A stretch of 64,000 nucleotides of DNA. Origin: Hymenobacter edaphi. Its GTDB lineage: Bacteria; Bacteroidota; Bacteroidia; Cytophagales; Hymenobacteraceae. Position 1 is the first letter of the stretch. The number at the start of each line of letters is the position of its first letter. This document shows positions 1 to 64,000 of this stretch, in pieces. The DNA lies in assembly GCF_003258365.1 (NCBI RefSeq), contig NZ_QHKM01000001.1, positions 1,488,001-1,552,000 of the forward strand, given 5' to 3'. The notes below the pieces were generated by a model, which made no database searches, was not told where the DNA came from, and worked only from the letters and a program-made list of their open reading frames with translations. A program made the translations under genes and the position numbers.

Positions 1-263
1 AGCTGGCGCGGCCAGCACGGCCCGTCGTCGGCCCCTCGCTCGAAATGACAGGGGCCGTCTGTTCGTCGCTGCGCTGCTCCAGCCCTGCTGGTACCGGCCA
101 GATCCGTTGACCAGAGCCTAGCGGCTATCCAAGCGCCGGCCGGGCAGAATGCGCCGCCTGCACGGGCGCGGTTTGGTGCCGGCCCGCCAGTGCGGCTGGC
201 AGCAATTGGGCGGAGTGCCCAATTACCGCATTTCGTCTCCTTCTTTCTGACCCGGAGGCTATA
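1..263. other. intergenic, no gene seen
   Basis: No convincing coding frame or RNA gene was seen. Open frames here lack recognisable protein features. A short stretch near 38-52 resembles the tail of the palindromic intergenic repeats found elsewhere in the window, but it is too short to assign. Confidence 0.5.
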
Positions 264-305
264 AAAAGAAACCACCCTGCAAATGCTTGCAGGGTGGTTT
301 CTTTT
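264..305 (-). terminator. intrinsic terminator of the tRNA-Glu unit
   Basis: A perfect 19-bp inverted repeat (264-282 and 287-305) encloses a 4-base loop (ATGC). The outer end of each arm is A/T-rich, so transcription from the minus strand gives a stable hairpin running into a T-rich tract. It lies just downstream of the two minus-strand tRNA genes. The symmetry means it could also act on plus-strand transcripts. Confidence 0.85.
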
Positions 306-312
306 GTTGAAG

Positions 313-384
313 TAGTCCGTAGGGGAATCGAACCCCTGTTGGCAGAATGAAAATCTGCAGTCCTAACCCCTAGACGAACGGACC
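313..384 (-). tRNA. tRNA-Glu (TTC)
   Basis: The minus strand reads as a full 72-nt cloverleaf. The acceptor stem is GGTCCGT/ACGGACT, the D-arm starts GTCT, the anticodon stem GCAGA/TCTGC encloses TT-TTC-AT (anticodon TTC, decoding GAA/GAG), and the T-arm contains GGTTCGATTCC. The 3' CCA is not encoded, so it must be added after transcription. The first acceptor pair would be G-T. The copy at 406-477 is identical over the tRNA body. Confidence 0.95.
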
Positions 385-405
385 AGGTTCAAACGGCAAT
401 CGGAG

Positions 406-477
406 TAGTCCGTAGGGGAATCGAACCCCTGTTGGCAGAATGAAAATCTGCAGTCCTAACCCCTAGACGAACGGACC
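406..477 (-). tRNA. tRNA-Glu (TTC), second tandem copy
   Basis: This is the same 72-nt cloverleaf as the tRNA at 313-384, with the same TTC anticodon and no encoded CCA. It is the promoter-proximal copy, separated from the other by 21 nt. The two are probably co-transcribed from the TATCTTTG promoter upstream and end at the hairpin at 264-305. Confidence 0.95.
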
Positions 478-506
478 AGATAACCAGCCGCTGCCGTTTG
501 ATGGTG

Positions 507-536
507 CAAAGATAGACAGACCGACTTTCACCGCAA
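507..536 (-). promoter_or_regulatory. Bacteroidota-type promoter for tRNA-Glu genes
   Basis: On the minus strand, TTGC (plus 533-536) is followed after 18 nt by TATCTTTG (plus 507-514), an exact match to the Bacteroidota -7 consensus TAnnTTTG. The first tRNA begins 29 nt downstream. Start-point mapping has not been seen; this is motif evidence only. Confidence 0.6.
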
Positions 537-683
537 TACCATGCCGTAAAAAAAGTGCCTTTGCAGATAAATTGACCTGATTTTCAGGCTGAAATTTTTC
601 CAAGGGGCGCAATACCCCGCTCCACGGCCGTACCAGCGGCCCCGCAAGCCGGGCCGGCGCCGGGGACAAACCGGGCCAGTCGT

Positions 684-758
684 AAAAAAAGCAGGCTGCC
701 TGTCATGACGTGACACCACACCTGAGGCCACGTCAGTTGCCGCATTTGACAGGCAGCC
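684..758 (-). terminator. orphan terminator-like branched hairpin
   Basis: On the minus strand a 12-bp stem (plus 747-758 with 694-705) is followed by a run of seven T (plus 684-690). Inside it is a second perfect stem (TGACGTG/CACGTCA, near 705-735). No protein gene ends here on the minus strand, so it either terminates an unrecognised small RNA transcribed from about 760-1000 or catches leftward transcripts before the tRNA genes. Confidence 0.45.
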
Positions 759-1005
759 CACTCCGGCAAAGAACGGCGCCGGGGGCGGCCCCGCGGCGGG
801 CGCCGATACGGATTTGGGGCCGCAATAAATACGGATTTTGCAGTCGACGAGTCCCGGCTTGCCAATCCGGCAAAGCGGCACTTACCCAGCCACTGATTTC
901 GCAATCAAAGGCTTATCTTTTCTGAAGCTTCGTGCGTATCAACCGTACCGGTTGCTTCCCGCGGCCGGCATTGCCTCCGCTCACTTGCTCCGCCCCTTCC
1001 CACCC
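759..1005. other. intergenic, possible small-RNA region
   Basis: No protein gene is supported. If the hairpin at 684-758 is a true terminator, an RNA could be read leftward through this stretch. No known RNA family (tmRNA, SRP RNA, RNase P) was recognised. Confidence 0.3.
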
Positions 1006-1332
1006 ATGGATGTCTACCACGAAATTCTGCCCGACCGCTACGTCCTGCTGCTGACGGACAGCGCCTCGCCCGCCGCCGGCTCGGCCGCCGACAACCTCGC
1101 CCGCTGCCTGCTGCAGGCCTACCGCAGCGGCAAGGCCAGCGTCTGGATTGACTGCAGCCGCCTGCACCACCTGCCCGCCGCCGCCCGCGACCTGCTGCTG
1201 CGCTACCAGAAGCGCCTGGGCCGCCAATCGGTGCGCCTCGTGCTTGGCCCGGCCTCCCTGGCCGTGCGCCAGGCCTTTGCCGACGTGGCCCCGGAAGCCC
1301 GGCCCGAAATGGCCGAGGAGGAGCCGGCCTGA
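1006..1332 (+). CDS. STAS-like small protein
   Basis: This 108-residue protein has no signal peptide or membrane segment. Its pattern fits a STAS/anti-sigma-antagonist-like fold: an N-terminal beta-rich stretch (YVLLLTDSAS), a helix, a strand with VWIDCSRL at about residues 47-54, a Leu-rich helix, then a strand (RLVLGPA) and a final acidic tail. The usual phosphorylatable Ser of anti-anti-sigma factors is replaced by the DCSRLHHL region, so phosphoregulation is uncertain. The ATG at 1006 is chosen because the upstream in-frame sequence is GC-rich and featureless. The ABC exporter follows after 73 nt. STAS-like membership is inferred from the pattern. Confidence 0.65.
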   Translation: MDVYHEILPDRYVLLLTDSASPAAGSAADNLARCLLQAYRSGKASVWIDCSRLHHLPAAARDLLLRYQKRLGRQSVRLVLGPASLAVRQAFADVAPEARPEMAEEEPA

Positions 1333-1405
1333 GCACGCCGGCCGCGGGAAAACTTCTACCGGTGCGGCTGGTTGTTGGGGGACCGTTCTCCCCTACCTTC
1401 CTCCC

Positions 1406-3223
1406 ATGAAACTGCTGTTTGGTTACCTGCGCCACTACTGGGGCTTGTTGGCGCTGGCGTTGCTGCTGGCGGCCATCAACCAGGTTTTCTCCCTGCTCGA
1501 CCCGTATATTTTTCGGCAGATCATCGACCGGCACGTGACGCCCGCGCTGGGCAGCCCGGTGCTGCCCACGCTGAGCGCGTTTCTGCTGGGCGGCGCGGGC
1601 CTGCTCGTGCTCAAAGCCATGGGCGTGGCCATGGTATCGCGCATTGCCAAGAACTTCCAGGACTACTACGTCAACGTCATCACCCAGCGCCTGGGCGCGC
1701 AGCTCTACGCCGACGGGCTGAGCCACTCGCTGGATCTGCCCTACCAGGTATTCGAGGATCAGCGCTCGGGCGAGACGCTGGGCAAGCTGCAGAAGGTGCG
1801 CACCGACGTGGAGAAGCTCATCCAGAACTTCGTGAACGTGCTGTTCACCTCGCTGGTGGGCATCATCTTCGTGATGTGGTACGCCGCTACGGTGTACTGG
1901 CCCATCGCGCCGGTGTACTTCCTGACGATTCCGCTGCTGGGCACCGTCAGTTCCCTGCTGAGCAAGAAAATCAAGGTGGTGCAGAAAACCATCGTGGCTG
2001 AAACGACGGCCCTGGCCGGCTCGACCACCGAAAGCCTGCGCAACATCGAGCTGGTGAAAAGCCTGGGACTGGCCCAGCAGGAAACACAGCGGCTGAACAA
2101 TACCACCGACCGGATTCTGCAGCTGGAGCTGAAAAAGGTGCGCTACATCCGCTCCCTGTCGTTCGTGCAGGGCACCTTCGTGAATCTGCTGCGCAGCGTG
2201 ATTCTGCTGATGATGCTGTTTCTGGTGGCGCAGCACAAGCTCACGCTCGGGGAGTTTTTCTCCCTGTTTATCTACTCCTTCGCCATTTTCGGACCGTTGC
2301 AGGAGCTGGGCAATATCATCAACATCTACCGCGAAACGGAAGCCTCGCTGGCCAACTTCCAGCAGATTCTGGACACGCCGCGCGACGTGAGGCCGCAGGC
2401 GCCTGCGGCCATCGGGCCGCTGCGCACGCTGGCGTTCGACGACGTGCATTTCCGCCACCTCACGGCCAACACGCCCGCGCTGGACGGCATTTCGTTCCGC
2501 ACCGAGCTGGGCCAGACGGTAGCTTTTGTGGGGCCTTCGGGCTCGGGCAAAACCACGCTGGTGAAGCTGCTGGTGGGCCTCTACCCGCCGGCACAGGGCC
2601 AGATCCTCTACAACGACGTGCCCGGCGCCCAGCTCGACCTCGACGCCCTGCGCGAGCAAATCGGCTTCGTGACCCAGGACCCGCAGCTCTTCGCCGGCAG
2701 CATCCGCGACAACCTGCGCTTCGTGGCGCCCCACGCCACCGACGAGGAGTGCCTGCGCGCCCTGCGCGAAGCCGCCGCCGACTCTTTGCTGCGCCGGGCG
2801 CCGCAGGGGCTCGATACGGTTATCGGGGAGGGCGGCGTGAAGGTATCGGGCGGCGAAAAGCAGCGCCTGAGCATTGCCCGGGCCCTGCTACGGCGCCCCA
2901 CGCTGCTGGTGTTCGACGAAGCCACTTCGGCCCTGGACTCGCTCACCGAGGAGGAAATCAGCCGCACGGTGCGCGAGCTATCGGCCACGCGGCGCCACCT
3001 GACCATCCTCATTGCCCACCGCCTGAGCACCATCCTGCACGCCGACTGCATCTACGTGCTGGAGCGCGGCCGCATTGTGGAGGCCGGGCGACACGAGGCG
3101 CTGCTGGAGCGCAAGGGCCTGTACTACGCCATGTGGCGGCAGCAGATCGGGGAGCGGCAGCGGCCGGCTTCGCTGGTGGCCGCCGCCGACGGCGTGGCAC
3201 GCCCGGCCCCGCTGCCGGCTTAG
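1406..3223 (+). CDS. ABC exporter, fused membrane and ATPase domains
   Basis: A 605-residue half-transporter of the MsbA/multidrug type, expected to work as a homodimer or heterodimer in the inner membrane. Residues 1-310 hold about six membrane segments (ABC type-1 exporter domain). The ATPase domain follows with Walker A GPSGSGKTT at about 376-384, signature VSGGEKQ near 480, Walker B LLVFDEATSALD near 500 and the switch His in IAHRLST. The length is normal for the family. The substrate cannot be read from the sequence. A TACCTTCC motif ends 4 nt before the ATG, so the transcript may have almost no leader. A strong terminator follows. Confidence 0.93.
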   Translation: MKLLFGYLRHYWGLLALALLLAAINQVFSLLDPYIFRQIIDRHVTPALGSPVLPTLSAFLLGGAGLLVLKAMGVAMVSRIAKNFQDYYVNVITQRLGAQLYADGLSHSLDLPYQVFEDQRSGETLGKLQKVRTDVEKLIQNFVNVLFTSLVGIIFVMWYAATVYWPIAPVYFLTIPLLGTVSSLLSKKIKVVQKTIVAETTALAGSTTESLRNIELVKSLGLAQQETQRLNNTTDRILQLELKKVRYIRSLSFVQGTFVNLLRSVILLMMLFLVAQHKLTLGEFFSLFIYSFAIFGPLQELGNIINIYRETEASLANFQQILDTPRDVRPQAPAAIGPLRTLAFDDVHFRHLTANTPALDGISFRTELGQTVAFVGPSGSGKTTLVKLLVGLYPPAQGQILYNDVPGAQLDLDALREQIGFVTQDPQLFAGSIRDNLRFVAPHATDEECLRALREAAADSLLRRAPQGLDTVIGEGGVKVSGGEKQRLSIARALLRRPTLLVFDEATSALDSLTEEEISRTVRELSATRRHLTILIAHRLSTILHADCIYVLERGRIVEAGRHEALLERKGLYYAMWRQQIGERQRPASLVAAADGVARPAPLPA

Positions 3224-3252
3224 GCCAAAGGCCTCGTTCTCAACACCAAAAA

Positions 3253-3290
3253 CAACCCGCCATGCTGCTTTCAGCATGGCGGGTTGCGTT
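3253..3290 (+). terminator. intrinsic terminator after ABC exporter
   Basis: A 15-bp perfect stem (3253-3267 with 3272-3286) and a CTTT loop lie 30 nt after the exporter stop codon. The tail is only weakly T-rich (GCGTT). Confidence 0.75.
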
Positions 3291-3566
3291 GCGAGGGGCC
3301 AGGTGGGCTTCGGCTGTCCGGCGCGGCCAGCACCGAGGCGCATCGTACCAGCGGCTTTGTACTTGAGCGGGAAGGCGCCCGCACCAGGACGGCCGGACCC
3401 TGCATAAAACAAGTTATCCTGGGGTTATGACCAGCAAATATTGCTCTTGAGAATAAACGAAAAACGGGTCACCTCACGTTATACTAATGCCAGATGACAG
3501 CACGGCTTCGTGTTGACTTTGGCAGCATTCTTGCAAAACTCCACGCTGAAACAAAAGGATTTTTTC
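3291..3566. other. intergenic, promoter region of the protease
   Basis: No gene was seen. The last 150 bases are AT-richer than the surroundings and probably carry the promoter of the protease gene. A purine-rich AAAAGGA lies 8 nt before its ATG, one of the few Shine-Dalgarno-like sites in the window. Confidence 0.45.
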
Positions 3567-4445
3567 ATGAACCGCACCCGCACTTTCCGCCAGCTGCTGA
3601 CCAGCGCGCTCCTCTTCGTAGGGCTGCTGACGAGCGGCGTGGCCCAAGCCGCCCAACCGGCGCCGCAGCGTGACGTGCTGCGTGAAATCACCGACGTCGT
3701 TGGCCTGAAGCCCCGCTTCGAGCTGCGCGCCACCACCCAGGTGGAAAACGCGGCGGCCGTGGTATCCGGCGGCAAGCGCTACCTTCTATACAACCCCAGC
3801 TTCGTGGCGGCCGTGAACCGCGCCAGCCGCACCGACTGGGCCGGCGTGAGCATTCTGGCCCACGAAATGGGCCACCACCTGAACGGCCACACCCTGCAGG
3901 GCGGCGGCTCGAACCCCACCGACGAGCTGGAGGCCGATGAGTTTTCGGGCTTTGTGCTCCGCAAGATGGGCGCCAGCCTGGCCGAAGCCCAGACGGCCCT
4001 GGCCGTGGTGTCGCAGGAATACGACTCGCCGACCCACCCGGGCCGCAGCACGCGCCTGGCGGCCATCAACCGCGGCTGGCAGCAGGCCAGCGGACAGATT
4101 GCGGCCAGCAACCGCTCGTCGGTGCCCTCGGCCCAGCCGGTGGCCATTACGCCGCGGCCGGTGCAGGCCCAGCCGGTGGCCCAGCAGCAGATCAGCTTCG
4201 TGGGCAAGCTCACCTTCCGCGACAACCCCGCCCAGCCGCTGTACGTGACCAAAGGCCTGAACATTGTGCGCGTGGACCAGGACGAGCGCACCGCCGCCGT
4301 GGTGGGCCGCCTCACGCGCTCCAACAGCGCCGACTTTCCCTTCGTGCTCATCGACGGGCAGCAGCGCCGGCTCTACGTCAGCGCCCAGGGGGGCATCTTC
4401 AATCCGCAGGGCCAGCAGATCGGCCGCCTGACCGACCCGTCGTAA
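3567..4445 (+). CDS. secreted M48-like zinc metalloprotease
   Basis: A 292-residue protein with an N-terminal signal peptide (about residues 1-27, ending in VAQAAQ). The zinc site is HEMGHH at residues 99-104 (HExxH). Downstream is DELEADEF, which supplies the ExxxD motif giving the third ligand in M48 peptidases. The C-terminal third (about 205-292) is a separate beta-rich stretch with repeated Gly/Gln. It lacks the extra membrane helices of HtpX/Ste24, so it should act outside the cytoplasm. The start is fixed by the signal peptide and the AAAAGGA site just upstream. The gene is transcribed alone and followed by a terminator. The substrate is unknown. Confidence 0.85.
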   Translation: MNRTRTFRQLLTSALLFVGLLTSGVAQAAQPAPQRDVLREITDVVGLKPRFELRATTQVENAAAVVSGGKRYLLYNPSFVAAVNRASRTDWAGVSILAHEMGHHLNGHTLQGGGSNPTDELEADEFSGFVLRKMGASLAEAQTALAVVSQEYDSPTHPGRSTRLAAINRGWQQASGQIAASNRSSVPSAQPVAITPRPVQAQPVAQQQISFVGKLTFRDNPAQPLYVTKGLNIVRVDQDERTAAVVGRLTRSNSADFPFVLIDGQQRRLYVSAQGGIFNPQGQQIGRLTDPS

Positions 4446-4486
4446 CCGCGTCATCAGATATAAGGCACTCCGTCGTCGGACCGTTT

Positions 4487-4526
4487 AACCGCCCGTTGCC
4501 CTTGTTGGCAGCGGGCGGTTGTCGTT
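4487..4526 (+). terminator. intrinsic terminator after M48-like protease
   Basis: A 14-bp stem (4487-4500 with 4507-4520, one G-T pair) is followed by GTCGTTT, 41 nt after the protease stop. Confidence 0.7.
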
Positions 4527-4866
4527 TGGGACTGCCTGGGTTCAGGGAGAAGCCGTTTTGATGGTCAGCCCCAAGCAGCTTGAGCTTTATGCTTGACCAC
4601 GTCGACGTGCGGGGCGCTGCGCGGGGGATGATGCCCTTTTAGAGCGAGGTTTGGAATTTCAGGTTTTGGTCCTGCTTCGGCAAGCGGACGCCAGATGAAG
4701 CAGGACGCCCTGAAGGCACTTTTAGCGTAAATCCAAACGCAGTCTTAGCGGTGCATCGGAGGCCAGAGAATGTTTGGCAGCGAATGAGATTTAAGCTGGA
4801 GCGTTGCTGTTATCGTAGACCTTGGATTGACTGCTTTCCAATCTGTCACGCAGAAAATTTTATCGA
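4527..4866. other. intergenic, nothing recognised
   Basis: 340 bases without a supported gene. Base composition is lower in GC than the flanking coding DNA. It should hold the promoter for the DNA glycosylase gene, but no clear -33/-7 pair was picked out. Confidence 0.4.
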
Positions 4867-5682
4867 ATGCCCGAACTACCCGAAGTCGAAACCTACCGGC
4901 GCTTTTTGGATGAACTGCTGCTGCACCAGACCATTGTGCAGCTCGACGTATTCGACGCCCACGTGCTGGCCGAACCCGAGGCCGCGCTGCGCCAGGCCGT
5001 GGTGGGCGCCACCGTCACGGGCACCCGGCGCCTGGGCAAAAACCTGTTTCTCGAACTCTCCACCGGCCGGATGCTGGTCCTGCACTTCGGCATGACCGGC
5101 GACGTGGGTGCCTACCGCGACGAGCCCGACCGGCCGCGCTTTACCCGCGTGGCCTTCGAACTGGCCGACGGGCTGCGCGTGGCCTTCATCGACCCGCGCA
5201 AGTTTGGCCGCCTCCGCCTGGCCGACAGCGTGGCCGACTTCCAGCGGCAGAAAAAGCTGGGCCCCGACGCGCTGGATTTGACGCTGGCGGAGCTGCAGAC
5301 GGCCCTGCGCGGGCGCAAAACCCTGCTCAAGCCCCTGCTGCTCGACCAGCGCCTGGCCGCCGGCCTTGGCAACTGGATTGTGGACGAGGTGCTGTTTCAG
5401 GCCCGGCTGCACCCCGAGCGGGTGGCCGGCTCGCTCACGCCGGCGGAAGTGGCGCAGCTGCACGCCGCCATCGGGCTGGTGCTGACCACGGCCATCGAGG
5501 CGGAGGCCCGTTACCGCCAGTTTCCGACCTCGTTTCTGATTCATGCCCGGGAGTGGGACGCGTACCCGGTGCCGGGCTCGGAGGCGTATAAGCATTGCCC
5601 CACGGACCAGCAGGCAATTGTAAAAAAATACGTCGGCGGGCGGGCCACCTATTATTGCCCGGTGTGCCAGAAAGAACAATAA
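4867..5682 (+). CDS. mutM: formamidopyrimidine-DNA glycosylase (Fpg/Nei family)
   Basis: A 271-residue base-excision repair enzyme that removes oxidised purines and nicks the abasic site. The N-terminus MPELPEVE supplies the catalytic Pro2 and Glu3. Lys58 in GKN matches the conserved lysine of the family. The H2TH region lies around GLGNWIVDEVLF (about residues 165-180). The C-terminal zinc finger keeps Cys244, Cys264 and Cys267, but the fourth ligand position is Asp247 (C-P-T-D), so the finger is incomplete or uses a non-standard ligand. Length is normal. The ATG is certain because residue 2 must be Pro. A terminator follows. Whether the main substrate is 8-oxoguanine (Fpg) or pyrimidines (Nei) cannot be told. 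Confidence 0.93.
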   Translation: MPELPEVETYRRFLDELLLHQTIVQLDVFDAHVLAEPEAALRQAVVGATVTGTRRLGKNLFLELSTGRMLVLHFGMTGDVGAYRDEPDRPRFTRVAFELADGLRVAFIDPRKFGRLRLADSVADFQRQKKLGPDALDLTLAELQTALRGRKTLLKPLLLDQRLAAGLGNWIVDEVLFQARLHPERVAGSLTPAEVAQLHAAIGLVLTTAIEAEARYRQFPTSFLIHAREWDAYPVPGSEAYKHCPTDQQAIVKKYVGGRATYYCPVCQKEQ

Positions 5683-5710
5683 CGCATACTTCTCCAAACC
5701 GCACTTAACT

Positions 5711-5744
5711 AAAAGCCGCTCTGCAAGTTCTGCGGGCGGCTTTT
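5711..5744 (+). terminator. intrinsic terminator after mutM
   Basis: The arms AAAAGCCGC and GCGGCTTTT (5711-5719 and 5736-5744) sit 28 nt after the mutM stop and end in a T run. Confidence 0.75.
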
Positions 5745-5778
5745 GCATTTTGCCTACATTCAAAAGTACAAATATAAA

Positions 5779-5808
5779 TTGCATTGAATTTTTCAGATAT
5801 AATGTTTG
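5779..5808 (+). promoter_or_regulatory. candidate promoter for lipoprotein gene
   Basis: In an AT-rich island, TTGC (5779-5782) is followed after 18 nt by AATGTTTG (5801-5808), close to TAnnTTTG. It lies 173 nt before the ATG at 5982, which is rather far, so the match is tentative. Confidence 0.3.
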
Positions 5809-5981
5809 AATTATTGACTTTTTCCGCGAAAACCCGAACTATCCGCAGTAGCTTAGCATTGTGACGACAACGCAGGGCCAGCCACCTTGGCCTCAGACGT
5901 GAAGTTGGAATGTGTACTGAAAGCAAAACGCCGACCGAGCGAGGAGCTCGATCTTCTTCACCAAACCATTTACCCGTTTTC

Positions 5982-6488
5982 ATGAAGAAACTGACCGTTT
6001 ACCTGAGCCTGGCGCTGACCCTTGCTGGTTTGGCATCGTGTGAGAAAGAAATTGATGAAGTAGCCCAGCCCTCGGCCCAAGCGGCGGCTGATGCGAAGAC
6101 CCAGCAAACCCCGCTGCAACTGCTTTCGGGCGGCCAGTGGCGCCTGACCGACCTGAAAACCACCAGCAAAGCCGCCGGCTCGCCCGACGCGGTGACGGTG
6201 AGCATCTTCGGGCAGCTCAAACCCACCATGCGCGACAACCTGACCCAGTTTACGGCCGATGGCCGTTACATTCAGGACGAAGGCGCCACCAAGCTCAACC
6301 CGGCTATGGCCCAGCAGAAAGCTGGCAGCTACAAGCTGAGCGACGACAACAAGACCCTCACGGTGACGCTGCCCAACCTGGAGCGCGTGTACTCGGTGGA
6401 GGAACTCACCGCCACCCAGCTGCGCCTGAAGCTCACCGAGGGCACGGACGACAAGGCCGTGAGCTACGAAAGCACTTTCGCGCACTAA
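5982..6488 (+). CDS. lipocalin-like lipoprotein
   Basis: A 168-residue exported lipoprotein. The signal peptide ends in the lipobox LASC with Cys20 as the lipidation site. The mature part has the pattern common in Bacteroidota lipocalin-like proteins: LLSGGQWRLTDL near the start, a middle stretch with TQFTADGRYIQDEG, and a final strand with lysine/threonine alternation. These proteins form a small beta-barrel that may bind a lipid or other hydrophobic ligand at the outer membrane, but the ligand is unknown. The gene stands alone between an AT-rich leader and a strong terminator. Confidence 0.75.
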   Translation: MKKLTVYLSLALTLAGLASCEKEIDEVAQPSAQAAADAKTQQTPLQLLSGGQWRLTDLKTTSKAAGSPDAVTVSIFGQLKPTMRDNLTQFTADGRYIQDEGATKLNPAMAQQKAGSYKLSDDNKTLTVTLPNLERVYSVEELTATQLRLKLTEGTDDKAVSYESTFAH

Positions 6489-6534
6489 GCGCGCTGTTGA
6501 TTTCCCAAGTCCCGCTGGCTCCACCCAGTGGGGG

Positions 6535-6567
6535 CGCCCGGCCACTGTGTGGTCGGGCGTTTTTTTG
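6535..6567 (+). terminator. intrinsic terminator after lipoprotein gene
   Basis: An 11-bp stem (6535-6545 with 6549-6559, one mismatch or wobble) is followed by eight T. It also separates the plus-strand lipoprotein from the minus-strand cluster starting at 6604. Confidence 0.85.
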
Positions 6568-6603
6568 TTCTGGGCTGCCGGCTCGTGCGGGAATATTATG
6601 GCG

Positions 6604-6882
6604 CTATTGCACAAGAGCCGCGGCTACGCCGCAGGAGCCGGGTCCGATGATGAGTACCAGCAGCGCGCTCAGCCAGTAACCGGCCGCCGTGCCCTGGGAC
6701 TTACCGAAGCTGTGCACAAGGCCCAGTGCCGCGTTGACCAGCGCCTGCAACACGATCAGGACACCGAAAAAGACGAAGACGCTTCCGTCATTCAGTTTGG
6801 CCAGCATTCCGAACGCCGCGGCGCCGGCTAGCACAATCAGCAGGTTGGTGCGTACGACGCGGCGGTTGTACTCGGAGAGCAT
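6604..6882 (-). CDS. small membrane protein C of the radical SAM cluster
   Basis: A 92-residue protein with two or three hydrophobic segments: TNLLIVLAGAAAFGML, VFVFFGVLIVLQALV and WLSALLVLIIG. It ends in IIGPGSC followed by ten residues. The same end, [IV]IGxGxC, occurs in the two neighbouring small proteins at 6950 and 7274, and a short Gly/Leu-rich helix (LVNAALGLVHSFG) aligns with theirs, so the three look like paralogues. It is the last gene of the minus-strand run that begins with the radical SAM gene at 8968. The function is unknown. Confidence 0.75.
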   Translation of the reverse strand: MLSEYNRRVVRTNLLIVLAGAAAFGMLAKLNDGSVFVFFGVLIVLQALVNAALGLVHSFGKSQGTAAGYWLSALLVLIIGPGSCGVAAALVQ

Positions 6883-6949
6883 GGCGCAACAAGGGTTAGC
6901 GAATCCGCCGGCCCCGGGCGGGCGGCGTATCGGGGCGGGAGTTTACCGG

Positions 6950-7225
6950 TTAGCCGTTTACGAAGGCCAGCCCGCAGGCGCCCAGCCCGATAATAGGCAG
7001 GATAAGGCAGGCCAGCAGGAAGCCCTGGAAGTAGGGTTTGCTTTCGGGCAGCTTGAACAGCGAAACCAGCCAGGCCAGCCCGTTGAGCAGCCACAGCGGC
7101 ACGGCCAACCAGAACAGAGCGAAAGCCGCGGCGGCGTGGTCGTTGCTCTGCGCCAGCGCCACGACGCCCAGCAGCAAAACGAGCAGGAGGTTGATGCCGA
7201 GAATAGTGGCCGTGGTGCGGTGCAT
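6950..7225 (-). CDS. small membrane protein B of the radical SAM cluster
   Basis: A 91-residue protein with three hydrophobic stretches (INLLLVLLLGVVALA, FALFWLAVPLWLLNGLAWLV, FLLACLILPIIG). It carries the shared C-terminal motif IIGLGAC, followed by seven residues, and a middle segment LNGLAWLVSLF that aligns with LDGLAFLVLI of the protein at 7274. It lies between the other two paralogues with gaps of 67 and 48 nt. A membrane-embedded partner or target of the radical SAM enzyme is possible, but that is inference from position only. Confidence 0.75.
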   Translation of the reverse strand: MHRTTATILGINLLLVLLLGVVALAQSNDHAAAAFALFWLAVPLWLLNGLAWLVSLFKLPESKPYFQGFLLACLILPIIGLGACGLAFVNG

Positions 7226-7273
7226 AAAACAACCGGGGCAAGCTGGAGAATATACGCGGGAGCCGGGTCCGCG

Positions 7274-7567
7274 TCAGTGCATCGAGCCCAGCTTCAGGTG
7301 GGTGGCGCAGTCGCCGAAGCCGATGACGAACATCAGCAGGCCGCTGAGCACGAAGCTCAGGCCCAGGCGCGAGCGGCCCGTGGTAATCAGCACCAGAAAC
7401 GCCAGCCCGTCGAGGAAAGCCAGGCCGAAGAGGATGAAGAAGATGCCCTCGTCGTCGTCGAGCCACTGCCGGCCCAGGTGCAGTACGAGCACCAGGCCCA
7501 GATGAACGAGCAGCACCCGGCCGAGATGGCCGGGCGGCTGGGGCGGCGCGGGCGGCGGCGTGTACAT
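7274..7567 (-). CDS. small membrane protein A of the radical SAM cluster
   Basis: A 97-residue protein with a Pro-rich start, then hydrophobic segments at about 18-30, 42-62 and 69-82. It ends VIGFGDC plus ten residues including two His. An acidic run DDDE precedes the second hydrophobic segment. It starts only 3 nt after the radical SAM stop codon, so the two are almost certainly translated from one message. It is similar in layout to the two proteins downstream. No known family was recognised. Confidence 0.78.
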   Translation of the reverse strand: MYTPPPAPPQPPGHLGRVLLVHLGLVLVLHLGRQWLDDDEGIFFILFGLAFLDGLAFLVLITTGRSRLGLSFVLSGLLMFVIGFGDCATHLKLGSMH

Positions 7568-7570
7568 GGG

Positions 7571-8968
7571 CTAGAGCACGGGAATGTCGCGCAGCACCTC
7601 CAGGCGTTCCTGCTTGGGCTGGTCGCGGTAGAAGATGTTCATCGTCTCGAAGGGAATGATCTTGTTGTCCTTCGACACGATGTGGACGCAGGACTTCTTC
7701 ACGGCGCGCACGTCGAAGTTCCAGGCGTCCATAAACTGCAGGATGATAACGCGGAACAGGTTTTCGTAGCGCAGCGTGGGCGCCTGCACCAGCGGCAGGC
7801 AGCACAAGAGCTGATTCAGCTCGGGCGTGACGGTATCCACCGTGTTGGCGGTGCTGAACATGCGCATCAAATGGCCCTGCAGGCGCGGGTCGCGCTCAAA
7901 CACGATGGTGTTGCGCGAGTTCTGCAGCAACTCGGCGGGCTTGATGTAGCGCGTGAGCGGGTACACTTCGCCGTCGAGCTTGAGGGCGTAGGCCATGGCC
8001 AGCGCGTCGGGGTTGCAGGGCACCGGCAGCAGGTCGTCGGCCGAAAACACCGGGCTCTGCTCCAGGATGGCCGTGCGCACGTCGGTGAGCGAGATGCGGC
8101 CCTCGTCGGAGAAATGGTCGAGGCGGCCGGCGGCCTGGGTGGGCTGGAACGTGACGCCGCGCACGCACCGCTGCTGCAGGGCAAAGTCGATGAGCTGGCC
8201 CACCTCGTCGTCGTTGAGCCCCTTCTGCAGGGTGGCCACCAGCGTGGTGCTCAGGTTGTGCTTGTTCAGATGTTCTAGGGCGTCGAGGCGCACCTGGCGC
8301 AGGTCGCGGCCGCGCATCTGGCGCAGGGCCTCTTCCTTAAAGGAGTCGAACTGCAGGTACACCTCGAAGGCGGGCATGTAGGTGGCCAGCCGGGCCACGA
8401 ATTCCTCGTCCTTGGCCAGGCGCACGCCGTTGGTATTCACCATCAGGTGCTTAATGGGCTTGCGCTTGCACAGGTCGAGGATTTCCCAGAACTGCGGGTG
8501 CAGGGTGGGCTCCCCGCCCGAAATCTGCACCACGTCCGGCTCGCCCTCGTTGGCCACCAAGGTGTCAATCATCTGCTCGACCTCCTCCAGGGTACGGTGC
8601 CGGCCGTGGGTGGGGCTGCTTTCGGCGTAGCAGGTGGGGCAGGTCAGGTTGCAGCGGTCCGTTATTTCGATGACCGTGAGGCAGCTGTGCTGCTCGTGGT
8701 CGGTGCAGAGGCCGCAGTCGTAGGGGCAGCCGTAGTGGGTGGCGGTGTTGAAGCGGCGCGGCACCTCGCTCTGCTTCACGTAGTTGCGGATCTGCTTGTA
8801 GTATTCGATGTCGGAGGCAATGCGCACCTTCTGCCGGCCGTGCTCGGGGCAGCGCTTGAGCATGTAGACGGCCTCGTCCTGAAAGACGATTTTGGCCTCC
8901 ACGCGGCGCAGGCAGTGCGGGCAGAGGCTCAGGGTGAAGTCGTAGTAGGTATAGGGGCGTTCGGGCAT
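7571..8968 (-). CDS. Tes-like radical SAM enzyme (COG1964 type)
   Basis: A 465-residue radical SAM protein. The SAM-binding cluster motif is C106-x3-C110-x2-C113 (TDRCNLTCPTC), followed by ISGGEPTLHP for SAM binding. Before it are a rubredoxin-like set (Cys16, Cys19, Cys40 with His43 in CPEHG) and a second set CPYDCGLC (Cys81, Cys85, Cys88). After it are PCNPD, a CC pair, and a C-terminal KKSCVHIV followed by KIIPFETMN. This order is that of the COG1964 family, which includes the archaeal tetraether lipid synthase Tes (MJ0619 type), known to join lipid tails through C-C bonds. In a Bacteroidota the substrate is unknown; a lipid or a small membrane protein fits the three membrane proteins encoded directly downstream. 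Cytoplasmic, with no signal peptide. Confidence 0.85.
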   Translation of the reverse strand: MPERPYTYYDFTLSLCPHCLRRVEAKIVFQDEAVYMLKRCPEHGRQKVRIASDIEYYKQIRNYVKQSEVPRRFNTATHYGCPYDCGLCTDHEQHSCLTVIEITDRCNLTCPTCYAESSPTHGRHRTLEEVEQMIDTLVANEGEPDVVQISGGEPTLHPQFWEILDLCKRKPIKHLMVNTNGVRLAKDEEFVARLATYMPAFEVYLQFDSFKEEALRQMRGRDLRQVRLDALEHLNKHNLSTTLVATLQKGLNDDEVGQLIDFALQQRCVRGVTFQPTQAAGRLDHFSDEGRISLTDVRTAILEQSPVFSADDLLPVPCNPDALAMAYALKLDGEVYPLTRYIKPAELLQNSRNTIVFERDPRLQGHLMRMFSTANTVDTVTPELNQLLCCLPLVQAPTLRYENLFRVIILQFMDAWNFDVRAVKKSCVHIVSKDNKIIPFETMNIFYRDQPKQERLEVLRDIPVL

Positions 8969-9001
8969 GGCGGCGGCAGCATCGTGGAGGTCAACTGGCA
9001 G

Positions 9002-9544
9002 TTACTTCCACTGCCAGGATTGGTCGTCAACATACTCTATTCCGTTCAGATTGGCCAACCGGTGCAACTCGCTTGCCAGAGCCGCGACGTCGACCTGGTT
9101 TTTTGGCACAATCACCGCCCCCGCAGGGTTGTAGCGCAGCAGAAAGGCCTGGCTGGTTTCCACAATCTGGTACAGCTCACGCAATTGCAACTCATTGCGA
9201 CTGGCTTTATCCACCGACCTGAGCAGGGAATCGGTTAACTCCAGAACGACCGTCGCCCCGATTTGACCTTGGTAGTTGGTTTCAATGTGCTTGCGGTAAT
9301 GCCGTTTGTAGCGCCAGCGCGAATAGAGCGGATACAGCGCGGCGCTGGCTACCGCCAACAGCGCAAAATATACCATCAGGCTCGTGACGTGCTCCTGGTA
9401 AAATATATAGGCCAGGCTAACAAAAGCCAACGTTATAATAATCCAGCTGCGTAGGCGGCTGCGCCGAACCACCGGCGAATGACTGGCCGCATATAGTTGA
9501 TAGTGCAGGAAATCGTCGGCTTGCAGGGAGTAGGATAAATGCAT
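9002..9544 (-). CDS. YcxB-like membrane protein
   Basis: A 180-residue protein with two adjacent membrane helices (about residues 34-49 and 57-74) followed by a basic stretch and a cytoplasmic domain. The layout MHLSYSLQADDFLHYQLYAAS, two helices, then a beta-rich tail containing LLRYNPAGAVIVPK fits the YcxB-like family of small membrane proteins of unknown function. GC content is visibly lower than in neighbouring genes. It lies between the radical SAM gene and an exported NTF2-like protein, all on the minus strand but with ordinary gaps. No operon signal was seen. Confidence 0.7.
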   Translation of the reverse strand: MHLSYSLQADDFLHYQLYAASHSPVVRRSRLRSWIIITLAFVSLAYIFYQEHVTSLMVYFALLAVASAALYPLYSRWRYKRHYRKHIETNYQGQIGATVVLELTDSLLRSVDKASRNELQLRELYQIVETSQAFLLRYNPAGAVIVPKNQVDVAALASELHRLANLNGIEYVDDQSWQWK

Positions 9545-9565
9545 GCGAAATTGATAAAGTGCTTG

Positions 9566-10120
9566 TTACTGGCTCTTGGCCGGCAGCACGATTTCCCGAC
9601 TCAGGTTGGGCACCAGCCGCCGCACCGCTTCCCAGTCCTTGCCGGCCGTATCGAGGAAGGCCCAGGTCCTGCCGCCGTCGCTCGACACGGCCAGCAGGGT
9701 CGACTGGGTGGTTTTGGTAGCGGCGGCCAGCTGAAACTCGGTGGTTTGCGGCAGGGTGCACTGCAGCTGCCGGTCGACGGCGACGATGCGCGTAGGCGCG
9801 CCGTGCGTGACGTTGCTGACCTTGCCGCCCTGGGCGCTCATGTCCTCCAGGCCCTTGCGCAGCTGCCGGGCCAGCACGTCGGGGCCACCGGCCAGGCGCA
9901 CCACGTCGGGGTGCATAAAGTCGGCGAAGGTTTCAAAGTCTTCCTTCAAAAAGGCCTGCTCCATGGCCGTAACCTGGGTTTCGAGGTTGGCGCGGCGCAC
10001 TTCGTCGGGCAGGGGCTTGGCTTGGGCCAAGCCAAGGGCGGGCAGCAGCACGGCCAGCCACAGAAAAATCAAAGGCAGCCACTGACGGTCAGGGCGTGGG
10101 GCAATTTGCAAAGCAGGCAT
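9566..10120 (-). CDS. exported NTF2/SnoaL-like protein
   Basis: A 184-residue protein with an N-terminal hydrophobic segment (WLPLIFLWLAVLLPALGLAQA) that looks like a signal peptide. The mature part starts with a helix containing MEQAFLKEDFETFADFMHPDVV, the typical first helix of the NTF2/SnoaL fold, and ends with a strand pair around RTWAFLDTAGKDW. Catalytic residues cannot be assigned. The ATG at 10120 is chosen; the codon six bases upstream is TTG. It ends 22 nt before the YcxB-like gene, so the two may be co-transcribed. Confidence 0.7.
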   Translation of the reverse strand: MPALQIAPRPDRQWLPLIFLWLAVLLPALGLAQAKPLPDEVRRANLETQVTAMEQAFLKEDFETFADFMHPDVVRLAGGPDVLARQLRKGLEDMSAQGGKVSNVTHGAPTRIVAVDRQLQCTLPQTTEFQLAAATKTTQSTLLAVSSDGGRTWAFLDTAGKDWEAVRRLVPNLSREIVLPAKSQ

Positions 10121-10138
10121 GGGCAACTTTAGAACGAC

Positions 10139-10942
10139 TTAATCAGAAAACGAAGAAACGCGGGCCGGAACGGGAAATGCCGGCGGGCTACCCGCCCGAG
10201 GCCGGCGGGCGTCTTGCCCCCACAGCCAGGCGTAGTACAGCAGCCCGGCTACGCAGGCCCACTGAATGCTGGTCAGCAGCAGGCCCGGCAAGGGCGGCGT
10301 GGGCTTGATGAACTCCACCAGCAGGCGAAACAGCAGGTAACAGCTCAGCAGCAGCCGGAAGCGCCAGCCCTCGGGCAGCGGACGGCGGCGCTCCAGCAGC
10401 CACAGGGCGGCGCCGAGCAGCAGCCAGAACAGGATTTCGTAGAGGTTGGTGGGATGCCGCGGTACCCCGTCGCCCAGGTTCATTGCCCAGGGCAAGGTGG
10501 AGGGCGTGCCGTAGGTGCCGTCTTCGAGGCCCGACAGGAAGCAGCCGGTGCGGCCCAGCACCATGCCCAGGATGATGGGAAACACCATCAAATCCCCCGA
10601 GGAAGCCGTGACGCCGAGACGCTTCTTGGTCCATTCCACCCCGATCAGCCCGCCGAGCAGGCCGCCGACGATGGTTTTGTTGGTGAAGTAGTACAGCGGG
10701 CCGCCGGGCGGGTGCAGCAGCAGCGGCGGATGCTCCAGCAGGCCCAGCGCCCGGGAGCCCAGCAAGGCCCCGGCAGCGGCGCCGATGAAAATCCACAGCC
10801 GATGGTCGGTGCTGATGCGGTCGGGGGTACGGGCGCGCAGGTAGCGGTAGTAGCGGTAGCCCAGCGAGTAGGCCAGCACCTCAAAGAGCAGGTGGGCGGG
10901 CAGAACTACGGGGCCGAGCTGAAGCTGAACGGGAAACGTCAC
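10139..10942 (-). CDS. Lgt-like prolipoprotein diacylglyceryl transferase paralogue
   Basis: A 267-residue polytopic membrane protein from the GTG at 10942 (an in-frame GTG at 10984 gives 281). Lgt landmarks are present: GRTGCFLSGLEDGTYGTPS (the Lgt signature), HPTNLYE, and a C-terminal RLLVEFIKP. True Lgt transfers diacylglycerol to the lipobox Cys. However, the conserved HGG motif near the catalytic centre of E. coli Lgt reads IVGGLLGG here, so the essential His is missing. It is more likely a paralogue with altered activity than the main Lgt. A TATCTTGC motif lies 5 nt upstream of the GTG, supporting this start and a near-leaderless message. Confidence 0.8.
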   Translation of the reverse strand: MTFPVQLQLGPVVLPAHLLFEVLAYSLGYRYYRYLRARTPDRISTDHRLWIFIGAAAGALLGSRALGLLEHPPLLLHPPGGPLYYFTNKTIVGGLLGGLIGVEWTKKRLGVTASSGDLMVFPIILGMVLGRTGCFLSGLEDGTYGTPSTLPWAMNLGDGVPRHPTNLYEILFWLLLGAALWLLERRRPLPEGWRFRLLLSCYLLFRLLVEFIKPTPPLPGLLLTSIQWACVAGLLYYAWLWGQDARRPRAGSPPAFPVPARVSSFSD

Positions 10943-11031
10943 GGCGGGCAAGATAGACAGCCGGCCGCAACTCCCCCGCACCACCCGCGCCCCGCCTGGC
11001 TACGGGCGGGACGCGGGTTGGGGTAGCCGCT

Positions 11032-11775
11032 TCAGACCTCCGCTCCTACCGAGGCCGCGCGCAGCTGGCGCTGCACCTCGGGCAGGGTATCGAAGAGCTG
11101 GTCGAGCGAGTCGAGCACGAAGTAATCGGTCTGGAACACGTCCTTGCGGAAGGCGGTGGCCAGCACGGCGTCGGTGCCGAAGGTGTGCCGCCGGGGCTCG
11201 GGGCCGAGGCTGTAGCGCGTCTCGCCGGCGGAGGAAAGGATGCCCGCCCCGTAGATGCGCGCCTGCCCGCTGCCCGCGTCGCGGATCAGGCCAAACTCCA
11301 CCGTAAACCAGTACAGCCGGGCCAGCAGCTCCACGGCGGCCGGGTCGGCGGCGTGGCGCAGGCCGATGTGGCCGAGCTGGTGCAGAAAGCGGGCAAACGC
11401 GGGGTTGGTGAGCAAGGGCACGTGGCCGAACACGTCGTGGAACATATCGGGCTCTTCCAGGTAGTCCAGCTCGGCGAGCTTGCGCAGCCAGGTGGTGGCC
11501 GGAAACTGCCGGGCCGCCAGCAGCCCGAAAAACACTGCGTCGTCGACGATACCGGGCACGGCCACCAGCTCCCAGCCGGTGAGGCGGCGCAGCACCTGGT
11601 TGGTCTGGCGGAAGTCCGGAATCTGGTCGGCCGTAAAGCCGATGCGGGCCAGGCCCTCCATAAACGCGGGGGCGGCACGGCCGGGCAGGGCCTGCAATTG
11701 ACGTTCGAAGAGCAGCTGCCACACGTGGCGGTCCTCGGCGGTGTACTGGTCGTAGTGTTGTTGGAGCAGGGTCAT
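11032..11775 (-). CDS. phhA: phenylalanine 4-hydroxylase
   Basis: A 247-residue monomeric-type aromatic amino acid hydroxylase that converts phenylalanine to tyrosine using O2 and a tetrahydropterin. The iron ligands are His113 and His118 in PDMFHDVFGHVP and Glu160 in YWFTVEFGL, the canonical 2-His-1-carboxylate set. There is no N-terminal ACT domain, as is usual in bacteria. The gene follows a tyrosine-rich leader peptide (11866-11970) and an intrinsic terminator (11800-11837), so expression is probably controlled by attenuation in response to tyrosyl-tRNA. Product identity is firm; the regulation is inferred from the leader. No pterin recycling gene (PhhB) lies next to it. Confidence 0.95.
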   Translation of the reverse strand: MTLLQQHYDQYTAEDRHVWQLLFERQLQALPGRAAPAFMEGLARIGFTADQIPDFRQTNQVLRRLTGWELVAVPGIVDDAVFFGLLAARQFPATTWLRKLAELDYLEEPDMFHDVFGHVPLLTNPAFARFLHQLGHIGLRHAADPAAVELLARLYWFTVEFGLIRDAGSGQARIYGAGILSSAGETRYSLGPEPRRHTFGTDAVLATAFRKDVFQTDYFVLDSLDQLFDTLPEVQRQLRAASVGAEV

Positions 11776-11799
11776 GGCTCGGAGGAGTTAGAAGGGGTG

Positions 11800-11837
11800 A
11801 AAAACAAAAAGCCCCTCTCCGGCTATCGGAGAGGGGC
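11800..11837 (-). terminator. attenuator terminator upstream of phhA
   Basis: Read on the minus strand, a perfect 11-bp stem (plus 11827-11837 with 11811-11821) and a 5-base loop are followed by TTTTTGTTTTT. It sits between the leader peptide stop and the phhA ATG, where an attenuator terminator belongs. Confidence 0.85.
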
Positions 11838-11865
11838 GAGTATGAAGCGGTTCCTGGCGGCGACG

Positions 11866-11970
11866 TTACGTCGTCTGCTCGGGTGCCGTCGCGCATACAC
11901 GACCACTGCCGAAGCCGGTGGGCTGGCAGGAGCGGTAATAATAATAGCGCGACGAAAAGCGGGTGAGCAT
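11866..11970 (-). CDS. tyrosine-rich leader peptide of phhA
   Basis: A 34-codon frame from ATG (11970) to TAA (11866-11868). It begins MLTRFSSRYYYYRSCQ, with four consecutive Tyr codons (TAT TAT TAT TAC) at codons 9-12 and Phe at codon 5, then a Gly/Ala/Thr-rich tail. It lies between a promoter-like motif and the intrinsic terminator that precedes phhA. By analogy with the his, trp and pheA leaders, a ribosome stalled at the Tyr codons would favour antitermination and raise phhA expression when tyrosine is short. The competing antiterminator hairpin was not identified by eye. Confidence 0.75.
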   Translation of the reverse strand: MLTRFSSRYYYYRSCQPTGFGSGRVCATAPEQTT

Positions 11971-11974
11971 GGGG

Positions 11975-12003
11975 CAAAGATGGGGCTTTTTTTGGCAACC
12001 CAA
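11975..12003 (-). promoter_or_regulatory. candidate promoter of the leader-phhA transcript
   Basis: On the minus strand TTGG (plus 12000-12003) is followed after 17 nt by CATCTTTG (plus 11975-11982), seven of eight bases from TAnnTTTG. The leader ATG begins only 4 nt downstream, so the leader mRNA would have little or no 5' untranslated sequence. Confidence 0.55.
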
Positions 12004-12239
12004 GCCGGCGGCGTGCGGCGCGCAGCTCCGTTGGCCCGCCGCCGGCGGTTGCCCAGCGGCTTGATGCTACGCCCATACGGCGGCCGTAGGCGTTGAGTTG
12101 GCTTCTGGTGCCCGCCCTTGGGCTTGGCGGGTGCCGAGGCCGGCGCCACTACCGCAGCAACTCCCTGCGGAACATACATTCTCAGCGTAAGTCTTAGCTT
12201 GTCAGCACCCTGTTTCGGCAGCCAACTGCCCCCTGCGTC

Positions 12240-13064
12240 ATGAGTGCCAGTTATTATCCGGTTCATCCCTGCCTGCGCGCCGCCGTGAGCCACATCATGG
12301 TGGTGGACCTGCACTTGCCCGGCCCGGCCTACGGCCGCAGTGCCCCCTTTCCGCCCACGCCCCAGCACAGCCTCAACTTTTACCCCGGCGACGCCACCCG
12401 CAGCCGAATCGGCCAGCAAAGCTTCGCCGAGCTGCCGGCCTGCACCATCATCGGCCCGCAGACCCGCAAGGTGGACCTGGCCATGGGCACCCACCACCGG
12501 TTCGTAACGGTGGCGTTTCACCCCGGCGGGCTGTTTCGCCTGCTGCGCCTGCCCATGCCGGAGCTGCTCGACCGCCCGCTCGACGCGGCCGACGTGCTCG
12601 GCCGCGAGATACGCCAGGTGAGCGAGCAACTGCAGGAAGCCCGGCACCCGCCGGCCATGAAGCACATCGTGGAGGCCTACCTGCTGCGCAAGCTGGGGCC
12701 CGGTACGCCGGCGGGTCCGCTGGAGCACAGCGTCCGGCTTATGCTGCAGGGCAATCCGGCCGATACCATCGACAATATGGCCGCGCAGTCGTGCCTGAGT
12801 CTGCGGCAGTTCGAGCGCCGCAGCCGGGAAATCCTCGGCTATTCGCCCAAGTTCTTCGCGCGCGTCATCCGGTTCTCGCGGGCGTACCGCCTGAAAGTGC
12901 ACCAACCCCGCGCCACCTGGACTACCATCAGCCACCACTGCGGCTATTACGACCAGATGCACCTGATCCGCGACTTCAAGGAGTTTACGGGCACTACGCC
13001 CAAGCTCATCACCCAGGAAATCCTGGCCGCGCCGCTGACGCTGCAGGACGATTTGCGGCTCTAG
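12240..13064 (+). CDS. AraC-family transcriptional regulator
   Basis: A 274-residue regulator. The C-terminal third holds the two helix-turn-helix motifs of AraC proteins: LSLRQFERRSREILGYSPKFF, then ISHHCGYYDQMHLIRDFKEFTGTTP (about 185-255). The N-terminal part, with the ATRSRIG-to-FHPGGLFRLL pattern, is the sensor domain common in Bacteroidota AraC proteins (DUF6597-like). The ligand is unknown. The ATG at 12240 gives a normal length. It is divergent from the phhA leader, with 270 nt between starts, but nothing shows that it controls phhA. Confidence 0.88.
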   Translation: MSASYYPVHPCLRAAVSHIMVVDLHLPGPAYGRSAPFPPTPQHSLNFYPGDATRSRIGQQSFAELPACTIIGPQTRKVDLAMGTHHRFVTVAFHPGGLFRLLRLPMPELLDRPLDAADVLGREIRQVSEQLQEARHPPAMKHIVEAYLLRKLGPGTPAGPLEHSVRLMLQGNPADTIDNMAAQSCLSLRQFERRSREILGYSPKFFARVIRFSRAYRLKVHQPRATWTTISHHCGYYDQMHLIRDFKEFTGTTPKLITQEILAAPLTLQDDLRL

Positions 13065-13105
13065 AAGTCGTCGTTTTTATACTATTTCCCGGGTTGCGGG
13101 ACCGG

Positions 13106-13113
13106 TAGGTTTG
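13106..13113 (+). promoter_or_regulatory. -7 element TAGGTTTG
   Basis: An exact match to TAnnTTTG 21 nt before the ATG at 13135. The -33 partner is weak (ATTT about 18 nt upstream). Confidence 0.4.
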
Positions 13114-13134
13114 GGCCAACTCAACCCCATGCCC

Positions 13135-13593
13135 ATGAAAGCCCCCCTGCTAAGCGCCCTACTCCTGCCGCTGGCCACGGCCGCCTACGCCCAGATGGAT
13201 ACGCTCAGCTACCCCGCCGAGCGGCAGCAGATCCGCGCACTGCTGCACCAGCCCGGTGGCTACCACCCCACCACAGCCTGCCGCGACATGGTGGCCGTGG
13301 GGCCCAAAGGCGACATTTCCTTTTCGGAAGCGGAGTGGCGGGCCGCGCAGGCAAAGGAAAAGCTGGTTTTCAAATCCATCAGCATCGTGCCGGGCAGCGA
13401 GATTATCCGCGTCTACAACGCCAGCTCGGCGGTGGTCAACTGGCTGGCCGATGTGCGCCTGACCGTGGCCGGCCAGGATGTTGCCCTTAAAGTTCGGCGC
13501 CTGGAAGTGTACATCAAGCAGGGCGGCAACTGGTGCCGGGTGGCCGGGCAGGGCACGCAGGTCAATGAGCAGCTGTTTCCCGTGAAGCCCTGA
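13135..13593 (+). CDS. exported NTF2-like (DUF4440-type) protein
   Basis: A 152-residue protein with a signal peptide (MKAPLLSALLLPLATAAYAQ). The mature part shows the small NTF2/DUF4440 pattern: an N-terminal helix with ERQQIRALLHQ, a central FSEAEWRAAQAKEKLVFKSI, then strands with VYNASSAVVNWLADVRLTV and RRLEVYIKQGGNWCRVAGQGTQV. No catalytic residues can be named. An ATG two codons earlier (13129) is equally possible. It is a single gene followed by an inverted repeat. Confidence 0.7.
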   Translation: MKAPLLSALLLPLATAAYAQMDTLSYPAERQQIRALLHQPGGYHPTTACRDMVAVGPKGDISFSEAEWRAAQAKEKLVFKSISIVPGSEIIRVYNASSAVVNWLADVRLTVAGQDVALKVRRLEVYIKQGGNWCRVAGQGTQVNEQLFPVKP

Positions 13594-13608
13594 ACAGCTA
13601 GCGTAGCC

Positions 13609-13723
13609 CGTCATTCAGAGCAAAGCGCCGAATCCCGCGGGCTGACGCCGGATAGCCTTTTCTCGGCTTGAGTTTACCACCGGACGAAACCAGGCGAGAT
13701 TCGGCGCTTTGCTCTGAATGACG
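13609..13723. repeat. 25-bp inverted repeat with 65-bp spacer (REP-like)
   Basis: Perfect 25-bp arms at 13609-13633 and 13699-13723 start and end with CGTCATTC/GAATGACG. The form matches the palindromic intergenic elements common in Hymenobacter. It lies between convergent genes (13593 and 13751), and a short T run follows the right arm, so it may also terminate transcription. Confidence 0.8.
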
Positions 13724-13750
13724 GCCTTTTTGGCATCGTAGCCGCCCGTG

Positions 13751-14806
13751 CTAGGCCGGGTACGGCGGGTGGTTGTTCAGCTGGTTGTTGTCGCGCTCGG
13801 CCTGGCGGGTGAGGCCCGTCAGCCACGAGTCCGTCACCTCCGACTCGCTCTCGAAGCCGCGGCGGCGCACGTCGCCGGCGGGGCCGGTGGCGTCGGGCAG
13901 GGTACGGTTCACCCAGCTCATCAGGTTGGCCACGGTGCCGGGCGCCACGCCGTGCAGCAGCGAAATCAGCTTGGCGGGCACGCCCAGAATCAGCTCGGCG
14001 TCGCCGCGGCGGGCGGCGTTCCAGATCTGCCGGGCGGCGTATTCAGCGCTGACGGTGAGGGCCGGCAATGAGTCGGAGAGCATAAACCAGGCGAATTCCA
14101 GAATGTGCTGGCCCTTCACCACCGCGTGCCGGGCCGAGCCGGTGCGCATCAGCCCCGGGCAGACGGTGGTGACGTACACGCCGTAGCGCAGCAGCTCGGC
14201 CCGGAAGCCTTCGGAGAGGCCGACCAGGGCGAATTTGCTGGCGCAGTACGGCGCCAGGTGCGGCACCGACACCTTCCCGCCCACCGAGGCAATGTTGATG
14301 ATGCGGCCCTCGCGGCGCTTTTTCATCTCGGGCAGCACCGCGTACATGGCGTGCAGGGCGGCCCAGAAATGGATGTCCATGGTTTCCTGGTAGTCGCGCA
14401 CGTCCATGTGCTCCAGCGGGCCGCCGGTGATGATGCCCGCGTTGTTGATGAGCACGTCGATGGGGCCGAGCTGCTGGCGCACTTCGCTCACCAGGGTGCG
14501 CACGGCGGTTTCGTCGGCCAGGTCGCGCACGAAGGTGAGTACCTCGGCGGCGCCGCTGCCGGCCACTTCCTGGCGGGCGCGCGCCAGCTCGTCGGCGTCG
14601 CGGGCGCAGAGGGCGAGCTTGGCGCCCTCAGCGGCGGCCTGCCGGGCCAGCACCAGCCCGAGGCCGCGCGAGCCACCGGTGATGAGCACGACGCGGCCGC
14701 GCAGGTCGTAGGAGCCGCGGCGGTTGGCCCAGAGCGCGGCGGCGGCCACGGCGGCGCCGATGCCGGCGGCCTTCAGCCAGGTGGAACGGGAGGATGCTTG
14801 CTTCAT
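13751..14806 (-). CDS. short-chain dehydrogenase/reductase, membrane-anchored
   Basis: A 351-residue SDR enzyme. After an N-terminal hydrophobic stretch (about residues 13-27, likely a membrane anchor) comes the NAD(P) motif TGGSRGLG at 43-50, then the structural motif NNAG, the catalytic Ser in INIASVGG, and the Tyr/Lys pair in YCASK. The C-terminal 60 residues extend past the core fold and end in a polar tail. The substrate is unknown. SDRs of this size with an N-terminal anchor and a C-terminal extension are common in GC-rich bacteria. Single gene. Confidence 0.88.
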   Translation of the reverse strand: MKQASSRSTWLKAAGIGAAVAAAALWANRRGSYDLRGRVVLITGGSRGLGLVLARQAAAEGAKLALCARDADELARARQEVAGSGAAEVLTFVRDLADETAVRTLVSEVRQQLGPIDVLINNAGIITGGPLEHMDVRDYQETMDIHFWAALHAMYAVLPEMKKRREGRIINIASVGGKVSVPHLAPYCASKFALVGLSEGFRAELLRYGVYVTTVCPGLMRTGSARHAVVKGQHILEFAWFMLSDSLPALTVSAEYAARQIWNAARRGDAELILGVPAKLISLLHGVAPGTVANLMSWVNRTLPDATGPAGDVRRRGFESESEVTDSWLTGLTRQAERDNNQLNNHPPYPA

Positions 14807-14973
14807 GCTGCTTTCTATGAGGCCCGCACCGGAAAGGTTGCGCCCGCGCCGCGAAATGCCGCCGAATCGGGGAATATTCCGGGCGGCGGCGGCGTTAGGG
14901 CATCACCGAGCGGGTTGGCACGCTATTTTCGTGGCCCCGACTCGCCCGTGCCGCCCGTGCGGCGCTACCGCTG

Positions 14974-15474
14974 ATGCCGAACCCCATGCCTACTTCCCCC
15001 CGTTTCCTTGTGCTGGCCGGCCTGCTGCTGGCCGCCCCCGCCGTCTGGGCCCAGACGACGACCGTCAAGACCAAGACCAAAACGAAAACCGCTGCCCCCG
15101 CCCCGGCGGCCCAGACGCCGGCGCCGCCAATCGACGAGGCTAAGATTGAAGCGCAGGCCCGGACGCTGACCCAGAACCTGAAGCAGGCCCTGGGCCTGAC
15201 GCCCCTGCAGGAAGAGAAAGTGCTGCAGATCAACCAGCGCAGCATCCGGCAGGTCGAGGTGGCCCGCCTGCAGTACCGTCAGGACTTGCGCAAGCTCAAC
15301 GGCATCATCGACGACATCGGCGGCTCGCGCCTGACCCTGCTCAAGGACGTGCTCACGCCCGCGCAGTTCAACAAGTATCAGCAGGCCCGCGAAAAGAAAA
15401 TGGGCGTGCCCAACGTGCAGGGCAACCAGGGCAACGCCGTGCCCGGCCTGCCGCCCGGCCGCGGCGAGGAATAA
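14974..15474 (+). CDS. exported helical protein, Spy/CpxP-like
   Basis: A 166-residue protein with a signal peptide ending AVWAQ. Next is a low-complexity KTKTKTKT stretch and a Pro/Ala-rich linker, then a helical domain (about 55-140) with LKQALGLTPLQEEKVLQI and LKDVLTPAQFNKYQQAREKKMG. This two-helix pattern, with an LTPxQ motif repeated, resembles Spy/CpxP-type periplasmic chaperones. The C-terminus is Gly/Pro-rich. An ATG at 14986 is an alternative start. The role is inferred only from the pattern. Confidence 0.65.
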   Translation: MPNPMPTSPRFLVLAGLLLAAPAVWAQTTTVKTKTKTKTAAPAPAAQTPAPPIDEAKIEAQARTLTQNLKQALGLTPLQEEKVLQINQRSIRQVEVARLQYRQDLRKLNGIIDDIGGSRLTLLKDVLTPAQFNKYQQAREKKMGVPNVQGNQGNAVPGLPPGRGEE

Positions 15475-15571
15475 GCCCCCCGGTCAGTTGCATTTGATAG
15501 GAGTTTTTGTATATTGAAGGAGAACTGAGTGGTTACTCACCTTCCTTCGTTTCACCAAAAAATTCCTGCGT

Positions 15572-16123
15572 ATGCGACTGATCCTATTGGGCCTTCTGCT
15601 GCTGAGTTCCGTCGCGGGACGGGCCCAGACAATTGGCAAGCACTACACCTTCGAGGCCATCGACCGGCAGATCGAGGGCAAGGTGCAGGTTAGCTACGCG
15701 CTGGACCGGCAGGGCCGCGTCATCCCGGATTCGACGCGGGTGCTGCAGGGCCTGGGCTACGGCCTCGACGCGCGGGCGGTGCAGGTCATCAACGACCCGG
15801 CCACCCTGGTGATACCGCCCACCGCACTGGCTCTGGCCCGCCGCAGCGAGCAGCCCGCCCGCTTCACGGCCCCGGTGGTGTTTGCCCTGAAAGACCTCAG
15901 CCCGCGCGACTGGTCGGATTACTACGTGCTGAAGGGCGACAAGGCCCTGGCCGAGGCCAACCCCGCCCGCGCCCTGAGCTACTACGACCTGGCCCTGGGC
16001 CGCTACAAGAAAAACGGGCAGGCCTGCGCCGGCATGGCCAAGGCCTTCACCAGCCAGGGCAAGCCCGAAGAAGCGGCCAAATACACCGAGTTGGCCAACA
16101 AGTACAGCATGGCCGTGCGCTGA
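15572..16123 (+). CDS. exported TonB-C-like and TPR protein
   Basis: A 183-residue protein with a signal peptide (MRLILLGLLLLSSVAGRAQ). Residues 25-100 resemble the C-terminal fold of TonB (VSYALDRQGRVIPDSTRVLQGLGYGLDARAVQVI), which in Bacteroidota often occurs in small stand-alone periplasmic proteins. Residues 120-180 form one to two TPR-like helical pairs (DKALAEANPARALSYYDLALGRYKKNGQACAGMAKA). A role in protein contacts in the periplasm is likely. A terminator follows directly. Confidence 0.7.
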   Translation: MRLILLGLLLLSSVAGRAQTIGKHYTFEAIDRQIEGKVQVSYALDRQGRVIPDSTRVLQGLGYGLDARAVQVINDPATLVIPPTALALARRSEQPARFTAPVVFALKDLSPRDWSDYYVLKGDKALAEANPARALSYYDLALGRYKKNGQACAGMAKAFTSQGKPEEAAKYTELANKYSMAVR

Positions 16124-16150
16124 GTCCGGCCGCCGAAGTAACGTTGAGAA

Positions 16151-16189
16151 GCCGCGGGCTGCCCTACTTCGGGGCAGCCCGCGGCGTTT
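16151..16189 (+). terminator. intrinsic terminator
   Basis: A perfect 13-bp GC-rich stem (16151-16163 with 16173-16185) with a T run, 27 nt after the stop of the TonB-C/TPR gene. Confidence 0.8.
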
Positions 16190-16345
16190 TGCGGGCCGGG
16201 GCTGCGGCGGGCAGCCGGCCCCCCCCCCCGGGCGCGGCGACGCCGCCCTGAATTCAGCCGCCCGGCAACAAAGCGCGTACTCAGGAAGTTGCCCCTTGGA
16301 ACGGCCGGCGCCACCCGGCCCGTGTTGCACTTCGTTTCCACCCTT

Positions 16346-16975
16346 ATGCAGCTACACCTCGACAGCCTCATTTTCGACCTCGACGGCACGCTCTGGGATG
16401 CCTCGGCCACCGTCGCGCAGGGCTTCCGCCAGGCCCGCCAGCGCGTCAGCTACGTGCACAGCGACATCACGGCGGCGGCGGTGCAGGCCGTCACGGGCCA
16501 GCCCTACCCGGTGGTGTACGAGCGGCTGTTTCCGTACCTGACGGCCGAGCAGCGCGAGGAATTCCGCCACATCTGCGCCCGCGAGGAGTTGCTCAGCGCC
16601 CGGCAGCAGGGCGGGGAGCCGTACCCGCAGCTGCAGCCCACGCTGGAGTACCTGGCCGCCAAGTACCGCCTGTTCATCGTCAGCAACTGCCAGCAGGGCT
16701 ACATTGAAGCGTTTCTGGCTCATACCCAGACGGGCCGCTACTTCGAGGGCCACACCTGCTTCGGGGCGCGGCAGCAGCCCAAGGCCGACAACGTGCGCGC
16801 CCTCATCCGCCACTTCGGCCTGCGCCACCCGGCCTACGTGGGCGATACCGAGGGCGACTACCTCGCCGCCCGCGCCAACGACATTCCCTTTGTCTTTGCC
16901 GCCTACGGCTTCGGGGAGGTGCCCGGGTTTGAGGCCCGCATCGAGCAGCTCGGCGACTTGCAGCAACTGCTGTAG
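16346..16975 (+). CDS. HAD-family phosphatase
   Basis: A 209-residue HAD hydrolase. Motif I is FDLDGTLWD (nucleophile Asp11, acid Asp13), motif II is IVSNCQQG, motif III Lys is in QPKADNV, and motif IV is YVGDTEGDYLAA. The cap sits between motifs I and II (C1 type), as in phosphoglycolate phosphatase-like enzymes. The substrate is unknown. The ATG at 16346 is chosen because it puts the beta strand directly before motif I. Confidence 0.88.
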   Translation: MQLHLDSLIFDLDGTLWDASATVAQGFRQARQRVSYVHSDITAAAVQAVTGQPYPVVYERLFPYLTAEQREEFRHICAREELLSARQQGGEPYPQLQPTLEYLAAKYRLFIVSNCQQGYIEAFLAHTQTGRYFEGHTCFGARQQPKADNVRALIRHFGLRHPAYVGDTEGDYLAARANDIPFVFAAYGFGEVPGFEARIEQLGDLQQLL

Positions 16976-16989
16976 GGCGGAGCTGCCCG

Positions 16990-17409
16990 TTACGCAAACC
17001 AGGATAGCCCGTAGCTGAACCACAGTTTCTGCCCGTCGACAAGTTGCAGCAGGTTTTTCAGCGCTTCGGACACGAATACGTCATTTTCGGGCCCGCTGCT
17101 CCGGATGAGCGGGCGGGGTTCTTTGCTTTGCCAGATTTCCGCCGCCGAAGCTTCGTCGCGGATGGTGGCTTCGAGGTACTGGTGCCACTGCCGCTGGCGT
17201 ACCTGGTCGGCAATGACTACCGGGGTCAGTTGCAGCTGGGCCCCGGTGCTCCGCAGGGCGCCTTCGTATTTGCGGTGGATGAGCACGTAGTCGGAGTTGG
17301 TGAGCAAGTCGCCCGGTTCACCCGCTTCCACCACCCGAAATGCATAAGCGCCGGTGCGCCAGAGGCGCAGGCCGGATGCGTTGCGGGCGGAAACGTGCCA
17401 GAGGGCCAT
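16990..17409 (-). CDS. hypothetical protein
   Basis: A 139-residue soluble protein with no signal peptide or known motif. It begins MALWHVSARNASGLRLWRTG, contains a strand-like YVLIHRKYEGALRSTGAQLQLTPVVIADQ segment, and ends in a Leu-rich helix with LWFSYGLSW. Codon use matches its neighbours. It ends 15 bases from the convergent HAD gene. The function is unknown. Confidence 0.55.
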   Translation of the reverse strand: MALWHVSARNASGLRLWRTGAYAFRVVEAGEPGDLLTNSDYVLIHRKYEGALRSTGAQLQLTPVVIADQVRQRQWHQYLEATIRDEASAAEIWQSKEPRPLIRSSGPENDVFVSEALKNLLQLVDGQKLWFSYGLSWFA

Positions 17410-17474
17410 ACGATGGGGTAGTTGAGCGCCGTGAAAGTAGCGGCGGCCTACATGCACCGCCCGCAGGGCGGCTG

Positions 17475-18251
17475 TTACTGCGCTTTGAACGTCTCCCAGC
17501 CCAGCTTCAGAATGATGGCGCAGACGACCACCAGGAACAGTACCCGCACGAAGCCCACGCCCTGCCGAAGCGCCAGCCGGGCCCCGAGGGCCGAGCCGAG
17601 CATGTTGCAGGCGGCCATGGGCAGGGCCACGGGCCAGATTATCTGGCCCGTGTAGGCGAAATAGGCCAGGCTGCTCAGGTTGGTGGCCAGGTTCACCAGC
17701 TTCGACGAGGCCGAGGCGCTGAGGAAGTTGTAGCCGAACAGGCCGACGAAGGCGAAGAGCAGAAACGAGCCGGTGCCGGGCCCGAAAAAGCCGTCGTAGA
17801 AGCCGATGACCAGGCCCACGGCCACCCCGTAGAGCGGCTCTTTGCGCTCCGGCAGGCGCGGGGCGTGAATGGCGCCGAAATCCTTGCGCCAGAAGGTGTA
17901 GATGGCAATGAGCACCAGCAGCCCGAGCACCAGCGGCCGCAGCAGCTCGGTGGGCAGCAGGCTCACCACCCGCGCGCCCAGAAACGAAAATACGCCCGCC
18001 GTGACGGCCGCCGCGCCCACCGCCCGCCAGCGCACCGGCACCTGCCCGGCGTAGCGCCGCAGGGCCACCGCCGTGCCCGCCGCCGACGACACCTTGCCCG
18101 TGCCCAGCACCGTGGGCACCGGTACGCCCGGCAGCAGCAGCAGCATGGCCGGCAGCTGAATCAGCCCGCCGCCGCCCACTATCGAATCAATAAACCCGGC
18201 CAGAAAGGCAAAAGCGCACAGCAGCGCCAGCGTCGCGTCAAGAAACTCCAT
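17475..18251 (-). CDS. TauE/SafE (YfcA-like) anion exporter
   Basis: A 258-residue inner-membrane protein with about eight helices. The N-terminal Gly motif GFIDSIVGGGGLIQLPAML and its internal repeat GFYDGFFGPGTGSFLLF define the TauE/SafE family, whose members export sulfite, sulfoacetate or other organic anions. The substrate is not evident. TATCTTCG lies 9 nt upstream of the ATG, and a 12-copy 8-bp tandem repeat begins 30 nt upstream, so copy number could influence expression. Confidence 0.9.
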   Translation of the reverse strand: MEFLDATLALLCAFAFLAGFIDSIVGGGGLIQLPAMLLLLPGVPVPTVLGTGKVSSAAGTAVALRRYAGQVPVRWRAVGAAAVTAGVFSFLGARVVSLLPTELLRPLVLGLLVLIAIYTFWRKDFGAIHAPRLPERKEPLYGVAVGLVIGFYDGFFGPGTGSFLLFAFVGLFGYNFLSASASSKLVNLATNLSSLAYFAYTGQIIWPVALPMAACNMLGSALGARLALRQGVGFVRVLFLVVVCAIILKLGWETFKAQ

Positions 18252-18260
18252 AAGAGGCGG

Positions 18261-18268
18261 CGAAGATA
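18261..18268 (-). promoter_or_regulatory. -7 element TATCTTCG of TauE/SafE gene
   Basis: On the minus strand TATCTTCG differs from TAnnTTTG at one base and ends 9 nt before the ATG. The 8-bp tandem repeat at 18281-18379 would cover the -33 position. Confidence 0.4.
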
Positions 18269-18280
18269 AGCGCTGACGCA

Positions 18281-18379
18281 GGTGGTGAGGTGGTGAGGTG
18301 GTGAGGTGGTGAGGTGGTGAGGTGGTGAGGTGGTGAGGTGGTGAGGTGGTGAGGTGGTGAGGTGGTGAGGTGGTGAGGT
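18281..18379. repeat. 8-bp tandem repeat, 12 copies (GGTGGTGA)
   Basis: Twelve perfect copies of GGTGGTGA plus three bases. The unit is not a multiple of three and lies between genes, directly upstream of the TauE/SafE gene. A related 8-bp unit, TGGTGAGT, is repeated five times at 60854-60893. Such arrays change copy number by slippage. The rest of the gap up to 18648 shows no gene. Confidence 0.97.
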
Positions 18380-18660
18380 AAGGGTACTTGCTGGTTCGGG
18401 TTGGGTTTCGTTTGCGCAGCGCGGGGCCCGATTAATGGCTTCAGGATGCGGGGAAGCTGTTTGAGTTAATCATTGTCAGCGGCCAGCGTGGTGCCAAGCT
18501 GCCTACACCTGCGTCTGCTCGTTGAGCGAAACCGGCCAACGACGAAACGTGGGGTTGCGTCGCTACAGCTTGCTGACCCATTTTGCACAAACTCAAACCG
18601 CGGGGCGGCCCCCGGCGGGCGGTGACGTGCCGGAATGGGTTTCTCTGCTTTCTTTGCCGG

Positions 18661-18924
18661 ATGCCTCGTCCTTTTCTCCCTAGCGGTTTGCTGTATTGGC
18701 TGGCGGCTCTGGCTTCGGCCGTGGCGCTGGGACTGGCCGTGGTCAATGGCGCCGCCTGGTCGCGCGTGCTCATCTTCGCCTCGCTGGTGGTCATTTTCGG
18801 GGTGCTGGGCCGGTTTCCGGTTACGGCCGGGCGGCCGCGCTGGGCCACGCTGCTGGCCGGCGCCCTGATGCTGCTGGCCCTGGGCCTGCTGGTGCTGCGC
18901 CTGACGGGGCAGGTAAGCGCGTAG
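18661..18924 (+). CDS. small membrane protein
   Basis: An 87-residue protein with three hydrophobic segments: LLYWLAALASAVALGLAVV, VLIFASLVVIFGVLG and WATLLAGALMLLALGLLVL. It has no recognised family. TTTCTTTG ends 4 nt before the ATG, close to the local -7 motif, which supports this start. The next gene begins 44 nt later on the same strand. Confidence 0.6.
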   Translation: MPRPFLPSGLLYWLAALASAVALGLAVVNGAAWSRVLIFASLVVIFGVLGRFPVTAGRPRWATLLAGALMLLALGLLVLRLTGQVSA

Positions 18925-18968
18925 GCGCCGTATTTTTACCGGCCGCCGGTACCGGGCGGCTTCTCCGC

Positions 18969-20042
18969 ATGCGTTACCTGCTCTGCCTGCTGCTCAGCGC
19001 GGCCATTCTCCCGGCGCGGGCGCAGCGCCGCCTGCCCGGCGACACTTCCGACGAGCCGACCATCCGGCCCTACCAGCCGGCCGACCACGCCGTGCGCGGC
19101 CCGGTGGCCGCCGTGACCGTGCGCGACTCGGCCCTGACGGCCGAGCAGACGTTCTACAACTCCCTCGGCCTGACCCGCTACACCTTCGACCGCCGCGGCC
19201 GCCTGCGCCGGCGGGAGGCGCTGCGCCGCGACACCCGCCGGCCCACGGCCGAATGGCGCTACGACGCCCGCGGCCGCCTGCTGCAGCGCCGCCTCGTGGC
19301 CGATCAGGGGCACTTCACCCGCTATCAGTACCTCGACCGGCAGCGGCGGCGCCTCACGCTGCTGTACGCGCCCGATTCCACGGCGCTCAGCCGCACCGTG
19401 GATACCTTCGACCGGCACGCGCGCCTGCTGCGCTCCGAAACCTTCCGGGCCGACGGGCAGCTGACCAGTTCGACGACTTACCGCTACGACCAGGCCGGGC
19501 AGCTGGCCGAACAGCTGTTCCGCAACACGGCGCGGGGCGCGGGCCTCACGAATGCCCTCGGGCCGACGCCGACGTTTACGCCCTGGCCCAACGATACGCT
19601 GCGCTACTACACCACCTACGACTGGCACCGGCGGCCCGTCAGCCAGGCCTGGTACCGCAACGGGCAGCTGCAGCGGCTGCTGGCCTACTCCACCCACGGC
19701 GACACCAGCCTGGTGCGCAGCGTGCGCCTGGCCGGGCCCCTGCTCGACGCCCACCCGCCCATCCGGGAAGTGTATACCGCCGGTGCTACCCGCCTGGAGC
19801 GCAACCACTACTTCGGCCCGCGCCACCCGGCCGACAGCGTCCGGGCCCACCAAATCCACTGGACGCGGGTGCAGGACGACGTGCTCCGGGAGTCGGGCTA
19901 CCTGCTCGACGGCGTGGAGCAGGAACGCCGGCGCTACAGCTACACGGAGGAGCACGACGCCCGCGGCAACTGGGTGCGGCGCACGTTCCTGGTCGACGGC
20001 CGGCCGCGGCGCCTGCAGCTGCGCACCATCGAGTACCGCTGA
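18969..20042 (+). CDS. exported YD/RHS-repeat-like protein
   Basis: A 357-residue protein with a signal peptide (LLCLLLSAAILPARAQ). The mature part is a series of short beta repeats of the form Y(R/D)YDxxGRLxxR, such as TRYTFDRRGRLRRRE, EWRYDARGRLLQRR and TTYRYDQAGQLAEQ, as in YD/RHS or MORN-like repeats. It has no toxin-like C-terminal domain and is far shorter than RHS toxins. It may be a surface or periplasmic repeat protein. The C-terminus lacks a clear T9SS domain. Confidence 0.7.
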   Translation: MRYLLCLLLSAAILPARAQRRLPGDTSDEPTIRPYQPADHAVRGPVAAVTVRDSALTAEQTFYNSLGLTRYTFDRRGRLRRREALRRDTRRPTAEWRYDARGRLLQRRLVADQGHFTRYQYLDRQRRRLTLLYAPDSTALSRTVDTFDRHARLLRSETFRADGQLTSSTTYRYDQAGQLAEQLFRNTARGAGLTNALGPTPTFTPWPNDTLRYYTTYDWHRRPVSQAWYRNGQLQRLLAYSTHGDTSLVRSVRLAGPLLDAHPPIREVYTAGATRLERNHYFGPRHPADSVRAHQIHWTRVQDDVLRESGYLLDGVEQERRRYSYTEEHDARGNWVRRTFLVDGRPRRLQLRTIEYR

Positions 20043-20191
20043 GGCCGGGCGCCCGGCGGGCCCGATCAAACAAAAGCGGGGCGCTGCCGGTCATTCCTAC
20101 TGTTTCGGTGCTGATACCACCGGCCAGACCGCCCGCTGCCGCGGCGGCCCGTATGTGCTTACCGGCCCGTTCACCGGCCATTCTGCCTGCT

Positions 20192-21232
20192 ATGCCCCAC
20201 CCTTCCGCCCCGGCGGCTTCCTCCCGCCTCGTGGCCCTGCTGGCCCGCGTCGGCATCGACTGGTTTTTGCTCGGCCTGATCCTGGCCGTTACGCTGGCGT
20301 ACCTGCGCCCCGGCATCGGCAGCGACGCCAGCCCGGTGCCCTGGGACCGGCTGCTGACCTTCGGGGTAGCGCTGGTGTTTTTCTTTTACGGGCTGCGCCT
20401 GAGCCCCGAAAGCCTGCGCACCGGCATGCGCAACTGGCGGCTGCACCTGCTGGTGCAGGCCAGCACCTTTCTGCTGTTTCCGCTGATCGGGCTGGCCATC
20501 CGGCCGCTGTTCGGGGCCGATGCGGCGAGCGTGACGCTGTGGAGCAGCATTTTCTACCTCTGCACGGTGCCCAGCACGGTGTCTACCTCGGTGGTGATGG
20601 TGTCGGTGGCGGGCGGCAACCTACCGGCGGCCATCTTCAACGCCAGCATTTCCAGCCTGATCGGCCTGGTGATGACGCCGCTGTGGGTGAGCCTGGTGCT
20701 GCACACCGGCGCGGCGGGCGGCGGCCACCTCGGCCCCCTGGTGCTCGATCTGGTGCTGCAGGTGGTGGCGCCGGTGGGCCTGGGGTTGCTGCTGCACCGC
20801 CGCTTCGGGGCCTGGGCCGAGGCCCGCAAGGGCCAGCTGCGCAAGTTCGACCAAGTCATCATCCTAGTGCTGGTGTACACCTCGTTCTGCGAGTCCTTTG
20901 CCCGCAACGTGTTCCGCGACTACAGCTGGGGCGACCTGCTGGGCCTGGCCGCGGGCATGGTGGCGCTGTTTTTGGCCGTGCTCGGGCTTATTACCCTGGC
21001 CAGCCGCCTGTTCGGCTTTGCCCCGGAAGACCGGGTCACGGCCGTGTTCTGCGGCTCCAAGAAGTCCCTGGTGCACGGCTCGGTACTGGCCAAGATTCTC
21101 TTCGCCGGCACTGTGGCCTCGGGCGCGCTGCTGCTGCCGCTGATGCTCTACCACGCCCTGCAGATCATCCTGGCCAGCATCATTGCCCAGCGCGTGGGGC
21201 AGCGCATGGCGGCCCGGCCGGCCGCGGCCTGA
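20192..21232 (+). CDS. SBF-like (bile acid:sodium symporter-like) transporter
   Basis: A 346-residue membrane protein with about ten helices. It matches the SBF-like family (YfeH, Rch1): FFYGLRLSPESL, LCTVPSTVSTSVVM and the C-terminal FCGSKKSLVHGSVLAK, which places charged residues between crossing helices. The transported solute is unknown. The ATG at 20192 is followed by a Pro/Ser/Ala-rich cytoplasmic start and then the first helix. The frame is open far upstream, but that part is shadow sequence over the YD-repeat gene. Confidence 0.88.
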   Translation: MPHPSAPAASSRLVALLARVGIDWFLLGLILAVTLAYLRPGIGSDASPVPWDRLLTFGVALVFFFYGLRLSPESLRTGMRNWRLHLLVQASTFLLFPLIGLAIRPLFGADAASVTLWSSIFYLCTVPSTVSTSVVMVSVAGGNLPAAIFNASISSLIGLVMTPLWVSLVLHTGAAGGGHLGPLVLDLVLQVVAPVGLGLLLHRRFGAWAEARKGQLRKFDQVIILVLVYTSFCESFARNVFRDYSWGDLLGLAAGMVALFLAVLGLITLASRLFGFAPEDRVTAVFCGSKKSLVHGSVLAKILFAGTVASGALLLPLMLYHALQIILASIIAQRVGQRMAARPAAA

Positions 21233-21297
21233 ATTGCCCGCCGGCGCTGGCCCCGGCACCACATGTACATGCGGTAGCGGCGCGGGCAGGCACGCGG

Positions 21298-21305
21298 TAG
21301 CTTTG
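21298..21305 (+). promoter_or_regulatory. -7 element TAGCTTTG
   Basis: An exact match to TAnnTTTG, 28 nt before the ATG at 21334. The -33 side is GC-rich and weak. Confidence 0.45.
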
Positions 21306-21333
21306 TCCTACCGCTCCTTCTGCCTGCTCCGCT

Positions 21334-22713
21334 ATGTTCAAACTTACGCTCCCGTTTCCCGCGCGCCGCTGGCTGCTGGCGCTGCTCTGGCCGCTGCTGC
21401 ACCTGGCCCCGGCGGCCCAAGCTCAGCGCTTCTGGCTGACCACCCCCGCCTTTCCCGAAGGCCCCAAAACCGGCCTGGTCGCCCTCAGCGACTCGGTGCT
21501 GTGCACGGCCGTGGGCCCAGGCATCCTGCGCACCGCCAGCCAGGGGCGCTCCTGGACGCTGGCGTTGCGTGCCCGCGGCATCACGGCCTTTTACACCACC
21601 CGTAGCGGCCTGCTGCTGGCCGGCGGCCTGGGCCGAATCTACCGCAGCCCCGACGCCGGCCTGAGCTGGGACTCCGTGGCGCTGCCCTCGCCCTACCCCG
21701 TGGCGGCCTTCGTGGAAACGCCCGCCGGCGGGCTGCTGGCGGGCGTGGGCGTGCTCGATGCCATCGACGGCTTTCTGGGCGGGGGCGTGTTCTTCTCGGC
21801 CGACCACGGCCAGAGCTGGGCGGCCCGCAACAACGGCCTGGGCGCCGGGCGGTTCGTCAACCAGCTGGCGGCCGACCGCACCGGGCGCCTGTTCCTGAGC
21901 GTGGCCGACGACGATGCGGCCAACGGGCCCGGCCTTTACCTTTCCGCCGACAACGGCCTGAACTGGCAGCGGCTGGCCGTGCACGTCGGCCGCGGCTTCG
22001 CCCCCCTGACGGTGTACCAGGTGACGGCCCTGGCGGTGCGCCCGCAGCAGGACTCGCTGCTGCTGAGCTTTACCGGCTCCGGCGGCAACTTCGGGGTGGC
22101 GCTGAACCTGACCAAAAGCCTGGCCGACCTGACCAACGGGGCGGCCCTCTGGACGGTGCAGCCCGCCCTGTTCAGCTCGTGGTGGTGGGACGGCACGGTG
22201 CTCAACCGCGTCCACTTCGCCCGCAACGGCGACTGGTACAGCTCCTGCACCGGCAGCGTCAACACCGGCGGCACGCTCGTTTCGCAGGACCAGGGCCGCT
22301 CCTGGAAGCGCGTGCGCCAGGGGCTGGGCCTCGACGCCGGCGGCCGCCGCGGCCCGCAGTTTTTCGCCGAAGCGTCGGACGGCAAGCTGCTGATGGTGCA
22401 GCACCGCGACGAGCGCGTGTACTGGACCGACGCCAGCCTGGTCACGGCGGCCCGCCCGCCCCGCGCCGCCGGGCCGCCGCTGACGCTCTACCCCAACCCC
22501 GCCGGCGACGTCGCGCACCTCGCCCTGCCGGCCGGCCCGGCGCTGCGCACGCTCACCCTGTTCGACCTCGAAGGCCGGCGGGTGCGCGCATTTCCGCTGC
22601 CCACCCGCCCCCCGTCGGCCCTCGACCTGCGCGGCCTGGCCGCCGGCGTGTACGTGGTGGCCGCCACCCGGGCCGATGGGCAGGTGCTGCGCCAGCGCCT
22701 GGTGAAGCACTAA
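21334..22713 (+). CDS. secreted beta-propeller (BNR) protein, T9SS cargo
   Basis: A 459-residue exported protein. The signal peptide ends AAQAQ. The body has sialidase-type BNR repeats with SxDxGxSW: SPDAGLSWDS, SADHGQSWAA, SADNGLNWQR and SQDQGRSWKR, which fold as a beta-propeller. The last 75 residues (LTLYPNPAGDVAHL to YVVAATRADGQVLRQRLVKH) are a type A type IX secretion sorting domain, so the protein should be exported across the outer membrane and cut or anchored. No sialidase active site was identified; related proteins are described as photosystem-stability-like or Ycf48-like. The function is unknown. Confidence 0.88.
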   Translation: MFKLTLPFPARRWLLALLWPLLHLAPAAQAQRFWLTTPAFPEGPKTGLVALSDSVLCTAVGPGILRTASQGRSWTLALRARGITAFYTTRSGLLLAGGLGRIYRSPDAGLSWDSVALPSPYPVAAFVETPAGGLLAGVGVLDAIDGFLGGGVFFSADHGQSWAARNNGLGAGRFVNQLAADRTGRLFLSVADDDAANGPGLYLSADNGLNWQRLAVHVGRGFAPLTVYQVTALAVRPQQDSLLLSFTGSGGNFGVALNLTKSLADLTNGAALWTVQPALFSSWWWDGTVLNRVHFARNGDWYSSCTGSVNTGGTLVSQDQGRSWKRVRQGLGLDAGGRRGPQFFAEASDGKLLMVQHRDERVYWTDASLVTAARPPRAAGPPLTLYPNPAGDVAHLALPAGPALRTLTLFDLEGRRVRAFPLPTRPPSALDLRGLAAGVYVVAATRADGQVLRQRLVKH

Positions 22714-22895
22714 GCGGCGCGTCCCGTTTTGCACTGCGCTGCTCGCCTCGCCGGGCTCGGCCCGGCCGCCCTCGGCCCGAAACCGTTGTGGCTGAGTTAG
22801 CGCCACTTACCCGACCGGGCCTGGGCACGGCTTGGACACTTTCGCGGCATTTGGTACTTTTACGGTCTTTCCCCTCTGCCATTTCCGGTTTTCCC

Positions 22896-23351
22896 ATGAA
22901 GCATTACCTGCTCCTGCTGGCCCTCACGCTGGGCCTGCTCGGCACCGCCGCCGCCCAGACGCCCACCAAGGATTTGTTTAAGGCCGTGATGAAAAACGAC
23001 GCGGCTTCCGCCGAAACCCTGCTGGCCGGGGGCGCCGACGCTAACGCTGCCATCGAGGTGATGCCCGGTTTTCGCACTACCTTCCTTATCACCGCTGCCA
23101 CCAACGGCAATTTGAACATTGTCAAGTCGCTGGTGCAGCACAAAGCCCAGGTAAACGCCAAGGACGCTGGCAACGAAACGGCCCTGATTGCCGCCGCCAC
23201 CCTCGGCAACAAGGCCATTGTGGAGTACCTGCTGCAGAACGGGGCCGACGTAAAAGCCGCCGACGGCCAGGGTGCCACGCTGCTGGCCGCGGCCAAAGCC
23301 GGCGGCAACAAGGACGTCATTACCCTCATCGAGCAAAAGCTGAAAGGCTAA
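22896..23351 (+). CDS. exported ankyrin-repeat protein
   Basis: A 151-residue protein with a signal peptide (HYLLLLALTLGLLGTAAAQ) and three to four ankyrin repeats: LFKAVMKNDAASAETLLAGGADAN, FLITAATNGNLNIVKSLV, ALIAAATLGNKAIVEYLLQNGADV and TLLAAAKAGGNKDVITLIEQ. These form a scaffold for protein binding. The partner is unknown. A strong terminator lies 26 nt downstream. Confidence 0.88.
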   Translation: MKHYLLLLALTLGLLGTAAAQTPTKDLFKAVMKNDAASAETLLAGGADANAAIEVMPGFRTTFLITAATNGNLNIVKSLVQHKAQVNAKDAGNETALIAAATLGNKAIVEYLLQNGADVKAADGQGATLLAAAKAGGNKDVITLIEQKLKG

Positions 23352-23377
23352 GCGCCGCCCTGCGGACTGCTGCCGGC

Positions 23378-23408
23378 AACGGCCGGGCCACTCTGGCCCG
23401 GCCGTTTT
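23378..23408 (+). terminator. intrinsic terminator after ankyrin gene
   Basis: A perfect 13-bp stem (23378-23390 with 23394-23406), a 3-base loop, and TTTT at the end of the right arm. Confidence 0.8.
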
Positions 23409-23596
23409 GCGTTGGGGCGGCAGCCCCGGGTGTCCGGCCGGCGCGCATTTTCTTCCCGCCGCGCGCTGCTTCCTCCGGCCCGAGGCGCTGCAACGGCAGC
23501 GCGGCGGCCGTTGCGCGGGCACCCGCCGCGGGCGGGGCAGCTTTTCCAGCGCCTCTTCTTCCAGCGCAGCGCCGCCGGGCGCCGTGCCGGGCGCGG

Positions 23597-24568
23597 CTAC
23601 TGCGCCTTGCGCCCGGCTTTCACCTGCTCGTAGGCCACGCGCTGCAGCTGCCGGGCCACGTCGGGGCTCAGGCCGAGGTCGGCGGCGGCCTGTTCCCGGG
23701 GGCCGAGGCGGCGCGGGTCGCGGCCGGTAATCTGGGCGAAGAGCACGCAGGCATTGAGGTAGGCGCCCGCGTTGCCGGGGTGGTAATGGTCGGCGCCCCA
23801 GAGGTCGACTTTGCCGGCTTCGGGCGCGTAGGGGTTGCGCTGGGCCACGCCCTGCTGCACGGCGCGCAGCCAGGCGTCGCCGGCCGGGGCCACGGCCTTG
23901 ATGCGGCGATTCTGCCGGGCCAGGGCGTAGTAGCCGCGGTGCAGGTCCCGGGTCATCGAATCCAGGGGCAGGCCGTAGTAGGGCGCGGCGGCGGGGTACA
24001 CCTGGTCGGCGCGGGGCCAGGTCTGGTAGAGGAACACCCGGGCCCGGGGGTTGCGGGCGTGCACCAGCTGCTCCAGGCGGGTGGCGTAATCGGCAAACAG
24101 CGCGGGCTGGCCGCGGCGGCGCACGGGCAGCGGGCGGGTGCTGTACTCCTGCAGCACCACCGCGTCCCAGCCAGCGGGCCGGTCGATAACGCTGCGGGCG
24201 CTGTCGTGGTGAAACTGCAGCGTCTGCCCGCTGACGGCTTCCAGGTGCACCTCGTAGCGCAGGCCGGCTTCGGCGGTGAGCCGCTGGAAAATGCCCGCAA
24301 TGCCGCCCCAGGGCCCGGGCTCGTGGGCGTAGCGGGGGCGGCGCGGGTTGCCGGCGGGCAGGTTGTGGTTTTCGTCGGTGACGCCGGCCGCGTTGTACTG
24401 CAGCACCGGCTGGTACTTGCCGTGCGTGAAGCTGTTGCCCACGAAGAGGATGACCACCGGCCGCGGCGGGGCGGCGGGCGCGGCGGCCTGCCCCGGCCAG
24501 CTGGCCAGCAGCCCCAGGCCCCCCAGCCAGCGGCTCAGCCGCCGCCCTCGACCAAAAAACTCAAGCAT
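23597..24568 (-). CDS. exported SGNH/GDSL hydrolase
   Basis: A 323-residue protein with an N-terminal signal or anchor segment (LGGLGLLASWPGQAAA). The SGNH blocks are visible: block I is FVGNSFTHG (Ser nucleophile), the Gly block may be AVSGQTL, the Asn/Glu region is VVLQEYSTRPL, and block V is DHYHPGNAGAYLNA with the Asp-x-x-His dyad. This order fits the DUF4886-type SGNH hydrolases, which are mostly exported esterases or carbohydrate deacetylases. The substrate is unknown. Convergent with the ankyrin gene. Confidence 0.82.
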   Translation of the reverse strand: MLEFFGRGRRLSRWLGGLGLLASWPGQAAAPAAPPRPVVILFVGNSFTHGKYQPVLQYNAAGVTDENHNLPAGNPRRPRYAHEPGPWGGIAGIFQRLTAEAGLRYEVHLEAVSGQTLQFHHDSARSVIDRPAGWDAVVLQEYSTRPLPVRRRGQPALFADYATRLEQLVHARNPRARVFLYQTWPRADQVYPAAAPYYGLPLDSMTRDLHRGYYALARQNRRIKAVAPAGDAWLRAVQQGVAQRNPYAPEAGKVDLWGADHYHPGNAGAYLNACVLFAQITGRDPRRLGPREQAAADLGLSPDVARQLQRVAYEQVKAGRKAQ

Positions 24569-24686
24569 ACGTGCGGGAATAAGTGGAGCGCAAGTAAGCC
24601 AAAGCCGGCTGCTTTCCGGCCCGGGGCGGCGGGTGCCGGCTGTTGCTGCCCCGCGCCGGGCCCATCCGGGGCCGCCGCCCGGCCGC

Positions 24687-25142
24687 TCAGGCCCGGCTTT
24701 TGCGCCGGCGGGTGCCGGGCCGGGGCGCCGGAGCCGCGGGCGGCCGGGGTGGTTGCGGATTGGTGAGCAGGCCCGCTATTTCGATGACCTCGCACGCGGC
24801 CACGCGCCGGGTGCCTTCCATAAAATACCCCTTGGTGCCGAGGCTGATTTTGCCCTGGTGCAGGTAGCGGTTGGCCGCGTTGATGATCCACATGCGCGCC
24901 GTTCCGCTTGCGGGCACCGGCTCCGTTTTATCCCGTATCACAGCGCCCGTTTCGTCCTCAAGCTCCGGCCAGATCATCCAGACCGACGGGCCGTTCAGGG
25001 CTTTATCGGCGTAGGTGAAATCGAAGCGCACGCCCTGCACCGGCAGCTGCCAGCGGCCGCCTTCTTCCGGGGTATAAAAGCGGTAGCGCACCACAAAATC
25101 GGGGGAATGCCGCAAGACGTCGGCGTAAGGCTGGTGCTGCAC
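24687..25142 (-). CDS. EF-Tu domain III-like protein
   Basis: About 151 residues from the GTG at 25142; the true start is uncertain because no ATG lies near it. The core (about residues 12-125) reads RYRFYTPEEGGRWQLP, then VRFDFTYADK, then a C-terminal LHQGKISLGTKGYFMEGTRRVAACEVIEI. This resembles the third (beta-barrel) domain of elongation factor Tu, which also has a TEEGGR motif and ends in a similar strand. A Pro/Arg-rich basic tail follows. It is a stand-alone domain of unknown role, related to EF-Tu-like small proteins in Bacteroidota. Confidence 0.6.
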   Translation of the reverse strand: MQHQPYADVLRHSPDFVVRYRFYTPEEGGRWQLPVQGVRFDFTYADKALNGPSVWMIWPELEDETGAVIRDKTEPVPASGTARMWIINAANRYLHQGKISLGTKGYFMEGTRRVAACEVIEIAGLLTNPQPPRPPAAPAPRPGTRRRKSRA

Positions 25143-25506
25143 GTGTGGCTGATGAAGCCCGAATATAAGCCGTTTTGGCGCTCCATTGGCAGCCTGCCGC
25201 CCGCGGGCCGCGGCGCTTCGGCCGGCGCCGGTGGCGCGTGCAGCTGCCAGATTGTTGCAGCCGGCCGCGCGGCCGGGGCACGCGCCGAATTCCGGGAAGC
25301 GGCGCCCCGGCCGCGCGGCCGGTAGTTCGGCCAGGCGCCGCCGGGGCTGCTGCGGCCGGCGCCAGCCTGGCCAGTCGGCTATTCGTCCCATTTTCGCGGC
25401 TGTTCGTCCCAGCGGGTTTCGGCCGGGCCGGGGCGGCCGTATCCTTGCCCCCGAAAGGCCCCGAGTGCCGGGGCCGGCTGCCGTTTCGCCCGTTTTTTCC
25501 CGTCCC
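25143..25506. other. divergent intergenic region, no gene seen
   Basis: 364 bases between the EF-Tu-like gene (minus) and the sensor kinase (plus). Both strands are open in several frames because of high GC, but no protein feature is seen. It should contain promoters for both genes. Confidence 0.4.
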
Positions 25507-26580
25507 ATGTCGGCCTTGTCCTTCCCCGCCAGCTTCCACGACCTGTTTGCCCCCGGCCCCGACGCCCCGCCCAGCGCCCCGCGCCCCATTGCCCGCGACC
25601 TGCTGCTGGGCCTGGCGCTCTGGTTTATGGCTTTGTTGTTTCTGGTCGCCATCGGCGCGCCCCACGAGCCGCAGCTCTACGGGGGCACACTGCTGGCCGT
25701 GGCGGTGCTGTTTCACGCCGTGGCCAGCCGCTGGCTGATTCCGGCAGCGCTGGCGTGGCCGCGGCCGTTCGGCAGCTACTGGCTGAAGGCTTTCCTGGTG
25801 CTGGTGGCCTCGGTGGTGCCGGTGGGGCTGGTGGTGCTCATCCTCACCGGCGACCCGGAGGTGATGGTGGGCTTCAGCGTGTTTCAGGTGTTTTTTCACC
25901 TGCTGCTAACGGCGCCGCTGTCGTGGCTGATTTACCGCCGGCGGCTGCGGCGCCACCAGGCCGTGGCCGGGCTGCAGCAGGAGCTGGGCCACTCCACGGC
26001 CTCGCTGGATTTGCTTCGCTCCCAGATCAACCCGCATTTCCTCTTCAACGCCCTGAACACGCTCTACGGCACGGCCCTGCAGGAAAACGGCGAGCGGACG
26101 GCCCACGGCATTCAGCTGCTGGGCGACATGATGCGCTTCATGCTCCACGAAAACCACCAGCCCTTCATCCCGCTCGCGCGCGAAGTCGAGTACCTCGGCA
26201 ACTACATCGAGCTGCAGACCCTGCGCACGGCCACCTCCCCCGCCATTCGCATCACCACCAGCCTGAGCGAGGCTCCCCCGGCGGCCCAGATTGCGCCCAT
26301 GCTGCTGATTCCCTTCGTGGAAAACGCCTTCAAGCACGGCATCAGCCTGCAGCATCCGTCGTGGATCAAGGTGACGCTGCACGTGGAGCACGGCACGCTG
26401 TACTTCGACGTGTACAACAGCGTGCACGCCCGCCCGGCGCCCGGCCCGGCCGACGAGCCCGGCGGCATCGGGCTCCGCAACGTGCGCCAGCGTCTGCTGC
26501 TGCTCTACCCCGAGCGGCACGAACTCATCATCCGCCGCAGCCTCGACGAGTATTTCGTGCACCTGACGCTGCAATTGTAA
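25507..26580 (+). CDS. LytS-type sensor histidine kinase
   Basis: A 357-residue inner-membrane kinase. The N-terminal part has four hydrophobic segments (about 30-150). It is followed by a coiled linker and the His_kinase (PF06580-type) core with INPHFLFNALNTLY, where His177 is the likely phosphorylation site. The ATPase region shows PFVENAFKHGI (N box) and GIGLRNVRQRL (G box). It probably phosphorylates the LytTR regulator encoded 178 nt downstream. The signal sensed is unknown. The start is the only ATG that keeps the first helix intact. Confidence 0.92.
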   Translation: MSALSFPASFHDLFAPGPDAPPSAPRPIARDLLLGLALWFMALLFLVAIGAPHEPQLYGGTLLAVAVLFHAVASRWLIPAALAWPRPFGSYWLKAFLVLVASVVPVGLVVLILTGDPEVMVGFSVFQVFFHLLLTAPLSWLIYRRRLRRHQAVAGLQQELGHSTASLDLLRSQINPHFLFNALNTLYGTALQENGERTAHGIQLLGDMMRFMLHENHQPFIPLAREVEYLGNYIELQTLRTATSPAIRITTSLSEAPPAAQIAPMLLIPFVENAFKHGISLQHPSWIKVTLHVEHGTLYFDVYNSVHARPAPGPADEPGGIGLRNVRQRLLLLYPERHELIIRRSLDEYFVHLTLQL

Positions 26581-26588
26581 ACCGGTGA

Positions 26589-26637
26589 TTCTGCCGCTTG
26601 CAGAGAGGCGTATGTTCCTCTCTGCGAGCGGCAGAAC
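26589..26637. repeat. 20-bp inverted repeat hairpin between kinase and regulator
   Basis: Arms at 26589-26608 and 26618-26637 (one mismatch) with a 9-base loop. There is no T run after it, so it is not a clear terminator. It could reduce read-through or act as an mRNA processing or stability hairpin within the two-gene unit. Confidence 0.65.
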
Positions 26638-26758
26638 GGTCGTGGTTGGCTGCTCGCCCCATCTTGCCGCCACTCCCAGCAACGATTGAGGCGCAATCAG
26701 GCGTTTTTACCCGGCGGCCGGATTGTCGCTGCTTACTCCGCTCGTTACCTTGCCGCCC

Positions 26759-27442
26759 ATGAAAGCCATTGCCATCGACGACGAGCCCATTGCCCTGGAC
26801 GTGGTGCGCGCCCTGGCCGCCAAGGTGCCCTTCGTGGAGCTGGCCGCCGGCTTCACCGACGCCTTCCAGGGCTTGGCTTACCTGCAGCGCGAGCCGGTGG
26901 ACGTACTGTTTCTCGACATCAACATGCCCGATATTTCGGGCCTGGAGCTGGTGCGCACCCTGCCCACGCGCCCGCTCATCATCTTCACCACCGCCTACGC
27001 CGAGCACGCCGTGACGGGCTTCGAGCTCGACGCGGTGGATTACCTGCTGAAGCCCTTCGCGCTGGCCCGCTTCGTGCAGGCCTGCAACCGCGCCCAGGAG
27101 CGCCTGCTGCTGCGCCAGGCCCCTGCCGCCCCGCCCCCGCGCGACTACCTGTTTCTGAAAACCGGCTACGAGCAGGTGAAGGTGCACCACGCCGACATCC
27201 TCTACGTGGAGGCGGCCGGCAACTACGTCACCTTCGCCCTGACCGCCGGGCGCCGCCTGCTCGCCCGCCTCACCATGCAGGAGGTGCTGGCCCTGCTGCC
27301 GCCCGGGCAGTTTGCGCGCGTGCACCGCTCCTTCGTGGTGGCCACCGGCCACGTCGACCGCATCGAGCGGCACCAGGTGCGCGTGCAGGGCCACACGGTG
27401 CCCGTGGGGGCGGCCTACCACGACCAACTGCGCCTGGGCTGA
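26759..27442 (+). CDS. LytTR-family response regulator
   Basis: A 227-residue regulator. Its receiver domain (1-115) has the acidic pair Asp7/Asp8, the phosphoacceptor Asp53 in LFLDINMPD, and Lys in DYLLKPF. The LytTR DNA-binding domain (about 130-227) shows ILYVEAAGNYVTF, LLARLTMQEVLALLPPGQFARVHRSFVV and a C-terminal VPVGAAYHDQL. It pairs with the LytS-type kinase upstream. TACCTTGC ends 5 nt before the ATG, suggesting its own near-leaderless promoter. Targets are unknown; the downstream DUF296 gene is a possible one. Confidence 0.93.
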   Translation: MKAIAIDDEPIALDVVRALAAKVPFVELAAGFTDAFQGLAYLQREPVDVLFLDINMPDISGLELVRTLPTRPLIIFTTAYAEHAVTGFELDAVDYLLKPFALARFVQACNRAQERLLLRQAPAAPPPRDYLFLKTGYEQVKVHHADILYVEAAGNYVTFALTAGRRLLARLTMQEVLALLPPGQFARVHRSFVVATGHVDRIERHQVRVQGHTVPVGAAYHDQLRLG

Positions 27443-27503
27443 GCGGCAACCTTTGCGCGCGGCAGAGCAGTATACCCCCCGGCTCTGCTTTACCCGCCGC
27501 CCC

Positions 27504-28031
27504 ATGCGTCACCTGTTCCTGCTGCTCGGCCTCAGCGGCTGCCTCGCCGGGGCCGCCCACGCCCAAACCGCCCGCCCCATGCCCGCTACGTCTGCCGCCC
27601 CGGCTGCCCACCCGAAATACACCCGCACGCCCACCGGCTTTCTGCTGGTGCTGCGCCAGGGCGACGACGTGCTGCGCGAGCTGGAGCAGCTGGCCCTGCG
27701 CGAAAACATTCCCAGCGCCAGCCTCACCGGCCTGGGCTTCGGCCACCCCACCTTCGGCTTCTGGAACGCCCAAACCAAAACCTACGCGCCCAAAGCCTTC
27801 CGCGACTTGGAGCTGGCCAGCCTCACCGGCAGCATTGCCTGGAAAGACGGCCAGCCCGCCCTGCACCTGCACGGCGTGGGGGCCGATAAGAATTTCGTGC
27901 CCGTGGGCGGCCACCTGCTGGCCCTGGAGGTGGGCACCGGCTCGGTGGAGCTGACCATCGTGGTGCACGACAAAAAGCTCAGCCGCGCCGAGGACCCGCG
28001 CAACGGCGCCACCGTGCTCGGGGTGGAATAG
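27504..28031 (+). CDS. exported DUF296/PPC-domain protein
   Basis: A 175-residue protein with a signal peptide (MRHLFLLLGLSGCLAGAAHAQ). The rest is one PPC/DUF296 domain: GFLLVLRQGDDVLRELEQLALRENI, then SASLTGLGFGHPTFGFW, then LHLHGVGADKNFVPVGGHLLALEVGTGSVELTI. The GGH near the end and the LHLHGV His residues are the family's conserved centre. In plants the domain is joined to AT-hooks. In bacteria it stands alone, forms trimers and is usually cytoplasmic, so the signal peptide here is notable. The function is unknown. Confidence 0.85.
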   Translation: MRHLFLLLGLSGCLAGAAHAQTARPMPATSAAPAAHPKYTRTPTGFLLVLRQGDDVLRELEQLALRENIPSASLTGLGFGHPTFGFWNAQTKTYAPKAFRDLELASLTGSIAWKDGQPALHLHGVGADKNFVPVGGHLLALEVGTGSVELTIVVHDKKLSRAEDPRNGATVLGVE

Positions 28032-28067
28032 CGCCCGCGTCCGGGACTTTTGCGCTTCCTTTAGGGC

Positions 28068-28517
28068 ATGCTGCTACCTGTATTCCGCTTGCTCGCCTAT
28101 CCGCTGATTGCCCTGCTGCGCCCCGAGCCGGCCCCGCCGCCCCTGGTTGCCGAGGGCAACAAGCTGCGGCTGCTGAGCCTGGACCGGCCGGCCTGCCTGA
28201 AGCCCGCCTCGCTGCTGACGGCGAAACTGGCTTACCGCCTCGGCCCCCGCGAGCAGTCGGCCTACGGCTACACCGTATCGATCAAATTCGCCACCACCAA
28301 CCCGGGCCGCACGTTTTCGCGGGGCCTCGACGGGGAGCGGGCCGTCACCCAGCGCCGCGACACGCTCACGCTGAGCTACTCCATGACGCAGGTTCTGGGC
28401 AACGCCAGCCTCAAGCGCCCGATTACCTGCTACTTCTACCTGCACCGCAACACCAGCGCCACCAGCAGCGAGGTCATTGCCAGCACGCCGCCCATCGTGC
28501 TGCCCGAATGCCCGTGA
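28068..28517 (+). CDS. hypothetical exported protein
   Basis: A 149-residue protein with a hydrophobic N-terminus (LLPVFRLLAYPLIALL). The mature part contains a beta-rich stretch (ASLLTAKLAYRLGPREQSAYGYTVSIKFATTNP) and a second one (RRDTLTLSYSMTQVLGNASLKRPITCYFYLHRN), suggesting a small beta-sandwich. Two Cys (in PACL and TCYF) could form a disulfide. No family was recognised. Convergent with the ABC importer. Confidence 0.6.
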   Translation: MLLPVFRLLAYPLIALLRPEPAPPPLVAEGNKLRLLSLDRPACLKPASLLTAKLAYRLGPREQSAYGYTVSIKFATTNPGRTFSRGLDGERAVTQRRDTLTLSYSMTQVLGNASLKRPITCYFYLHRNTSATSSEVIASTPPIVLPECP

Positions 28518-28581
28518 GGGCGCAGCGGCCGGCGGCCGCGCTTTTTTCGGCCGGCAGGAAAACATAACCGGGCCGGCCGGC

Positions 28582-30153
28582 TCAGCGCCCCAGGTACGCC
28601 CCCAGCTCCGACAACGAGCTGATGCCCAGTTGGCGGGCCTGCCGGCGGCGCATCAGCAGGGCGTAGGTGTTGTTGAAGCCCAGCGGCGGCAGCCACTGCA
28701 GCCCGTAGCGCCGCCGAAACTCCCGCTGCACGTACTCGAACACCGCCGCCGGCCGGCCGCCCAGGGAGTCGAGCACGGCGGGCGGAGGCTGCAGCAGCAC
28801 CTGCAGGCCGGTGCCGGTGTACTCCGGGTACATATCGATGGCGCCGGAGCGCAGGGCCTCGAAGCAGATGGTGGTGCCGCCCAGGCCGGTTTTGGTTTGC
28901 ACCTGCAGGTCGGTGTGGCCGCGAATGAGGGCCGCGTACATTTCCGCCAGGATGTACTGCTCGCCGAAGATTTTGGAACCCAGCCGCACCGTGGCGGCGC
29001 CCGGCACGCCGGGGCGCGGGGCCCGCCAGAGGCCGCGGCGGCGCAGCCAGGCTTCGGCCACGGCCCGGGGCTCCTCGTGCCGGTAATCGACGCGGTAGTT
29101 CAGCTCGGTCATGGCCGAATCGGAGAGCTGCCCGCTGAGCTGGCTGAGCACCGGCAGCAGCTCGGGGTGGGCCCGCAGCAGCGCCGGCCGCAGCACCGGG
29201 GCGGCGTAGTAGGGCGGAAACACGCGCCTATCGTCGCGCAGCACCAGCAGGCCGTAGGCCCGGATGCGCCCGTCGGTGCTGTAGCCGTCGATGACGTCCA
29301 CGTCGGCCGCGCGGGCGGCTTCGTAGACCAGGGCCGGGGCCAGCACCACGCTGGGCAGGCGGCGCAGGCCGTAGGCGCGCTGCAGGCCGGGCAGCCCATC
29401 GGCACGGCCCACAAACTCGGGGCTGAAGCCGGCCCGCAGCCGGCCCGCGGCGCCCGGCAGCAGGTACAGGGCGCCCAGCAGCGGCAGCAGCCCCAGCAGC
29501 GTCGCTCCCACCCGCGGCAGGCGGCGCAAACTCAGGCGCTGCACGGCGGCCAGGGCGCCGTCGAAGGCCAGGGCCAGCGCGGCGGCAGGCAGGGCCCCGG
29601 CCAGAATCATCACCGGATTGTTTAGGGCAATGCCGCCGAAGATGAACTCGCCCAGGCCGCCCGCCGCCACGTAGGCCGCCAGCGTGGCCACCCCCACCCC
29701 GATAACCGCGGCCGTACGGATGCCGGCCATGAGCACCGGCAGGGCCAGCGGCAGCTCCACCCGGCGCAGCACCTGCCCGTCGGTCAGGCCCAGGCCGCGG
29801 GCGGCTTCCACCACGGCCGGGCTCACCCCCCGGATGCCGGCGACGGTGTTGCGCATGATGGGCAGCAGCGAGTAGAGCAGCAGGGCCACGATGGCCGGCG
29901 CGGCCCCGATGCCCAGCCAGGGAATCAGAAAGCCGAGCAGGGCAATGCTGGGCACCGTTTGCAGGGCGCCGGCCACGCCCAGCACCAGCGGCGCCCAGCG
30001 CGGCCGGCGCGTGAGCCAGAGGCCCAGCGGCACGCCCAGGGCCACGGCCAGCAGCACGGCGGCGGCCGTCAGGCCGATGTGCTGCAGGGTTTGCGCGGCC
30101 AGCTTATCGGCCTGCAGGCGCCAGAAGTCCAGCAGTTCGCTCAGTAGGTTCAT
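28582..30153 (-). CDS. quaternary-amine-type ABC importer, permease fused to permuted substrate-binding domain
   Basis: 523 residues. Residues 1-232 form an ABC permease with the EAA-loop stretch VSPAVVEAARGLGLTDGQVLRRVELPLALPVL, as in OpuB/OpuC/ProW and EgtU-type importers of choline, betaine or ergothioneine. The extracytoplasmic part follows in an unusual order. Residues 241-376 (FVGRADGLPGLQRAYGL to YSTDGRI, FPPYYAAPV, LNYRVD, GLW) match the C-terminal half of OpuAC/ProX-type binding proteins. Residues 388-518 (LGSKIFGEQYILAEMY, GLGGTTICFEAL, DMYPEYTGTGL, WLPPLGFNNTYALLMR) match their N-terminal half. The domain thus appears circularly permuted. The ATG overlaps the ATPase stop (ATGA). 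The substrate is unproven. Confidence 0.88.
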   Translation of the reverse strand: MNLLSELLDFWRLQADKLAAQTLQHIGLTAAAVLLAVALGVPLGLWLTRRPRWAPLVLGVAGALQTVPSIALLGFLIPWLGIGAAPAIVALLLYSLLPIMRNTVAGIRGVSPAVVEAARGLGLTDGQVLRRVELPLALPVLMAGIRTAAVIGVGVATLAAYVAAGGLGEFIFGGIALNNPVMILAGALPAAALALAFDGALAAVQRLSLRRLPRVGATLLGLLPLLGALYLLPGAAGRLRAGFSPEFVGRADGLPGLQRAYGLRRLPSVVLAPALVYEAARAADVDVIDGYSTDGRIRAYGLLVLRDDRRVFPPYYAAPVLRPALLRAHPELLPVLSQLSGQLSDSAMTELNYRVDYRHEEPRAVAEAWLRRRGLWRAPRPGVPGAATVRLGSKIFGEQYILAEMYAALIRGHTDLQVQTKTGLGGTTICFEALRSGAIDMYPEYTGTGLQVLLQPPPAVLDSLGGRPAAVFEYVQREFRRRYGLQWLPPLGFNNTYALLMRRRQARQLGISSLSELGAYLGR

Positions 30154-31100
30154 GCGGAAGCGGCTTGCAGGGCGTGGTGAAAGGCATGCATCAGCGGGCC
30201 GACGGCGGCGCCCCCCGGGTCGGCGGCGGTGAGCTGCTCCAGCGCCGCCTGCACCGAGGTGTGGGCCGGCAGCTGATGCAGCGCGGGCAGCGCCGGGGCC
30301 GCGGGCAGATACGGTTGCACCTCGGCCAGGGTGAAGGTGCGCAGCTGCAGCGCCAGCCGCTCGGCGGCGAAGAAGCGGCGCACGAAGTCGTTGGCGGGGC
30401 GCAGCAGCAGCTCGCGCGGGCGGCCCAGCTGCTGCACCCGGCCGGCGTCGAGCAGCAGGATGCGGTCGGCCAGCTCGAAGGCCTCCGCCACGTCGTGGGT
30501 GACGAGCACCGCGGTTTTGCCGCGCAGCTCGGGCAGCTCGCGGAAGTCGCGGCGGATGCCGGCGCGCACCACCGGGTCGAGGGCACCGAAGGGCTCGTCG
30601 AGCAGGATGATGGGCGGATCGGCGGCCAGGGCCCGGGCCAGCCCTACGCGCTGCTGCTGCCCGCCCGACAGCTCGTGCGGAAAGCGGCCCGCGTACTCGG
30701 CCGGGGGCAGGTGCAGGCGGGTGAGCAGCTCGCGGGTGCGGGCCTCGATGGCGGCCGGCGCGTGGCCGAGCAGGCGCGGCACCACGGCCACGTTGTCGGC
30801 CACGGAGTAGTGCGGCAGCAGGCCCACCTGCTGAATCACGTAGCCCATACCGCGGCGCAGCTGCTCGGGGCGCTGCCGCCGCACGTCCTGCCCGTTGATT
30901 TCCACCGTGCCGGCGTCGGGCTCCACGAGGCGGTTGAGCATTTTGAGCAGAGTGGTTTTGCCGCAGCCCGAGGGGCCGAGCAGCACCAGCGTTTCGCCGG
31001 CAGCCAGCTCGAAGGATACGTCGTCGACCACCCGCCGCGGGCCGAAGCGTTTGGTGAGGCCGCGGACGCGGATGACGGGCGGGGTTGAAGTGTCGGGCAT
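30150..31100 (-). CDS. quaternary-amine-type ABC importer ATPase
   Basis: A 316-residue ATP-binding subunit. Walker A is GPSGCGKTTLLKMLNRL, the Q-loop is YVIQQVGLLPHYSVADNV, the signature is ELSGGQQQRVGLARAL, Walker B is ILLDEPFGALDP, and the switch His is in VTHDVAEA. The LNRLxEPxxG form and the long C-terminus (about 80 residues after the ATPase core) are typical of OpuCA/ProV-type ATPases, though the C-terminal part is only weakly CBS-like. It overlaps the permease start by four bases, so the two are translationally coupled. TACCTTGC lies 8 nt before the ATG. Confidence 0.93.
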   Translation of the reverse strand: MPDTSTPPVIRVRGLTKRFGPRRVVDDVSFELAAGETLVLLGPSGCGKTTLLKMLNRLVEPDAGTVEINGQDVRRQRPEQLRRGMGYVIQQVGLLPHYSVADNVAVVPRLLGHAPAAIEARTRELLTRLHLPPAEYAGRFPHELSGGQQQRVGLARALAADPPIILLDEPFGALDPVVRAGIRRDFRELPELRGKTAVLVTHDVAEAFELADRILLLDAGRVQQLGRPRELLLRPANDFVRRFFAAERLALQLRTFTLAEVQPYLPAAPALPALHQLPAHTSVQAALEQLTAADPGGAAVGPLMHAFHHALQAASA

Positions 31101-31152
31101 GATGCGGGGCAAGGTACGGCCAGCGGCACATACGGCGCCGGCTGCCTGCTCC

Positions 31153-31578
31153 TCAGGCCCCGGGCCGTAGCGCGCTGAGCAGGAACAGCAGCACGCTCAG
31201 CCCCAGCAACCCCGCCCCGACCAGGCAGAACACGACAACCCGGAAGGTGCGCCGAGCGGCCTCGACGGTGGGCATGACCACCGGCCGGGAATTGGCCGGG
31301 TGGTAGCGCCCCGCTACCCGCGGCCCGCGGCAGAAAGGCGGCTGCCCCCAGAATCTTCCTCCCGCTGCCGCCCCGATGGTGTGTCCGGCCGCCGTGCGAA
31401 AGCGCACCAGTACGCGCGTGCCGAAGGGGCCCGCGTCCGGGTCGTGCTCGTGTTCTGTGAAGTTCAGCACTTCGCCCTCGGTCGGAACCGCCCCGGCGCC
31501 GCGGCCGGCCCGGCGCAGCAACAGGGGCAAGCCCCCAAACAGGCCCAGCAGGCAGGCCGCGCCGCACAGGATAAACAC
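31153..31578 (-). CDS. DUF3592-like membrane protein
   Basis: About 141 residues from the GTG at 31578; the start is uncertain because no in-frame ATG exists (the upstream open part begins with TTG at 31698). Two membrane helices (VFILCGAACLLGLFGGLPLLL at the N-terminus and VVVFCLVGAGLLGLSVLLFLL at the C-terminus) flank an extracytoplasmic beta-rich part with VLVRFRTAAGHTI and a conserved VAGRYHPANSR. This layout is that of the DUF3592 family. The function is unknown. It lies 52 nt from the ABC ATPase. Confidence 0.65.
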   Translation of the reverse strand: MFILCGAACLLGLFGGLPLLLRRAGRGAGAVPTEGEVLNFTEHEHDPDAGPFGTRVLVRFRTAAGHTIGAAAGGRFWGQPPFCRGPRVAGRYHPANSRPVVMPTVEAARRTFRVVVFCLVGAGLLGLSVLLFLLSALRPGA

Positions 31579-31810
31579 GTTGGGGTTTAGGAAAAAAGCC
31601 AGAAAAACAGCATCAGGGCGGCGGAATGCGGGAATTGCCTGTAACGCCGGCAGTCGGCGGGAGTTACGGTGCAGCACCTTCCTGGCCCCGCCAGGCAACC
31701 AGGTGAGCCCGGCGCTCCGAGTGCGGCGGAGAAACCGCCGGAGGTTGAGCCCGCTGGTTTATCTTCGCCGACAATCCCGACGTTTCCCTTCTCACATCCC
31801 TCTACCCCGC

Positions 31811-32455
31811 ATGAAAAACCTGGTACTCCCCCTGTTGACCGCAGCCGCTCTGCTCACGCTGCCCTCGTTCACCACCCCGCTGGCCCCCGCCGGCTCCGCC
31901 GTAAGCCGCAAAGACGCCGCCGAAACCTACGCCGCACAGCCGCAGCTGAGCACCCTGGGCTGGGTGGCCAAGAAAGTGGGCGGCCAGCACAACGGCGCGG
32001 TGCCCCTGAAAGAAGGCGCGGTGCAGGTGAAGGGCAAGCAGATTGTGGGCGGCACGTTCACCTTCGACGTGGCCGGCCTGACGGTGGCCGACTCCCAGAG
32101 CCCGCGTCTGCTGGCCCACCTGAAGTCCGACGACTTTTTCAGCACCGAGAAGAATCCCACGGCCACCTTCGTCATCACCAGCCTGAAAACCACCAAGCCC
32201 GACGCCGCCGGCAACAACGCCGAAGTGACGGGCAACCTCACCATCAAGGGCATCACCCAGGCCATCAGCTTCCCGGCCAAGGTGGGCGTGAAGGATGGCG
32301 TGGCCGCCGCCTCGGGCACAGCCACCGTCGACCGCACCAAGTTCGACATCAAGTTCCGCTCGAAGTCTTTGCTGGACACCGCCGCCGACAAGGTCATCGA
32401 CGACAACTTCACGCTGAACTTCAACGTGGTGGCCAAAAAGGACGCCCGCAGCTAA
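31811..32455 (+). CDS. YceI-family periplasmic protein
   Basis: A 214-residue exported protein (signal peptide about 1-25). The YceI lipocalin-like barrel is clear: STLGWVAKKVGGQHNGAVPLKEG, GGTFTFDVAGLTVAD, LKSDDFFSTEKNPTATFVI, GNLTIKGITQAISFP and VDRTKFDIKFRS. YceI proteins bind isoprenoid or fatty-amide ligands in the periplasm. The -7-like TATCTTCG lies 43 nt upstream of the ATG. It is followed by a strong palindromic terminator shared with the convergent aminopeptidase gene. Confidence 0.93.
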   Translation: MKNLVLPLLTAAALLTLPSFTTPLAPAGSAVSRKDAAETYAAQPQLSTLGWVAKKVGGQHNGAVPLKEGAVQVKGKQIVGGTFTFDVAGLTVADSQSPRLLAHLKSDDFFSTEKNPTATFVITSLKTTKPDAAGNNAEVTGNLTIKGITQAISFPAKVGVKDGVAAASGTATVDRTKFDIKFRSKSLLDTAADKVIDDNFTLNFNVVAKKDARS

Positions 32456-32491
32456 GCCCGCCCCGGGCGCGCCGCGCTAGTACCGCGTGCT

Positions 32492-32535
32492 CAATGAAAA
32501 GCCCGATCCTGCCGGCAGGATCGGGCTTTTCATTG
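32492..32535. terminator. bidirectional palindromic terminator
   Basis: A perfect 44-bp palindrome centred on GCCGGC, with AAAA on the left and TTTT on the right of the GC-rich core. It lies between the convergent YceI (plus) and M1 aminopeptidase (minus) genes and can serve both. Confidence 0.9.
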
Positions 32536-32558
32536 AAAAACAGCTTCGGCAGCCGGCC

Positions 32559-35039
32559 TTACTTGGTTTGTTCGATGGCGCGCACCACCTCGTCGATGGC
32601 CTGCCGGGCCGGGGCCGCAACGGGACTGGCGGCCATCTGGGTGCGCAGGTTCTGCAGCATGGTCAGGATTTGGGGGCCAATGAACGGCTTGTACTCGATG
32701 CCCATCTGCTGAAACGGAGCCAGCCCCGCCCGAAACGCGGCCTCATCGGGCGCGCGGACGAGCAACTGGGCCAGGCTGGGCAGCATATTCAGGCGGGCCA
32801 GGGGCGCGGCGGCCTGCACCTGCGCCAGCACGAAGGGCAACCGGGCTACTTCGCCGGCTTGGGCGTACACGGCCACCAGGGCCGCGCTCAGGGGCGCGCG
32901 GTGGTCGGCCTGCAGCACCGCGGCCCGGCGCACGGCCTGCGGCAAATCCACGGCGGCCAGGGCCTGCAGAGCGGCCCCCTGCACGGTGTAGGAGCGGTGG
33001 TCGAGGGCTTTGGCGAACAGGCGGGCGTCGCGTTTCTCGCCCAGTTTCCCGAGCACCTTCAGCGCCTCGGCCTGCACCTGCGGGCTGGGGTCGTGGGCGG
33101 CGAGGCGGCGCACGGTGGGCAGCACCGTGGCGCGTAGGGCGGGCTGCTTTACCAGGTCCAGGTTTTCCAGCACCGTCCAGCGCAGGGCGTAATACTTGTC
33201 GCTGAGCGCGGCCAGCAGGGTTTGGCGGGCCGCCGCGTCTTCGGGGTGCGCCGCGCAGGCCAGGATGGCTTCGAGGCGGTCGAGGTAGCGCGGGGCGTGC
33301 CGGTACTGGTAGACAAAGGCGCTGAGCGGCTTGTTGTCGGTTTTCTGCCAGACGAGCACGTTCTCGGCATCGACGTTCACCAAATCGGCCCGCACCGGGG
33401 CTGGCAGCTGAAAGGTCTGCGTGGCCTCGCGCAGCCGCAGCCGGTGCCGCTGCGGGGCGCCCGGGCCGGCGTACACGTCTACGTCCAGCGGCAGCTCGTA
33501 GGGCGTGCCGCCCTGGGTCTGGCGCAGGGTCACCGGTTGGGTTTTGGTAGCCGCGTCCCAGGGGCCGTAGTCGACGCTGACGACGGGGTGGCCGGGGCGG
33601 TAGTACCACTGCTGGAAGAAGTTGGTCAGGTCGCGGCCGGAGGCGTCTTCCAGGGCCAGGCGCAGCTGTTCGGCTTCGCCGGTGCCCAGGGCCTGCCGGG
33701 TCAGGTAGAGGTTGAGGCCGCGGAAGAACACGTCCTCGCCCAGCTCGTGGCGCAGCAGCTGCAGAATGCGCCCGCCCTTCTGGTAGGTCACGGCGTCGAA
33801 TACGTCCTCCTGGTCGGCGTACTGGCGGCGCACCAGCGGCTTGGTGAAGTTGGCAGGGTTGGCCAGGTAGGTGCGCAGGGAGCGGTAGGCCTGGCGGCCG
33901 GCGGCGTCGGGGCCCAGCTTGTGCTCGGCCCAGAGCACTTCGCTGAAGTTGGCGAATGACTCGTTCACCGTCAGCTGGCCCCAACTCTCGCAGGTCACGT
34001 AGTCGCCGAACCACTGGTGAAACAGCTCGTGGGCAATTTCGCGCTCCACCAGCGCGTATTCCCAGTCGAGCAGCTCGCGGGCCGAGCCCTGGGCATGCTC
34101 CCCGAATAGCGAGGCACTGGTATTTTCCATGGCCCCCGACACGTAGTCGCGCACCACCACCTGGGCGTACTTGGCCCAGGGAAATTCCACGCCGAGCTTC
34201 TGCGAGAAAAACTCCAGCATCTCGGGCGTGCGGCCAAAAATGGCCTGAGTCTGGGCGGCGTACTGCGGCTCCAGGTAATAGCTGATTTCCTTGCCGCGCC
34301 ACTGCTCCCGCCGGATGCGGAAGTCGCCCACGGCCAGCATGAACAGGTAGGGCGCGTGGGGCTGCGCCTGCTGCCACTGGTCGGTGCGGGTACCGTCGCC
34401 GTTGGTTTTCTGACCGACCAGCAGACCGTTGCTCAGCGTCACGTAGCGAGCCGGCACCGTCAGGCTGATGTCGGCGGTGGTTTTCTGGTTGGGCCTATCG
34501 ATGGTCGGAAACCACACCGAGGAAGCCTCCGTCTCGCCCTGGGTCCAGATCTGCCGGGGCTTGCCGGCCACCGCGCTGTCGGGGTTGATGAAGTACAGCC
34601 CCTTGGCGTCGCGGATGGCGGCGCTGCCCTTGGCGCCCAGCTCGTCGGGCCGGGCCACGTAGTCGAGAAAGACGGTGTACGCCTCCCCGGGCTTATACGC
34701 CCTATCCAGCCCGATGCGCAGCTGCCGGCCGTTGTAGTGGTACTTGAGCGGCTGCTGGCCCGCACCCTGCACCAAAGCCACGGCCTTGATATCCATGCCC
34801 TTGGCGTCGAGCAGCAGCGAGTCGGTGGCGTAGGCGTGCGGCCGGAGCGTCACCCACTCCTGCCCGTAGGCGTAGCGCCGGGCGTAGTCGAAGCGCAGGG
34901 CCAGGCGGGTGTGCACCAGGTCGTTGAGGCGCGGCGGGCTGTCGTGGATGGGCAGGGCCGGCGGGGCGGCCGAGGATTGAGCCAGCACCACGGCAGGCCC
35001 TAGCAGAGCGGTGAGCTGACAGAGCAGGAATAGGCGCAC
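32559..35039 (-). CDS. M1-family zinc aminopeptidase
   Basis: An 826-residue exported aminopeptidase (GTG start, signal peptide to about residue 20). The substrate motif GAMEN is followed by the zinc site HELFH (His337, Glu338, His341) and Glu360 in NESFANF, 18 residues later, the standard M1 arrangement. The catalytic Tyr is probably in VTYQKGG. The C-terminal part has HEAT-like helical repeats (RRLAAHDPSPQVQAEALKVLGKLG). It removes N-terminal residues from peptides in the periplasm or outside the cell. Single gene. Confidence 0.95.
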   Translation of the reverse strand: MRLFLLCQLTALLGPAVVLAQSSAAPPALPIHDSPPRLNDLVHTRLALRFDYARRYAYGQEWVTLRPHAYATDSLLLDAKGMDIKAVALVQGAGQQPLKYHYNGRQLRIGLDRAYKPGEAYTVFLDYVARPDELGAKGSAAIRDAKGLYFINPDSAVAGKPRQIWTQGETEASSVWFPTIDRPNQKTTADISLTVPARYVTLSNGLLVGQKTNGDGTRTDQWQQAQPHAPYLFMLAVGDFRIRREQWRGKEISYYLEPQYAAQTQAIFGRTPEMLEFFSQKLGVEFPWAKYAQVVVRDYVSGAMENTSASLFGEHAQGSARELLDWEYALVEREIAHELFHQWFGDYVTCESWGQLTVNESFANFSEVLWAEHKLGPDAAGRQAYRSLRTYLANPANFTKPLVRRQYADQEDVFDAVTYQKGGRILQLLRHELGEDVFFRGLNLYLTRQALGTGEAEQLRLALEDASGRDLTNFFQQWYYRPGHPVVSVDYGPWDAATKTQPVTLRQTQGGTPYELPLDVDVYAGPGAPQRHRLRLREATQTFQLPAPVRADLVNVDAENVLVWQKTDNKPLSAFVYQYRHAPRYLDRLEAILACAAHPEDAAARQTLLAALSDKYYALRWTVLENLDLVKQPALRATVLPTVRRLAAHDPSPQVQAEALKVLGKLGEKRDARLFAKALDHRSYTVQGAALQALAAVDLPQAVRRAAVLQADHRAPLSAALVAVYAQAGEVARLPFVLAQVQAAAPLARLNMLPSLAQLLVRAPDEAAFRAGLAPFQQMGIEYKPFIGPQILTMLQNLRTQMAASPVAAPARQAIDEVVRAIEQTK

Positions 35040-35246
35040 TGGCGAAACAAATGAATGACCGAAGCGGCACTCGCAGCCGCCTTTCGGGACGCAAGATGCA
35101 GCCGTTTCAGTAGCCGTTGCCCAAAGCCCCGGCGCTATTTATTGCCTGAAAAGCTTACGCCGCCACGCATTCGAAATCATGTTCAATCCCCGCACTTGTA
35201 CTCCGCGGCGGTTGATAACGGTGTCGATGCGCACCTTAATTACCAG

Positions 35247-35540
35247 CTAGCCCGAGCGGTACAGTTTTTCGCCCACGTAATCAATGGGGCGAAACAGCAG
35301 CGTGTCATTGGCAGTGACGACTTGCAGCCAGCAGTAGTCGTAGGTGTCATCGACGGCCACCGTTCGGGTAAGCTGACCAGGCCATAAGGAGTCAAATGCA
35401 AAGACTTGACCCATCAAGTTTGCCTGCATGCGGACGAACGTTTCCGGGGAATCGTTTTTGAAGCGCACGTAAACCGGCCGCCGCGCACAAGACCCCAAAG
35501 CAAGGCCCCCAAACACCGAGAGGACAACAAGTGGCTTCAT
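35247..35540 (-). CDS. small lipoprotein
   Basis: A 97-residue protein whose signal peptide ends LALGSC, with Cys18 as the lipidation site. The rest is a short beta-rich domain (VYVRFKNDSPETFVRMQ, YDYCWLQVVTANDTLLFRPI). No family was recognised. It ends 207 nt upstream of the aminopeptidase start and begins 22 nt after the glucosidase stop, so it may share the glucosidase transcript. Confidence 0.65.
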   Translation of the reverse strand: MKPLVVLSVFGGLALGSCARRPVYVRFKNDSPETFVRMQANLMGQVFAFDSLWPGQLTRTVAVDDTYDYCWLQVVTANDTLLFRPIDYVGEKLYRSG

Positions 35541-35561
35541 CCTCTCGAAGGTAACAGCTCG

Positions 35562-38246
35562 CTACCGCCGCACGCTCTCCTGCTGCGGCTGAGGCCGCTC
35601 GATGGCCCCGCCGATGGGCGCCAGCGGCTGCAGCAGGCGCATCACCAGGCCCGTCCAGCCGGTTTGGTGGCTGGCGCCGAGGCCGTGGCCGTCGTCGCCG
35701 TGGAAGTACTCGTGGAAGAGCAGGTAGTCCTTGAAGTGCGGGTCGCGCTGCAACAGCTCGTAGTGGCCGAAGGCGGGGCGGCGGCCCCGCTCGTCGCGGC
35801 GGAAGATGCTGGTCAGGCGCGCGGCCAGGGCATTGGCCACGCCATTCAGGTTCAGGTACTGGCCCGAGCCGGTGGGGTATTCCACCGTCAGCGAGTCGCC
35901 GTAGTAGAAGTGGAAGCGCTGCAACGACTCGATGATGAGGTAGTTGATGGGAAACCACACCGGCCCGCGCCAGTTCGAGTTGCCGCCGAACAGGTCGGAG
36001 CTGGACTCGCCCGGCTCGTAGCGCACCTCGAAGTCGGCTTCGGGCGTGTTGTACACGTAGGGGTGCTCCTCGTGGTGCTTCGACAGCGCCCGGATGCCGT
36101 GGTCGGAGAGGAATTCGGCTTCGTCGAGCATGCGGGTGAGCAGCTTTTCCAGGCGCTGCCGGCGCAGCAGGCTCAGCAGGTGCCGCTCGCCCTTGCCCGG
36201 CTCCTGCCAGCGCGACACCAGCGCCGAGAGCTGCGGGCGGTTGTCGAGCAGCCAGCGCAGGCGACGGGTGAAATCGGGCATGGCCTCCAGCATTTCCTCG
36301 TCGAGCACCTCCACCGCGAACAGCGGAATCAGCCCCACGATGCTGCGCACTTTCAGCTTGATGCGCTCATCGTCGGGCAGGTGCAGCACGTCGTAGAAGA
36401 AGCCGTCGTCCTCGTCCCAGAGGTTGAACGACCCGTCGCCGGCGCGCGTCATGGCCTCGGCGATGTAGAGGAAGTGCTCGAAGAACTTGGCGGCCACGTC
36501 CTGGTACACCGGGTTGGTTTTGGCCAGCTCCAGCGCGATGCGCATCAGATTCAAGGCGTACATGGCCATCCAGCTGGTGCCGTCGGCCTGCTCGATGTAG
36601 CCGCCGGTGGGCAGCGGGGCCGAGCGGTCGAACACGCCGATGTTGTCCAGGCCCAGGAAGCCGCCCTCGAAGATGTTGTGGTTGTTGCGGTCCTTGCGGT
36701 TCACCCACCAGGTGAAGTTCAGCATCAGCTTGTGGAACACCGACTCCAGAAACACGGTGTCGCCGTGGCCGTTGTGGAGCTTTTTGTCCATCTGGTACAC
36801 GCGCCAGGTGGCCCAGGCGTGTACGGGCGGGTTCACGTCGGAGAAATTCCACTCGTAGGCCGGCAGCTGCCCGTTCGGGTGCATGTACCAGTCGCGGGTG
36901 AGCAGGCGCAGCTGGTTTTTGGCAAATTCCGAGTCCATCACGGCCAGCGGCACGCAGTGGAAGGCCAAATCCCAGGCCGCGTACCACGGATACTCCCACT
37001 TGTCCGGCATCGAAATGATGTCGGCGTTGTGCAGGTGAGGCCAGTTGCTGTTGCGGCCCTGGCGGCGGCCGGTGGGCGGCGGGGTGAAGCTGCCCGGGTC
37101 GCCCTGCAGCCACTGCGTCACGTCGTAGTAGTAGAACTGCTTGCTCCACATCATGCCGGCCAGGGCCTGGCGGTGAATGTTGCGCGCGTCCTGGTCGGGC
37201 AGCTGCTCCTGCAGGCAGTCGAAAAACTCGTCGGCCTCGGTGTGGCGCTGGGCAAACAGCTGGTCGAAATCGGCGAAGGGCTGGGCCAGCTCGGCCCGGC
37301 TCAGGCGCAGGCGCAGCTGCTGCGAGGCGCCGGCGGCCAGCTTGAGCTGGTAGTGGGCGGCGGCCTTGGTGCCGCGGCGGGCGGGGTTCACGGCCCGGCG
37401 GCGCCCCTGCACCACGTAGTCGTTGATGCCGTCCTTGAAGTACTCGTCGGGGCCGGCTTCCAGCTCGTAGAGCACGGTGCCGTTGGTGTCGTTGTCGCAG
37501 AACAGCAGCTCCCCGGCCTGCTCGCAGTAGAAGTGGTAGCGGCCCAGGTCGCGGTGCTCGGCCCGGATTTCGCCCGGGCCGGCGGCGCGCAGCTCGGGGC
37601 GGTAGCTGTCGTAGCCCCAGCTCCAGGTGTTGCGAAACCAGAGCTGCGGCAGCACGTCGAGGCGGGCCGTTTTGGGGCCGCGGTTGTGCACCGTCACGGT
37701 GATGAGCAGGTCGTCGGGGCCGGCCTTGGCGTATTCCAGGAACACGTCGAAGTAGCGGCCCTGGTTGAAGATGCCGGTGTCGAGCAGCTCATACTCCGGC
37801 TCCTGCCGCGAGCGGCGGGCGTTTTCCAGCAGCAGCTGCCGGTACGGAAACGCCCGCTGCGGGTACTTGTAGAGCATCTTCATGTAGGAGTGCGTGGGGG
37901 TGCTATCGAGGTAGTAATAGCACTCCTTCACGTCCTCGCCGTGGTTGCCCTGTCCGTTGGTGAGACCAAACAGGCGCTCCTTCAGGAAGGGGTCCTGCCC
38001 GTTCCAGAGGCCCAGCCCGAAGCACAGCAGCTGTTGGTCGTCGCTGATGCCGCCGAGGCCTTCTTCGCCCCAGCGGTAGGCGTAGCTGCGGGCCATGTTG
38101 TGCGACACGAAGTCCCAGGCGTTGCCGTGGGCGGAGTAATCCTCGCGCACGGTGCCCCACTGGCGCTCCGTCAGGTAGGGCCCGAATTTCAGCCAGGCGG
38201 CTTCCCCCGTCTTGGAAGCGGCTAAGCGTAGTTGTTCCTGCGTCAT
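35562..38246 (-). CDS. GH63-family glucosidase (MGH1-like)
   Basis: An 894-residue cytoplasmic enzyme of the clan GH-G (alpha/alpha)6 barrel. Features include [10 protein letters not shown] and [34 protein letters not shown] with the likely acid Asp, [16 protein letters not shown], and a C-terminal [21 protein letters not shown] in which GxxWRGPxW is typical of bacterial GH63 enzymes. It removes glucose or mannosylglycerate-type units from glycosides; the exact substrate cannot be read. There is no signal peptide. A CAAACGTTTG palindrome lies 207 nt upstream. Confidence 0.9.
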
Positions 38247-38725
38247 GAACTGTATGGCGAAGCCCGGGCCGGGGCCGGGGCTTGAGCGTAAAGGTTGAGA
38301 GAGGGCGCAAGGGCAGCCGAGAGGTTGGAAGGCGCGTGCTCATATCCAATAGTCGTTTGGTCCCTGGCGCGAGTTGGTTTTCGGGCTTCTACGTAAGCTA
38401 CCCCGCCGATAGTTAGGTGGCTAAGTAGTTTGGACTCAGCCGTATCGGAGCGCAAACGTTTGTTGCCCGCTCAATTGTGCAGCTTCTGCGGGTCGCTAAA
38501 ACCGGGCCAGCTGCCCGGTATGCCCGACCGCCTTCGGAGCCAACCGCCTTAGCGGCAGCGCCTAAGCCCGCCGGTACGGGCAGGGGCGCCAGCCGGCCGC
38601 GGGCCCGCAAAGGACCAGCCGGCTTCGCAGTAGGCGCCGTCTAAAATAAGTGTTTTACTATTTATCTGAGTTGGAACTATATAGGAACGGAATATGCTTG
38701 TGGCTCCGAACATTTCCCCCACCCT
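38247..38725. other. divergent intergenic region, no gene seen
   Basis: 479 bases between the glucosidase (minus) and a small gene (plus). The right part (38640-38700) is AT-rich and probably holds the promoter of the small gene. A 10-bp palindrome at 38453-38462 is listed separately. Confidence 0.45.
38453..38462. promoter_or_regulatory. possible LacI-family operator
   Basis: The palindrome CAAACGTTTG with a central CG has the form of LacI/GalR-family operators. Its place upstream of a glucosidase gene is suggestive, but a 10-bp palindrome can occur by chance and no LacI-type regulator is encoded here. Confidence 0.25.
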
Positions 38726-38968
38726 ATGCTTGATAACTACCTCGTCGCCACCGGCTTTTACCAGATTTCCTGGCCCGATGGTCCCGACGCCAAACCGGGC
38801 ATCACCTTCGTGCGTCCCGGCGCCCGCGAATCCCTGCGGGTGTTCTTGTGCGCCGCCGCCCCGGAAATGGAAGTCTACACCGGCGAGTTGCAGAACGGCC
38901 GCCTCGTGTACCGCGGCCCCGCCGAAGTAGTGGAGCAGCTGCGCAACCTGGCCGAACGGCAGAACTAA
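38726..38968 (+). CDS. small hypothetical protein
   Basis: An 80-residue soluble protein: MLDNYLVATGFYQISWPDG, a Pro/Arg-rich middle, and a C-terminal helix VVEQLRNLAER. No motif was recognised. It is supported by normal codon use, an AT-rich upstream region and a strong terminator directly downstream. Confidence 0.6.
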   Translation: MLDNYLVATGFYQISWPDGPDAKPGITFVRPGARESLRVFLCAAAPEMEVYTGELQNGRLVYRGPAEVVEQLRNLAERQN

Positions 38969-38987
38969 CGGCCCGCCCGATTCAACC

Positions 38988-39024
38988 AAAAAGCCCGCGT
39001 GCAAGCTGCACGCGGGCTTTTTTT
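38988..39024 (+). terminator. intrinsic terminator
   Basis: A perfect stem of at least 15 bp (38989-39003 with 39007-39021) and a 3-base loop followed by a T run, 20 nt after the stop at 38968. Confidence 0.9.
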
Positions 39025-39062
39025 ATGCGCCGAAAATCATGCAGGCCTTAAAACCCGGAACG

Positions 39063-39150
39063 TCATGCTGAGCTTGCCGAAGCATCTCTACCGCTTCGTT
39101 GAACGAGCCCGGACGAAGCGGCAGAGATGCTTCGCGGAGCTCAGCATGAC
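39063..39150. repeat. 88-bp inverted repeat (REP-like)
   Basis: The outer arms begin TCATGCTGAGCT and end AGCTCAGCATGA. The match continues inward with few mismatches (CGAAGCATCTCT / AGAGATGCTTCG, CCGCTTCGT / ACGAAGCGG). Palindromes of this kind recur between genes in Hymenobacter genomes. It lies between a small plus gene and the FdhF-like gene. Confidence 0.85.
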
Positions 39151-39176
39151 CAAAACCTCTAATCCCAAATACGTTC

Positions 39177-41744
<2,568 letters not shown>

Positions 41745-41883
41745 GGTGGGAGCCTCACCCCCCGGCCCCTCTCCAGGGGGAGCGGGGAGCCTGACGACTG
41801 CGGGAGGCTTTTATTTCGGTGGATGGGAATGGATTACGAAATGGCCGGCTACCGTCGGTGACGACGGGTCACCTGTCACCTCT

Positions 41884-42225
41884 TCAGTGACGGCAGCCGA
41901 GGTCTTTCTCGACCAGTATACGCAGCTCCTGCCCGTCCGTCATATCAACGGTACCCGCGAGGCTGATTTCGGCCGGTTCCAGCCAGGCCTGGGCCAGCGC
42001 GGCGGGCACCAGCACGGATAAGGAACCGGGCGTGTAGGCCACGCGCAAGGCCTGCGCGGCGGCGGTAGAATCGTCGTCGGTGAGCTGCAGGGCGTAGGTG
42101 AGCTGACCATCGGGGCCGGGCGCCAGCGGCACCGCGGCGGCCACCCGGCCAGCCCGGGCAAACTGCGCCACCTCCTCCTCGGAAAGGCGCAGGCGCAGGG
42201 TGTTGTCTTCGATGCGGAGTTTCAC
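41884..42225 (-). CDS. DUF7009-like conserved protein
   Basis: A 113-residue protein from GTG (42225), starting with the typical KLRIEDNTLRLRLSEEEVAQF. It has beta-rich halves (TYALQLTDDD, SLSVLVPAALAQAWLE) and ends LRILVEKDLGCRH. This pattern is that of a Bacteroidota protein family often found next to formate dehydrogenase-like genes and FdhD. The function is unknown. It lies between the FdhF-like gene and FdhD on the same strand, with repeats in the gaps. Confidence 0.75.
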   Translation of the reverse strand: MKLRIEDNTLRLRLSEEEVAQFARAGRVAAAVPLAPGPDGQLTYALQLTDDDSTAAAQALRVAYTPGSLSVLVPAALAQAWLEPAEISLAGTVDMTDGQELRILVEKDLGCRH

Positions 42226-42259
42226 GGAGCTACGGGTGGGCGATGATGCGCAGTGGCGT

Positions 42260-42352
42260 GTAGCGCGGGCCTTAGCCCGCGTCAGCGCGCACGATTGTCG
42301 TTGAACGATTGGGAAGTATTATCTGCCGGACGCGGGCTAAAGCCCGCGCTAC
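42260..42352. repeat. 93-bp inverted repeat with self-palindromic arms (REPIN-like)
   Basis: Arms at 42260-42283 and 42329-42352 pair with each other with one mismatch, and each is itself nearly palindromic (GCGGGC-TTAGCCCGC). The form is like a REPIN, two REP sequences facing each other. It fills the gap between DUF7009 and FdhD. Confidence 0.85.
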
Positions 42353-42356
42353 CGTC

Positions 42357-43220
42357 CTACGTAATCCGCCACGGGTGCGTGTAGATATTGTACCGCTGCT
42401 GGCGCACGAAGCCCAGCAAGGTCATGCCGAAATCCTGGGCGGCCTGCACGGCCAGGGAGCTGGGGGCGCCCACAGCGGCCAGCACGCCGATACCGGCCAC
42501 GGCGGCCTTCTGCACCAGCTCGAAGGAAGCCCGGCCGCTCACCAGCAGCACGTGCCGGTGCAGGGGCAGCTGCCCGGCCAGCAGGGCCGCGCCGATGAGC
42601 TTGTCGAGGGCATTGTGGCGGCCTACGTCTTCGCGCAGCAGCAGCAATTCGCCCTCGGGCGAAAACAGCGCCGCCGCGTGCAGCCCGCCGGTTTGCTCGA
42701 ACACGGCCTGGGCCTCGCGCTGCCGCTCGGGCAGCTGGTGAATCACCGGGGCCGCAATCAGCGGGCCGTCGGCGGGCAGCACCGGGCAGGCGGCCGCGTG
42801 CACGGCTTCGATGCTGGTTTTGCCGCACACGCCGCAGCTGCTGCTGGTGTAGAAGTGCCGCTCCAGGCGCGGCAGGTCCAGGGGCAGGCCGGCGGCCAGT
42901 TCGGCGCGCACCACGTTGCCCTGCTCCTCGGGCTTCTGCACGTCGGGGCAGGGCCGCACGCCCAGCAGCTCCTCGCGGCGCCGGATCAGGCCCTCGGTGA
43001 GCAAGAAGCCGGCGGCCAGCTCTTCGTCGTGGCCGGGGGTGCGCATGGTCACGGCCAGGGTGCGGTGCTCCCGCTGCCCGCTCGGGCCGTAGCCCAGGCG
43101 GATTTCCAGCGGCTCTTCGGCGGCCAGCACGTCGTCGGCCGGAGTGCGGGCCTCCCCTTGCACGCGCTGCACGCGGGCGTATTCGTAGCTGGTGGGCGGC
43201 AGAAAAACGGGAGCAGGCAT
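42357..43220 (-). CDS. fdhD: FdhD sulfur carrier for formate dehydrogenase
   Basis: A 287-residue protein that passes sulfur from a desulfurase to the molybdenum cofactor before insertion into formate dehydrogenase-type enzymes. The catalytic CxxC motif is SSSCGVCGK (Cys129, Cys132). DVGRHNALDKLIG and LLVSGRASFELVQKAA are family motifs, as is the N-terminal EEPLEIRLGYG. The ATG at 43220 is chosen; the 14 extra codons upstream only translate the AGGTGAC tandem repeat. It serves the FdhF/YdeP enzyme of the same minus-strand cluster. Confidence 0.95.
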   Translation of the reverse strand: MPAPVFLPPTSYEYARVQRVQGEARTPADDVLAAEEPLEIRLGYGPSGQREHRTLAVTMRTPGHDEELAAGFLLTEGLIRRREELLGVRPCPDVQKPEEQGNVVRAELAAGLPLDLPRLERHFYTSSSCGVCGKTSIEAVHAAACPVLPADGPLIAAPVIHQLPERQREAQAVFEQTGGLHAAALFSPEGELLLLREDVGRHNALDKLIGAALLAGQLPLHRHVLLVSGRASFELVQKAAVAGIGVLAAVGAPSSLAVQAAQDFGMTLLGFVRQQRYNIYTHPWRIT

Positions 43221-43257
43221 GGTGAGGTGACAGGTGACAGGTGACAGGTGACAGGTA
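43221..43257. repeat. 7-bp tandem repeat (AGGTGAC, four copies)
   Basis: Four copies of AGGTGAC (43225-43252) plus a partial one, directly before the fdhD ATG on the sense strand (read there as GTCACCT). A looser version (GTTACCTGTTACGTGTCACC) precedes the ATG of the gene at 43505. Confidence 0.85.
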
Positions 43258-43504
43258 GGCAACGGCAGCCTGCTGATTGGGGTTTGGCGGCGCCTGCCGG
43301 GTTATTCGGCAGCTCAGGCCCGGGGGCGAATCGGCGCAGCAACTGGTCGGCGGCACCTTCTGCCAACCTGCGGCGGCGGGCATATGTTATCCGCCGCGCC
43401 AACCTTTCCCCGCGTCCGGCAGTTCAGCACGTACGCCGGCCCGTACATTTCCGCCCTTCCACCGAGCCTGTCACGAGTTACCTGTTACGTGTCACCCCAC
43501 CACC

Positions 43505-44596
43505 ATGCTTACGCCCGATGAACGCCACCGCTACCGCCGCCACCTCCAGCTGCCCGAAATCGGCGAGGCGGGCCAGCTGAAGCTGCGCGCGGCCCGGGTG
43601 CTGGTGGTGGGTGCAGGCGGCCTGGGCTGCCCGGTGCTGCAGTACCTGGCCGCTGCCGGCGTGGGCACCCTCGGCCTGGCCGATGCCGACCAGGTGGAGC
43701 TCAGCAACCTGCAGCGCCAGATTCTCTACGGCCCCGCCGACCTCGGCCAGCCCAAAGCCGCCACCGCCGCCCGCGAGGTGCAGCGCCTCAACCCATTGGT
43801 GCGCTGCGAGGTACACGCCGTGCGCGTGAGCCTGGCCAATGTGCTGGAGCTAGTGGCCGCCTACGACCTCGTGGTCGACGCCTCCGACAACTTCCCGACC
43901 CGCTACCTGCTCAACGACACCTGCGTGCTGCTCGGCAAACCGTTGGTGTCGGGCGCCATCTACAAGTTCGAGGGCCAGGTATCGGTGTTCAACTACCGCG
44001 GCGGGCCCACGTACCGCTGCCTGTTTCCCGAGCCGCCGGGTGCCGCCGAGGCGCCCAACTGCGACGCCACCGGCGTGCTGGGCGTGCTGCCCGGCCTCAT
44101 CGGCACGGTGCAGGCCTCCGAGGCGCTGAAGGTGGTGCTCGATTTGGGCGAAGTGCTCAGCGGCCGCCTATGGGTGCTCGACGCGCTGACCATGCAGACG
44201 CGCACCCTGCGCTTTGCCCGTCACCCCGAGCGCAGCCTGATAACGACCGACACCGCCAACCCCGCCGACTACCACGACCCCGGCTGCGCCGCCCCGCCCA
44301 CCAACGGCATCACCGCTGCCGAGCTGCGGGCGTGGCTGCACTCCCCCACCCCGCCCTTCCTGCTCGACGTGCGCGAACCGGCCGAATTCGAGGCGCAGCA
44401 CCTGCCCGGCGCCCGGCTGCTGCCGCTGGGCCAGCTGGCCGCCGGCGTGGCCGCCCTGCCCCGCGAGCAGCCGGTGGTGGTGTACTGCCGTTCCGGCGCC
44501 CGCAGCCGCCGCGCCATTCAGCAGTTGCAGACGGAGTTTGGCTTCCGCAACCTGCAGAACCTGGAAGGCGGCCTCCTGGCCTGGACGGAGGCCTGA
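43505..44596 (+). CDS. moeB: MoeB/ThiF-type adenylyltransferase with rhodanese domain
   Basis: A 363-residue E1-like enzyme that adenylates the C-terminal Gly of sulfur carriers such as MoaD so that a thiocarboxylate can form. The adenylation domain (1-245) has VLVVGAGGLGCPVLQYLAAAG for ATP, RQILYGPADLGQPKA, and DASDNFPTRYLLND. The rhodanese domain (about 265-363) has the active-site loop CRSGARS. The paired zinc cysteines common in MoeB are not all present: only one Cys occurs before LFPEPP and no CxxC follows. A role in molybdopterin (with MoaD at 48588) or thiamin synthesis is possible; context favours molybdopterin. Confidence 0.88.
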   Translation: MLTPDERHRYRRHLQLPEIGEAGQLKLRAARVLVVGAGGLGCPVLQYLAAAGVGTLGLADADQVELSNLQRQILYGPADLGQPKAATAAREVQRLNPLVRCEVHAVRVSLANVLELVAAYDLVVDASDNFPTRYLLNDTCVLLGKPLVSGAIYKFEGQVSVFNYRGGPTYRCLFPEPPGAAEAPNCDATGVLGVLPGLIGTVQASEALKVVLDLGEVLSGRLWVLDALTMQTRTLRFARHPERSLITTDTANPADYHDPGCAAPPTNGITAAELRAWLHSPTPPFLLDVREPAEFEAQHLPGARLLPLGQLAAGVAALPREQPVVVYCRSGARSRRAIQQLQTEFGFRNLQNLEGGLLAWTEA

Positions 44597-44803
44597 GCCC
44601 GTAGCAGCTGGGTAGCGGCCGGTGTCGGTTTAGCCGCGCAGCGGCGGAATCCGTGCCGGAAATAAAGCAGGTTTTCAGCCTGCGTAAAGGCCCTGCTCGT
44701 ATGCCAGGGCTGTTTGTGCTCAGCCGCAGGCCGAAACCCGGCCTTATGTTGGGCCCTGGTTGCGCCGCTTTCCGTTGCCAAACCAGCGCCAGTTCACTGC
44801 CTT

Positions 44804-45967
44804 ATGCCCGAAACCGCTACGCCACCCGCCCGCCCCCGCATCCGCTTCGACCGCAACGAGCTGGCCGGCGCCTTCGGCGACCTGGGCACCGACCTGCCCC
44901 TGCTCATCGGCATCATCGCCGCCTCCGACGTCGACGCGGCCGGGGTGCTCATCATGTTCGGGCTGATGCAGGTGTTTTCGGGACTGTGGTACGGGCTGCC
45001 CATGCCGGTGCAGCCGCTCAAGGCCTTTGCCGCGCTGGTCATTGCCCAAAAGCTGCCGGGGCGCCTCATCTTCGGCGGCGGGCTGGCCATTGGCGCGGGT
45101 ATGCTGCTGCTAACCGTAACCGGCCTGATCGACGCGCTGGCGCGGCTGGTGCCCAAGCCGGTGGTGCGTGGCATTCAGCTGGGGCTGGCCCTGCAGCTCG
45201 CCACCCTGGCCCTCAAGGAATACGTACCTGCCGACGGGCTGGGCGGCTACGTGCTGGCGGCCGTGGCCTTTCTGATTACGGTGGTGCTGCTCGGCAACCG
45301 CCGCGTGCCGGCGGCGCTGCTGGTCATCGGCCTGGGCGTGACCTACGGCCTGCTGTTCAAGCTCGACCTTGGCACCGCCCAGCGCGCCCTCGGCCTGCAC
45401 CTGCCTACCCCGCACGCCCCCACCTGGCCCGATGTGGTGGCCGGCGCCGTGCTGCTGGCCCTGCCGCAGATTCCGCTTTCCCTCGGCAACTCCATCCTGG
45501 CCACCCGGCAGGTGCTGCACGACCACTTTCCGGAGCGCGCCATCACGGTGCGCCAGATCAGCTTCACCTACGCCCTGATGAATTTGGTGAACCCGCTGCT
45601 GGGCGGCTTTCCGGTGTGCCACGGCTCGGGCGGGCTGGCCGGACACTACGCCTTTGGGGCGCGCACGGGCGGCTCGGTGCTGCTCTACGGCGGCCTGTTT
45701 CTGGTGCTGGGGTTGTTCTTCAGCCAGGGCTTTCAGCAGGTAGTGCAGATTTTTCCCCTGCCGGTGCTGGGCGTGCTCCTGCTCTTCGAAGCCCTCACGC
45801 TGGCCGCGCTGCTGCGCGACGTGGCCGACACCCGCGCCGGCCTGCTGCTGGTGCTGCTGGTGGGCCTGCTGTGCTGGGGCCTGCCCTACGGCTACCTGGT
45901 GGGCCTGGCGGTGGGCACCGCGGTGTACTACGCCATGCGGCGCGGCTGGGTGGGCCTGGGCAAATAA
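44804..45967 (+). CDS. MOT1-type molybdate transporter
   Basis: A 387-residue membrane protein with ten to twelve helices, related to the SulP family but lacking a STAS domain. The two MOT1 motifs are clear: GAFGDLGTDLPLLIGI near the start and FPVCHGSGGLAGHYAFGARTGGS near residue 270. Eukaryotic MOT1 and its bacterial relatives carry molybdate or sulfate. Its place beside cofactor genes supports molybdate. The ATG at 44804 is followed by a short Pro-rich cytoplasmic part. Transcribed in the same direction as moeB, 207 nt downstream. Confidence 0.9.
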   Translation: MPETATPPARPRIRFDRNELAGAFGDLGTDLPLLIGIIAASDVDAAGVLIMFGLMQVFSGLWYGLPMPVQPLKAFAALVIAQKLPGRLIFGGGLAIGAGMLLLTVTGLIDALARLVPKPVVRGIQLGLALQLATLALKEYVPADGLGGYVLAAVAFLITVVLLGNRRVPAALLVIGLGVTYGLLFKLDLGTAQRALGLHLPTPHAPTWPDVVAGAVLLALPQIPLSLGNSILATRQVLHDHFPERAITVRQISFTYALMNLVNPLLGGFPVCHGSGGLAGHYAFGARTGGSVLLYGGLFLVLGLFFSQGFQQVVQIFPLPVLGVLLLFEALTLAALLRDVADTRAGLLLVLLVGLLCWGLPYGYLVGLAVGTAVYYAMRRGWVGLGK

Positions 45968-46013
45968 CCATTTGAACCGAATTGCCAGCCATTGAGCCCT
46001 TTCTGAAACCGCA

Positions 46014-46054
46014 AACGCCCAACGCCCGCAGCGTTACCGCGGGCGTTGGGCGTT
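46014..46054. terminator. bidirectional hairpin terminator
   Basis: A perfect 16-bp stem (46014-46029 with 46039-46054) and a 9-base loop, with A-rich left and T-rich right flanks. It is shared by the convergent molybdate transporter and the gene at 46077. Confidence 0.85.
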
Positions 46055-46076
46055 GGTTTAGGCATTGCCGAATAGC

Positions 46077-46502
46077 TTAGGCCGACTGGGCCGGACTGAC
46101 GTCGGGGCTGGGGGCCGGGGCGGCGGCGGGCGCCGCGTGGTGGTAGCGGATGTGGCGCCCGAGGCACTGGGCCACGTCGGTAGCCAATTGCTCGGGGGTG
46201 GAGTTGACGGCGTAAATCGTCTGCCCGGCCCGGCGCAGCATCAGCTGGGCCGAGGTACCGTGCTCGGCCGACACGCGGGCAGCTACCACCAGCGCGTGCG
46301 TATCGGGCCAGGAGGCTTCGAAAGCCAGCGCCGTCCCCTCCCAGGGCGCCTTTACCAGTCGCACGCTCAGCGGGCGAAACGACTTTACTTCTTCGAATGC
46401 CGTCAGCAGCGGATTGCTCAGTACAGCAAGCTCCGCGGACTCAGCATCGGCAGCGGACGCGTGCAGCGCGGCTGCAAACTCGTGAACGGTTGGAATAGGC
46501 AT
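46077..46502 (-). CDS. hypothetical protein
   Basis: A 141-residue soluble protein. It has an acidic N-terminal helix (HEFAAALHASAADAESAEL), a middle beta-rich part (FRPLSVRLVKAPWEGTALAFEAS, HALVVAARVSA, SAQLMLRRAGQTIYAVNS), and a Pro/Ala-rich tail. No family was recognised. Transcribed alone. Confidence 0.6.
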   Translation of the reverse strand: MPIPTVHEFAAALHASAADAESAELAVLSNPLLTAFEEVKSFRPLSVRLVKAPWEGTALAFEASWPDTHALVVAARVSAEHGTSAQLMLRRAGQTIYAVNSTPEQLATDVAQCLGRHIRYHHAAPAAAPAPSPDVSPAQSA

Positions 46503-46573
46503 GGCAACGGGACGGAAAGGTGACGCCCCCGCAAAATGCGGATTTTTTCGGTTTGAACGGCGGCGCCCCTCTT

Positions 46574-47377
46574 CTATTGCCCGGCCAGCAGCCCGCGCAG
46601 CGCCTGCCGGTAGCGCGGGTTGTCGGTCATGCCGTTGTGCCCGGCGCCGGGCAGCACGATCAGCCGGTCGGTGGGCCGGAGCAGGGCCCGCAGCCGCTGG
46701 GAAGAGCCGGGGTAGATAACCTCGTCCCGGTCGCCGTGGAAGAGCACCACCGGCGCCGCCACGCGCGGCAAGACCTCGTAGGTGCGCAGCGGGTAGCGCA
46801 CCAGAAAGCCGGGCACCCAGGGATAGTGGCTGCGGGCCATGTCCTGCATGCTGTAGTACGGGGCCTGCAGAATAAGCAGCCGCGGCCGGTGCCGGGCCGC
46901 CAGCCAGGCTGCCGGGCCCGTGCCCAGCGAGTAACCCAGCACCACGGTCTGGTCTTCGGGGTACTCAGCCACCAGCTGCCGGTACGCGGCGTCGGCGTCG
47001 GTCAGCAGCTCGTTTTCCGTGCTGATGCGGCCCTGGCTTTTGCCGTAGCCGCGGTAATCAAGCAGAAACACGTCGTAGCCCAGCGCGGTGAAGAGCGGGG
47101 CCACTTCGCCCCAGCTGTCGAGGGCGCCGCCGTTGCCGTGCAGGTAGAACACCAGCCCCCGGCGCGGCGCCTCGGTATGAAACAGCAGGCCGTGCAGGCG
47201 CGTGCCGTCGGGCGCCGTGGTCCACCGCTCCTCCCAGCGGCCGGGAAAGCGGAAACGGTAATCGGCGGGCAGCTTCGCGGGGAAGAACAGCAGGCGCTCC
47301 TGCTGAAAGTAGAGCAGCAGGCAGACCAGCACGTACAGGCTCAGCGCCGCGCCGAGCAGGATAAGCAGCAGTTTCAT
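46574..47377 (-). CDS. alpha/beta hydrolase, membrane-anchored
   Basis: A 267-residue serine hydrolase with one N-terminal membrane helix (LLLILLGAALSLYVLVCLLLY). The oxyanion motif is YLHGNGG, the nucleophile elbow is GYSLGTG, the acid is in LFHGDRDEVI, and the His is in GAGHNGM. This is the BEM46/YfhR-like type of anchored hydrolase. The substrate is unknown. The ATG at 47377 is used because the codon just upstream is TTG. It starts 69 nt after the moaA stop. Confidence 0.88.
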   Translation of the reverse strand: MKLLLILLGAALSLYVLVCLLLYFQQERLLFFPAKLPADYRFRFPGRWEERWTTAPDGTRLHGLLFHTEAPRRGLVFYLHGNGGALDSWGEVAPLFTALGYDVFLLDYRGYGKSQGRISTENELLTDADAAYRQLVAEYPEDQTVVLGYSLGTGPAAWLAARHRPRLLILQAPYYSMQDMARSHYPWVPGFLVRYPLRTYEVLPRVAAPVVLFHGDRDEVIYPGSSQRLRALLRPTDRLIVLPGAGHNGMTDNPRYRQALRGLLAGQ

Positions 47378-47446
47378 CAAGCTAAACCAAATGGCCCGGA
47401 AATCGGGCCCGGCAAGCTACGCACGGCGGCCGCGGGATTCGTCCCT

Positions 47447-48463
47447 CTACCCCCCAATCGTCGACATCGACTCGAAGCTGAGCTGGTGCAGGGGCCGGCG
47501 CTGCTCGGCCTCGAAGCCGTTGGCGGCGCGCTGGTAAAAGGCCTGGCGCAGGGCGGCGCGCACCTCCTCGTCGGAGGCGCCGCCGCGCAGCAGGGCCCGC
47601 AGGTCGAGGCCGCCCTGGTCGTAGAGGCAGGTTTTCACGCTGCCCTCGGCGGTGAGGCGGATGCGGTTGCAGGTGCCGCAGAAGGTGCGCGAGTAGGCCG
47701 CGATGATGCCCAGCCGGCCCGCGTGGCCCGCTACCGCGTAGTGCGAGGCCGTGTCGCCGGGGCGGGTGGGCTCGGGCAGGAGCGCGCCGAAGTACTGCTC
47801 CAGGTGCTCCCGGATGCGGCGGTGATTCCACGGCAGCGTGGCCGCGGTAGCCTCGTGCGAGCCGCCGTTGAAGGGCATTTCCTCGATAAAGCGCACGTCG
47901 ACGGGCAGCTCCCGCGTTAGCTCGGCCAAGGGCAGCAAATCCTCGGTGTTCTGCCCATCCATCACCACCGCGTTGATTTTGACGCGAATACCGGCCGCCA
48001 GCAGGGCGTAGAGCGTGTCGAGCACCCGCGGCAGCTCGTCGCGGCGGGTGATGCGTGCGAAGCGGCTGCGGTCGAGCGTGTCGAGGCTGAGGTTGACGGC
48101 GCGCACGCCCATGCGGGCCAGGGCCGGCACGTGCGGGGCGGTGAGCACGCCGTTGGTGGTCAGCGTCAGCTCCGTGATGCCCGGCAGCTGGCTCAGGCGC
48201 TCCATAAAAGGCACCAAGTCGCGGCGCACGAACGGCTCCCCGCCCGTCAGGCGCACCTTGCGCACGCCCAGCCCAGCCAGGAGGCCGACCAGCCGCTCCA
48301 TCTCCTCGTAGCTGAGCAGCTGCTGCTTGGGCACGTACTCAATGCCTTCGGCGGGCATGCAGTAGAAGCAGCGCAGGTTGCAGCGGTCCGTCACGGCCAG
48401 GCGCAGGTACTCCAGGGGGCGGCCGTGGCTGTCGAACAAAACGGGCGAAGCGGATTCAGTCAT
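47447..48463 (-). CDS. moaA: GTP 3',8-cyclase MoaA
   Basis: A 338-residue radical SAM enzyme that makes the first step of molybdopterin synthesis from GTP, with MoaC. The SAM cluster is C28-x3-C32-x2-C35 (TDRCNLRCFYC). LTGGEPFVRRD follows. The second cluster, which binds GTP, is in FCGTCNRIRLTAEGSVKTC. The C-terminus ends in the conserved Gly-Gly (MSTIGG). The ATG at 48463 is 27 codons before the cluster. moaD starts on the other strand 124 nt away. Confidence 0.96.
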   Translation of the reverse strand: MTESASPVLFDSHGRPLEYLRLAVTDRCNLRCFYCMPAEGIEYVPKQQLLSYEEMERLVGLLAGLGVRKVRLTGGEPFVRRDLVPFMERLSQLPGITELTLTTNGVLTAPHVPALARMGVRAVNLSLDTLDRSRFARITRRDELPRVLDTLYALLAAGIRVKINAVVMDGQNTEDLLPLAELTRELPVDVRFIEEMPFNGGSHEATAATLPWNHRRIREHLEQYFGALLPEPTRPGDTASHYAVAGHAGRLGIIAAYSRTFCGTCNRIRLTAEGSVKTCLYDQGGLDLRALLRGGASDEEVRAALRQAFYQRAANGFEAEQRRPLHQLSFESMSTIGG

Positions 48464-48587
48464 GGATGCAGAAGCGGGGCGGGCGCCGGGGCAGCGGCCG
48501 CGTGCTCCCAACAACGGCCGGGCGGCATTTGTGTTCGATTTCGGCGAATTTCGCAACCCAACCGGCCGCTTTTCCGGTTAAGGCCCC

Positions 48588-48830
48588 ATGAAGTTAACCA
48601 TTGCCCTCTTCGGCATCACCCGCGAAATCGTCGGGAGTCCCCAGTTGGAGCTGACCGTGCCCGCGGGCCAGTCGGTGCAGGAGCTGCTGGCCGGGCTGCA
48701 CCAGTCCTTCCCCGCTTTGGGCCAGCTGCGCAGCCTCGCCGTGGCCGTCAATAACGAATACGCCCAGCCCGACACCCAGCTGCACGAGCGCGACGAAATT
48801 GCCCTGATTCCGCCCGTCAGCGGTGGGTGA
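48588..48830 (+). CDS. moaD: molybdopterin synthase small subunit MoaD
   Basis: An 80-residue ubiquitin-like protein that carries sulfur as a C-terminal thiocarboxylate. It starts KLTIALFGITREIVGSPQLEL and ends IALIPPVSGG, with the essential terminal Gly-Gly. It is activated by a MoeB-type enzyme (43505) and works with MoaE, encoded 156 nt downstream. Confidence 0.95.
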   Translation: MKLTIALFGITREIVGSPQLELTVPAGQSVQELLAGLHQSFPALGQLRSLAVAVNNEYAQPDTQLHERDEIALIPPVSGG

Positions 48831-48831
48831 G

Positions 48832-48982
48832 GTAATTAGTAATTGAGAATGAAGAATTAATAATTGGTGGGGTTCCGATTTGTCGTTCCCGGAAGGCACT
48901 GCTTCCAAACACTACCGGCTTGATACCCACCGCAAAAAGGCTTCATTCTTAGTTATTAATTCTTCATTCTTAATCATTAATT
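48832..48982. repeat. AT-rich inverted repeat between moaD and moaE
   Basis: The left arm 48832-48865 and right arm 48951-48982 share GAATGAAGAATTAATAA against its complement, with a few mismatches. It is strikingly AT-rich for this window. It ends 4 nt before the moaE ATG and fills the whole gap, so the hairpin would lie in the moaD-moaE message. Confidence 0.8.
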
Positions 48983-48986
48983 GGAA

Positions 48987-49403
48987 ATGCTCATTCAGCT
49001 CACCGACCAGCCCATCGACGTGGCCGCCGTGCTCCAGGCCGTGCAGGCCGACGGCGCCGGGGCAGTCAACGCCTTTATCGGCACCATTCGCAACCGCAGC
49101 ACCGGCCGCCGGGTGGTGCGCCTGCACTACGAGGCCTACGACCAGATGGCCGTGCACCAGCTGCGCAAGGTGGCCGAGCAGGCCGTGGAAAAGTGGCCCA
49201 TGCTGCAAGAGGTGGCCGTGGTGCACCGCAAAGGCACGCTCGACATCGGCGACGTGGCCGTGGTGGTAGCCGTATCGACGCCGCACCGCGCCGAGTCGTT
49301 TGCCGCCTGCCAGTACATCATCGACACGCTGAAAGAGGTGGTGCCCATCTGGAAAAAGGAGGAGTACGAGGATGGCACCGTGTGGGTGGCCGCGCACCCG
49401 TAG
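48987..49403 (+). CDS. moaE: molybdopterin synthase large subunit MoaE
   Basis: A 138-residue subunit that, with MoaD, adds two sulfurs to precursor Z. Family motifs are GAVNAFIGTIRNRSTGRRVVRLHYEAYDQMA, the catalytic Lys region VVHRKGTLDIGDVAVVVAVS, and PIWKKEEYEDGTVWV with the active-site lysines. The ATG at 48987 is preferred over the TTG six bases upstream. Confidence 0.95.
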   Translation: MLIQLTDQPIDVAAVLQAVQADGAGAVNAFIGTIRNRSTGRRVVRLHYEAYDQMAVHQLRKVAEQAVEKWPMLQEVAVVHRKGTLDIGDVAVVVAVSTPHRAESFAACQYIIDTLKEVVPIWKKEEYEDGTVWVAAHP

Positions 49404-49481
49404 GGTGGGTTCGAAGCATAGCAGAATTGTTCTCATCCTCCCATCCTGAGCGCAGCGAACCGCAGGCGGCGGGTGCCCCTG

Positions 49482-49510
49482 TTTCCAATCCTCTGTCTTT
49501 TCTACCTTTG
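49482..49510 (+). promoter_or_regulatory. candidate promoter of rtcB
   Basis: TTTC (49482-49485), a 17-nt spacer, and TACCTTTG (49503-49510), an exact TAnnTTTG match. It lies 94 nt before the GTG start of the rtcB gene. Confidence 0.55.
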
Positions 49511-49603
49511 CCCCCGGCCTATTGCTGAGGCCCTGATTTCGCGCGCATTTATGCGGCTGCTTCCCGGCGCGCGCCTTTTATTCACATCGTAAAAGCAGAC
49601 AAC

Positions 49604-50644
49604 GTGAAAACGGTCTATTTTACGGATCGTAGCGGCGTGGAGCAGAACGCGCTACAGTCCCTTCTCGCGTTCGAGGAAAAACCCACCATCGGGCGAATCG
49701 CCGTATTCCCCGATATCCATTACTGCTCCGAGCGCGCCATCCCGGTGGGTGTGGCTTTCCGTACGACCGAGGTTTTTTTCCCGCTGGTCACGGGCAAGGA
49801 CATGGGCTGCGGGGTAGCCTACCTGCGCATTCCCCGGCCGGACGTGTTACGCCCATTCGACAAAGCCCGGCATTACCGCGCCTTCGAGCGGGAGGCCCAC
49901 GGCATGACCAACGAAGGCCTGGGCGGCGGCAACCACTTCCTGTCGCTGGAGGAATCGGCCGACTACCTCTACCTCATCGTGCATACCGGCAGCCGCAACC
50001 TGGGCATTTATATGTACCAGGAAAACTCCCGCCTGCTGCAGCAGCACAACCCCGGCCACGACTGGCTGCCCATTGGGCTGGCGACGCCGAGCTACCGGCA
50101 GGAGTATGAGCGGGTGTTGGCGTATGCGGCGAGCCGGCGGCGGGAGTTCCTGCTCAAAACCTACGAGTTCCTGCAGCGCAACCAGTACGTGGCGGCCGGC
50201 ACGCCGGTGTTGGCCGACAGCTGCCACAACCTGCTGGAGTTTCGGCCGGATGGGGTGATTCACCGCAAGGGCAGCACGCAGCTGGCGGCCGATGGCGAGG
50301 TGGTCATTCCGCTTTCGATGAGCCGCGGCTCCCTGATCGTGAAGCCCAACCGCTGGGCCGCCGCGCTGGAGCAGGCGCTGTGGAGCTGCGCGCACGGCGC
50401 CGGCCGGCGCTACAGCCGCACCGATACGCTCAAGCACTGGCACTCGCTCAAAAAAGCCGACAAGGAAGCCTACCGACAGCGCTTTGCGGAGCTGCTCAAC
50501 CGCCAGGGCGACTTCGATAGCAGCATTCTGCAGGAGTTTGATTTTGCGTACAAAGACTCCGCCGCGTTGCTGGCTACCCAGCCTTACCTGATCTGCTGCG
50601 ACGAAACCCGACCCATCGTGACGGTAAAGTTCACGGGGGTGTAA
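49604..50644 (+). CDS. RtcB-family RNA ligase, short form
   Basis: A 346-residue protein from GTG (49604), shorter than the usual 390-480 of RtcB. All key motifs are present: KDMGCGV (Asp66, Cys69), GGGNHF (His111), HTGSRNLG (His127), DSCHN (His208), HRKGSTQ, and HGAGRR with His264 as the GMP acceptor. RtcB joins RNA 2',3'-cyclic phosphate or 3'-phosphate ends to 5'-OH ends. No archease or RtcA gene is next to it; its place inside the cofactor region looks accidental. A terminator follows. Confidence 0.9.
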   Translation: MKTVYFTDRSGVEQNALQSLLAFEEKPTIGRIAVFPDIHYCSERAIPVGVAFRTTEVFFPLVTGKDMGCGVAYLRIPRPDVLRPFDKARHYRAFEREAHGMTNEGLGGGNHFLSLEESADYLYLIVHTGSRNLGIYMYQENSRLLQQHNPGHDWLPIGLATPSYRQEYERVLAYAASRRREFLLKTYEFLQRNQYVAAGTPVLADSCHNLLEFRPDGVIHRKGSTQLAADGEVVIPLSMSRGSLIVKPNRWAAALEQALWSCAHGAGRRYSRTDTLKHWHSLKKADKEAYRQRFAELLNRQGDFDSSILQEFDFAYKDSAALLATQPYLICCDETRPIVTVKFTGV

Positions 50645-50659
50645 GCGCAACTAAGCAAT

Positions 50660-50703
50660 GGAAAGCCCGCACCGGAGAAGCCGATTTCCGTTGCGGGCTT
50701 TCC
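50660..50703 (+). terminator. intrinsic terminator after rtcB
   Basis: The arms GGAAAGCCCGCAcCGGA and TTCCGtTGCGGGCTTTCC form a long stem with one mismatch, 15 nt after the rtcB stop. The symmetry may also serve the convergent XdhC gene. Confidence 0.8.
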
Positions 50704-50742
50704 TGTATAGCGCACCAACCCATCACCCGGCCGTCCGTGAAT

Positions 50743-51966
50743 TTAGATGCCGCAGCTCGGCTCCGTCACCACCACGTGGCGGTAGCGGGGCTTCCCGCCC
50801 CCCGTTTCGGCGGCCGAATCGGGGGCGGCGACGTGGGTGGGGCGGGCGTGGATGGGGTCTTGGGAATGGGTGAGCATGCCGCCAGGCCGGCCCTGGCGCA
50901 CGGCCTGAATTTCGGCTACGATGGACAGGGCAATTTCCTCCGGCGTCTCGGCGCCCAGGTTCAGGCCGATGGGGCTGTAAAGGCGGCCGGCGAGGCGGGT
51001 TTCGGCGTCGGGCACTTCCTCGCGCAGCTCTTCGAGCAGGCGGGCGGCTTTCTGGCGCGGTCCGAGCAGCCCGATGTACGAGGTGGGCGCCCCCAGCAGG
51101 CGCTGGAGCACGGCCAGGTCGTAGGCGTAGTTGTGGGTGAGCAGCACGGCATAGTCGGCGGTGAGCGGCAGGGCGGGCACTTCGCCCAGGGTCACCACGC
51201 GCACGTCGGCGGCTTCCGGAAACCGCTCCGCAGCGGCCTGACGCGGGCGGCCGTCGACCACCGTCACGTGCCAGCCGAGCCCGGCGGCGAGGCGCACCAG
51301 CGGCTGGGCGTCGTTGCCGGCCCCGTACACCGCCAGGCGCAGCGGCGGGCGTAGCACTTCCAGGAACACGCGCACGGTGCTGCCGGGGGCGGCGGGGTAC
51401 TCGCGAATCAGGGACTGATCCTGGGCCAGGGCCTGGTTGGCGTCGGCGCGGAGCTGGGCGGTCAGGGCGAGGTTGTCGAGTGCGGAGCCGCGCACCTGGC
51501 CGCCGGGCATCAGCAGCAGGCGCTGACCGAGGTCGGCCACGGCCTGGCCGGCGGCGCAGCGAAACACGGTGGCCAGCACGGCCGGCTCGGGGTGGCGGGC
51601 AAAGCCGCGCAGCAGCTCCAGCGGGTTGTCGGCGTCTTCGAAATCGAGCGGCTCGAGCAGAATGCGCACCACGCCCTGGCAGCCGGGGCCGAGGCCGTGG
51701 CGGGGGTCGTCTTCGTCCGAGGTGTCGTAGGTGACCAGCGCGGGCTGGCGGCGCTGCAGGGCCTGCCGGGCGCGCTGGCGGGCGTCGCCTTCGAGGCAGC
51801 CGCCGCTGATGGCGCCGGTCAGCTGGCCGTCGTCGGTGACGAGCATGCGGGCACCGGGGCGGCGGTAGGCCGAGCCTTCCACTTCGACCACGGTGGCCAG
51901 GGCGCAGGCCCGGCCGGCGGCGCGGTAGTCGTCGTAGGCGGCAAGCAGGCGTTGGAGTTCGGTCAT
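50743..51966 (-). CDS. XdhC/CoxI-family cofactor insertion protein
   Basis: A 407-residue protein. The N-terminal XdhC/CoxI part has ALATVVEVEGSAYRRPGARML and GAISGGCLEGD with the conserved Cys that binds the cofactor, and DPRHGLGPGCQGVV. The C-terminal Rossmann-type domain has LAVYGAGNDAQPLVRLAAGLGWHVTVVDGR and SYIGLLGPRQK. XdhC binds sulfurated molybdenum cofactor and delivers it to xanthine dehydrogenase-type enzymes, here most likely the one encoded at 57596-61479. It is separated from that operon by unrelated genes. Confidence 0.93.
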   Translation of the reverse strand: MTELQRLLAAYDDYRAAGRACALATVVEVEGSAYRRPGARMLVTDDGQLTGAISGGCLEGDARQRARQALQRRQPALVTYDTSDEDDPRHGLGPGCQGVVRILLEPLDFEDADNPLELLRGFARHPEPAVLATVFRCAAGQAVADLGQRLLLMPGGQVRGSALDNLALTAQLRADANQALAQDQSLIREYPAAPGSTVRVFLEVLRPPLRLAVYGAGNDAQPLVRLAAGLGWHVTVVDGRPRQAAAERFPEAADVRVVTLGEVPALPLTADYAVLLTHNYAYDLAVLQRLLGAPTSYIGLLGPRQKAARLLEELREEVPDAETRLAGRLYSPIGLNLGAETPEEIALSIVAEIQAVRQGRPGGMLTHSQDPIHARPTHVAAPDSAAETGGGKPRYRHVVVTEPSCGI

Positions 51967-52124
51967 GGAAAAGCGGCAAAAAAGAAACCGCCCCGGCGGC
52001 GGCGGGCGCGGCGTAAGGAGGCAGTACGCGCCGCGGCGGCGGCTGGTTATCAACCCGCCCGCCCCGATCTTGTTCGGGGCCAGCGGCGCGGCCCACCGCC
52101 GGCGTATTGCGGCGAAGCTGCCTT

Positions 52125-52151
52125 TTTGCGAGTGACAATATTGTATATTCG
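52125..52151 (+). promoter_or_regulatory. candidate promoter of methyltransferase gene
   Basis: TTTG (52125-52128), a 15-nt spacer, and TATATTCG (52144-52151), one base from TAnnTTTG, in an AT-richer stretch 80 nt before the ATG at 52231. The spacing is shorter than the usual 17 nt. Confidence 0.35.
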
Positions 52152-52230
52152 CTATAGTCGCCGCCGGCACCGGGCCCGGCCCCATTGCACCGCTGCTGCT
52201 CCCCGCTCCCACATCCCAATTCCCAAGGCT

Positions 52231-53076
52231 ATGAACGCAGAACTCGAAACCATCCGTGAACAGCAAAAAGCCACCTGGAACAAGTTTTCGGCCGGCTGGC
52301 GCAAGTGGGACGATTTCACCATGGACTGGCTGCGGCCCATGGGCGAGGAAATCATCCGCCGCCTGCAGATCCGGCCCACCGACCTCGTGCTCGACGTGGC
52401 GGCCGGCACCGGGGAGCCGGGCCTGAGCATCGCCGCGCTGGCCCGGGACGGGCGGGTCGTCATCACCGACCTGGCCGAGGGCATGCTGGCCGTGGCCCGC
52501 GACAAAGCCGCCGACCGGGGCATCAGCAACTACGAAACCGTGGCCTGCGACGTGAGCGAGCTGCCTTTTCCCGACGACACCTTCGACGCGGTGAGCTGCC
52601 GCTTCGGCTTCATGTTTTTCCCCGACATGGCGCTGGCCGCCCGCGAGATGCACCGCGTGCTCAAGCCCGGCGGGCGCCTGGCCGCGTCGGTGTGGGGCGG
52701 CCCCGCCCAGAACGCCTGGATTACCACCATCATGGGCACCATCAGCCGCCACCTGCAGTTGCCGGCCCCGCCGGCCGGGGCCCCGGGCATGTTTCGCTGC
52801 GCCGGGCCCGGCTTCCTCCCCGAGCTGCTGCGGCAGGCGGGCTTCGACCACGTGCACGAGGCGGAAATAACCGGGCAGCTGCGCAGCAGCAGCAAGGAGG
52901 CCTACTGGCAGTTTATGAACGAAGTGGCCGCGCCCGTGGTGGCCGCCCTGAGCCAGGCCGACGCCGCCACCCGGGAAAAAATCCGCACCGAGGTCTTTGC
53001 CCGCATCGACGAGCAGTGCTCCGACGGCTCGACGGCCCTGAACTACGGCACCGTGGTGGCCTACGGCCAGAAATGA
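52231..53076 (+). CDS. class I SAM-dependent methyltransferase (UbiE-like)
   Basis: A 281-residue enzyme. The SAM-binding motif I is LVLDVAAGTGEPGLSIA, with VVITDLAEGMLAVARDKA (acidic end of strand 2), VACDVSELPFPDDTFDAVSCRFGFMFF (motifs II/III), and MHRVLKPGGRLAASVW. This is closest to UbiE/COQ5-type methyltransferases. The acceptor is unknown. The N-terminus TIREQQKATWNKFSAGWRKWDD is typical of this group. Single gene. Confidence 0.88.
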   Translation: MNAELETIREQQKATWNKFSAGWRKWDDFTMDWLRPMGEEIIRRLQIRPTDLVLDVAAGTGEPGLSIAALARDGRVVITDLAEGMLAVARDKAADRGISNYETVACDVSELPFPDDTFDAVSCRFGFMFFPDMALAAREMHRVLKPGGRLAASVWGGPAQNAWITTIMGTISRHLQLPAPPAGAPGMFRCAGPGFLPELLRQAGFDHVHEAEITGQLRSSSKEAYWQFMNEVAAPVVAALSQADAATREKIRTEVFARIDEQCSDGSTALNYGTVVAYGQK

Positions 53077-53185
53077 CGCCCAACGCCTCGCGGGGCCGCT
53101 GCGGGCGGCCTCGGTTGTGCTGCGCGGCCGCAAGCGCCTGCCCGATGGGCCATAACGGCCACCCGTCCACTGCTCCCTCCCGGCT

Positions 53186-54889
53186 ATGAACACGTCCTGC
53201 CTGCCCCTGCTGCTCGTTTACGGCCTGAGCCTGCTGCCCTCGGCGTGCCGGCAACACAACCAAGCCGCCCCCGCCGGGACGCTAACCGAGCTGAGCCTGA
53301 AGCGCGGCAACCTCTCGGTGTGCGGCCCGGCCGAGCAGCAGTTCGGCCGCGTGGCCTTCGAGGTAAGCGGCCCGCAGTCGGTGCAGGCCGATGTTGCCCT
53401 GGCCGTGTCGCTGCTGCACTCCTTCGAGTACGACGAGGCGGAAAAGGTCTTTGCCCGCGTCATCGACCAGGCACCCGACTGCGCCATGGCCTACTGGGGC
53501 GTGGCCATGTGCAGCTACCACCCGCTCTGGACGCCCCCCACGCCCGCCGAGCTGGCCAAGGGTGCCCGGGCCGTGGCCCTGGCCCAGCGGCTGCCGAAAA
53601 AAACCGCCCGCGAAGCGGCTTACATCGATGCGCTGGCCGCGTTTTACCAGGACCACGCGCACGCCGACCACCGCACCCGCAGCGGGCGCTTCGAGCAGGC
53701 CATGGCCCGCGTAGCCGCCCGCTTCCCCACCGATCCGGAGGCGGCCATTTTCTACGCCCTAGCCCTCGACGCGGCCGCCGACCCGGCCGACAAGACCTTC
53801 CGCAAGCAGCGCAAGGCGGGGGCTATTCTGGAGGGCCTGCAGCCGCAGGCGCCCCGGCACCCGGGCATCGTGCACTACCTCATCCACACTTACGACTACC
53901 CCGAGCTGGCCGCGCTGGCCCTGCCGGCGGCCCGGCAGTACGCCGCGGTGGCGCCCTCGTCGGCCCACGCGCTGCACATGCCCTCGCACATCTTCACCCG
54001 CCTGGGGCTGTGGGACGAATGCATCAGCTCCAACCTGGCCGCGGCGGCTTCGGCCCGCTGCTACGCCGAAAACGCGGGGCTGAAGGGCCACTGGGACGAG
54101 GAGCTGCACAGCGTGGACTACCTCGCCTACGCCTACCTGCAGCAGGGCGACAACCGGCGGGCCCGGGAGCAGCAGCGCTACCTGGCGGCCGTGCGCGAGG
54201 TATCGCCGGTCACGTTCAAGGTGGCCTACGCCTTTGCGGCCGTGCCCGCCCGCTACGTGCTCGAAAACAAGCAGTGGGCCGCCGCCGCCCGGCTCCGGCC
54301 GCAGCGCGCCCACCTCGACTGGGCGCAGTTTCCGTGGCAGCGCGCCATCACGCACTTTGCCCGCGCCCTGGGCCACGCCCGCACCCAGCAGCCCGACTCG
54401 GCCCAACGCGAAATCGACCACCTGGCGGCCCTGCGCACCACCCTGAGCGGGCAACACAACGACTACCAGGCCCGGCAGGTGGAAGTGCAGCTGCTGGCCG
54501 CCGAGGCGTGGCTGGCCCTGGCCCGCGGGCAGTCGGCCGAAGCCCTGCGGCGCATGCAGCAGGCCGCCGACCTCGAAAACCGCACCGAAAAGCACCCGGT
54601 GACGCCCGGCGAGGTGGTGCCGGCCCGCGAGCTGCTGGCCGATATGCTGCTGCAGCTGCGGCAGCCCGCCCCGGCCCTGGCCGCTTACGAAGCCGACCTG
54701 CAGCAGCACCCTAACCGGTTTAACGGCCTGTACGGGGCGGCCGGGGCGGCCGAGCAGGCCGGCCAGCCCGCCAAAGCCGCGGCCTACTACCAACGCCTGA
54801 CCGAGGTGGCCCGCGCCGCCGCGCCCGCCCGCCCGGAAGTAGTGGCGGCCCGGGCCTTCCTGGCCAGGCACCCGGCAGCCAGCCTCTAA
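53186..54889 (+). CDS. TPR-repeat lipoprotein
   Basis: A 567-residue exported lipoprotein; the signal peptide ends LLPSAC (Cys21). It has many TPR-like helical pairs, for example LLHSFEYDEAEKVFARVIDQAPDCAMAYWGVAM, and a PSHIFTRLGLWDECISSNLAAAASA segment found in a family of large TPR proteins of unknown function. The last repeats (AAYYQRLTEVARAA) reach the C-terminus. It may be a scaffold at the outer or inner membrane. The gene starts 109 nt after the methyltransferase stop. Confidence 0.82.
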   Translation: MNTSCLPLLLVYGLSLLPSACRQHNQAAPAGTLTELSLKRGNLSVCGPAEQQFGRVAFEVSGPQSVQADVALAVSLLHSFEYDEAEKVFARVIDQAPDCAMAYWGVAMCSYHPLWTPPTPAELAKGARAVALAQRLPKKTAREAAYIDALAAFYQDHAHADHRTRSGRFEQAMARVAARFPTDPEAAIFYALALDAAADPADKTFRKQRKAGAILEGLQPQAPRHPGIVHYLIHTYDYPELAALALPAARQYAAVAPSSAHALHMPSHIFTRLGLWDECISSNLAAAASARCYAENAGLKGHWDEELHSVDYLAYAYLQQGDNRRAREQQRYLAAVREVSPVTFKVAYAFAAVPARYVLENKQWAAAARLRPQRAHLDWAQFPWQRAITHFARALGHARTQQPDSAQREIDHLAALRTTLSGQHNDYQARQVEVQLLAAEAWLALARGQSAEALRRMQQAADLENRTEKHPVTPGEVVPARELLADMLLQLRQPAPALAAYEADLQQHPNRFNGLYGAAGAAEQAGQPAKAAAYYQRLTEVARAAAPARPEVVAARAFLARHPAASL

Positions 54890-54943
54890 CCGCTGCCCCG
54901 GCGCCGTACGGGACGGCCGAATGATTTAATGGGCCGCGCTTAC

Positions 54944-54972
54944 TTTGAAATTCAAAGAACTTTATACATTTG
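54944..54972 (+). promoter_or_regulatory. consensus Bacteroidota promoter
   Basis: TTTG (54944-54947), a 17-nt spacer, and TACATTTG (54965-54972) match both consensus elements exactly. The ATG of the DoxX-like gene lies 39 nt downstream. This is the best promoter match in the window. Confidence 0.75.
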
Positions 54973-55011
54973 CAATCAATACTAGCCTCCTGACCTCCTT
55001 CAGCTTCTGCC

Positions 55012-55767
55012 ATGAGCCTCCCCGCTACCCTGGACCGCCTGCATGCCCAGGCCAGGCAAAACCGCTGGCTGCGCTACTTCGCGGTGTTCAACCGGCTGGC
55101 GCTGGCGGCGGGGTTTATTCCGTCGGGGTTCGTGAAAATCATGGGGGAGCGGTTTACCTCGCTCTCCAACAATCACCCGATGGGCCACTACCTGGAGGCG
55201 CTGCACCACACCGGCTACTACTACCCTTTTATCGGGGTGCTGCAGCTGACGGCGGCCCTGCTGCTGCTGATTCCCGGCACGGCGGCGCTCGGGGCCGTGC
55301 TCTACTTTCCCATCATTCTGAATATCTGCATCCTGTCTTTGGCCGTGCGCTTCGATGGCTCGCTGCTCACCTCGCCGCTGATGGTGCTGGCCAATCTGTA
55401 CCTGCTCTGCTGGTACTACGACCGACTGAAGTTCCTGCTGCCCTTCCAGCCGCCGCCCGCACCGGCCGCTCTGCCCGCACCGCCACCCAGCAGCAAATTC
55501 CCGACGGGCTTCTTTGCCGGAGTGGCCGCCGCCGTGGCGCTGGTGGTCGTGGGCATCACCTCCTTCGACGTGAAGCCCTACAACACCTTGGCTGATTGCC
55601 GACGGCAGTTTGAGGGCAGTACCCGCACCACGGCGGGCTACCGTTTCTGCGCGTGCATTCACCAGCAGGGCCTGCCGCTCGACCAAGCCCTGGCCGAGTA
55701 CCGACAACGCCCCGACGACTCAGCGGCCACGCCGTTGCCGACGGCAAGCACATCGGCTGGCCGGTAG
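55012..55767 (+). CDS. DoxX-like membrane protein
   Basis: A 251-residue membrane protein with four helices in the N-terminal half (FNRLALAAGFIPSGFVKIMGERF, GYYYPFIGVLQLTAALLLLIPG, LGAVLYFPIILNICILSLAV, SPLMVLANLYLLCWYY), the DoxX layout, then a Pro-rich linker, a fifth helix (FFAGVAAAVALVVVGI) and an external tail with Cys residues (DCRRQ, FCACIH). The role is unknown; DoxX-type proteins are linked to quinone or thiosulfate metabolism. Confidence 0.75.
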   Translation: MSLPATLDRLHAQARQNRWLRYFAVFNRLALAAGFIPSGFVKIMGERFTSLSNNHPMGHYLEALHHTGYYYPFIGVLQLTAALLLLIPGTAALGAVLYFPIILNICILSLAVRFDGSLLTSPLMVLANLYLLCWYYDRLKFLLPFQPPPAPAALPAPPPSSKFPTGFFAGVAAAVALVVVGITSFDVKPYNTLADCRRQFEGSTRTTAGYRFCACIHQQGLPLDQALAEYRQRPDDSAATPLPTASTSAGR

Positions 55768-55864
55768 CCCTTCCCGCTGAGGCGGCAAGCGGGGGCGTCG
55801 TTTGAAAAGCCGGCTCCCCTCGACCTCGCACTTTACATCGTCAACCCCCATAAACCAGAAAACC

Positions 55865-56203
55865 ATGCCTGCTCAATCCTCTCTTTCGCCAAACCTGCAT
55901 CCCAGCCCCTGGGGCAAACGCGTCGCGCAGGGCGCCGGTATTGCCTTTATCCTGGCCGCTGTTTTCATGGTCTTTTTCGCCAGCGGGGCGCGCTTGGCAT
56001 TTGGCCTTTGGACCGTGCTGCCGCTACTTACCGTGCCGGTGGCGGGGGCTTTCGGGGGGTTGCTCTACTACCTGCTGGATCATCTGCGCTACCAGGGCGG
56101 CTGGCAGAAAATAGTGGCTAATGTGGTCAGCCTGGCGGTGTATGGCGTGCTGCTGTGGCTCAGCCTCGTGGCAGCTTTTGCGGCTACGGGCCTCTGGGAT
56201 TAA
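55865..56203 (+). CDS. small membrane protein
   Basis: A 112-residue protein with three hydrophobic segments (GAGIAFILAAVFMVFFASGARL, VLPLLTVPVAGAFGGLLYYLLDHL, VVSLAVYGVLLWLSLVAAFAA). Similar small Bacteroidota proteins are sometimes labelled potassium transporter KefB, a name with no support in the sequence itself. The ATG at 55865 is used; the frame is open to a TTG at 55802. It may be co-transcribed with the DoxX-like gene, 97 nt upstream. Confidence 0.65.
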   Translation: MPAQSSLSPNLHPSPWGKRVAQGAGIAFILAAVFMVFFASGARLAFGLWTVLPLLTVPVAGAFGGLLYYLLDHLRYQGGWQKIVANVVSLAVYGVLLWLSLVAAFAATGLWD

Positions 56204-56360
56204 CCGCTATACTGGGGGCAGTGGAAGGCAGCAAGCCCGCCGGGCCCTAAACCCCACCACGGCTGGCCTCGTCATTTAGCAGTGTGTCAACGCAATAGCG
56301 CTGGCTCACTATCTTTCCGAACGGACTGATCCGAAGCCAAGCCTTGAAAAGAGTAGTCAG

Positions 56361-56519
56361 ATGAAGCGTTACCCCTCTTTTAAAAGCCTGAAAAAGGTAT
56401 CTGATTCGCACAGCAACCCGGCCGCCGCTAAGCCGCAGGCCGAAGAGAAAATTATTGCGTTTCTGAATCTGGTCCGGGAATCTGTAAAGACGGCGGATAA
56501 GCCGGAAGCGCATGACTGA
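56361..56519 (+). CDS. small ORF upstream of the broken nucleotidyltransferase
   Basis: A 52-residue charged protein, MKRYPSFKSLKKVSDSHSNP at the start and LNLVRESVKTADKPEAHD at the end. Its stop overlaps the nucleotidyltransferase start (ATG at 56512, TGA ending 56519), as in translationally coupled two-gene units. Composition is AT-richer than the surroundings. It could be the partner (antitoxin-like) of the following gene, but no antitoxin motif is visible. Confidence 0.55.
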   Translation: MKRYPSFKSLKKVSDSHSNPAAAKPQAEEKIIAFLNLVRESVKTADKPEAHD

Positions 56520-57031
56520 ATCGGCGAATGAGACGCTGCTGCAGCTCTGCCGACTTATTGCACAAGCATGCGGTAGAATATCTGATTGTGGGTGGTGCGG
56601 CGGTGGCTATTTACGGGCACTACCGAATGAGCATGCTGCCGTCTGGAGAGATGTCCAATAAATATGATTTTGACTTCTGGTATAATCCCAGCTACGCCAA
56701 TTACTATCGGCTCCTGGAGGCATTGGAAGAGTTTGGTATCAATGTCGATTCCTATCGGAACGAACTATCACCGAACCCGAAGAAGTCATTTTTCAAACAC
56801 AGTTTCGAGGATTTCACGGTAGATTTTCTACCCAAAATCCTGGGCCTTGGCAGATTCAATGACGCTTTCCGTTGAAAGACGGTTCCCAAACTGGATGGCT
56901 TCAATATTTACACCGTTGCGCTGGCAGACCTTATTCTGAGCAAACAGGCCACGAATCGGGCGAAAGTCCAGGAGGATATTCTAGCCCTCAAATCAATTAA
57001 CAAGCAAAATGACGCGGATAAAAACCCATAA
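56512..57031 (+). pseudogene. decayed nucleotidyltransferase (AbiEii/DUF6036-like)
   Basis: Three pieces together make one protein. From the ATG at 56512 the frame reads MTESANETLLQLCRL. One extra base at about 56557 then shifts to the frame LHKHAVEYLIVGGAAVAIYGHYR with a DFDFW catalytic-type pair. A TGA at 56873-56875 interrupts it. After the stop the same frame continues KTVPKLDGFNIYTVALADLILSKQATNRAKVQEDILAL to a TAA at 57029. The GG...YDFD pattern and the C-terminal LADLILSKQATNRAKVQED are those of nucleotidyltransferases of the AbiEii/DUF6036 type. A shift plus a nonsense codon imply loss of function unless the reads are wrong. AT-richer than the rest of the window. Confidence 0.75.
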
Positions 57032-57034
57032 CTG

Positions 57035-57520
57035 ATGCATCAGACTATGATTGAAAATGAAAAAAGAAGCCGTGCCTTACTTATTCTATCTGATGCCTTA
57101 CAGGGAAATTTTATTTCCGGCTTTAGCGTCGGTGATTGGTGGGTTTTGTATCTGGGTGGCTATTATTTGGTGGCGCAGGAAGTTGTTTCGGAAGACGAAA
57201 TACAGCTTAATCAATGGTATCAGGCCAATTACCCTCCTTTTGCTGACTGTGTCGATAAAGAATTTATCAGCAAAACCACTGTCATGACCGCACACCGGCA
57301 GCGGTTGATTACGGAGGTGGCCTTGGATGATGCTTATAATCTGACCCTGAGCTTCGATAATAACAGCAAGTTGACCTTATCAACGGATGCAGATATCGTC
57401 GACTGGCAATGGACTTTGAATACGAGTGGCAACGACCCTTATATGGACTGCCTAGTGGGCTGTTTCTGGAAGGGAGAAATCGTAATACACGAGGCAGATG
57501 CCTTGCCAGAGCACGAGTAG
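57035..57520 (+). CDS. hypothetical protein in AT-rich patch
   Basis: A 161-residue soluble protein beginning 3 nt after the end of the broken nucleotidyltransferase. Features are GDWWVLYLGGYYLVAQEVVSEDE, a middle with Asn/Asp-rich strands (LDDAYNLTLSFDNNSKLTLSTDADIVDWQW), and an acidic end. The pattern is that of small beta-rich proteins that sense or neutralise partners, but no family was recognised. Codon use and GC content are unlike the neighbouring genes, suggesting transfer. Confidence 0.65.
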   Translation: MHQTMIENEKRSRALLILSDALQGNFISGFSVGDWWVLYLGGYYLVAQEVVSEDEIQLNQWYQANYPPFADCVDKEFISKTTVMTAHRQRLITEVALDDAYNLTLSFDNNSKLTLSTDADIVDWQWTLNTSGNDPYMDCLVGCFWKGEIVIHEADALPEHE

Positions 57521-57540
57521 AAGCCTGCATTAGACATAAG

Positions 57541-57574
57541 AACGCCCCGAAACCAGTCCGGTTCCGGGGCGTTG
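57541..57574. terminator. intrinsic terminator (bidirectional)
   Basis: A 13- to 14-bp stem (57541-57554 with 57561-57574) and a short loop lie between the plus-strand hypothetical gene and the stop of the minus-strand oxidoreductase operon. Confidence 0.75.
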
Positions 57575-57595
57575 CCGTTGAGGCTCCAGCCGAGG

Positions 57596-59833
57596 CTAGA
57601 GCAGCTTATCAATCGTCAGCGGGAGGCTGCGCACGCGCTTGCCAGTGGCGTGGTACACGGCGTTGGTAATGGCGGCGGCCACGCCCAGCAGGCCCACTTC
57701 GCCGATGCCTTTCACGCCCAGCGGGTTCACGTGCGGATCTTCCTCCTCCACGAAATGCACCTCGATGTCGCGCACGTCGGCGTTGACGGGCACGTGGTAC
57801 TCGGCGTAGTTGTGGTTCATGTAGCGGCCGTAGCGGTGGTCCATCACGGTTTCCTCCATCAGGGCCATGCTGATGCCCCAGACCACCGAACCGAGCACCT
57901 GCGAGCGGGCAGTTTTCTGGTTGATGATGCGGCCAGCGGCTACCACGTTCACCACCCGCGTGACGTGGATGGTGCCCAGGTCCTCATCCACCTGCACCTC
58001 CACGAACACCGCGTTGTGGGCGTGCATCGAGTACTTCTGCATGTTCAGCGGGTTGGGCATCACCGAGGAGTCGGCCTCGATTTCCCGCTCCCCGCTCACC
58101 TGCAGCACGTCGCGCAGCACCACCGATTGCCGGGGCTCCTTGCGCAGCCGGATCAGGCCGTTGACAAATTCCACGTCCTCGGGCTTGGCGCCTTTCAGCG
58201 GGGAGTCGTCCATTTTCTGGGCCAGCTTCAGCAGCTTTTCGCCCAGGGCCTCGCACACGCTTTTCACGGCCGAGCCGACGGTAGCAGCCGTCCAGGAGCC
58301 GCCCTGTACGGGGGCTTCGGGCAAGGTGGTGTCGCCGAGCTTGGCGGTGACGGCTTCCATGGGCAGGCCCAGGGTTTCGGCCGCAATCTGCGTCATCACG
58401 GTGTAGGTGCCGGTGCCGTTTTCGCCGGCGGCGCTGCTCACCGTGAGCTTGCCGTCGGCGGTGATGCTGGCTTTGGCGGCGGCTTTCTGCATGGAAGCAT
58501 CCCATACGCCCCCGGCCATTCCCCAGCCCACCAGCTTGTTGCCTTCGCGCATGGAGCGGGGCTCCATCTTGCGCTGGTCCCAGCCGAAGCGGCGGGCGCC
58601 TTCGTCGTACACTTCGCGCAGCTTTTTGCTGCTGAAGGGCTTGTCCTCGTTCTGGTCGCGGTCGGCGTAGTTGCGGCGACGGAATTCCAGCGGGTCGATG
58701 CCGGCTTCGTAGGCCATTTCATCCATGGCCACTTCCAGGCCGATGGAGCCGGTGGCCGCACCGGGCGCCCGCATGTCGAGCGGGGTAAACACGTCCAGCG
58801 GCACCACTTCGTACTCCAGGTGCACGTCGGGGCACTGGTAGAGCATGCCCGACCAGTTTACCACGTTTTCGGTGTACTCCTCGAAGCGCGAGGTTTCGTG
58901 CACGGCCTTGTGCTTGAGGCCCAGCAACTCCCCGCCGGGACCGGTGCCCAGCTCTACCGTCTGCACGGTGTGCGGGCGGTGGCCCAGGCTGAACATCTGC
59001 TGGCGCGTGAGGCTCAGACGGATGGAGCGTTTCAGCTCCAGCGCGGCCAGCACCGAGAGGAACAGCTCGTACTGGGGCCGCAGCCCCGCCCCGAAGCCGC
59101 CGCCCATGAACAGGTTCACCACCCGGGCCTTGTCGGCGCTCAGCCCGAACACCTTTTTCAGGTACTGCTGGCAGTTGTATACGCCCTGGGTTTTGTCGTA
59201 CACCGTCAGCTTGCCGTCGGGGTGGTAGTGCACCGTGGCCCCGAAGATTTCCATCGGGTTATGGTGCTGGGTGCCGTGGATGTACTCCTGCTTGATGCGG
59301 TGCTCGGCCTTGCTGAGCCCCTTGTCGGCGTTGCCGCGGCGCACGGGCGGCTTGTAGCCGGTTTTGCCGCTGCCGGGCTCCTGGCCCTTTTCGCGCAGGG
59401 CTTCCACGTCGGTTGCGTGCTTCTCCTGCTCGTACTCGATTTCGAGGACGGAAGCGGCGTAGCGGGCCAGCTCGAACGTTTCGGCTACCACCAGCGCCAC
59501 GGGCTGCTGGCTGAACTTGATTTCGTCGTCGTGCAGGGGGCGGAAGGGCGAGCCGCCGGGGGCCACGTCGTCCTTGTAGCTGCGGTCGAACCAGGCCAGT
59601 GTAGGCACGTTTTCGTGCGAAAACACCTGGATGACGCCGGGTAGAGCCAGGATTTTGTCGGCGTGGATTTTCCGGATCTTGCCCTTGGCCACCGGGCTGC
59701 TCACCACGTAGCCGTACACGAGGTCGGGCACGCTGAACTCGGCCGAGTACTTGGCCTGGCCGGTCACCTTCAGGGGGCCTTCGACGCGGCTCGGGGCCTT
59801 GCCGACGTATTTGGTATTGCTATCGGTGCTCAT
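57596..59833 (-). CDS. xanthine dehydrogenase/PaoC-type molybdopterin subunit
   Basis: A 745-residue large subunit that carries the molybdenum cofactor and oxidises an aldehyde or N-heterocycle. It has the family's N-terminal VGKAPSRVEGPLKVTGQAKYSAEF, FMGGGFGAGLRPQYE, MRAPGAATGSIGLEVAMDEMAYEAGIDPLEFRRRNY, AAGENGTGTYTVMTQIAAETLG, and a C-terminal GVKGIGEVGLLG with the catalytic Glu. It is cytoplasmic. The ATG at 59833 overlaps the stop of the FAD subunit gene (ATGA). With that gene and the 2Fe-2S gene it forms a PaoABC-like enzyme. The substrate is unknown. Confidence 0.93.
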   Translation of the reverse strand: MSTDSNTKYVGKAPSRVEGPLKVTGQAKYSAEFSVPDLVYGYVVSSPVAKGKIRKIHADKILALPGVIQVFSHENVPTLAWFDRSYKDDVAPGGSPFRPLHDDEIKFSQQPVALVVAETFELARYAASVLEIEYEQEKHATDVEALREKGQEPGSGKTGYKPPVRRGNADKGLSKAEHRIKQEYIHGTQHHNPMEIFGATVHYHPDGKLTVYDKTQGVYNCQQYLKKVFGLSADKARVVNLFMGGGFGAGLRPQYELFLSVLAALELKRSIRLSLTRQQMFSLGHRPHTVQTVELGTGPGGELLGLKHKAVHETSRFEEYTENVVNWSGMLYQCPDVHLEYEVVPLDVFTPLDMRAPGAATGSIGLEVAMDEMAYEAGIDPLEFRRRNYADRDQNEDKPFSSKKLREVYDEGARRFGWDQRKMEPRSMREGNKLVGWGMAGGVWDASMQKAAAKASITADGKLTVSSAAGENGTGTYTVMTQIAAETLGLPMEAVTAKLGDTTLPEAPVQGGSWTAATVGSAVKSVCEALGEKLLKLAQKMDDSPLKGAKPEDVEFVNGLIRLRKEPRQSVVLRDVLQVSGEREIEADSSVMPNPLNMQKYSMHAHNAVFVEVQVDEDLGTIHVTRVVNVVAAGRIINQKTARSQVLGSVVWGISMALMEETVMDHRYGRYMNHNYAEYHVPVNADVRDIEVHFVEEEDPHVNPLGVKGIGEVGLLGVAAAITNAVYHATGKRVRSLPLTIDKLL

Positions 59834-60852
59834 GGATTGCTGTTGGTAAAGACGTCGGATGCTTTCTGCTCCCCGGCCGCAGCCTGCGTGAGGGCGCGCA
59901 CGATGGCGCGCTTGGCCAGCTCGATTTTGAAGTCGTTGGTGCCCTGCCCTTTGGCTTCCTTCAGCACCGCCTCGGCGGCCTTGCGGAAAGTGGCTTCGGT
60001 GGCGGGCTGCCCTTTCAGCAGGTGCTCGGCGGCTTTGTCGCGCCAAGGTTTGTGGGCCACGCCGCCGAGGGCCAGCCGGGCTTCCTTGATGGTATTGCCG
60101 TCCAGCTCCAGCCCCACGGCCACCGAAACCAGTGCAAAGGCGTAGCTCTGCCGGTCGCGCAGCTTGAGGTAGGCGAAGTTTTCGGCGAAGCCCTGGGCGG
60201 GCAGGTCGATGCTGGTAATCAGCTCCCCGGCTTGCAGGGTGTTGTCGCGCTCGGGCGCGTCTTCGGGCAGGCGGTGGAAGTCCTCGAACTTAATCTGCCG
60301 CGACCCGTCGGGGCCCTGCACCTGCACCACGGCCTCCAGCGCGGCCAGGGCCACGCACATGTCGGAGGGGTGGGTGGCAATGCAGCTATCCGAAGTACCC
60401 AGGATGGCGTGGATGCGGTTGTAGCCGCCGATGGCCGCGCAGCCCGAGCCGGGTTCCCGCTTGTTGCAGGGCGTAGCCGTGTCGTAGAAGTAGTAGCAGC
60501 GGGTGCGCTGCATCAGGTTGCCGGCGTTGGTGGCCATATTGCGCAGCTGCGGCGAGGCCCCGGCCAGAATGGCCTGGCTGAGCAGCGGGTAGCGCTGCTG
60601 GACTTCCGCATGCCAGGCCGTATCGGCGTTGGTGGCCGTAGCGCCCAGGCGCAGCCCGCCGCCGGTGGTGCTTTCGATGGATGACAGCGGCAGCTTATTG
60701 AGTCCGACGAGGTGCTGTGGGTGCGCCACGTTTTCCTTCATCAGGTCGAGCAGGTTGGTGCCGCCCCCGATGTAGGCCGCGGCCTCGTGGCCGCTGAAGT
60801 CGCGCACGGCAGCATCCACCGACGCGGCGCGGGTAAGAGTGAAGGGGTTCAT
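59830..60852 (-). CDS. PaoB-type FAD-binding subunit with 4Fe-4S site
   Basis: A 340-residue subunit. FAD motifs are AAAYIGGGTNLLDLMKENV and the GASPQLRNMATNAGNLMQR loop. Four Cys in a loop (119, 129, 138, 157) match the extra 4Fe-4S cluster of E. coli PaoB (YagS), which ordinary xanthine dehydrogenase lacks. It passes electrons from the molybdenum centre to FAD. The start is preceded directly by five 8-bp TGGTGAG(T/G/A) repeats. It ends in an ATGA overlap with the large subunit. Confidence 0.92.
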   Translation of the reverse strand: MNPFTLTRAASVDAAVRDFSGHEAAAYIGGGTNLLDLMKENVAHPQHLVGLNKLPLSSIESTTGGGLRLGATATNADTAWHAEVQQRYPLLSQAILAGASPQLRNMATNAGNLMQRTRCYYFYDTATPCNKREPGSGCAAIGGYNRIHAILGTSDSCIATHPSDMCVALAALEAVVQVQGPDGSRQIKFEDFHRLPEDAPERDNTLQAGELITSIDLPAQGFAENFAYLKLRDRQSYAFALVSVAVGLELDGNTIKEARLALGGVAHKPWRDKAAEHLLKGQPATEATFRKAAEAVLKEAKGQGTNDFKIELAKRAIVRALTQAAAGEQKASDVFTNSNP

Positions 60853-60957
60853 CTGGTGAGTTGGTGAGTTGGTGAGGTGGTGAGATGGTGAGTTGCGAGG
60901 CGTGAAATGGTGGCGAGTCGTTGAACAGCCAACTCACCATTTCACTAGCTCACCATT
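60853..60957. repeat. 8-bp tandem repeats with a facing inverted copy
   Basis: Five copies of TGGTGAG(T/G/A) at 60854-60893 directly upstream of the FAD subunit start, followed by inverted forms (AACTCACCATTTCA, CTCACCATTTCACC) at about 60932-60960. The unit is related to the 12-copy array at 18281-18379. The array sits inside the operon between the 2Fe-2S and FAD genes. Confidence 0.85.
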
Positions 60958-61479
60958 TCACCGCTTCGCGTCGACTACTTCCTTCACGGCGGCCAGGATG
61001 CCCACGTAGGCGCCGCAGCGGCAGACGTTGCCGCTCATCAGCTCCCGGATTTCGTCCTCGGTCTGGGCTTTGCCCTCGTTGATGAGGCCCTGCGCCGAGC
61101 AGATCTGACCGGGCGTGCAGTAGCCGCACTGAAAGGCGTCGTGGTCGATAAAGGCCTGCTGCAAGGGGTGCAGCGCGTGCTCGGAGCCCAGGCCTTCGAT
61201 GGTCGTTATGTCGGCGCCTTCCTGCAGCACCGCCAGCGTTAGGCAGCTGTTGATGCGCTTTCCGTCGACGAGCACGGTGCAGGCGCCGCACTGGCCGTGG
61301 TCACAGCCTTTTTTAGTGCCCGTCAGGCCGGCGTACTCGCGCAGGGCGTCGAGCAGGCTGGTCCAGGGCGCGAGCTGCAGGGTGTGGTCCTGGCCGTTGA
61401 TGCGCAGGGTGACGGGGCTGGGTGGCACCAGGGGCCGGAGCTGGCCGTCGGCGGCGCTGGTTGTGGAAACGGTACTCAT
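60958..61479 (-). CDS. PaoA-type 2Fe-2S subunit
   Basis: A 173-residue subunit (ATG at 61479; an ATG at 61509 adds ten residues). The first 2Fe-2S cluster is ligated by Cys59, 64, 67 and 79 (GCDHGQCGACTV), the second by Cys118, 121, 153 and 155 (QCGYCTPGQ and VCRCGAY). PaoA of E. coli has a Tat signal; none is seen here, so this enzyme should stay in the cytoplasm. It is the first gene of the three-gene unit. Confidence 0.95.
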   Translation of the reverse strand: MSTVSTTSAADGQLRPLVPPSPVTLRINGQDHTLQLAPWTSLLDALREYAGLTGTKKGCDHGQCGACTVLVDGKRINSCLTLAVLQEGADITTIEGLGSEHALHPLQQAFIDHDAFQCGYCTPGQICSAQGLINEGKAQTEDEIRELMSGNVCRCGAYVGILAAVKEVVDAKR

Positions 61480-61798
61480 AGAGGCGCTTGGGTTGGAATA
61501 GAGGGACAAGACGGGCGGGAACCCCGGCGGCCGACTCCGCAGAGCCGGACCGCCGCTGGTTAAGCCCTACGCTTGCCCCGGCGCCGGAGTTGGCCGAAGC
61601 GTTTGGTTTGTTGAACTACAACGCCTCGGTATCGGGATGAAAGCTCAATAAATAAAGCACTGATATAAACACCCTTCACTCAAGTAGGCGGCTCGGTTTC
61701 GCGGCTGCTTCTTTCTGCTCCGCGGCTGCTTTCCAGTGCAGAGCAGTGCTGAATCAAGCCGCAGAGCAGCGCCACATCAATAGAAAAGGGAGCCGACA
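61480..61798. other. intergenic, promoter region of the 2Fe-2S gene
   Basis: No gene was seen. The part from 61615 to 61680 is AT-rich. It should hold the promoter of the three-gene oxidoreductase operon. No clear -33/-7 pair was identified. Confidence 0.4.
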
Positions 61799-61890
61799 AG
61801 AACGACCGAGCTCCGGAGGAGCGGCACCTCAACCGCGCGGGTCGGGTGCCGCTCCTCCGGAGCTCAAGACGTTTAGGCGTTGGTCGTTCT
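61799..61890. repeat. 92-bp inverted repeat (REP-like)
   Basis: Perfect 21-bp arms at 61808-61828 and 61845-61865 (starting GAGCTCCGGAGGAGC) with a 16-base loop, plus outer 9-bp arms AGAACGACC/GGTCGTTCT at 61799 and 61882. It lies in the gap between the 2Fe-2S gene and the MobA-type gene. Confidence 0.85.
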
Positions 61891-61987
61891 ATTGACTTGG
61901 CGCTGCTCCGCGGCTGGGGTATTGCTGATTACAGGGCTTTGCAGCACGCACACTGAACCCACATGGCCCAACATCAGCAACGATAGT

Positions 61988-62023
61988 GGTACCACGACTT
62001 CGCTGCGCTCAAGTCGTGGTACC
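61988..62023. repeat. 13-bp inverted repeat hairpin
   Basis: The arms GGTACCACGACTT and AAGTCGTGGTACC are perfect, with a 10-base loop (CGCTGCGCTC). It lies just downstream of the MobA-type gene on the minus strand and may work as its terminator, though it lacks a T run. Confidence 0.75.
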
Positions 62024-62031
62024 TCACCGGG

Positions 62032-63189
62032 TCAGCCACCCGCCAGTTCCTGCTGCGCCGCTTCGCGCTCCGTCGGGGTATTCACGTTGCGCAGCTCCTG
62101 AGGCGCGGGGGCAGGCAGCAGCTCGATGTCGGAGTTGATGAGGACCTTGCGGGGGCAGGAGTAGCCCAGGGCCAGAAACTGCAGCAGCACCGGGTAGCTG
62201 CGCGGCTCCCAGATGGTGATGAGCGGCTCGGGAAACGCGTTGTCGGGGCTCTGGAAGGCGGTGGCGACGCGGCCAGGGTGGCGGTGCTGCACCAGGTGCT
62301 GCAGCGTAGCTTCGGTCAGGAACGGCAGGTCGCAGGCCACCACCAGCCAGGCGGCGTTGGGGTCGTGGCGGAAGGCGGTGAGCAGGCCGCTCATGGGCCC
62401 CAGGTCGAGGAACTGGTCGGGCAGGGCGGTGAGGCCGGCGGGCACCTCGGGGGCCTGGTCGGGGCGGCAGCTGATGAGCACGTCCTGGCAGAGCGGGGCC
62501 AGCAGGGCGGCGGCGTGCTCCTGCTGCTCCTGCTGGTGGTAGCGCAGGCGGCTTTTATCCTGCTGCATCCGCTGACTGCGGCCGCCGGTCAGCACCAGGC
62601 CGCGCAGCGGGGGCTGCTGCTCGCGCAGCCACTGCTGCGTCCAGGCGGCAATAGCGGCGGTAGCGGCCAGGGGCAGCACGGGCACGGCTTTTTCGCCCAG
62701 GTGCGCCTGCAGCACCGCGGGCAGCTCCGTCTGGCCTTCCGAGAGCAGCACCAGCCGCACGTCGGTCAGGCGGTCCAGCTTTTTGTCGAGCGGCTTGCGC
62801 GGGTCGATGATGACGATTTGCTGCCGGGCCGGGAAGTGGTTGCCGTTGACGAGCACCAGGCTCTGCTCGTTCAGCCACTGGGGCTGGATGAACTTGTCCA
62901 TCCCCCGGCGCACATCGAGGCGGCGGAAGTGAATTTTATCGGTCAGCTCGGCCGCGGCGCCGGCCTGCAGGATGGCATCGGCCCCGCCCGCGCCCCCGTC
63001 GGCCGCCTCGTCGCCGGCGGCGTGGTCGGCGTCGACGTAGGCCACGCGCAGTGCGGGCGTGAGCAGGGGCAGCAGGCGGGCCGCCAGGTCCTTGATGACG
63101 CCGCAGGGCGCGCCGAGGATGCCCAGCTCGTGGCGGCCGAATTCGCCGAGGGCGGGGCGGGCCAGGGCGGCGTGTTTCTGGTGAGTCAT
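62032..63189 (-). CDS. MobA-type nucleotidyltransferase with N-terminal MobB-like domain
   Basis: A 385-residue protein. The C-terminal half (about 194-385) is a MobA-type GTP:molybdopterin nucleotidyltransferase with LVLTGGRSQRMQQDKSRL, VVACDLPFL and a GPMSGLLTAF loop. The N-terminal half (1-190) resembles a P-loop protein such as MobB, but the expected GxxxxGKT reads GILGAPCGVIKDLAARL, with Lys33 but no Thr. A DADHAAGDEA region and DPRKPLDKKLDRLTDVRLVLLS follow. It should attach a nucleotide to molybdopterin; the N-terminal part may be a non-catalytic regulator. Next to moaC. Confidence 0.85.
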   Translation of the reverse strand: MTHQKHAALARPALGEFGRHELGILGAPCGVIKDLAARLLPLLTPALRVAYVDADHAAGDEAADGGAGGADAILQAGAAAELTDKIHFRRLDVRRGMDKFIQPQWLNEQSLVLVNGNHFPARQQIVIIDPRKPLDKKLDRLTDVRLVLLSEGQTELPAVLQAHLGEKAVPVLPLAATAAIAAWTQQWLREQQPPLRGLVLTGGRSQRMQQDKSRLRYHQQEQQEHAAALLAPLCQDVLISCRPDQAPEVPAGLTALPDQFLDLGPMSGLLTAFRHDPNAAWLVVACDLPFLTEATLQHLVQHRHPGRVATAFQSPDNAFPEPLITIWEPRSYPVLLQFLALGYSCPRKVLINSDIELLPAPAPQELRNVNTPTEREAAQQELAGG

Positions 63190-63203
63190 GGGGGGTCTTA
63201 AAT

Positions 63204-63352
63204 GTAGCGCGGAGCGGTGCCCGGCGCGGGCGGCGAAGACGCCAAAGGAAAATTGGGTTGGCTGCAGAACGGCGGGCATGGCGGATGCGGCCGGACGGCC
63301 CGGTTCCGCCTTGGCGCGTTCCGCGCCAGCACCGAGCACCGCTCCGCGCTAC
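63204..63352. repeat. inverted repeat around the moaC/MobA junction
   Basis: 17-bp perfect arms (63204-63220 and 63336-63352, starting GTAGCGCGGAGCGG) enclose about 115 bases. The right arm overlaps the moaC stop codon. REP-like, with the same GTAGCGCG start as the elements at 42260 and 63893. Confidence 0.8.
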
Positions 63353-63843
63353 TCCACGTGCTGAAAGTCGCTTTTGCCGCCGGTTTTCGACAGCAGCCGC
63401 GTTTCCTGAATGACAATGTCGTGCGAGAGGGCCTTGCACATGTCATAGATGGTGAGGGCGGCCACGCTGGCGCCGGTCAGGGCTTCCATTTCCACCCCGG
63501 TTTTGCCCGTCACAGTGGCCGTGCACTCGATGACCACCGCGGCGGGCGGGGCCACGGTCACGGTCACCTGGCAGTCGTCGAGGCCCAGGGGGTGGCAGAG
63601 CGGGATGAGGTCGGCGGTTTTCTTGGCGGCCATGATGCCGGCCAGGATGGCCGTCTGGAACACCGGCCCCTTGCGGGTGGGCAGGTCGCCCTGCTGCACC
63701 AGGGCCAGGATATCGGCCCCGAGCACGACGCGGCTGCGGGCCCGGGCCACGCGGCGCGTCACGGCTTTCAGGCCGACGTCGACCATGGCCGGCTGCCCGG
63801 CGGCGTTCAGGTGGGTGAGTTTCTGGGAATCGGTATCAGGCAT
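63349..63843 (-). CDS. moaC: cyclic pyranopterin monophosphate synthase MoaC
   Basis: A 164-residue enzyme that turns the MoaA product into cyclic pyranopterin. Family motifs are MVDVGLKAVTRRVA, FQTAILAGIMAAKKTADLIPLCHPLGL, TGKTGVEMEALTGASVAALTIYDMCKALSH, with the catalytic Lys and Asp residues in the last. Length is normal. Transcribed leftward, upstream of the MobA-type gene. Confidence 0.96.
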   Translation of the reverse strand: MPDTDSQKLTHLNAAGQPAMVDVGLKAVTRRVARARSRVVLGADILALVQQGDLPTRKGPVFQTAILAGIMAAKKTADLIPLCHPLGLDDCQVTVTVAPPAAVVIECTATVTGKTGVEMEALTGASVAALTIYDMCKALSHDIVIQETRLLSKTGGKSDFQHVE

Positions 63844-63892
63844 GAGTCAGGTCAGTAAAGGGGGCGTCCGCGCTGTTAGCGTCGCCAGCGTC

Positions 63893-63976
63893 GTAGCGCG
63901 AAGCCCTGCTTGGCGTATCCCGGACGGTTATCGTTGACGGGTAAACAACGATTATCGTTCAGGATACGCGAACTAC
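63893..63976. repeat. inverted repeat upstream of moaC (REP-like)
   Basis: The left part 63893-63920 (GTAGCGCG ... GCGTATCC) faces 63962-63976 (GGATACGCG ... CTAC). An inner pair ATCGTTG/CAACGAT adds a second stem. It lies 50 nt before the moaC ATG and ends near the window edge. Confidence 0.65.
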
Positions 63977-64000
63977 AACCGAAGGTCGGCGCAGCCAAAG

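Follow-up and report, generated by a model that had tools for sequence, protein, structure and literature searches.

We propose that phhA of Hymenobacter edaphi lies downstream of a transcription attenuator through which a translating ribosome senses charged tRNA-Tyr, a reading to which we assign a probability of roughly 0.88. The locus is on the minus strand of the window, by which we mean the whole 64,000-nucleotide stretch of DNA that was analysed. In the proposed mechanism, RNA polymerase would start at the leader ATG, or one or two bases from it, and a ribosome would presumably load on the leaderless message. When Tyr-tRNA is ample, the ribosome would reach the stop codon with region 2 closed in the leader hairpin, the terminator would form and transcription would end before phhA. 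If Tyr-tRNA runs low, the ribosome would probably stall at the Tyr codons, covering region 1 and the bases right after the run; region 2 would be freed to pair with region 3, the terminator would be blocked and phhA would be transcribed. The phhA product converts Phe to Tyr, and a biosynthetic enzyme would in this way be induced by the lack of its own product.

The features of the site are collected in Table 1. The initial annotation had described a promoter-like motif followed 4 nt later by a 34-codon ORF with four consecutive Tyr codons, then an 11-bp hairpin, a T tract and phhA, and all of these were confirmed in the sequence, with four bases between the -7 box and the leader ATG and the leader's TAA at 11868-11866. 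It had also mentioned one Phe codon in the leader; Phe codons are indeed present, but there are two (codons 5 and 20). The phhA product scored 282.1 bits against TIGR01267, passing the cut-off of 264.75 of this curated phenylalanine 4-monooxygenase model, and also matched PF00351. An AraC-type gene lies upstream on the plus strand (12240-13064), pointing away, and the minus-strand terminator therefore belongs to the leader transcript and closes no upstream gene. A scan of the 2.5-kb region also gave a promoter match of the E. coli type (9 of 12 positions), located at 12205-12178. Past phhA, a gene with an LGT domain (PF01790; 10139-10984, minus strand) begins after 47 nt and may be co-transcribed with phhA by read-through. 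Two tRNA genes of equal score (57.6 bits) lie 21 nt apart elsewhere in the window, at 313-384 and 406-477 on the minus strand.

Table 1. Features of the phhA leader in the window, with the related tandem-leader loci outside it.
Feature	Position	Strand	Basis or remark
-33-like TTG element	12001..12003	-	sequence; 33 to 31 nt 5' of inferred +1 (11970)
-7-like box CATCTTTG	11975..11982	-	resembles sigmaA consensus TAnnTTTG; predicted promoter
Leader peptide ORF MLTRFSSRYYYYRSCQPTGFGSGRVCATAPEQTT, 34 codons and TAA	11866..11970	-	ATG at 11970
Region 1 CGTCGCGC, directly 5' of Tyr codons	11947..11954	-	MFE folds; partner 11894-11887
Control codons TAT TAT TAT TAC (four Tyr)	11935..11946	-	sequence, translation
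Region 2 CCGGCTTCGG, antiterminator strand	11909..11918	-	pairing and ribosome-footprint folds
Region 1 partner GCGCGACG	11887..11894	-	MFE folds; helix encloses region 2
Intrinsic terminator stem GCCCCTCTCCG/CGGAGAGGGGC, 11 pairs, perfect, 5-nt loop ATAGC	11811..11837	-	terminator scan
Region 3 CCGATAGCCGG, terminator portion pairing with region 2	11819..11829	-	duplex search
T tract TTTTTGTTTTT	11800..11810	-	sequence, terminator scan
phhA, phenylalanine 4-monooxygenase, 247 aa	11032..11775	-	TIGR01267, PF00351
Tandem Phe+Tyr leaders	L207 4735-4967	-	G000:C3, outside window
Further tandem-leader loci	L297, L298, L300, L291

A run of four Tyr codons is, on its own, at chance level. The TAY x4 pattern TAYTAYTAYTAY occurs at 7 sites in the 6.04-Mb genome, and its reverse, used as the control, at 6. 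Scanning the 2.5-kb region for terminators gave one hit against a shuffle mean of 1.7, which is not above shuffles. Since the run and the terminator are each at chance level when taken singly, the case is carried by their combination, position and conservation. The same pattern was used to look for a second Tyr leader in the genus. One of the 7 sites in the window genome is the phhA leader, and the other six lie within longer frames of 149 to 286 codons stop-to-stop, several of which run past the examined stretch. At the 10 further sites read in other genomes of the genus, no scripted terminator was found within 200 nt; seven of these sites are in short frames, one of the seven having an ATG before the run.

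Conservation of the Tyr codons and the hairpin in related genomes had been put forward as a check on the attenuator reading, and it was borne out within the genus and far beyond. phhA was found in all eight same-genus genomes searched, each time with leader and terminator. The run contains 3 to 5 Tyr codons in these leaders and the peptide after it is nearly the same; the terminator stems differ yet pair (GCCCCTCTCCG/CGGAGAGGGGC, GCCCCCGTCCG/CGGACGGGGGC and GCCCCATTCCG/CGGAATGGGGC), as expected of compensatory changes. Named close relatives carrying the leader are Hymenobacter gummosus, H. busanensis, H. jeollabukensis, Hymenobacter sp. CRA2 and Solirubrum puertoriconensis.

To cover the class, the regions upstream of 164 distinct phhA loci from genus, family, order and class searches were read. 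These are the best-match loci together with 80 picked for variety before leaders were inspected, and are no random sample; two of an original 166 (L001 and L002) were left out as the same places as L003 and L015. With a strict leader defined as a short ATG ORF having at least 3 Tyr in 8 codons, Tyr leaders were found at 77 of the 164 loci, at 69 when at least 4 Tyr were required and at 50 with at least 5, whereas dinucleotide shuffles gave means of 3.6, 0.5 and 0.1 loci, respectively. The same count made without shuffling gave 45, 12 and 2 loci for Leu and 42, 22 and 5 for Ala; the remaining amino acids were lower at the first threshold, and the maxima for any amino acid besides Tyr were 22 (Ala) at the second and 5 (Ala, Arg) at the third. 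Relaxing length and distance added five leaders (L064, L068, L070, L112 and L124) for a total of 82; at the other 82 loci, including the 8 phhA2 of the genus, no Tyr leader was found even under the relaxed rules. As tallied by family code, leader-positive loci span 16 families, six in the same order (f1, f5, f9, f14, f17 and f19, with f14 represented by the relaxed L124 alone) and the others elsewhere in the class (f39, f41, f56, f57, f58, f62, f65, f66, f70 and f84). In a second set of 80 organism-named loci, which overlaps with the first, at least 3 Tyr in 8 codons were present at 36, the doubtful L264 among them; none of the 13 named Algoriphagus phhA loci had a Tyr leader. Neither did any of eight 590-aa phhA relatives of the class, one of which (L183) has a short 3-Tyr frame that overlaps the gene start and is without a terminator. 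Family f4 (L046, L050 and L056) has a terminator in front of phhA as well as a short ORF, MAEAHSFAKSDVIKFKFLYKLI in both L046 and L050, with no enrichment in Tyr.

Between lineages the leader peptides vary and the Tyr cluster is kept (YYAYAYYAP, YYYYYYYRMMSFGMG, YHYHYYYPTVRNG, YSYYCYYYRYYRSC, MLTAANSYYYYQVPEP). This pattern bears on the idea that the leader peptide senses free Tyr or another ligand in the ribosome tunnel through nascent-peptide arrest, in the way that TnaC senses Trp. Arrest of the TnaC type is the topic of PMC8429421. The peptide following the run, CQPTGFG.GRVC.TA, is nearly constant within the genus, as an arrest peptide might be, but part of this stretch doubles as RNA required to pair, and across families the Tyr cluster alone is conserved (e.g., YYAYAYY, YYYYYYY, YHYHYYY and YSYYCYYYRYY). 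We consider arrest very unlikely, and the codons of the run to be the more probable signal for the attenuator.

The start of the leader transcript can be placed from its promoter. The -33 TTG element is part of Bacteroidota promoters. In Flavobacterium psychrophilum the sigmaA box spans -12 to -5, and leaderless messages represent 5.5% of the mRNAs of 890 CDSs, according to the available text of PMC9723704. A box at -12 to -5 places the inferred +1 at 11970 in the window. A TAnnTTTG-like box, with first and last base relaxed, was present within 25 nt at 57 of the 77 strict leaders and ended 4-6 nt before the in-frame leader ATG at 51 of them, compared to 8 of 229 control windows farther upstream. 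The leader ATG should lie at about +1 to +3 generally, and at +1 in the window, and the message should be leaderless, as far as sequence can tell.

Terminators were counted with one script that covers the last 200 nt before the gene and misses interrupted stems. The script found a terminator at 70 of the 77 strict-leader loci, 3 of the 5 relaxed ones, 10 of the 68 leader-less loci and 6 of the 14 phhA2 loci. That terminators accompany the leader in this manner (70/77 vs 10/68) argues against the leader being a separately terminated gene for a small RNA or small protein that acts in trans, with phhA transcribed from another promoter. The terminated rnTrpL of Sinorhizobium meliloti can act in trans (PMC7298713), which gives this view a precedent; however, leader and phhA remain together in many families despite the drift of the peptide, and no second TAnnTTTG-like box was seen by eye between the hairpin and phhA, where the initial annotation had asked whether transcription might start. 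Such an arrangement is, in our judgement, highly improbable, although an additional role in trans for the terminated leader RNA, besides attenuation, is possible. The leader could also act on translation or decay in place of transcription termination, for example by altering access to the phhA start. The stem and T tract form a textbook intrinsic terminator that co-occurs with the leader, and 35 nt separate the stem from the phhA start; we regard control at these later steps as extremely improbable and transcription termination as the probable point of regulation.

The leader folded together with its terminator was more stable than shuffles (z -4.63), whereas the leader fold without the full terminator was not unusually stable (z -0.81). 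A structured leader with a terminator would also suit a T-box or another riboswitch that binds tRNA or a metabolite, with the short ORF incidental. In the Rfam scan of the window, however, the gathering score was reached solely by two tRNAs, and none of six related loci gave a match at that score. Among matches up to E 10 in the leader region there was no T-box; the best below threshold were Atu_C7 (E 0.0072, 21.4 bits vs 45) and dauA (E 0.05, 26 bits vs 45). A riboswitch would also have no need of a Tyr run in frame with an ATG close to the promoter. A leader of this kind is exceedingly unlikely here compared with one that is read by a ribosome.

The competing antiterminator, which had been missed by eye, was found, and it withstood controls with shuffled leaders and swapped terminators. 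In the window, CCGGCTTCGG (11918-11909) pairs with CCGATAGCCGG (11829-11819), the latter consisting of the terminator loop and the adjoining ends of its two arms. The pairing is kept with changed letters in other lineages: CCGTTTTGG/CCAAAACGG in L038, CTCTTGGAG/CTCCAAGAG in L042, TTTCGGAA/TTCCGAAA in L041 and GATGGAATAGG/CCTATTCCATC in L141; in L008 it contains mismatches. The region 1 helix carries two compensated pairs in G007 and G004 (GTCGTAC with GTACGAC) and has mismatches in 3 of the 8 genus members (one each in G003 and G001, two in G005).

To model the ribosome, the transcript up to the terminator loop was folded at equilibrium with the ribosome footprint barred from pairing, and the measure was how many pairs are expected to join the leader middle to the terminator 5' half. 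For the window, the model predicts 13.6 such pairs when the ribosome is held at the Tyr run, 3.6 when it has reached the stop codon and 4.2 when none is present; the corresponding means over 70 leaders were 12.1, 6.2 and 5.9. The stalled state exceeded the stop state by over 0.5 pair in 61 of the 70 leaders (the reverse held in one) and exceeded the state with no ribosome in 57 (the reverse in four). Any block on upstream RNA makes some pairing available, so leaders with a shuffled middle segment served as a control. Across 36 non-redundant leaders, the stalled state gave 11.4 pairs, compared to 6.4 after shuffling (Wilcoxon p 2e-10); the difference between the stalled and the stop state was 6.1 compared to 2.5 (p 1.5e-5). 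This difference fell under the leader's own shuffle mean in 8 of the 36 (L024, L038, L044, L058, L062, L089, L129 and L139).

The match between each leader and its own terminator was assessed by cross-pairing. For all 70 leaders, own pairs averaged -20.9 kcal/mol and cross pairs -16.5, with 32 of the 70 under 5%, but this comparison is confounded by redundancy and G+C and was therefore repeated with 36 representatives, by permutation and with the composition-keeping shuffles. For the 36, the best duplex had -17.4 kcal/mol with the own terminator and -13.3 kcal/mol after swapping, and the longest Watson-Crick helix was 6.6 compared to 4.9 (own vs permuted p 5e-5, the lowest value attainable with 20,000 permutations); the result was the same for the 21 leaders left without other members of the window's family. 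Single leaders were less decisive, the own terminator beating at least 90% of the others by energy in 15 of 36. As judged from the predicted folds, the model is weak in some lineages, with stalled expected pairs of 1.2 in L062, 3.6 in L065 and about 6 in L063 and L066.

The features expected of an attenuator are present at this locus: an ORF between the predicted promoter and the gene, conserved codons for the product, a terminator and an antiterminator that excludes it. In the folding model, stalling on the control codons favours the antiterminator and completion of the peptide does not. The original reading of the layout as one of the his/trp/pheA type is supported by anatomy, conservation and antiterminator, with the regulation itself being a prediction from sequence.

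The genes near phhA and its leader speak to the role of the enzyme. In G420 and G442, a DAHP synthase gene is followed by the Tyr leader and phhA and then by an aminotransferase gene and tyrA, with the DAHP synthase and aminotransferase of G420 assigned by Pfam; in G366, similar-looking genes are ordered DAHP synthase, aminotransferase, tyrA, Tyr leader and phhA. In the window genome, the pheA-aminotransferase-tyrA operon is preceded by two tandem mixed Phe+Tyr leaders, MLTSKAQYFFSYYFYYAHA and MLRSACFFFGCYYCFYRQQRGPYCAV; the script found a terminator for the first and a hairpin was seen by eye for the second. The tandem leaders are kept in all four of the eight genus genomes that have a prephenate dehydratase match, and also in G134. 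Five further stretches in this comparison (L292-L296, from G116, G017, G086, G458 and G203) do not contain pheA and are uninformative. A Tyr-only leader of tyrA itself was absent from the stretches read, where the tandem Phe+Tyr leaders lie upstream of its operon. Codons for both amino acids thus accompany the operon for Phe and Tyr, and Tyr codons accompany the gene that serves Tyr alone, so that the control codons match the products.

A tyrA match (PF02153) over cut-off was found in 14 of 31 leader-bearing genomes. Among the 28 of at least 90% completeness, 14 had none over cut-off, and 12 of these had none at E 0.001. Leader-less genomes had a match over cut-off in 22 of 36, and a tie between the Tyr leader and tyrA loss is unsupported (14/31 vs 22/36, Fisher p 0.23). 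Within the genus, a PF00800 match was absent from G001, G003, G004 and G007, and a PF02153 match from G003; there, to judge by gene content, Tyr may be made by phhA from imported Phe. In G002:C13 (L300, L301), the match to prephenate dehydratase is divided between two open frames of 150 and 224 aa, which is either a draft error or a broken gene.

The paralogue phhA2 (L011-L018 in the genus, L078-L083 in g5) is preceded by a distinct conserved leader ORF that lacks a single-amino-acid run, plus a terminator. A Tyr leader was found at none of its 8 loci in the genus and at none of the 6 phhA2-type loci examined from g5. Translated by eye, the leader ORF in L080 is MSHQPMKQVCLSNIRPARDGVGLLCRYGS, and an antiterminator match in L078, CGGAGTCGGGCT/AGCCCGACTCCG, is perfect over 12 nt. 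Interrupted terminator stems missed by the script are plain by eye at the other phhA2 loci. In the window genome, phhA2 scores below the PhhA cut-offs (236.4 vs 247 and 229 vs 264.75), and about 3 kb separate it from a DAHP synthase gene.

Taken more broadly, these leaders may belong to an old network of leaderless aromatic attenuators throughout the class Bacteroidia, with phhA under Tyr-only leaders, pheA-aminotransferase-tyrA under tandem Phe+Tyr leaders and phhA2 under leaders of a third kind. The ribosome on a leaderless peptide gene would then be the main tyrosine sensor, and phhA would be biosynthetic and, for many genomes, the sole source of Tyr that can be recognised. We see the arguments for and against this wider picture as evenly balanced. 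On the attenuator reading of phhA, a Phe hydroxylase elsewhere classed as degradative (Shewanella phhAB) would here be a product-repressed route to Tyr, in line with the 14 of 28 well-assembled leader-bearing genomes that are without a tyrA match over cut-off. The wide conservation also offers a comparative set for the coupling of leaderless translation to transcription, in a phylum (Bacteroidota) that the available portion of PMC9723704 notes as being without Shine-Dalgarno sequences. The class of mechanism is old, namely classical leader-peptide attenuation. Four points appear to be new: that Tyr would be the signal and phhA the target, that a leader of this type would be leaderless in this phylum, and that the arrangement is so widespread in the class. 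The open-licence literature yielded no account of an attenuator responding to Tyr or acting on phhA, and an earlier prediction elsewhere is possible.

The phhA leader would work like the Rfam amino acid leaders, which we take to be his, trp, phe, thr and leu, yet no covariance-model match to these RNA families was found. The T-box with a Tyr specifier, as in Firmicutes tyrS, also senses tRNA-Tyr charging and controls a terminator. It binds tRNA directly without a ribosome, and the phhA leader is without a T-box match. The aroR leader before aroF in Corynebacterium glutamicum encodes an aromatic leader peptide with Phe-Tyr-Phe residues, acts by attenuation and, in the available part of the source, is described as unaffected by Tyr availability (PMC11802643). 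The phhA leader differs in that its run is Tyr only, it belongs to another phylum and its target is phhA rather than aroF. In S. meliloti, rnTrpL begins with the ATG of trpL and is thus leaderless (PMC7298713). The two share a leaderless leader-peptide ORF, but trpL has Trp codons, precedes trpE(G) and belongs to an alphaproteobacterium.

Within Bacteroidota, the Bacteroid-trp RNA motif is a hint of attenuation. Strong clues for leader-peptide attenuation were reported 5' of amino acid operons in F. psychrophilum (PMC9723704), and sORFs reminiscent of leader peptides in B. thetaiotaomicron (PMC7366714); the accessible excerpts of both reports name neither a Tyr leader nor phhA. In Shewanella, phhAB forms a degradation pathway under the DNA-binding regulator TyrR, and the six attenuators named in the excerpt available belong to branched-chain, His, Thr, Trp and Phe operons, not to Tyr (PMC3223726). 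The shared element is a regulated bacterial Phe hydroxylase gene, the regulator there being TyrR. In the E. coli trp, his, pheA and pheST attenuators, a short ORF containing product codons, alternating helices and an intrinsic terminator precede the structural gene. Attenuation of trp, pheA and pheST is summarised in PMC11802643. The phhA leader has in common with these systems the ORF with its run of product codons, the alternating helices and the terminator, and it is unlike them in its Tyr signal, its pterin-dependent hydroxylase target and an ATG at about +1.
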